From the IMG/VR virus record IMGVR_UViG_3300032242_002204, positions 1-20,759 of that record: a stretch of 20,759 bases of DNA, one strand, 5' to 3'. A program made the translations under genes and the position numbers. The notes beneath the pieces were generated by a model, which searched no databases, was not told the origin of the DNA, and worked only from the letters and a program-made list of their open reading frames with translations. The stretch's first letter is position 1. Each line of letters opens with the position of its first letter. Below, piece by piece: positions 1 through 20,759 of the stretch. This DNA is from a virus.

Positions 1-2
1 AA

Positions 3-248
3 TGTTATGATTCAGAATTTGATGTACCCGATATCTTAATTGCCAAATTTACGAAAGATTTTGATGGCCTTCCCGGCAGTGGTTTGTTTGAAGAAGTCAA
101 TCAGATTCGTAACGCAATTTATGAAGTAGTCGATTTAGTTGCAGAAGACCCCGATATTTTAGATGAGCCAGATTACCGATCGGATTTTATTCGGGCTTTG
201 GCAATCAAGCAGGCGTTAGCCACACATGGCATTTTGTACGATTCATAA
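3..248 (+). CDS. 3' end of an unrecognised gene (partial)
   Basis: One reading frame is open from the window edge to a TAA at 246-248 and gives 81 residues of an acidic, soluble-looking C-terminus (many Asp/Glu, for example the run DLVAEDPDILDEPDYRSDF). No start codon is needed because the gene begins upstream of the window. I see no membrane segment and no motif I can assign to a family. It lies on the same strand as the ssDNA-binding protein and replication genes that follow, 114 bases upstream of them, so a role in replication or early takeover is plausible but only by position. An inverted repeat follows two bases after its stop codon. Confidence 0.6.
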   Translation, partial: CYDSEFDVPDILIAKFTKDFDGLPGSGLFEEVNQIRNAIYEVVDLVAEDPDILDEPDYRSDFIRALAIKQALATHGILYDS

Positions 249-249
249 T

Positions 250-268
250 TATTTCATATTGTGAAATA
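250..268. other. AT-rich inverted repeat just after the first stop codon
   Basis: TATTTCA (250-256) and TGAAATA (262-268) form a perfect 7-bp stem with a 5-base loop, starting 2 bases after the stop of the partial gene. No real T-run follows, so it is a poor intrinsic terminator. It could be a weak 3' end structure or an operator for the ssDNA-binding protein gene. Its position is all that supports function. Confidence 0.35.
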
Positions 269-313
269 TTAACAGTGCGATTTGCGTATAAGTAACATTA
301 GTAAAGGGTAGAC

Positions 314-340
314 GATACAGCCCCTATTGAAGTCTGTATC
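314..340 (+). promoter_or_regulatory. Leader hairpin upstream of the ssDNA-binding protein gene
   Basis: GATACAG (314-320) and CTGTATC (334-340) are perfect 7-base arms around a 13-base loop, ending 22 bases before the ATG at 363. The ribosome binding site (AAAGG at 351-355) lies between the hairpin and the start. A short alternative pairing, AGAC (310-313) with GTCT (332-335), would exclude the main stem. This gap also holds a TGCGTATAAG stretch (282-291) that could be a -10-like promoter element, but no convincing -35 is seen. The hairpin may set the efficiency of translation of an abundant protein; this is inference. Confidence 0.35.
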
Positions 341-362
341 TAACGTTTAAAAAGGTAATATC

Positions 363-881
363 ATGACTCAACCAACTAAAGTAAAAATCGTTACTGGTAA
401 AGTACGTTTCTCTTACGCCAATGTGTTCCAACCTAAAGCATCAGTAGAGGGTGGCACTCCGAAGTATTCCGTATCCATCATCATCCCTAAGTCTGACAAA
501 GAAACCATTGCCAAAATTACCAAGGCATTTGAAGACACTAAGGCTGGCGCAGCTGCCTACTTCGGTGGCTCTGTTCCTAAAGGTCTTAAAGGTGGTTTGC
601 GTGACGGTGACGAAGAGAAAGACGACGCAGCATATGCTGGTTCTTACTTTATCAACGCTAACTCAGCACAAAAGCCTGGTGTAGTAGACCAAGACCTCAA
701 TCCAATTATGGATATGAATGAGTTCTACAGCGGTTGCTATGGTCGTGCATCCATCACATTTTATCCATACAACGCACAAGGCTCAAAAGGCATTGCTTGC
801 GGTTTGAACAACGTTCAGAAGTTGGAAGATGGTGAGAAGTTAGGCGGCGCAACATCCGCAGCAGCAGATTTCGCAGTATAA
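363..881 (+). CDS. Phage single-stranded DNA-binding protein (DUF2815/Enc34-type)
   Basis: This 172-residue protein has the look of the DUF2815 family, whose characterised member is the ssDNA-binding protein of phage Enc34. It should coat exposed single strands during phage DNA synthesis. The N-terminal strand pattern (VKIVTGKVRFSYANVFQPK), the central KYSVSIIIPKSD strand and the FYSGCYGRASITFYPYN plus GIACGLNNVQKLEDGEKLGG segments are typical of this family's OB-like fold. The C-terminus is Ala-rich and ends in Asp-Phe-Ala-Val. The ATG at 363 has an AAAGG ribosome site 7 bases upstream. The gene is followed by a strong intrinsic terminator at 907-942, so it forms its own 3' transcript end ahead of the reductase, fitting a need for more of this protein than of the enzymes. 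Family assignment is from remembered sequence features, not a search. Confidence 0.85.
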   Translation: MTQPTKVKIVTGKVRFSYANVFQPKASVEGGTPKYSVSIIIPKSDKETIAKITKAFEDTKAGAAAYFGGSVPKGLKGGLRDGDEEKDDAAYAGSYFINANSAQKPGVVDQDLNPIMDMNEFYSGCYGRASITFYPYNAQGSKGIACGLNNVQKLEDGEKLGGATSAAADFAV

Positions 882-906
882 GTAGTTTAGTAGTACAGCA
901 GTAACG

Positions 907-942
907 AGGGAAGTGTCATAGAAACTGTGACCTTCCCTTTTT
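907..942 (+). terminator. Intrinsic terminator after the ssDNA-binding protein gene
   Basis: AGGGAAG (907-913) pairs with CTTCCCT (932-938), and beyond a bulged T at 914 GTCAT (915-919) pairs with GTGAC (927-931), giving a 12-bp stem around a 7-base loop. Four further T residues follow (939-942). It lies 26 bases after the stop codon of the ssDNA-binding protein gene. The GTG at 927 sits inside the 3' arm, which argues against using it as the start of the reductase. Confidence 0.8.
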
Positions 943-968
943 CATCAACACATAACAATAAAGAAACC

Positions 969-2843
969 ATGGACCAATACCAAGAATACATAGCCGCCAG
1001 TAGATATGCCCGATTTGTAGATGACAAACAACGCAGAGAGACTTGGGCAGAAACAGTAAACCGTTACGTAGATTATATTTTTAATCGTACCCCAGCAATA
1101 CAGGGCAACACCGAATTAAAGAATGAGATTTTTGATGCTATCCATAACCTGGAACTAATGCCGTCTATGCGCGCTATGATGACGGCAGGAAAGAGTGCTG
1201 ATCGTGATAACACCTGTGTCTACAATTGCTCGTATCTACCAGTTGATGACGTCAAATCGTTTGACGAAGCGATGTACATTTTGCTTAACGGAACTGGCGT
1301 TGGATTCTCAGTTGAATCAAAATACATTAATCACTTGCCCGAAGTGCCAGAAAACTTATTCGAATCAGATCACACCATCGCAGTCCACGACTCCAAAGAA
1401 GGATGGGCCAAGTCCCTCCGCTTGCTCCTTGCACATCTCTGGGCAGGCGAAATTCCTAAGTGGGACGTTAGCAAAGTCAGACCTGCCGGAGCACGACTCA
1501 AAACTTTCGGAGGCCGCGCCAGCGGACCCGAGCCATTAGTAGATCTGTTTAACTTTACGGTAGCCATGTTCAAACACGCAAAGGGTCGTAGACTGCATTC
1601 ATTAGAGTGCCACGATCTGATGTGCAAAATTGGTGAAGTAGTGGTAGTGGGTGGCGTACGTCGCTCAGCCATGATATCATTATCCGATCTTGACGATGAA
1701 AGGATTCGACATGCAAAAGCAGGCCCTTGGTGGGATACCGCTCCTCACCGCGCTCTTGCTAATAATAGCGCTGTATACAATGAAACACCGACTGTTGGGA
1801 AATTTATGGAGGAGTGGCTTTCTCTTTATAATTCTCATTCTGGCGAGCGTGGTATTTTCAATCGTGAAGCTGCTCGTAAAACAGTGGAAAAGTACGGTCA
1901 CCGCGACCCTAATTTTGAGTTTGGTACTAATCCTTGCTCCGAAATTATTCTCCGTCCCTATCAATTTTGCAACTTATCTGAAGTGGTTGTAAGACATGAC
2001 GACACCAGGGAAACCTTATTGCGCAAAGTGCGCCTCGCCGCTATCTTGGGTACCATCCAGTCTACCTTTACCAAGTTCCCCTATTTGCGCAAGGTGTGGC
2101 AGAGAAATACTGAAGAAGAGCGGTTACTGGGTGTTTCCCTCACCGGAATCTATGATAATCCCCTTCTCACAACCCAAGGAGACAAACTAAATGAGTTACT
2201 TACCGAACTTCGAGAGGAGTCTAGAAGATCCAACGAGGAATTTGCAACACTGCTTGGAATACCTAAGAGTGCTGCAATTACTTGCGTTAAGCCCAGTGGA
2301 ACCGTCAGCCAACTCGTTGATAGCGCTTCTGGAATCCACCCTCGACACTCTAAATTCTACATCCGCCGAGTTAGAGGAGATAAGAAAGACCCTCTCACCC
2401 AATTCTTAATTGAACAAGGAATTCCAAATGAAGCGTGCGTCTACAAACCAGATCAAACAGTCGTATTTAGTTTCCCTCAAAGAGCGCCTGACGGACTCAC
2501 TCGCTCGGATGTTACTCCGATTAGTCATCTGGCTTTATGGCTTACCTATCAGCGTCACTGGTGTGAGCACAAACCCAGCGTCACAATCTCCGTCGAAGAA
2601 AAAGACTGGCCAAGCGTCGGAGCCTGGACATGGGAAAACTTCAGTGAAATCTCCGGTGTTTCCTACCTTCCCTATGACGGAGGAACGTATCGTCAGGCGC
2701 CGTACGAAGAGTGCAGCGAAGAAGACTACAACACGCTCAAAGCCAAAATCCCAACCATCAACTGGGAAGACTTTAAAGAAAACACCGACAACGTCGAAGG
2801 CGCGCAGCAACTAGCTTGTAGCGCTGGATCGTGCGAGATTTAA
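969..2843 (+). CDS. rtpR: Adenosylcobalamin-dependent ribonucleoside-triphosphate reductase (class II, monomeric)
   Basis: This enzyme would reduce ribonucleoside triphosphates to dNTPs for phage DNA synthesis, using a B12-derived radical and no oxygen. It has 624 residues, shorter than the 739 of the Lactobacillus leichmannii enzyme. The catalytic set can be read directly: thiyl Cys323 and Glu325 in an NPCSE motif, and Cys334 in FCNLS, with the same 11-residue spacing as Cys408/Cys419 of the model enzyme. The partner Cys is probably Cys87 in YNCSYL. The C-terminal shuttle pair is Cys617/Cys622 in ACSAGSCEI, spaced as Cys731/Cys736. NGTGVGFSV and KPSGTVSQLVDSASGIHPRH are further family signatures. 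I chose ATG 969; an in-frame GTG at 927 lies within the preceding terminator and adds 14 unconserved-looking residues. The ribosome site before 969 is weak (AAAGAAA). The enzyme implies a host that makes or imports cobalamin. Confidence 0.93.
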   Translation: MDQYQEYIAASRYARFVDDKQRRETWAETVNRYVDYIFNRTPAIQGNTELKNEIFDAIHNLELMPSMRAMMTAGKSADRDNTCVYNCSYLPVDDVKSFDEAMYILLNGTGVGFSVESKYINHLPEVPENLFESDHTIAVHDSKEGWAKSLRLLLAHLWAGEIPKWDVSKVRPAGARLKTFGGRASGPEPLVDLFNFTVAMFKHAKGRRLHSLECHDLMCKIGEVVVVGGVRRSAMISLSDLDDERIRHAKAGPWWDTAPHRALANNSAVYNETPTVGKFMEEWLSLYNSHSGERGIFNREAARKTVEKYGHRDPNFEFGTNPCSEIILRPYQFCNLSEVVVRHDDTRETLLRKVRLAAILGTIQSTFTKFPYLRKVWQRNTEEERLLGVSLTGIYDNPLLTTQGDKLNELLTELREESRRSNEEFATLLGIPKSAAITCVKPSGTVSQLVDSASGIHPRHSKFYIRRVRGDKKDPLTQFLIEQGIPNEACVYKPDQTVVFSFPQRAPDGLTRSDVTPISHLALWLTYQRHWCEHKPSVTISVEEKDWPSVGAWTWENFSEISGVSYLPYDGGTYRQAPYEECSEEDYNTLKAKIPTINWEDFKENTDNVEGAQQLACSAGSCEI

Positions 2844-2877
2844 ACAGTTTCATGTGGTGGTGATTTAGAGGGAAAAG

Positions 2878-2923
2878 GGTAGCTCCCCTGCCAGTGCCTA
2901 ATCGCTGGCTACCTCGCTTTTTT
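2878..2923 (+). terminator. Probable terminator or hairpin between reductase and endonuclease genes
   Basis: GGTAG (2878-2882) pairs with CTACC (2909-2913), and the inner CCAGT (2891-2895) pairs with GCTGG (2904-2908); an 8-base bulge lies on the 5' side. A run of six T follows (2918-2923) after CTCGC. This would end reductase transcripts. The large bulge makes it weaker than the one at 907-942. A GTG at 2894 lies inside it and is not the likely start of the next gene. Confidence 0.45.
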
Positions 2924-2938
2924 CTATTAGGAGATAAT

Positions 2939-3433
2939 ATGCACATTTGCACAAAATGTAGTAAACAAAAACCAAATTCAGAATTTAGTAAAAACAAAAC
3001 AAGAAAAACTGGGCGCAGCTCGTATTGTAAATCCTGTCATAAAGAATATGTAGCAAAACATTACCAAGAAAATAAAGAAACGTATCTTGAAAAAGCGGAC
3101 AATTGGAAAACAACAAACCCACAAAAGCGAAAGGATGTTGCTAATAAATACGCTAGAAATAATCCAGAAAAACAAAGAAATAACCATTTAAAAAGAGAAT
3201 ATGGTATAACGCTAGAAGAATTTAACAAAAAAGTTTTGTTACAAGAAAATAAATGTGTTATTTGTAATACTGTTTTTAAAAATATAAAAAACGCTTGCAT
3301 GGACCATTGCCACGAATCTAAAAAAGTTCGAGATGTTTTGTGTAGGACTTGTAACAGTGGTTTAGGACATTTTAAAGATTCTATACAAAATTTAAAATCT
3401 GCGATACAATATTTAATCAAACATCAAAGCTAG
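2939..3433 (+). CDS. Endonuclease VII-like HNH nuclease
   Basis: The 164-residue product resembles the recombination endonuclease VII family (T4 gp49-type, His-Me finger). Two zinc sites are visible: Cys4/Cys7/Cys30/Cys33 at the N-terminus and Cys106/Cys109 with Cys135/Cys138 around the active site. The catalytic segment CMDHCH (120-125) followed by VRDVLCRTCNSGLGHFKD matches the family, with Asp122, His123 and Asn139 equivalent to Asp40, His41 and Asn62 of T4 endonuclease VII. The middle (residues 37-88) is a Lys/Asn-rich helical spacer. ATG 2939 has AGGAG five bases upstream. The gene is clearly more AT-rich than its neighbours and sits between the reductase and polymerase, as mobile HNH genes often do. 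It may resolve branched replication intermediates or be a free-standing homing-type nuclease; the sequence does not decide. Confidence 0.85.
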   Translation: MHICTKCSKQKPNSEFSKNKTRKTGRSSYCKSCHKEYVAKHYQENKETYLEKADNWKTTNPQKRKDVANKYARNNPEKQRNNHLKREYGITLEEFNKKVLLQENKCVICNTVFKNIKNACMDHCHESKKVRDVLCRTCNSGLGHFKDSIQNLKSAIQYLIKHQS

Positions 3434-3444
3434 ATGCGTCTAGC
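3429..3444. repeat. Perfect 6-bp inverted repeat at the end of the endonuclease gene
   Basis: GCTAGA (3429-3434) and TCTAGC (3439-3444) form a perfect stem around a TGCG tetraloop. It spans the stop codon (TAG 3431-3433) of the endonuclease gene and ends 6 bases before the AGGAGG ribosome site of the polymerase gene. No T-run follows. It may mark the insertion boundary of the endonuclease gene or be an mRNA processing/stability hairpin. Confidence 0.4.
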
Positions 3445-3460
3445 GCCCTTAGGAGGCATT

Positions 3461-5404
3461 ATGAAAGAACTTATCTATAGCTGCGATTTTGAAACCCGCA
3501 GCACTATCGACCTAGCCGATCAAGGGCTAGACATCTATGCCAACGATGACACAACAGAAGTCCTGTGCATTGCGTTTGGCACATCCCCCGAGAATGTAAA
3601 AGTAACCGTACCACAACCAACAGCTAATTTGGATCTTAATAATCTGTTAGCTTATGTGCGTGGTGGTGGCAAGATCCAAGCATGGAACGCCATGTTTGAG
3701 TACGCCATCTGGAACTGTGTCTGTGTGCCTAAGTACGGCTGGCCACCACTCAAACTAGAGCAGTGCATTGACACGATGGCCATAGCGGCAGCCAATAACA
3801 TCCCTCAGGCTCTAGGCGATGCGGCGGTCTTTATGGACGCTACCCATCAGAAAGACATTAGGGGGCGCTATTTGATTCAAAAGCTCTGCAAACCCACCAA
3901 AAAGGGTGAGTTTAACAACGACACAGAATTGATGGCCGAGCTGTTTGCCTACTGTGCCCAAGACGTACGCACAGAGATGGCTATAGGAAGCGTTTTAAGG
4001 CCTATTAGCGAGGTCGAGCAGGAAGTTTGGATGCTTACCCAGCGAATCAATTTAAGAGGCGTACCGGTCGATCCTAACGAGCTCCACAACGCCGTCCTGG
4101 CTGTGGTAAGGGCCCAGGATGCCTTGGATAACGAATGCCTTGCCTTGACCGGTTGTAAGCCGTCTGAGAGGGCCAAATTGCTGGCTTGGGTTAACAAGGC
4201 TTTGGTGGCGATGGGGTTTAAAGAATTGGACGATTTGACCGCCGAGACCGTATCAAAAATGCTGCAGTGCAGCATTCACGCGCACGTAAAAAAAGCGCTG
4301 GAGCTTAGACAAGAAGGCAGCCAAACTAGCGTGGCTAAGTACGCTAAGATGATGGAGATTCAGAGAGATGGGAAAATTAGGAATACATTGGTATATCATG
4401 GCGCTAGTACTGGCCGCTGGGCGAGCCGTGGTGGGCTCAATCTACAGAATATTGCTCGTCCCACAATCTCGGATGAGGCAATTGAGGTTGCAATACCAAA
4501 AGTCTTTGGAGAAGGAGTTGGATCGATGTCAGAACTCTCTAGCTTGGTTCGATCAGCTATATCAAGTCCAGCAGGCAAAACCTTCGTTGACGTGGATTTT
4601 AGCTCAATTGAAAACCGAGTTGGGGTTTGGCTCGCAGGACAAAACGACAAGGTGGCTCTCTTTCGGAAAGGCTTGGATGAGTACAAAGTCTTCGCTTCAG
4701 ATAGCCTATACCGAGTCCCTTATGATGAAGTCACGAAGGATCAACGCCAGGTCAGCAAGTCTGCTGTCCTCGGTGCGATGTTTGGTCAAGGAGCTAAAGG
4801 TCTTGTTAAGTATGCTGAGGGGATGGGGGTCACGCTGACTGAGGGGCAAGCCAAGACCGCAGTAGAAAATTACCGCAGTTCATATTCGCGAGTCAGGGAT
4901 TTGTGGGCAGCGTGCGAAACAGCAGCGATTGCTGCAGTAGAAAATCCCGGTAATCCATTTGCGGCTTACCGGCATGTTGTGATGAAGGTTGCCAAAGAGG
5001 CATTATGGATGCGTTTACCCAGCGGTCGATTGATCTGCTGGCAACGGCCAGAGCTCGAGTTGCTCACCACTCCATGGGGTACTCAGAAACGAGGCGTTAC
5101 TGTCCATAGTCAAAACACTTTCACTAGGCAATGGACAAGGAACCAGTTGATTGGCAGTAGTATCTTCCAATCTGCCGTTCAGGGCACGGCTCGCGATTTC
5201 TTGGCGTTTGCTATGATAGAGCTCGAGCGAGCTGGCTATGAGGTTATTAACTCCATCCATGACGAGGTGTTACTCCTAGTAGAAGAACAAAGCGCGGAGT
5301 CCGCATTAGATGATGTGATTAAAATTATGACTAAACCACCAACATGGGCTCCCGACTTTCCTCTTGCAGCAGAAGGCTGGGTAGGCAAACGCTACCGGAA
5401 GTAA
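3461..5404 (+). CDS. Family A DNA polymerase with 3'-5' exonuclease domain
   Basis: A 647-residue replicative polymerase of the phage family A type. The N-terminal proofreading domain has Exo I Asp9/Glu11 (DFETRS), Exo II Asn76-Glu80 (WNAMFE) and Exo III Tyr164/Asp168 (YCAQDV). The C-terminal palm and fingers have motif A at Asp379 (DVDFSSIENRV), motif B (RQVSKSAVLGAMFGQG, Lys433) and motif C at His600-Asp601-Glu602. The residue matching E. coli Phe762 is Leu437, and the one matching Tyr766 is Phe441. No 5'-3' nuclease domain is present, as in T7 polymerase. ATG 3461 has a strong AGGAGG at 3451-3456; an earlier in-frame ATG at 3434 lacks such a site and lies in the hairpin. The stop codon TAA (5402-5404) directly abuts the stop of the convergent gene. 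No helicase or primase is in the window. Confidence 0.95.
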   Translation: MKELIYSCDFETRSTIDLADQGLDIYANDDTTEVLCIAFGTSPENVKVTVPQPTANLDLNNLLAYVRGGGKIQAWNAMFEYAIWNCVCVPKYGWPPLKLEQCIDTMAIAAANNIPQALGDAAVFMDATHQKDIRGRYLIQKLCKPTKKGEFNNDTELMAELFAYCAQDVRTEMAIGSVLRPISEVEQEVWMLTQRINLRGVPVDPNELHNAVLAVVRAQDALDNECLALTGCKPSERAKLLAWVNKALVAMGFKELDDLTAETVSKMLQCSIHAHVKKALELRQEGSQTSVAKYAKMMEIQRDGKIRNTLVYHGASTGRWASRGGLNLQNIARPTISDEAIEVAIPKVFGEGVGSMSELSSLVRSAISSPAGKTFVDVDFSSIENRVGVWLAGQNDKVALFRKGLDEYKVFASDSLYRVPYDEVTKDQRQVSKSAVLGAMFGQGAKGLVKYAEGMGVTLTEGQAKTAVENYRSSYSRVRDLWAACETAAIAAVENPGNPFAAYRHVVMKVAKEALWMRLPSGRLICWQRPELELLTTPWGTQKRGVTVHSQNTFTRQWTRNQLIGSSIFQSAVQGTARDFLAFAMIELERAGYEVINSIHDEVLLLVEEQSAESALDDVIKIMTKPPTWAPDFPLAAEGWVGKRYRK

Positions 5405-6640
5405 TTACTCTTGTGGTGTTTTTCTAATAAAACTGATGGTGTTATCTTCGTTAACTATTTTATCAAATCCAGTTTTTAAATTCATTTTAGCAGGAAAACT
5501 TAATTGTTTTACATGGCTTGGATCGCTAAAATAAATTTCACTTATTGCTTGTGGTGCAATAACATCCGTTTTGTATTCACGACCAGCTAAATCACCGGTT
5601 CCAGGTTTTATATTTTCGGCGCCACTTAAAGAATTTGGTCTAAATTTTACTTTAACCCCAACATTGTTTCCTTGACCTATTGCCAAATCTGCGTTGTTTG
5701 TTACATAAAGCGGATTGTAATCAAACTGCCTATCCATTCTTAAAATATCAGAAAGTTTAGATGGGTTTGTTTCGTGAAAAAGATGTGCATCTTGAGCCAC
5801 TAAATTAGGTTTTATTGATGCTAACCCCATTGGAAACGATTTTATGGAATCAACTCGAGGTAAATGTGAATATAAATTTTGAGCTAATTCAGTTAACGCA
5901 CCAACTTTACCACCTTTTGCTTTTTTTTCTTCAGCGGGGGCAAACTTGTCAATTAAATAGTTTGCTACAGGAGTGCCAAGTTGTAATCCTTTAGCAATTG
6001 TTTTAGCTTTACCTGGTAAATACTTTTCAACGTATGGAGCTATTGCAGCTAAGCCAGACGCAGTTGCTTGGACATCACCAAGCGGGCCTTGACCAGCGTG
6101 TTCAGCTACGTCCATTAAATTGTATCCGGATGTAAATGCTTTACCCGCGGGCTTAGTACGTAATCCTTGTAGGCCACTAACAATCTTTTCTTTTAAAGGA
6201 ATAGGCGGCTCAGGAGGAAGCACGCGTTCAAATCCAGGGTAACGTTTAGCCAACTCAGTATTACGCCGAATGATTTTGGCTTTTTCATTAATGGCATTGG
6301 CTGAACTAAACCAACGATCTTCTCCAGGAATAGGAGAAGGCGCGGGCTGTGCGGGCAATGCTTTATCAGCACCACCTAATATTTTTTTAAGTTTGTCTAT
6401 TCCCCATACCGCTGGAACACCAACGCCGTAACGCAAGCCAACTGCTTCTGCACCAGCACCAATGTTTGGTAAAACATCAGGACCTTGAGCTTCTTTAGTT
6501 TCTTGAGCAGCTGCAGCCTCACTAGCAGTAGGCATGAATCCAGAAGCGATTTCGTCTACTACTTTATGCTGCTCGTCCTCAGACATGTCCTTAAAACTAT
6601 CATCAACCTCAACCTGACGTCCATGAATCTCAATTTTCAT
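5405..6640 (-). CDS. Putative internal virion protein with ART-like C-terminal region
   Basis: This 411-residue protein is the last gene of the minus-strand virion block. The first 40 residues (IEIHGRQVEVDDSF then MSEDEQHKVVDEIASGF) look like the short N-terminal element found on several phage virion-associated proteins. The middle is Ala/Pro/Gly-rich with a KKAKGGKVGAL motif. From about residue 285 the pattern LFHET...LYVT...ADLAIGQG...VKVKFRP...GREY...VIAPQAISEI resembles the H-Y-E class of ADP-ribosyltransferase-like folds, with His289, Tyr312 and Glu355 as candidate key residues. Such a domain could be carried in the particle and enter the cell with the DNA. The start has only a weak AGGT about 9 bases upstream, within the end of the preceding gene; the gap between them is 2 bases. 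Function is inferred, and the ART match needs structural confirmation. Confidence 0.55.
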   Translation of the reverse strand: MKIEIHGRQVEVDDSFKDMSEDEQHKVVDEIASGFMPTASEAAAAQETKEAQGPDVLPNIGAGAEAVGLRYGVGVPAVWGIDKLKKILGGADKALPAQPAPSPIPGEDRWFSSANAINEKAKIIRRNTELAKRYPGFERVLPPEPPIPLKEKIVSGLQGLRTKPAGKAFTSGYNLMDVAEHAGQGPLGDVQATASGLAAIAPYVEKYLPGKAKTIAKGLQLGTPVANYLIDKFAPAEEKKAKGGKVGALTELAQNLYSHLPRVDSIKSFPMGLASIKPNLVAQDAHLFHETNPSKLSDILRMDRQFDYNPLYVTNNADLAIGQGNNVGVKVKFRPNSLSGAENIKPGTGDLAGREYKTDVIAPQAISEIYFSDPSHVKQLSFPAKMNLKTGFDKIVNEDNTISFIRKTPQE

Positions 6641-6642
6641 GA

Positions 6643-8526
6643 TTAAAGAACCTTATAGGGTACACCAGATTTAGTTTTCTTTTCGCCGGTAGGAGAAGGT
6701 AAAACATCAACACGTATACCAGGGTAACGGCTAGTTAAGAGATCGCGTTCATCCGCTATCATTTTTTCATATTCTGGCGTTGATAAAAACTTACCATAAG
6801 TTTTCATTGGATCATCGTTATGCCATTTTTCAAAAGCAGCATTCTTTTTAACTTCAAAATCAGCACCATCTTTTGCAATTTGTGCATAAAGTTTGTTAAC
6901 TTGTGGCAAATAGGCTTCACTAACACCTTTACCTTGTAAACCTAATTTTTCTAACCCAATACCAAGGCGAGCACCTTTAAACATTTGTTGAGTATATTCA
7001 ATACCAAGTTGTTTAGCATCTGTAGTTAAACCTTCACTAGCAGCCAGTAAATCTTTATCCCCGGCCCAAGCCACTTCCTTAACTTTTTCTTCAAATTTGT
7101 CGCCCTTACCAATTACGTCTGCTGCAAATGAAGGAATTGCACCTAAATAAGTGGCTGCTTTATTACCACCATGCATCCAACCCATCACTTTATTTAGCTT
7201 AGGATCATCTGCCAATTTAATAACACGATCGGCAGCTGCATTAGTAAGTATGGCACGTTCAGTATCTTTTTTCAACTGTGCTAAATCTTTACCAGTTTCT
7301 GTGGCAAAAGTAGTTGCTTCTTGTTTAGCAGCGTCAATAGGAATTGCTTTCTTTTGCTCATACAATTTCATAGCAGCATCGTATGCAACTTTGCTAGGAA
7401 AATCTCTTAATTGAGGTGCTTCATCCACAGCAGTTGCAGGTTTGGTAGTTTCAGCAGATGCTCGAGCAGTACCAAATACTTTAGGCAGATTTCCTTCTTG
7501 TTTAATAATAGCAGTACTGATAGCCTGACGAACAGCCGGGTTTGACAAATCAATTTTTTGATTAGGGTCAACACCAAGAAACTGAGCAGCATTTTTAATT
7601 AATGCAGGTGTATCATTTTCATTAGGAGGAGCCCATTTACCAATAACGCCAGCTAAAGTATTAATACCTTTATCACCGTATGATTTTAAATTGTTATCAA
7701 TACGTTCTAAATCTTTATCTATTGATACAGGGGGTTGAAAACCAGTACTTTGACCAACGGGTCGCATGTTACCCAGATTAGTGCCCGTAGGAGTTGTAGT
7801 AGAAACAGCCGCTTTAGGTACAACTTCACCGGAAGGTAATTTACCTGTGGCTTTAAATTCTAAATACTCATTTGGAGTTAGCATAACAACTCCCTCGCCA
7901 CCATTTTTACCAATACCCGAAATAGTGTAGGGCTCTTGTTTGTTACCAGCGGCTTCAAACTTTCCTTTTAAAGCAGCACCAAATTCGCTCTTAGCAGCTT
8001 CTCTAATGACCGCTAATCTGCCAGCGTAGTCATTAGGCGCAAGAGTATCTAACTCTGCCTTAACACTAGGATTGCTTGCAACTGTATTAATTTGTTGCAT
8101 GGTCAAGCCAGGAATAGGAGATGCTGCAGCAGCACCAGTAATTGGTGTAGTTGGTGTAGTTGCTGCGCCAGCTGGTGGGTTGACACTTTCATATTGTTGT
8201 TTCAGCAATTCTTGTTGTGCTTGAGCTGAACGCAAGGTTGCCATATCAGAACGCATTCTAAAAAGATCTTGCGCCTCTGCTATTCTTTGTTGATCACGTC
8301 TACGGATTCCTTCAGGACCTTCAGCAACTGAAGATGCGTCTTTTAAACCACCCAACACAAGACTCAATGGGCTTGAACGTTGGTTAACCATCTCCTGCAT
8401 TCTGGCTAATAGATCTGCACTCTGTGTGGGATCTAAGGGCACATTACCAGCGACTGTAAACCCACCCTTAGGGTTAGGTTTAACTTGTGCGCTTAACGGG
8501 GCTTGTTGTTCTTCTTGATCTGCCAT
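6643..8526 (-). CDS. Large internal virion/ejection-type structural protein
   Basis: A 627-residue, mostly helical, Gln/Ala/Lys-rich protein with no signal peptide or membrane segment. An N-terminal region (about 70-115) is Gln-rich and probably coiled coil, followed by an Ala/Thr/Pro linker. Around residues 282-343, TLAGVIGKWAPPNENDTP and GVDPNQKIDLSNPAVRQAIS followed by AIIKQEGN match a recurrent phage structural module (TI..II.RWAPPxENxT..YI..V, then GV.P...LDL.D) seen in internal or peptidoglycan-contacting virion proteins. The rest, including a Lys-rich C-terminus ending GEKKTKSGVPYKVL, I do not recognise. It lies between two other proteins with ejection-protein features, so delivery into the host with the DNA is a reasonable inference. 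There is no evident lysozyme catalytic motif. Spacing to the gene after it is 2 bases; the ribosome site is weak and A-rich. Confidence 0.6.
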   Translation of the reverse strand: MADQEEQQAPLSAQVKPNPKGGFTVAGNVPLDPTQSADLLARMQEMVNQRSSPLSLVLGGLKDASSVAEGPEGIRRRDQQRIAEAQDLFRMRSDMATLRSAQAQQELLKQQYESVNPPAGAATTPTTPITGAAAASPIPGLTMQQINTVASNPSVKAELDTLAPNDYAGRLAVIREAAKSEFGAALKGKFEAAGNKQEPYTISGIGKNGGEGVVMLTPNEYLEFKATGKLPSGEVVPKAAVSTTTPTGTNLGNMRPVGQSTGFQPPVSIDKDLERIDNNLKSYGDKGINTLAGVIGKWAPPNENDTPALIKNAAQFLGVDPNQKIDLSNPAVRQAISTAIIKQEGNLPKVFGTARASAETTKPATAVDEAPQLRDFPSKVAYDAAMKLYEQKKAIPIDAAKQEATTFATETGKDLAQLKKDTERAILTNAAADRVIKLADDPKLNKVMGWMHGGNKAATYLGAIPSFAADVIGKGDKFEEKVKEVAWAGDKDLLAASEGLTTDAKQLGIEYTQQMFKGARLGIGLEKLGLQGKGVSEAYLPQVNKLYAQIAKDGADFEVKKNAAFEKWHNDDPMKTYGKFLSTPEYEKMIADERDLLTSRYPGIRVDVLPSPTGEKKTKSGVPYKVL

Positions 8527-8540
8527 AATTATCTTTTAAT

Positions 8541-9479
8541 TTAATATAAATCTAGTATATTACCACTGGCATCGGTCATGGTTTGCCCATTTTCATCTTG
8601 CCAAGAACCATCGGGTTGCTGTGACCAACCGTTTTTAGAATAATCAACTTGTTGTTGTGTCATGTTTTTAGGTAATGGACTACTACTATCACCACCAAAT
8701 ATACTATCCCACAAACTAGAAATAGTCGTACCAGGTTTGATTTGATTTAAGAAAGCGTTTAAACCTGTCACACCACCTTGCAATGCACCACCAGCAGCAA
8801 TCAACTGGTTTAATGGGGATATTTGTTTAGAACTGGTTTCTGTTGTAGGTACGGAACCCATACCAGCAATGGTTTTTCCTAAACCAGATGCCGCAGCGTA
8901 CGGTGCTGCCATTTGTAAATTACTTAAATTGGTAGCGGTTGTGCCATACTGCGATCCAACGTTACCCATTGCAGAACCAGCTTGAACACCAGTCTGTTGA
9001 TTTTGTAACGCCGCTTGGTTTTGTTGTGCAAATAACTGAGCCTGAGCATCGGTTAGTGCTTTATCAGCAGCGGTTTGTGAACGTAAACTTCCAAATCCAC
9101 CAGCATTAATGCCCTGCGCATTTGGCTGAGCCATAATATTAGGGGCTAATTGTTGTAACTGTTGATTTTGTGCTTGAAACAAACCACCTAAAGCTGTACC
9201 AGTGTTGGGTGATACCTGACCAGTTGATTGATTTACAATCCACGGATTAGCAGCTCCAGAGGCAATCTGACCTAAAGTAGTTTGTGCTTGAGTAAACGGA
9301 TTTTGAGGGCCGTTAAGCTGATTAATGGCACCTTGGGCTGCTGTGTTTTGTATTTGAGGCACATTACCAGATGCATTAGTTGCCATGTTAACAACGTTTT
9401 GCTGTGCCGTGTTCATCCATGACGGCAGCGTCGTTGCTTTAGTTTCGGTATTTGCTATGAGGTTACTTAAGCCTGCCAT
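8541..9479 (-). CDS. Gln/Ala/Asn-rich internal virion or DNA-ejection protein
   Basis: This 312-residue protein is low in charge and rich in Gln, Asn, Ala, Gly and Thr. Residues from about 115 to 210 (FQAQNQQLQQL, SLRSQTAADKALTDAQAQL, AQQNQAALQNQQTGVQAGSA) resemble the internal core and ejection proteins of podovirus-like phages, which are amphipathic helical proteins that pass into the envelope. The C-terminal 60 residues contain a WSQQPDGSWQDENGQTM turn-rich segment that resembles small adhesive tails. It sits between the GDG-SD motif protein and the 627-residue protein, each separated by a few bases, so the three are probably co-translated. There is no signal peptide. A weak AAGAG ribosome site precedes the ATG. 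No catalytic motif is visible. Confidence 0.55.
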   Translation of the reverse strand: MAGLSNLIANTETKATTLPSWMNTAQQNVVNMATNASGNVPQIQNTAAQGAINQLNGPQNPFTQAQTTLGQIASGAANPWIVNQSTGQVSPNTGTALGGLFQAQNQQLQQLAPNIMAQPNAQGINAGGFGSLRSQTAADKALTDAQAQLFAQQNQAALQNQQTGVQAGSAMGNVGSQYGTTATNLSNLQMAAPYAAASGLGKTIAGMGSVPTTETSSKQISPLNQLIAAGGALQGGVTGLNAFLNQIKPGTTISSLWDSIFGGDSSSPLPKNMTQQQVDYSKNGWSQQPDGSWQDENGQTMTDASGNILDLY

Positions 9480-9481
9480 AA

Positions 9482-10597
9482 TTATGCTCTTTTCCGTGCT
9501 TGTGCCAAATAATCTAGTGGGCCTTTACTTTTTGGCGGTAGTTCATCTGGTTTATTACTGTGGTTATCTTCTCTAACAACTGATAAAAATTGATCTAATA
9601 CATGTGCTCCAGCATCGTTGCTGCCGTTACCTAATGCTGCTACAACGTCGGCGGGAACAACAAACTCGCCGTTTGCTAACATGGCGGCAACGTCATCTGA
9701 TGTGCCATCACCGTCACCTTGAACGTAACGGTTTTCCATACCGCCTTCGCTATAAAAAGATGGATTGTGTTCTTGGTATCCACCGCCCATAGCATAACCA
9801 CCAGCTGCAAATGGTTGTGGTTGGGGTTGTTGAGCAACTAAACTATTTAAGGCTGGATTTGTTGGAGCACCATAAAGTTCAGGATTAACTCTTGAAAGAA
9901 TATCTAATGAATAATTAGGGTTACTTGACGTAAGGCCTGGTGTAAGTTCCATGCCAGTACCAGAATCAGTGTCTGCACCAGCCATAGACAAACCACCTTG
10001 ACCAACAGGCTTAAATCCTTTTGACCCCATTAAAGCCTTAGTAGCCGGACCCAATAGGGTATTAAAGGCTGTTTTAGCAAGGCTAGATCCAATTTTTTTA
10101 GTTACTGGATTGTCTACTGCATCTTTCCAGTTAATTGGATCGGGAGGAGCGTCTGTGGAACTAATAGGATTACCATCTGCGTCTGTAGTAAGCGTCGATC
10201 CGTCGTCAAATGTTTGAGTTTTATTACCGGTTACTGGATCAGTTACTGTATCACTAGGGACATCGGTGGGAATATCGGTAGGAATATCGGTAGGAATATC
10301 AATGGGGATATCGGTAGGAATATCAATGGGGATATTTTTAGCAATTGTAACAGGGTCAAATCCAGCGTCTGTAAGGACAGTATCTGTTAGTCCTCCCTCA
10401 TCTGCCAACGCTAAAAGTTCAGGGTCATAAATACCAGCCGCCATAAGCGCTGCAGAACCTATTGTTTTCCAGCCTCCAGGAATAGCGCTATTTATTGTGC
10501 TGTCAATAGATGAACCAACATCACCAATTATTGGTCCAGGATCAATAGAAGATAACGCGTCACTTATTGAAGAAATTGGATCTGAGCCACCGCACAT
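9482..10597 (-). CDS. Phage virion-associated protein with GDG-SD / EFVVPADVV motif
   Basis: A 371-residue protein beginning MCGGSDP. Residues 89-116 are seven tandem tetrapeptides of the form IPTD/IPID. A Gly-rich stretch (AAGGYAMGGGYQ, then SEGGMEN) leads into a conserved C-terminal block at about 294-333: GDGDGTSDDVAAMLANGEF, VVPADVVAALGNGS and AGAHVLDQF. I have seen this block repeatedly in uncharacterised structural proteins of marine and freshwater tailed phages; its function is not known to me. The C-terminus is Lys/Arg/Pro-rich. There is no membrane segment beyond a moderately hydrophobic GSAALMAAGIY. The start has GGAAAA about 8 bases upstream. It opens the run of four putative internal or ejected proteins that follows the acetyltransferase gene, 2 bases after that gene's stop. 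Confidence 0.6.
   Translation of the reverse strand: MCGGSDPISSISDALSSIDPGPIIGDVGSSIDSTINSAIPGGWKTIGSAALMAAGIYDPELLALADEGGLTDTVLTDAGFDPVTIAKNIPIDIPTDIPIDIPTDIPTDIPTDVPSDTVTDPVTGNKTQTFDDGSTLTTDADGNPISSTDAPPDPINWKDAVDNPVTKKIGSSLAKTAFNTLLGPATKALMGSKGFKPVGQGGLSMAGADTDSGTGMELTPGLTSSNPNYSLDILSRVNPELYGAPTNPALNSLVAQQPQPQPFAAGGYAMGGGYQEHNPSFYSEGGMENRYVQGDGDGTSDDVAAMLANGEFVVPADVVAALGNGSNDAGAHVLDQFLSVVREDNHSNKPDELPPKSKGPLDYLAQARKRA
10250..10333. repeat. Seven tandem 12-bp repeats within the virion protein gene
   Basis: Seven 12-base units of the type ATCGGTAGGAAT or ATCAATGGGGAT run head to tail and encode (I/V)P(T/I/S)D tetrapeptides. Three units are ATCGGTAGGAAT and two are ATCAATGGGGAT, so the array has probably grown by unequal exchange or slippage of single units and of a two-unit block. 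A Pro every four residues with alternating Asp suggests an extended acidic linker. Confidence 0.9.
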
Positions 10598-10599
10598 AT

Positions 10600-11043
10600 T
10601 TATTTTTCCAAATGTTTAATTGTATTAAAACCTACTGTTTTATATCCCATTCGATTATAAAACTGTTGAGTTTTTTCCATGTTTACTGCAGTTGTTTGAC
10701 CAATACAAACATCTGTTATATTATTATCTTTAGCCCAATTTTCTAATGCGGCTAATAATTTTATTGCTACCCTTGAACCTCTATACTCTGGAAGGACATA
10801 AAACCCTATATCACTAACACGTTTTCTAGTACTAAAAAAATAAGGTCCTATTACTCCGGCTAAAAATCCAATTATTTTGTTTTCTTTAGTTGCTATAAAA
10901 ATAGAAACATTTGGATTTTTATAAACATTCCAAATAATTTTTTGTTCTGGCTTTGCATCTTTAAATTCTGCTTCTGACACCATAGATTTAACTAGTTCAA
11001 AGAACTCGTCAAATTGTTTATCTGAAAGTTTATCTATTGTCAT
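10600..11043 (-). CDS. GNAT-family N-acetyltransferase
   Basis: The 147-residue product has a complete GNAT fold by pattern: an N-terminal helix pair, VSIFIATKENKIIGFLAGVIG for strands 2-4, IGFYVLPEYRGSRVAIKLL for the acetyl-CoA binding motif A, and FYNRMGYKTVG for motif B. The pyrophosphate loop reads RGSRVA, where Arg replaces the usual fourth-position Gly; this form is common in phage-encoded GNAT proteins. It would transfer an acetyl group from acetyl-CoA to an amine, but the substrate cannot be read. I chose ATG at 11043; an in-frame TTG at 11067 would have to read through the promoter-like element and is less likely. There is no good ribosome site before 11043. It is AT-rich and is the only evident enzyme of metabolism type in the virion block, so it may be an acquired moron. 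Confidence 0.85.
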   Translation of the reverse strand: MTIDKLSDKQFDEFFELVKSMVSEAEFKDAKPEQKIIWNVYKNPNVSIFIATKENKIIGFLAGVIGPYFFSTRKRVSDIGFYVLPEYRGSRVAIKLLAALENWAKDNNITDVCIGQTTAVNMEKTQQFYNRMGYKTVGFNTIKHLEK

Positions 11044-11060
11044 GCATATAATAATGCAAA
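11044..11060 (-). promoter_or_regulatory. Promoter-like 17-base element, copy 1 (before the acetyltransferase)
   Basis: On the minus strand this reads TTTGCATTATTATATGC and is identical at 16 of 17 positions to 17361-17377. It contains TATTAT/TATATG as a possible -10. No sound -35 is found (GTAAAC lies 16 bases upstream of TATTAT). It touches the ATG of the acetyltransferase gene, so a transcript started downstream of it would be leaderless or begin inside the gene unless the start site lies within the element. The repeat is seen directly; promoter function is inferred. Confidence 0.45.
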
Positions 11061-11065
11061 CAATC

Positions 11066-11081
11066 AAGGGTTTACGCCCTT
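11066..11081. other. Hairpin upstream of the acetyltransferase (AAGGG/CCCTT)
   Basis: AAGGG (11066-11070) pairs with CCCTT (11077-11081) around a 6-base loop, just after the stop codon of the 88-residue gene. The T-run is on the plus strand side (five T to 11084), so as a terminator it would act on rightward transcripts; on the minus strand no U-run follows. Its loop TTTACG and place beside the promoter-like element parallel the hairpin at 17381-17399. Confidence 0.4.
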
Positions 11082-11082
11082 T

Positions 11083-11349
11083 TTATCTACTAGGACCGTT
11101 GATAATAGTAGTAAACTCCATAGCCCATTCCTGCCAAGTTGCATAGGTATCTGGATTTGGAACTGGGTAAGTGCCAAAAGTTTCAGACAAAACAATATTC
11201 ATTGCACCGTCTTTCCAGGTTTCTTCTGGTGAAAACTCAATATTCTTTTGGCCGTAATATATAGCCAACTCGCCATTCCAATCTTCCCAGCTCATGTAGT
11301 CCGGAAGACATGGAAAGAACGATTGAAAATTAGGGTCGTTCGTCGCCAT
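11083..11349 (-). CDS. Small acidic phage protein with duplicated Trp motif
   Basis: An 88-residue protein I cannot name. It holds two copies of one motif: LPDYMSWEDWNGEL near the N-terminus and NPDTYATWQEWAMEF near the C-terminus, both of form P-D-x-Y-x-S/T-W-x-D/E-W-x-x-E-L/F. It is acidic, Trp-rich and has no membrane segment. Its start overlaps the end of the nozzle-like gene by 20 bases, so translation is probably coupled and the protein is likely a virion or tail-assembly component. The stop is followed at once by a hairpin and the promoter-like element, which marks this as the last gene of that transcription unit. Confidence 0.7.
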   Translation of the reverse strand: MATNDPNFQSFFPCLPDYMSWEDWNGELAIYYGQKNIEFSPEETWKDGAMNIVLSETFGTYPVPNPDTYATWQEWAMEFTTIINGPSR

Positions 11350-13477
11350 ATTCTGCAGTAATTAAGTTACGACCCATCTCATAGTTGCCATCAATTGTAT
11401 TAGATTCAAACTTTAACCTAACCAATCTGTGTTCTACTCGAAGGTCAATTTTACCGGTATCTGGGCTAAAATAATACGGCCCAGAGGTTTCTTCAAAAGG
11501 ACCCGATGCAAATTTACGGCCCAGTATAGTCATAGCCATACTACCATTTTGTAAAAAGTTTGGCTCAACCCTGCGTAAATGCATACGGCGATTAATACCC
11601 TGTAAAGCATTTTGGCTTGGGTTACCAGTTAGCCAGCTAATATCACAAGTAGTAATGCTTGAGTATACTGCAAACTGACCCAGTAGATTAATCTCGTTAT
11701 AACCATATTCATGTTGCCAAATATTGTAGCCACCGGTAACATAAAATAACGTTCTACCAGCGGTTATTGGTCCTGGAAAATCTGTAGAGCAAGTGACTAA
11801 TGTTGCACCTTCTCCGCCAATAGCCGCGTTAAAAATAAACTGACTTGAAGTAATAAGGTATGTGTTATTTAAACTATTTTCAGAATTAAAACACAAAGAA
11901 TCACCAGGACTAAACAACGGTGTTTGGTCCCCCGCTAAATACAACTGATTTGCATTTGGAGCAGATTGCCCTGGGGGCGTAGCTATTGCAAAATGCGGTA
12001 CACTAAAAATAGGATTGTAGTTCCAGTCACACCAAATTGGTGTTGGAAACAATTCTGTTGTGTAACCACAAGAGCGTTGAGCCCCAACTGCTTGACCTGC
12101 GTCATACCACAGTTGATCTTTTACGTTATAGATAATAGCATCGGTACATTCAGTAGCGGTGCCTCTAGGATAAAAAAACCAAATCTCGTTGTAGCGCGGT
12201 ACTTTTGTAGCCCATACTTTTTGACGTTGAGCATAGTTTAAGTTGTCAAAAAGATAGTTTACGTTTTTATCATTGGGCAGCACTTTTACGCCACCGTTGT
12301 ATAGGTAAAACCGATCTACACCCATCCAGTAATAGATACTATCCATTTCTGCAATAGCATTAGATGACATAATAGAGATTTGGCTGGAAATAATATCGTA
12401 TGTCCAGTAAATACTAGTTGCCTGTGAATTAAAGGAAACACGAATTAAACTGTCAGTAGCCCAAAACAAACCAGATGGTGAACTAGTACCACCACGCATC
12501 GGCATCCCTTTAACTATTTTGGATGATGATACGTTAGTTTGGTTAGCAAACGTACCATTCCAATCGTAAAAGTTTCGATTAAGGTAGGTACTGCTTACGT
12601 TGTTGTTTGAAATAAAACCGTTTGATCCATACACAAAAATGAATGGATACAAAACACATACACCGCCGTCTACACTAATTGGCTGATAGGTAGGGTTTTG
12701 CCCTTCACTATCTGATAACCCAGTAAACGTCCAATGATAGTTATTGTTAGGGGTAATCTCTCCAACCAAAACCTGAGAGGTGACTCCGCTGTCAATGTTA
12801 GTTAAGTTTTTACCGGGGTGCGCAAAGATAGATAATGCGCCACCTTGCGGGCTAAACTGTGCATCAAACTGCCAAATATTACGATAAGGGCCATCAACTG
12901 GATCTGGGACAAATACAGGAACATTATCCAAATAAACTTTTGTAGGGCTTCCAACAATAGCGCCACCGATAACGTCTACAATAGTGCTATCCACAGTTAT
13001 TGTTACAACATCTACCGTATATACGGTAGCAGTATTACTTTGTTCAAATATAACTTTTGTGCCTACGGGAAATAGCGAACCTTTGTTTCCAGCAACGGTA
13101 AATGAAACAGTGGTATTAGATGTTATACTAACAAATGCTGTACCAGGTAATATTTCAGCAGTAAACGGCCCGCTTCCAGTACCGTAACTGGTGCTGGTGG
13201 TGTAAACATCTAGCTCTTTGTAATTGCCAGAAAAAATATAGTTTACACCGTTGTATGGCTGGGAAATTAAACCCCTTGCAATGCCTGTTAAACCAGTAAA
13301 CAAAGTACGATAGCCGCCAATTTTCTTTGGCTCACCACGTTGAAAACGACACCACACACCATCGGTGTATTGATCGTTTTGAAACTGTGTACCGTCACGC
13401 TTAATCCCAGCCGGAATTGCTAAGCTGTAGATTGAAGTATATTGTGAGGTATCTTGTTGCTGATTATCAGCGGCCAT
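11330..13477 (-). CDS. Tail nozzle / tail hub-like protein (gp10/gp12-type)
   Basis: A 715-residue beta-rich protein. The N-terminus (YSLAIPAGIKRDGTQFQNDQ, then YTDGVWCRFQRGEPKKIGGYR) and the following ARGLISQPYNGVNYIFSGNYKELDVY are typical of proteins that form the distal nozzle of short-tailed phages, broadly equivalent to P22 gp10 or T7 gp12. The C-terminal LRRVEPNF...LGRKF...KIDLRVEHRLVRLKFES and GNYEMGRNLITAEYGDERP fit the same family. The ring would close the tail tip and hold fibres. It follows directly on the fibre-like gene (its ATG comes straight after that gene's TAA) and overlaps the 88-residue gene. Ser/Thr/Asn/Tyr content is high, as usual for virion beta proteins. The exact family is not certain without a profile search. 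Confidence 0.65.
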   Translation of the reverse strand: MAADNQQQDTSQYTSIYSLAIPAGIKRDGTQFQNDQYTDGVWCRFQRGEPKKIGGYRTLFTGLTGIARGLISQPYNGVNYIFSGNYKELDVYTTSTSYGTGSGPFTAEILPGTAFVSITSNTTVSFTVAGNKGSLFPVGTKVIFEQSNTATVYTVDVVTITVDSTIVDVIGGAIVGSPTKVYLDNVPVFVPDPVDGPYRNIWQFDAQFSPQGGALSIFAHPGKNLTNIDSGVTSQVLVGEITPNNNYHWTFTGLSDSEGQNPTYQPISVDGGVCVLYPFIFVYGSNGFISNNNVSSTYLNRNFYDWNGTFANQTNVSSSKIVKGMPMRGGTSSPSGLFWATDSLIRVSFNSQATSIYWTYDIISSQISIMSSNAIAEMDSIYYWMGVDRFYLYNGGVKVLPNDKNVNYLFDNLNYAQRQKVWATKVPRYNEIWFFYPRGTATECTDAIIYNVKDQLWYDAGQAVGAQRSCGYTTELFPTPIWCDWNYNPIFSVPHFAIATPPGQSAPNANQLYLAGDQTPLFSPGDSLCFNSENSLNNTYLITSSQFIFNAAIGGEGATLVTCSTDFPGPITAGRTLFYVTGGYNIWQHEYGYNEINLLGQFAVYSSITTCDISWLTGNPSQNALQGINRRMHLRRVEPNFLQNGSMAMTILGRKFASGPFEETSGPYYFSPDTGKIDLRVEHRLVRLKFESNTIDGNYEMGRNLITAEYGDERP

Positions 13478-14758
13478 TTAGGTAAATACTCCGCCACTAA
13501 TTAGTTGAGCATTTAATGCTGCGTTTACTGTTACTAACGGGCTGGTAGGATTTGAGTTATCTATTTTAACAATATTAGTCGAGTTTGCAGACAGTCCCAA
13601 TATTCCTGTACCATATAAATACATACCAGTATGAATGTCGGTATTAAACGCAAAAGACGGCAACGCAGCACTTCCAGCGGAAGCGTATACCGCGCCACTG
13701 GTAGAACTAGTTAATGGGTATAAATATTCTCCATCGCTTAGAACAGTAACAATTTGACCGTTTGACAATGTAAGAGGTAGCTGAGTACTACCTTCGTTTT
13801 GGAAAGTAATGTTATAACCATTTTGGTTAGTGTTATTTGCCAACACATAAATTTGAGTAATCGCTGGCAGAGTCACTGCTAAATCACTTTGTCTTGTACC
13901 AGATTGTGCAATATAAGTTTGAATAATTGGTGCAAAAGATACTAAGCTAAAGGTGTTTCCAGGGATTGAGTCTACGTCATAAGTTGCTGCAGTAAACGTA
14001 GAGGTTGTAGGGTTTGGAAGCCCAATAGTAATAAACCCAAGGTTGTTAGGATCATTATTTAAAAGAATAAAACCAGAATCACCTGGGTTAGTATTAATCG
14101 ATAATTGATTATTAATACTATCAGGAGATGTAGGATTAATAGCTACTGTGCCAGTTCCGTTGTTTCTAAAACCAATATACCAGCCAGGTGATAAACTTTG
14201 TATTAATGGTAACGTAATGCTTCCCGCACCGGCGTTCCAAACAAAGGTTGATGCACGATTGGCATCATTGATTGTTGGTGTAGCAGTAATTTGAATTGGG
14301 TTTTGACTAGTAGCTAATTTACCGTTAGCAGTTGTTAAACCATAACCCGCTAAGGTAGCCGCATCAGCAACTGATGTGCCAGCGCCAAAGGTTACATTAC
14401 TCCAAACACCAGCAGCAGAAGTATTACTAGTAAGATAAAAGTATTTACTAATACCCACCGGTATAGTAACACTCGCTCCACCAATAAAATTGGTAACAGT
14501 AAACGCGTGTGATCCCAAATTGCGGAAAAGAATGTCCGCGCCCAAGGTGCCTTGATCAGCTTGCGGTAAAGCAATGGTAAGACCATCACTAGCAGCAACG
14601 CAGTCAATAATACGGGCAGCAGGAGGTTCGCTACCGTTGACAGTAGAAGGCCAGTAGAGAACTTGATTTGTGCTAAAAGGGAGAGCAAGATAAGATACAT
14701 CCGTTGGCGTAACAACGGTGCCTGTAAAGGGTGAGGTATAGACTGGGGTCGTTGACAT
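13478..14758 (-). CDS. Putative virion fibre or decoration protein
   Basis: This 426-residue protein is almost free of charged residues and rich in Thr, Ser, Asn, Gly and Pro, with repeated beta-strand modules: LTIALPQADQGTLGADILFRN, LPLIQSLSPGWYIGFRNNGTG and VTLPAITQIYVLANNTNQNG look like three divergent copies of one unit. The C-terminal PSFAFNTDIHTGMYLYGTGILGLSANS is typical of regions just before fibre tips. It is encoded between the adaptor-like and nozzle-like genes, 3 bases after the former and 0 before the latter, so it is part of the head-tail or tail assembly. It might be a head fibre, tail fibre or decoration protein; no receptor-binding domain can be named. Confidence 0.55.
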   Translation of the reverse strand: MSTTPVYTSPFTGTVVTPTDVSYLALPFSTNQVLYWPSTVNGSEPPAARIIDCVAASDGLTIALPQADQGTLGADILFRNLGSHAFTVTNFIGGASVTIPVGISKYFYLTSNTSAAGVWSNVTFGAGTSVADAATLAGYGLTTANGKLATSQNPIQITATPTINDANRASTFVWNAGAGSITLPLIQSLSPGWYIGFRNNGTGTVAINPTSPDSINNQLSINTNPGDSGFILLNNDPNNLGFITIGLPNPTTSTFTAATYDVDSIPGNTFSLVSFAPIIQTYIAQSGTRQSDLAVTLPAITQIYVLANNTNQNGYNITFQNEGSTQLPLTLSNGQIVTVLSDGEYLYPLTSSTSGAVYASAGSAALPSFAFNTDIHTGMYLYGTGILGLSANSTNIVKIDNSNPTSPLVTVNAALNAQLISGGVFT

Positions 14759-14761
14759 ATT

Positions 14762-15376
14762 TTAAGGTTCCTGAACCGTTACGTTGCGATCTATACGGCG
14801 AGTTTTGTCTTCTTGTTTGAGGGCTGCCAATGCGTCCGAATAATATCCCTTCCACATTTGCAGTTTGTCCAATGCTTTTAAATAGCCTTGAGCTTGCAGC
14901 AAAGTGCCGTATAGCATAGCTTGTGGGGCAATAGCTGTCCATAGATTTTGTTGATTCACTTGATCTAATGGTTGAATCTCGGCGTAGTAAATAATTTCTA
15001 CTGGGTAGTTTTGATCTGGTGCTGGCGCAAAGTTCCAGTTACTATAGTCATAATCAGCATAATACAGCGGCTTACCGTTATCAGACTCTGATAGGTATTG
15101 TGCTATATAGTCTTGACTACGAAGCAACACAGGTGCGCCATTCACTTTCATAGACACCGTTTTACGCCAACGTGCCGGTTTGTTCAGCACTGTTTGATTT
15201 TGCGCCAAGTTGCTTTCCACCACAATCAGTTGCAGGTAAGTCTTAAGCTCAGCTGCAATTGACGACTCAGCCAACGCAATCAGGTTAGGAATCTGCGCAA
15301 TAAAATCTGGATCGTTACGTTCCATGTATTGCTGGACATTAAGTACCAGCGAATCATAGGTCATTATTACGCTCAT
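14762..15376 (-). CDS. Head-tail adaptor-like protein (SU10/gp11-type)
   Basis: The 204-residue product begins MTYDSLVLNVQQYMERNDPDFI followed by QIPNLIALAESSIAAELK, the helical pattern of head-to-tail adaptor proteins of phage SU10 and relatives, which bind under the portal and join it to the nozzle. The central part is a small beta region (PVLLRSQDYIAQYL to YYADYDYSNWNFAPAPDQ), and the C-terminal helices (QAMLYGTLLQAQGYLKALDK onward) match the end of this family. The start overlaps the stop of the upstream gene as ATGA (15373-15376). A second in-frame ATG at 15364 begins MTYDS and could be the true start. Neither has a strong ribosome site, so coupling is likely. Confidence 0.7.
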   Translation of the reverse strand: MSVIMTYDSLVLNVQQYMERNDPDFIAQIPNLIALAESSIAAELKTYLQLIVVESNLAQNQTVLNKPARWRKTVSMKVNGAPVLLRSQDYIAQYLSESDNGKPLYYADYDYSNWNFAPAPDQNYPVEIIYYAEIQPLDQVNQQNLWTAIAPQAMLYGTLLQAQGYLKALDKLQMWKGYYSDALAALKQEDKTRRIDRNVTVQEP

Positions 15377-16452
15377 CGTGTGTAGTAACTTATATTAGGT
15401 TGGAAGTAGATCGGTGACTTGTCACGATCTTCGTCTTCAAATTCAGTGCGAGCCTGCAGCGCCAGTTTTTCCAAATACGCCACTCGGTCTAAATTTGCGT
15501 CCGGCAATTGCATTGCCAGTTTGTGTGACAAGGCAGCTTGGAAGTAAGGAACAGCACGATCTGGCATGTACAGTTCGTTAGTTAGTGAGCCCACGTCTTG
15601 GGGCTGCAATTCCAAAATAAACGAAAACACTTGGAAGTTGTTGTTAGGCACAGGCCACAGATACATCTGCGGAACGATCTGGCGATCAAACCAATACTGT
15701 AGTGTGCGCTGACTTGGGAATTGCTTGTTTGGCAGCGAGAAATAATCGGTACGATTAAGTCTTGCCATTGGAATGACTTGTTGGCTTTGAGCAAACTGAA
15801 TAGAGCGCAACGAGAATGTGTTGGCCGTATCACGGTTTTTAAGGCGATAGAAATAAAACTGCTGGGTTACATTAATTCCAAAGTAAGCCCAGTTACGGTC
15901 AGACAAAGTGGTCTCTGGAAACGATTCCCATACAGACCAGTTAACACCATCATTACTTACCTCAAGGTCCAGATTATAAATAGCAGTACCAGAAGGAGCA
16001 TAGGCATTAAAACCAACATAAAATATGCGAGTTTGTTGGCCGTACGCTGCACCAAAATAGTTTTCAGATAAGGTAGACGTTGCATGTAGGTTTAAATCAC
16101 TGTTAGTGTTTTGATCAAACAGGATTGGTGCTGATGAGTTATCCACTGGCAATACGCCAGAGATAGATGGGTTAACAATGTAGACCCAGTTAGCCTCTAA
16201 TACATCCACGCAATTAGGTGGCATATAAAGAACTTGCTGGTTAGTCTGCGGTCCCAGCACTTCAACCTTTTGTAACCAAATATTAATACCGCGGTTTGCG
16301 CTATTCTGTAAAATGTAGAACAGTGCTTGACGACCAGCATTAACATACTCAGGCGTGATTTCTTCTGCCGTTTTACCAGCATCACGATAGGCGTACGAGA
16401 TCAACTGATCTACAGTGATCTTGGTTTTGTTGTACGTATTAGAATACGCCAT
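15373..16452 (-). CDS. Head-tail adaptor/connector-like protein with inserted beta domain
   Basis: A 359-residue protein. Residues 11-65 (TKITVDQLISYAYRDAGKTA, PEYVNAGRQALFYILQNSAN, GINIWLQ) match the helical start of P22 gp4-like connector proteins. Residues about 230-340 (RLNRTDYFSLPNKQFPSQRT, YWFDRQIVPQMYLWPVPN, PYFQAALSHKLAMQLPD) continue this fold. Between them, at about 120-225, is an extra beta domain: GFNAYAPSGTAIYNLDLEVS, DGVNWSVWESF, FYFYRLKNRDTANTFSLRSI. It has the rhythm of a discoidin-like or carbohydrate-binding jelly roll. The protein probably sits at the portal-tail junction with the domain exposed outside. It follows the 55-residue gene by two bases and overlaps the next gene by four, a compact translational unit. 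Confidence 0.6.
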   Translation of the reverse strand: MAYSNTYNKTKITVDQLISYAYRDAGKTAEEITPEYVNAGRQALFYILQNSANRGINIWLQKVEVLGPQTNQQVLYMPPNCVDVLEANWVYIVNPSISGVLPVDNSSAPILFDQNTNSDLNLHATSTLSENYFGAAYGQQTRIFYVGFNAYAPSGTAIYNLDLEVSNDGVNWSVWESFPETTLSDRNWAYFGINVTQQFYFYRLKNRDTANTFSLRSIQFAQSQQVIPMARLNRTDYFSLPNKQFPSQRTLQYWFDRQIVPQMYLWPVPNNNFQVFSFILELQPQDVGSLTNELYMPDRAVPYFQAALSHKLAMQLPDANLDRVAYLEKLALQARTEFEDEDRDKSPIYFQPNISYYTR

Positions 16453-16454
16453 TA

Positions 16455-16622
16455 TTACCTTCCGCGGCCAGCGGCTCGCTTCATTACTTTTTGAGGCAGG
16501 TTGGGTTGTGCTTTGCCAGCTTTGATAAACTCTTTGCCAACCTTTTTAGGAATGCCCAAAGTAGATTTACCAGCGGCTGCGGCGTACATTGCCTTTTGTT
16601 GTTGTTCTGATTTGATTGGCAT
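16455..16622 (-). CDS. Small basic conserved phage protein (55 aa)
   Basis: A 55-codon gene running from ATG at 16620-16622 to TAA at 16455-16457. The product [20 protein letters not shown] continues with [20 protein letters not shown] and ends in a basic GRGR tail. It resembles the many short phage proteins with a start like MPxKSxxQQRxM, akin in style to DUF3008, whose function is unknown. Its ATG shares one base with the stop of the upstream gene (TAATG), and it ends 2 bases before the next start, so it is certainly placed as a gene in the operon. The strong positive charge suggests nucleic-acid contact or a minor head role, by inference. Confidence 0.8.
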
Positions 16623-17338
16623 TATGAGCAAGTCCCACCAGTCATCATCTTTTTAACTTTGCCACCACTGCGCTTGTATCCCATGTTGTTACGCACATTA
16701 GTAGGTAATTTGGCTAAACCTGGGTTTTCTTCTGCATCAACGTCTTTTAAAGAACCGCCTTGATTCATTTTCTTAGCTTTTCCACCAAGCATTTTAGCCG
16801 TTTTAGAACCCTCTGTTGCTTGTTTATCTAAAGTTTCTTGACCAATACGGTTTTGCTCTGGTGTGCCAATAATATTCTCTTTAATGCTTTTAGCAAAATC
16901 TTGAACACCCTTACTAATTTTAGCGCCCATACTTGGTTTTTCAGATTCAACATAACTGCCGTCTTCGCCGTTATATTTCTTTACCGATTTACCACCGCAC
17001 AACATTGCTGGTTTAAACTTTTTTGCTTTATCAATACTCTTAATATCGGCATTGGTTTTCTTAGCGCCGTATACGCCGCCACCAGTGCTATACTTGCGCA
17101 CGGTGCCGCAATCTTTCTTAGCGCGACCGCCTTTACGCAATTTGGATAGGTCAGTCTTTTCACCCGGGTGCTCTTGTTTGTCATGCATGGCAAATGCCTT
17201 TTTGACAATCTTTTTGTCTTGGGCCACGTCTTCGCTCATTTCAGCTTTTTCAGAGTGACGTGACTTATAAACAGCACCACCTTTTTTATAGCATGGCAAG
17301 TTTTTTACCATCTTTAAGTTTGTTTTAAAGCCTTCCAT
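16622..17338 (-). CDS. Lys/Gly-rich protein with repeated KGG-type motifs
   Basis: A 238-residue, highly basic protein without a recognised enzymatic domain. At least seven Gly-Gly motifs flanked by Lys or hydrophobics are spread along it: [50 protein letters not shown] and [12 protein letters not shown]. An N-terminal [20 protein letters not shown], then [20 protein letters not shown], resembles a recurrent protein of aquatic short-tailed phages of unknown function. It may bind DNA or line the inside of the head. It is the first gene after the lysozyme terminator and promoter-like element, with a good AAGGA ribosome site, so it starts the structural transcription unit. Confidence 0.65.
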
Positions 17339-17360
17339 AATGTTTCCTTAAGGTTGTTCT

Positions 17361-17377
17361 GTATATAATAATGCAAA
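17361..17377 (-). promoter_or_regulatory. Promoter-like 17-base element, copy 2 (before the KGG protein)
   Basis: On the minus strand it reads TTTGCATTATTATATAC, 16 of 17 identical to 11044-11060. Here it lies 22 bases upstream of the start of the KGG-protein gene, a fitting distance for a promoter with a short leader that includes the AAGGA ribosome site. The T-run of the upstream terminator abuts it. No good -35 is visible, so it could be a phage-specific late promoter rather than a plain sigma-70 site. Confidence 0.5.
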
Positions 17378-17399
17378 AAATAGGGCTTTTATGCCCCTA
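17375..17399 (-). terminator. Intrinsic terminator after the lysozyme gene
   Basis: On the minus strand, TA-GGGC and GCCC-TA (with one bulged G) form a stem around the loop ATAAAA, followed by a run of six T. The lysozyme stop codon lies in the loop, so the hairpin begins within the last codons of the gene. The T-run is shared with the start of the promoter-like element just downstream. Confidence 0.65.
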
Positions 17400-17907
17400 A
17401 AAATAGCGCTCTTTCCCGTTTTCTACGGTTAATGAGCACCTCTGGTTTGTTCCACATCAGGATAGCGTCAGCTGCCCCTTTGAGGTCGTTCTCGTTAATC
17501 TTACGCAATACAGTAGACTTACGGAAATTGGTTTCACCAATATTAAAGCACAGGCTGTACAAGGCGTCGTATTGGTTCTGGGTAAGGGGTACCTTCACAT
17601 GGTTGTCAACGGCGTCTTGGCACCACCTTAAATCGCTTTGTAGGAGCTCTTCTACCTGCTCGTCTGTCAGGGTGGCAGTCAGTAGGTGCTGCTCATCGGG
17701 TTTGATCAGATGGCCTACGCCAATGGTCCAAAGCCCTTTGGAGTCCTTGTACGCCTTGTTGCGCAAACCTTCTTCTTTGGTAATGAAGGATAGTGTGGAT
17801 TTTGCTATTGCCATAACGTTTTCTTCAATTTGGGTGTACTTGTCGGTAAAGTGGATTACTGCCACAATGCCCAACAACCACATTGATACTGCTATAAATC
17901 GTTTCAT
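17389..17907 (-). CDS. Endolysin: membrane-anchored T4-type lysozyme (GH24)
   Basis: A 172-residue muramidase that would cut peptidoglycan at lysis. The T4-lysozyme catalytic triad is intact: Glu46, Asp55 and Thr61 (KEEGLRNKAYKDSKGLWTIG, then VGH), with exactly the spacing of Glu11/Asp20/Thr26. The later NQYDALYSLCFNIGETNFRKS and LINRRKRERALF segments are also typical. Residues 4-20 are a hydrophobic N-terminal segment after Lys-Arg, so the enzyme is probably a signal-anchor (SAR-like) endolysin exported by the host Sec system; the domain itself could also start at Met32 as a cytosolic form. The ATG has AAGGAG five bases upstream. It is the last gene of the lysis cassette and is followed by its own terminator. 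Confidence 0.92.
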   Translation of the reverse strand: MKRFIAVSMWLLGIVAVIHFTDKYTQIEENVMAIAKSTLSFITKEEGLRNKAYKDSKGLWTIGVGHLIKPDEQHLLTATLTDEQVEELLQSDLRWCQDAVDNHVKVPLTQNQYDALYSLCFNIGETNFRKSTVLRKINENDLKGAADAILMWNKPEVLINRRKRERALFLGA

Positions 17908-17920
17908 TTTCGCTCCTTAC

Positions 17921-17940
17921 TTTGCGCATAATACCGCAAA
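17921..17940. promoter_or_regulatory. Inverted repeat TTTGCG/CGCAAA upstream of the lysozyme gene
   Basis: TTTGCG (17921-17926) and CGCAAA (17935-17940) are perfect arms around an 8-base loop CATAATAC, in the short gap before the lysozyme gene. The minus strand reads TTTGCGGTATTATGCGC, which matches the promoter-like elements at 13 of 17 positions. It could be a diverged third copy, or a simple hairpin. Confidence 0.3.
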
Positions 17941-17948
17941 TTGGGGTG

Positions 17949-18167
17949 TTACTTTTCGTCTGTACCGATCTTAATACCGGTAATTAAACCAATAAAGCCT
18001 CCAACAATAGTTTGGAAGGCTGGGGTAATGGCTTCAAATATCTTAGTATTGTCTATTGATGGAGTGAATAAACCCACAAGTAACACAAAAACCATACTAA
18101 GAACAATAACGCTAAGAGTGATAGTAGCCAAGAGGGTAACTGTGGCACTGAGTTTTTCCTTTGTCAT
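17949..18167 (-). CDS. Small two-TM membrane protein of the lysis cassette
   Basis: A 72-residue protein with hydrophobic segments at about 8-34 (TVTLLATITLSVIVLSMVFV and on) and 47-66 (TPAFQTIVGGFIGLITGIKI), joined by a polar SIDNTK loop and ending in charged residues. This suggests an in-out-in or out-in-out two-TM protein. Such proteins are common between holin and endolysin genes in aquatic phages. It may be a second holin, an antiholin or a pinholin partner for the anchored lysozyme. Its ATG overlaps the stop of the preceding 50-residue gene (ATGA). No family is assigned. Confidence 0.65.
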   Translation of the reverse strand: MTKEKLSATVTLLATITLSVIVLSMVFVLLVGLFTPSIDNTKIFEAITPAFQTIVGGFIGLITGIKIGTDEK

Positions 18168-18316
18168 TTTTCTTTTTTATTCCAAAGATCAAATAGCACT
18201 TTGACTTTCTCCTCTAAGACAGCAACTCGGTTGTCTGTCTTAGCAAGCACAATTACCAGCGATACAAAGGCTAATAGGAGTGGCCATATTTTGGCAAGTA
18301 TGTCTAGTGTATCCAT
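18164..18316 (-). CDS. 50-aa N-TM/coiled-coil lysis-cassette protein
   Basis: The product begins MDTLDILAKIWPLLLAFVSL, then VIVLAKTDNRVAVLEEKVKV, and ends FDLWNKKEK: one TM segment (residues 8-26) followed by a heptad-like RVAVLEEKVKVL helix. This layout is like XhlA-type or small i-spanin-type proteins. The start ATG (18314-18316) overlaps the holin stop as TAATG. A longer in-frame start at 18382 would overlap the holin gene by 67 bases and is rejected. Its own stop overlaps the next ATG. It probably acts at the inner membrane during lysis; the exact role is unknown. Confidence 0.7.
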   Translation of the reverse strand: MDTLDILAKIWPLLLAFVSLVIVLAKTDNRVAVLEEKVKVLFDLWNKKEK

Positions 18317-18702
18317 TACTTGTTCATTATCTTTTCTAATGTCCTGCCACCAAAGTAGAAAGACATAATGAGCATACCCCACTGACCTAGCAACTCCACA
18401 TAACGCTGATTGGTGTCAATGTTAAAAGCGGACATCATGGCAAAGATAAAGTAGCCTGATATGATGGCAATCAAGGTCATTGGGCGAATGTTTTTAGCCA
18501 GCCAAGAGTCACTGCTTGTGTCAGCTTGAAGCCGTTTAGTTAGCTCTTGGGCTTCGGTAATGTCAGCCTGGATGTCAGCTAACTTACCTTCTTGGGCTAG
18601 TTTGGCTAGTTCTAACTGGGCTTGTGCTTTTTGAGCAGGGTCAGGGATGACCTTGTCAATAATCTTCAGACCAGCGCTAATGATATCGTCAATTGCAAAC
18701 AT
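18316..18702 (-). CDS. Holin of the 3-TM (GTA-type) superfamily
   Basis: A 128-residue protein. The N-terminal half (DKVIPDPAQKAQAQLELAKL, QEGKLADIQADITEAQEL) is a soluble helical region typical of GTA_holin_3TM proteins. After SSDSWLAKNIRPMT come hydrophobic segments at about 75-93 (LIAIISGYFIFAMMSAF) and 104-117 (GQWGMLIMSFYFGG), and the ending FGGRTLEKI is a hallmark of the family. It should form the membrane lesion that starts lysis. It overlaps the gene before it (TAATG, 18700-18704) and the gene after it (TAATG, 18314-18318). Confidence 0.85.
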   Translation of the reverse strand: MFAIDDIISAGLKIIDKVIPDPAQKAQAQLELAKLAQEGKLADIQADITEAQELTKRLQADTSSDSWLAKNIRPMTLIAIISGYFIFAMMSAFNIDTNQRYVELLGQWGMLIMSFYFGGRTLEKIMNK

Positions 18703-18872
18703 TATTGTATCTTAGCTACAATCGCAATCAGGGTGACAATAATAAAACCTGCAGAACCAATGAGTATCTGCTCTAGACGTTTTAGTCTGGCACAGATAGC
18801 ATCATAGCGTACTTCACAGATTCGCTCATGGGCAGATAGAGCTGCCTCGTTTTTATCAATAAATTCGGACAT
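18702..18872 (-). CDS. 56-aa coiled-coil/C-TM lysis-cassette protein
   Basis: A 56-codon gene from ATG at 18870-18872 to TAA at 18702-18704. The product starts MSEFIDKNEAALSAHERICE, has a basic coiled-coil stretch (YDAICARLKRLEQIL) and ends in a TM segment, GSAGFIIVTLIAIVAKIQ. It thus has the opposite order (coil, then TM) to the 50-residue protein on the other side of the holin gene. The layout resembles XhlA family proteins that partner holins. The start overlaps the S74 fibre stop and the stop overlaps the holin start, each as TAATG. Confidence 0.8.
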   Translation of the reverse strand: MSEFIDKNEAALSAHERICEVRYDAICARLKRLEQILIGSAGFIIVTLIAIVAKIQ

Positions 18873-19948
18873 TATTTAGTGGCTTTTAGAATTGCAATTT
18901 CTGCAGAGAGTTCTTGAACTGATTTAACTAACAGATAAATTAATTCAGTGTTATCAAATGTTTTTAAATCTGTTCTTTCTGTATCCCCAGGATTTAATTT
19001 AGTTGGAATTGTTTTGACGCTATTTGGTAATATTTTTGCAACATCATCCGCAATAACACCCAAACCTTTTTGACCTTCTTGTGTATTTCCAAGACCGTTA
19101 AACTCAAAGTTTTTAATCTCAATTTGATTTAATTCAGCCAAACCTTTTTCATATGGGGTAATGTTTCTTTTAATACGAGAATCAGAATAAATAACCCAAG
19201 AAGTACTTGAACCACCTTTATAGCAAGTATAAGCTTGAGCATACATAGCAAGGCTTGCGCCAGTGGTGTTAGATATGTAAAGTCCAGAACCACCATCAGT
19301 TATCATTGCAAGACCAGGATTGCCGTCAAAACTTGAATCTGTATATGTAACGCCATAACCAGCGTGTCCCAACTGCAATGCTCCTGCCCCTAAACCACCG
19401 CTGTAACTAGTATATGTAACGGTAAATTTTTGATCTCCTACAGAGCCAGCGCCAGTTGCACCAAACGACGTTGCATTTATATACCCGCCATTATTAGTAT
19501 TTAATTTAGCCAAACCTGCGGTTGCGGGTGATTGAGAAACAAAACTTGATCCGTTGGAAACAAGTATATTACCAGCGGTTCCAGCTGCAGGAACCCCGTT
19601 ACCACTATAACCAGATTGACCGGATTGACCAGAGTAACCACTAAAGCTGCTGTAACCACTGTATCCGGAGTAACCACTACTACCGCCAGGAGCGCCACTG
19701 CGACCAGAATAGCCTGAGTAGCCAGAAAAGCCACTTACTCCAGAATAGCCTGAGTAGCCAGAAAAGCCGCTATTGCTACCACTACTACCCCGAATGGATG
19801 CTACGTTACCAGCTGCGTCTTTGTAGTACAAGACACCATCGGCGGTGTTGATTGACAACTCACCAGGGATTAAATTGGCGGCCACTGGCACCGCGCTAGG
19901 TACGTTGCTGTGGTATAGCTGTAGTGTGGTGTATCCCGAACTTGCCAT
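18872..19948 (-). CDS. Tail fibre with collagen-like repeats and S74 self-cleaving chaperone
   Basis: A 358-residue fibre. Residues 1-53 (LIPGELSINTADGVLYYKDA) match the short N-terminal module that attaches fibres to the particle. Residues about 55-115 are Gly-x-Ser repeats (GYSGYSGVSGFSG and similar), a collagen-like trimeric shaft. After a beta-rich tip region, residues 255-358 are an intramolecular chaperone, peptidase S74: Ser255 and Lys260 of SDSRIKRNI are the expected Ser-Lys dyad, and the end contains GLGVIADDVAKILP and an ELIYLLVKSVQELSAEI coiled coil. The chaperone trimerises the fibre, then cuts itself off before Ser255. The tip (about 130-254) presumably binds the host receptor. 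The gene follows the accessory gene by 4 bases and overlaps the 56-residue gene. Confidence 0.9.
   Translation of the reverse strand: MASSGYTTLQLYHSNVPSAVPVAANLIPGELSINTADGVLYYKDAAGNVASIRGSSGSNSGFSGYSGYSGVSGFSGYSGYSGRSGAPGGSSGYSGYSGYSSFSGYSGQSGQSGYSGNGVPAAGTAGNILVSNGSSFVSQSPATAGLAKLNTNNGGYINATSFGATGAGSVGDQKFTVTYTSYSGGLGAGALQLGHAGYGVTYTDSSFDGNPGLAMITDGGSGLYISNTTGASLAMYAQAYTCYKGGSSTSWVIYSDSRIKRNITPYEKGLAELNQIEIKNFEFNGLGNTQEGQKGLGVIADDVAKILPNSVKTIPTKLNPGDTERTDLKTFDNTELIYLLVKSVQELSAEIAILKATK
19704..19768. repeat. Direct repeat in the collagen-like shaft (36-bp period)
   Basis: A 29-base sequence is present exactly twice, at 19704-19732 and 19740-19768, 36 bases apart. It encodes the 12-residue units GFSGYSGYSGVS and GFSGYSGYSGRS. 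Such perfect duplication in a shaft region is a likely site of length change by slippage or recombination. Confidence 0.9.
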
Positions 19949-19952
19949 GGTT

Positions 19953-20432
19953 TTAGTTGCTCCACTTTTGCTCTGGCACTGTAGGGAATGTGGGTGCTGT
20001 GGTAGGTGGGTTTACACCCAAGTTACGCACAGTGCTGCGATACGATAAGAACTCAGCTTGGTTGGTAAGGTAAGGGTTTGACACCGCAGGGTCAGCCACA
20101 CTGGCAATTGCAGTCCAATCCGTTGCGGATAGGAGTTGTTGCGCTGTAGCTGTGGTTTGTTGCTGAACTTGAGCCACATAAGCAGCTTGCTGTTCTGGAG
20201 TAAGTTCAAGCACAACCCAAGCCTGATACCACTGACCGTCTGTTAGTTCAGGAGTAGTTTGTTGCACATACTGGGTATATGGGTCATAAGACGGCTGTGG
20301 GCTTTCCATAACAGGAGCGTAAGGTGGGGGTGCCACAAACGGAACTGGAAAGCTTGTGTTGGGGTATTCTGCCTGTATTTGGTTTTGATAAACAGGATAA
20401 GCCAAGGTCTGTGTGTTAATAAATGTTGTCAT
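19953..20432 (-). CDS. Putative tail-fibre assembly/accessory protein (DUF4376-like end)
   Basis: A 159-residue protein. The N-terminal half is Pro/Tyr/Gln-rich (FVAPPPYAPVMESPQPSYDP) and likely extended. The C-terminal half, from ELTPEQQAAYVAQVQQQTTA to QQLLSATDWTAIASV and FLSYRSTVRNLGV, has the pattern (LL..TDWT..., YR..LR.L) of tail fibre assembly chaperones with a DUF4376-like region. Its place between two fibre genes supports that role. AGGACAA lies just upstream of the ATG. It could instead be a structural subunit; I see no catalytic motif. Confidence 0.6.
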   Translation of the reverse strand: MTTFINTQTLAYPVYQNQIQAEYPNTSFPVPFVAPPPYAPVMESPQPSYDPYTQYVQQTTPELTDGQWYQAWVVLELTPEQQAAYVAQVQQQTTATAQQLLSATDWTAIASVADPAVSNPYLTNQAEFLSYRSTVRNLGVNPPTTAPTFPTVPEQKWSN

Positions 20433-20440
20433 AATTTGTC

Positions 20441-20759
20441 CTATGCAATAGCTAAAAAGATATAAGAAGCACCGCTTGTATTAATGGCAGGAAGAACCGC
20501 AGCGTTTACAGTAAATCCACCAGTGGTTGTTGTTACAGAACCTAAAGTGTTTGTTTCTGCTGCTGTGCTGTTCAATAATAAATAAGGGTCTGTAACTGTA
20601 GTCATTCCACGAGCAGTATCGTATGTATACCAATCACCAGTAGAGTCTGTACGCTTGATTAATACAAATCTTGCACCGCCAGTAAATCCGCAGTTAATGG
20701 TCTGCGTAGCGCCTGTGCCTGTGTAAGAACCCACTTTAGATACTCCGGGGCAAGTAGCA
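20441..20759 (-). CDS. C-terminal part of a tail fibre/tail protein (5' end outside window)
   Basis: The frame is open to the window edge, giving 105 residues. The internal GTG at 20734 is not the real start because in-frame codons continue (ATCPGVSKVGSY). The segment CPGVSKVGSYTGTGATQTIN, CGFTGGARFVLIKRTDSTGD, TVNAAVLPAINTSGASYIFL and the final AIA matches a common terminal module of phage tail and fibre proteins. It is beta-rich. The stop lies 8 bases before the next gene, with the AGGACAA ribosome site between. Confidence 0.75.
   Translation of the reverse strand, partial: ATCPGVSKVGSYTGTGATQTINCGFTGGARFVLIKRTDSTGDWYTYDTARGMTTVTDPYLLLNSTAAETNTLGSVTTTTGGFTVNAAVLPAINTSGASYIFLAIA

What the first reader, a model, noticed from the sequence alone, without database searches (positions are those of the whole stretch)
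5405..5800. Possible ADP-ribosyltransferase-like domain at the end of a putative ejected virion protein
Residues about 285-375 show the order LFHET, LYVT, ADLAIGQG, GREY, IAPQAISEI, as in ART-fold enzymes with an H-Y-E set (His289, Tyr312, Glu355). A virion protein with such a domain could act on host targets at the moment of DNA entry, as T4 Alt does. The N-terminal element and KGGKV motif support a virion origin.
Basis: inference. Interest (0 to 1): 0.6.

Follow-up and report, generated by a model that had tools for sequence, protein, structure and literature searches.

The report
Injected phage protein with ADP-ribosyltransferase domain
A phage protein that is probably injected into the bacterium with the viral DNA ends in a small swappable domain with the fold and catalytic glutamate of enzymes that attach ADP-ribose to other molecules; it belongs to a small family that the databases searched here do not describe.

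Summary
In detail: the 411-aa ORF at 5405-6640(-) carries all quoted motifs at the stated residues. The last ~150 residues are a real domain with 12 homologues in other phages and proviruses and no Pfam, NCBIfam or PDB sequence match. AlphaFold2 gives a confident model (pLDDT 88.8). A trimmed model of a relative finds ART-fold proteins as its first 29 PDB hits (Tpt1/KptA, probability up to 0.99; RhsP2 toxin; diphtheria toxin; CC0527). Glu355 is invariant (13/13) and residue 312 is always Tyr or Phe. His289 is NOT conserved: Arg in 10 of 13, His only here and in the nearest relative, Thr in one. The family signature is [R/H]-[F/Y]-E, not H-Y-E. Virion delivery is well supported by context: the gene is last in an ejection cassette, two bases after a gene with a T7 internal-virion-protein-D-like segment; in most relatives the domain sits in large polyvalent proteins. 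Phages sharing residues 1-249 (65-81% identity) carry other cargo after that point, including ART-PolyVal-like regions. Best reading: an exchangeable ART warhead on an ejected protein. Activity and target are untested.

The parts
5405..6640 (-). Gene for the 411-aa putative ejected protein
   Evidence: Open frame, 81% identity over residues 1-253 to L002 and 64% over 238-411 to L012
6521..6640 (-). N-terminal ~40-residue element (residues 1-40)
   Evidence: Shared with gp21 'structural protein' of Paracoccus phage KLEP18-1 (52%, E 2e-4) and weakly with a 'structural protein' of Rhizobium phage RHph_N3_2 (E 0.09)
5894..6640 (-). Carrier part, residues 1-249, conserved in four related viral contigs whose downstream parts differ
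   Evidence: 65-81% identity up to about residue 249, none after
5903..5917 (-). KGGKV stretch (residues 242-246) at the junction of carrier and cargo
   Evidence: GG stretches at module junctions of relatives
5405..5863 (-). ART-fold cargo domain, residues about 260-411 (with stop)
   Evidence: 13-member alignment A3, AlphaFold2 pLDDT 88.8 pTM 0.85, Foldseek
5774..5776 (-). His289 in the first strand of the ART core; Arg in most relatives
   Evidence: R 10, H 2, T 1; strand 287-291
5705..5707 (-). Tyr312, start of the second strand; aromatic in all members
   Evidence: F 9, Y 4; strand 312-314
5669..5677 (-). Invariant Gly322-Gln323-Gly324
   Evidence: 13 of 13
5576..5578 (-). Glu355, presumed catalytic glutamate, first residue of a strand, followed by invariant Tyr356
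   Evidence: E 13 of 13; strand 355-361
6643..8526 (-). Upstream ejection-cassette gene with a T7 internal-virion-protein-D-like segment (residues ~250-356)
   Evidence: tblastn to 382 phage records; PHROG ejection/transglycosylase families
8541..9479 (-). Probable further ejection-cassette gene, by position relative to KLEP18-1 gp19-gp21
   Evidence: gene order; no direct sequence match
9482..10597 (-). Further gene of the same cassette with a tape-measure-like C-terminal motif
   Evidence: PHROG tail length tape measure families, E 5e-5
11330..13477 (-). Nozzle/stabilization-type virion protein upstream of the cassette
   Evidence: phrog_3287 E 5e-23, which also matches the KLEP18-1 nozzle gene gp16; phage stabilization protein hits

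Best explanation
The gene encodes the last protein of a podovirus-type ejection cassette. Its N-terminal ~250 residues are the carrier that rides in the virion, and its C-terminal ~150 residues are an exchangeable enzymatic cargo with the ADP-ribosyltransferase fold. On DNA entry the protein would be ejected into the host. There the domain would bind NAD+, with residue 289 (R/H) and the aromatic residue 312 lining the pocket and Glu355 assisting the loss of nicotinamide, and transfer ADP-ribose to a host molecule during takeover. Shown by computation: homology, fold, invariance of Glu355, cassette context, module exchange. Inferred: packaging, injection, enzymatic activity. Unknown: the target, protein or nucleic acid.
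For: 13-member family with invariant Glu355 and aromatic 312; confident AlphaFold2 model with strands in the order expected of an ART core; first 29 PDB hits of the trimmed relative are ART-fold proteins; viral-library hits include a PARP-like phage G protein, DarT and Tpt1/KptA; ejection-cassette context here, in KLEP18-1 and in BA3; domain embedded in polyvalent proteins elsewhere; different cargo after a shared carrier and a GC drop at the junction.
Against: Position 289 is not conserved. No sequence or profile match to any known ART; HHalign to three ART families stayed within shuffled controls. Foldseek E-values are modest (best PDB hit 0.026). No coordinates were available, so the three residues could not be shown to line one pocket. 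No virion proteomics.
Confidence: 0.62

Rival explanations
1. The domain has the ART fold and uses NAD+, but its substrate is nucleic acid (RNA or DNA), or it only hydrolyses NAD+, rather than modifying host proteins as T4 Alt does.
For: The nearest solved folds are Tpt1/KptA, which act on RNA or DNA, and the RhsP2 toxin domain (RhsP2's action on RNA is own knowledge). DarT, a DNA modifier, is among the viral hits.
Against: Fold proximity does not predict substrate, and Tpt1/KptA belong to a clade (H-H-h) without the catalytic Glu that is invariant here (for the clade definition). The known injected phage ART, Alt, modifies proteins.
Confidence: 0.35
2. The domain keeps the ART fold but is not an active transferase; it serves as a binding or structural module of the virion protein.
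For: First active-site position is variable (Arg, His, Thr), unusual for an active enzyme family.
Against: Glu355, the aromatic at 312 and surrounding Gly/Gln/Asn residues are invariant across proteins of very different architecture; purifying selection; Arg and His are each used at that position by active ARTs of different clades.
Confidence: 0.17
3. The domain is not ART-like at all; it is a virion-specific fold whose motifs resemble ARTs by chance.
For: No sequence-family match at all; modest Foldseek scores.
Against: An unbroken run of 29 ART-fold PDB hits for one model and ART hits in two libraries for the other; conserved residues at the expected strand positions; presence as one of many exchangeable domains in polyvalent proteins.
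Confidence: 0.08

Closest known systems
ART-PolyVal (PF18760), H-Y-D 'Tox-ART-HYD2' ARTs of polyvalent proteins (PMC5512222)
   Same: ART domain carried by presumed injected phage proteins; found in the same polypeptide as our domain in L010, L012, L015 and L016
   Different: No match of our domain to the PF18760 model; Glu instead of Asp at the third position, Arg/His at the first
T4 Alt (Alt/VIP2 family, R-S-E clade)
   Same: Presumed virion-borne ART delivered with DNA; most relatives of our domain have Arg and Glu at positions 1 and 3
   Different: No detectable sequence relation; Phe/Tyr rather than Ser at position 2; R-S-E Alt-type ARTs are reported absent from genuine polyvalent proteins
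Tpt1/KptA RNA 2'-phosphotransferases
   Same: Best solved-structure match, probability up to 0.99
   Different: H-H-h active site without the catalytic Glu; no significant profile match
Thalassomonas phage BA3 giant protein BA3_0002
   Same: True homologue of the domain (35% identity, E 1e-14), encoded after a DNA-ejection-family gene
   Different: Domain lies inside a 2631-aa protein with methyltransferase and LPD38 domains; Arg at position 1

Membership tests
ADP-ribosyltransferase (ART) superfamily | ART fold (split beta sheet with the catalytic residues on strands 1, 2 and 5) | tested here: met
   AlphaFold2 models and Foldseek; modest scores but consistent
ADP-ribosyltransferase (ART) superfamily | Catalytic glutamate at the start of the fifth core strand | tested here: met
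   Glu355, 13 of 13, first residue of strand 355-361
ADP-ribosyltransferase (ART) superfamily | NAD+ binding and ADP-ribose transfer | not testable with these tools
   needs a biochemical assay
H-Y-E clade of ARTs | Conserved His (strand 1), Tyr (strand 2), Glu (strand 5) | tested here: not met
   His in 2 of 13 at the first position; Tyr 4 and Phe 9 at the second; Glu 13 of 13
R-S-E clade of ARTs | Conserved Arg, Ser, Glu | tested here: inconclusive
   Arg in 10 of 13 but His in the window; Thr/Ser lies two residues after the aromatic (T 9, S 4); Glu 13 of 13; which of 312 or 314 is the true second position could not be measured without coordinates
ART-PolyVal (PF18760) | Match to the Pfam model | tested here: not met
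   No hit for any of the 13 members at E up to 10; none in the window record
Ejected virion (polyvalent-type) protein | Encoded in the ejection-protein cassette | tested here: met
   Two nt after a gene with a T7 internal-virion-protein-D-like segment; order shared with KLEP18-1, whose gp19 matches a DNA ejection family and whose gp21 shares the N-terminus
Ejected virion (polyvalent-type) protein | Several different enzymatic domains in one polypeptide | tested here: not met
   The window protein shows one recognisable cargo domain; most relatives of the domain do sit in multidomain proteins
Ejected virion (polyvalent-type) protein | Present in the virion and transferred to the host | not testable with these tools
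   needs virion proteomics and a translocation assay

The most novel reading that the evidence does not exclude
A previously unlisted ART family, confined to phage ejection and polyvalent proteins, whose first active-site residue has switched between Arg and His within the family, so that one family spans the signatures used to separate the H-Y-E and R-S-E clades; it occupies an effector-exchange site at the end of the ejection cassette, where related phages swap ART types.
Probability: 0.4. Interest if true: 0.6.

Novelty: new variant of a known kind. Interest (0 to 1): 0.45.

Why it matters
Injected ARTs are among the first enzymes some phages use on a host. Published surveys list the H-Y-D type as the ART of polyvalent proteins and report that Alt-type R-S-E ARTs are absent from genuine ones (PMC5512222). 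This family appears to be another type, small (13 members found in the collections searched), and in the window's phage group it sits at a C-terminal site where related phages hold different cargo. That gives a defined comparison for asking what injected ARTs modify, and whether the natural Arg/His difference goes with a different target.

Tried and rejected
Pfam, NCBIfam and PDB sequence searches with the protein or its 13-member alignment gave no family. The PHROG hit phrog_15406 'DNA methyltransferase' (12 members) probably reflects the BA3 giant protein inside that family, not a methyltransferase in this domain. HHalign against DarT, KptA and ART-PolyVal stayed within column-shuffled controls; the alignments were small, DarT against KptA itself reached only 15% probability, and the ART-PolyVal set held one row in a wrong frame, so this test is inconclusive rather than negative. 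A further profile scan of viral contigs and scans of about 790 whole genomes from the orders of the two cellular records found no further members. A BECR-type nuclease fold, also known from polyvalent proteins, was considered and dropped because the models match ART folds. Plasmids: nothing. No paper on KLEP18-1 was found that would say whether its 'structural protein' labels rest on mass spectrometry. One contig-end member (L017) is truncated upstream, so its architecture is unknown.

Full report
OBSERVATION. The ORF at 5405-6640(-) has 411 codons. All quoted motifs are present and residues 289, 312 and 355 are His, Tyr and Glu. The gene begins 2 nt after the stop of the 627-aa gene upstream, and its stop codon directly abuts that of the convergent DNA polymerase A gene.

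THE DOMAIN IS REAL. The C-terminal region alone matches Thalassomonas phage BA3 (35%, E 1e-14). Iterating with small alignments brought homologues from viral contigs, a Burkholderiales MAG and a Marinobacter genome. The 13-row alignment A3 has invariant Gly272, Glu290, Thr291, Val313, Leu319-Ala320, Gly322-Gln323-Gly324, Asn326, Gly328, Phe333, Gly340, Lys345, Gly353, Glu355, Tyr356 and Arg406-Lys407. Between the window and L012 (64-65% identity) third codon positions change most, 77 against 46 and 28, as expected for a protein under selection.

FOLD. AlphaFold2 on A3 gives pLDDT 88.8 and pTM 0.85, with strands at 287-291, 312-314, 329-333, 338-342, 355-361 and 366-371 and helices after the first two. 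In the PDB the first hit is diphtheria toxin, weakly, among noise. In the viral library, after the BA3 homologue, come an unnamed protein (A0A4D6BGP0, probability 1.00) and Bacillus phage G gp336 (0.99), and lower down DarT and Tpt1/KptA. Gp336 itself weakly matches Pfam PARP (E 0.021, below the curated cut-off). A second model, of the trimmed core of an Arg-type relative (L016; pLDDT 80.4), has the same order of strands. Its first 29 PDB hits are Tpt1/KptA, the RhsP2 toxin domain, diphtheria toxin and CC0527, all ART-fold proteins (the fold assignment of RhsP2 and CC0527 is own knowledge). Single scores are modest (best E 0.026), but their consistency makes the ART fold likely.

ACTIVE SITE. 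Glu355 is invariant and opens a strand. Position 312 is Phe (9) or Tyr (4), followed by Val and Thr/Ser. Position 289 is Arg (10), His (2: window and L012) or Thr (1). Window and L012 form a fully supported pair (100/99), so His may be one derived change, but most of the tree is unresolved.

CONTEXT. The upstream gene's residues ~250-356 match T7-like internal virion protein D among 382 phage records and PHROG endolysin, injection-transglycosylase and tape-measure families. The order nozzle, hypothetical, GNAT-like, then large structural genes is shared with Paracoccus phage KLEP18-1; gp19 there matches a DNA ejection family and gp21 shares our N-terminal ~40 residues. In BA3 the domain is in the giant protein two genes after a DNA-ejection-family gene. 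The other carriers of the domain are mostly 1700-3800-aa proteins, several with LPD38, LPD1, LPD5, ddrB-ParB, methyltransferase or ART-PolyVal domains, i.e. polyvalent proteins, proposed to be injected with the DNA (PMC5512222).

MODULE EXCHANGE. Three viral contigs share residues 1-246 at 65% and one at 81%, then diverge. L002 and L005 continue, in the same or the next gene, into a region 42-46% identical to the ART-PolyVal-bearing part of L012; those two fall below Pfam's threshold themselves, so their ART assignment rests on that similarity. L012 has ART-PolyVal followed by our domain. The window has our domain alone. GC content drops from 44% in residues 1-249 to 33% after, and L012's domain is likewise AT-richer (39% against 50%) than the rest of its gene. 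This is what swapping of a cargo module at a fixed site would leave.

MECHANISM. Shown by computation: homology, fold, conserved acid, cassette position, exchange. Inferred: packaging, ejection, NAD+ chemistry. Unknown: target. The published model for injected ARTs is T4 Alt acting on host RNA polymerase. The nearest solved folds act on nucleic acid, so such a target stays open.

NOVELTY. Injected ARTs in polyvalent proteins are known, with an H-Y-D site, while R-S-E Alt-type ARTs are reported absent from genuine polyvalent proteins (PMC5512222). No Pfam, NCBIfam or PDB entry covers this family. It is a new variant of a known kind. Whether other databases not searched here already list it is not known.

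Noticed in passing
L002:5001-8441, L005:6995-9688, L012:1-2316: The terminal genes of related phages share a second, ~250-residue module after the ART-PolyVal-like region (42-46% identity across L002, L005 and L012) that has no Pfam match; the window lacks it.
   Followed up: partly
window 9482-10597(-): Residues about 282-324 match the C-terminal motif of tape measure proteins although the phage looks like a podovirus; the same motif is in L002 and L005.
   Followed up: no
window 16622-17338(-): Lys/Gly-rich 238-aa protein with repeated GG-K stretches and no PHROG match.
   Followed up: no
window 18872-19948(-): Tail-fibre-like protein with many SGYSG repeats and, by eye, a C-terminal intramolecular-chaperone-like end.
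   Followed up: no
L034:5995-6468 (Bacillus phage G gp336): Hypothetical protein that weakly matches Pfam PARP (E 0.021) and resembles our model's fold; possibly one of phage G's ARTs.
   Followed up: partly
window 2894-3433(+): A small cysteine-rich gene between the reductase-like gene and the DNA polymerase gene resembles an HNH/endonuclease VII-type nuclease by eye; L012 has one in the same place.
   Followed up: no
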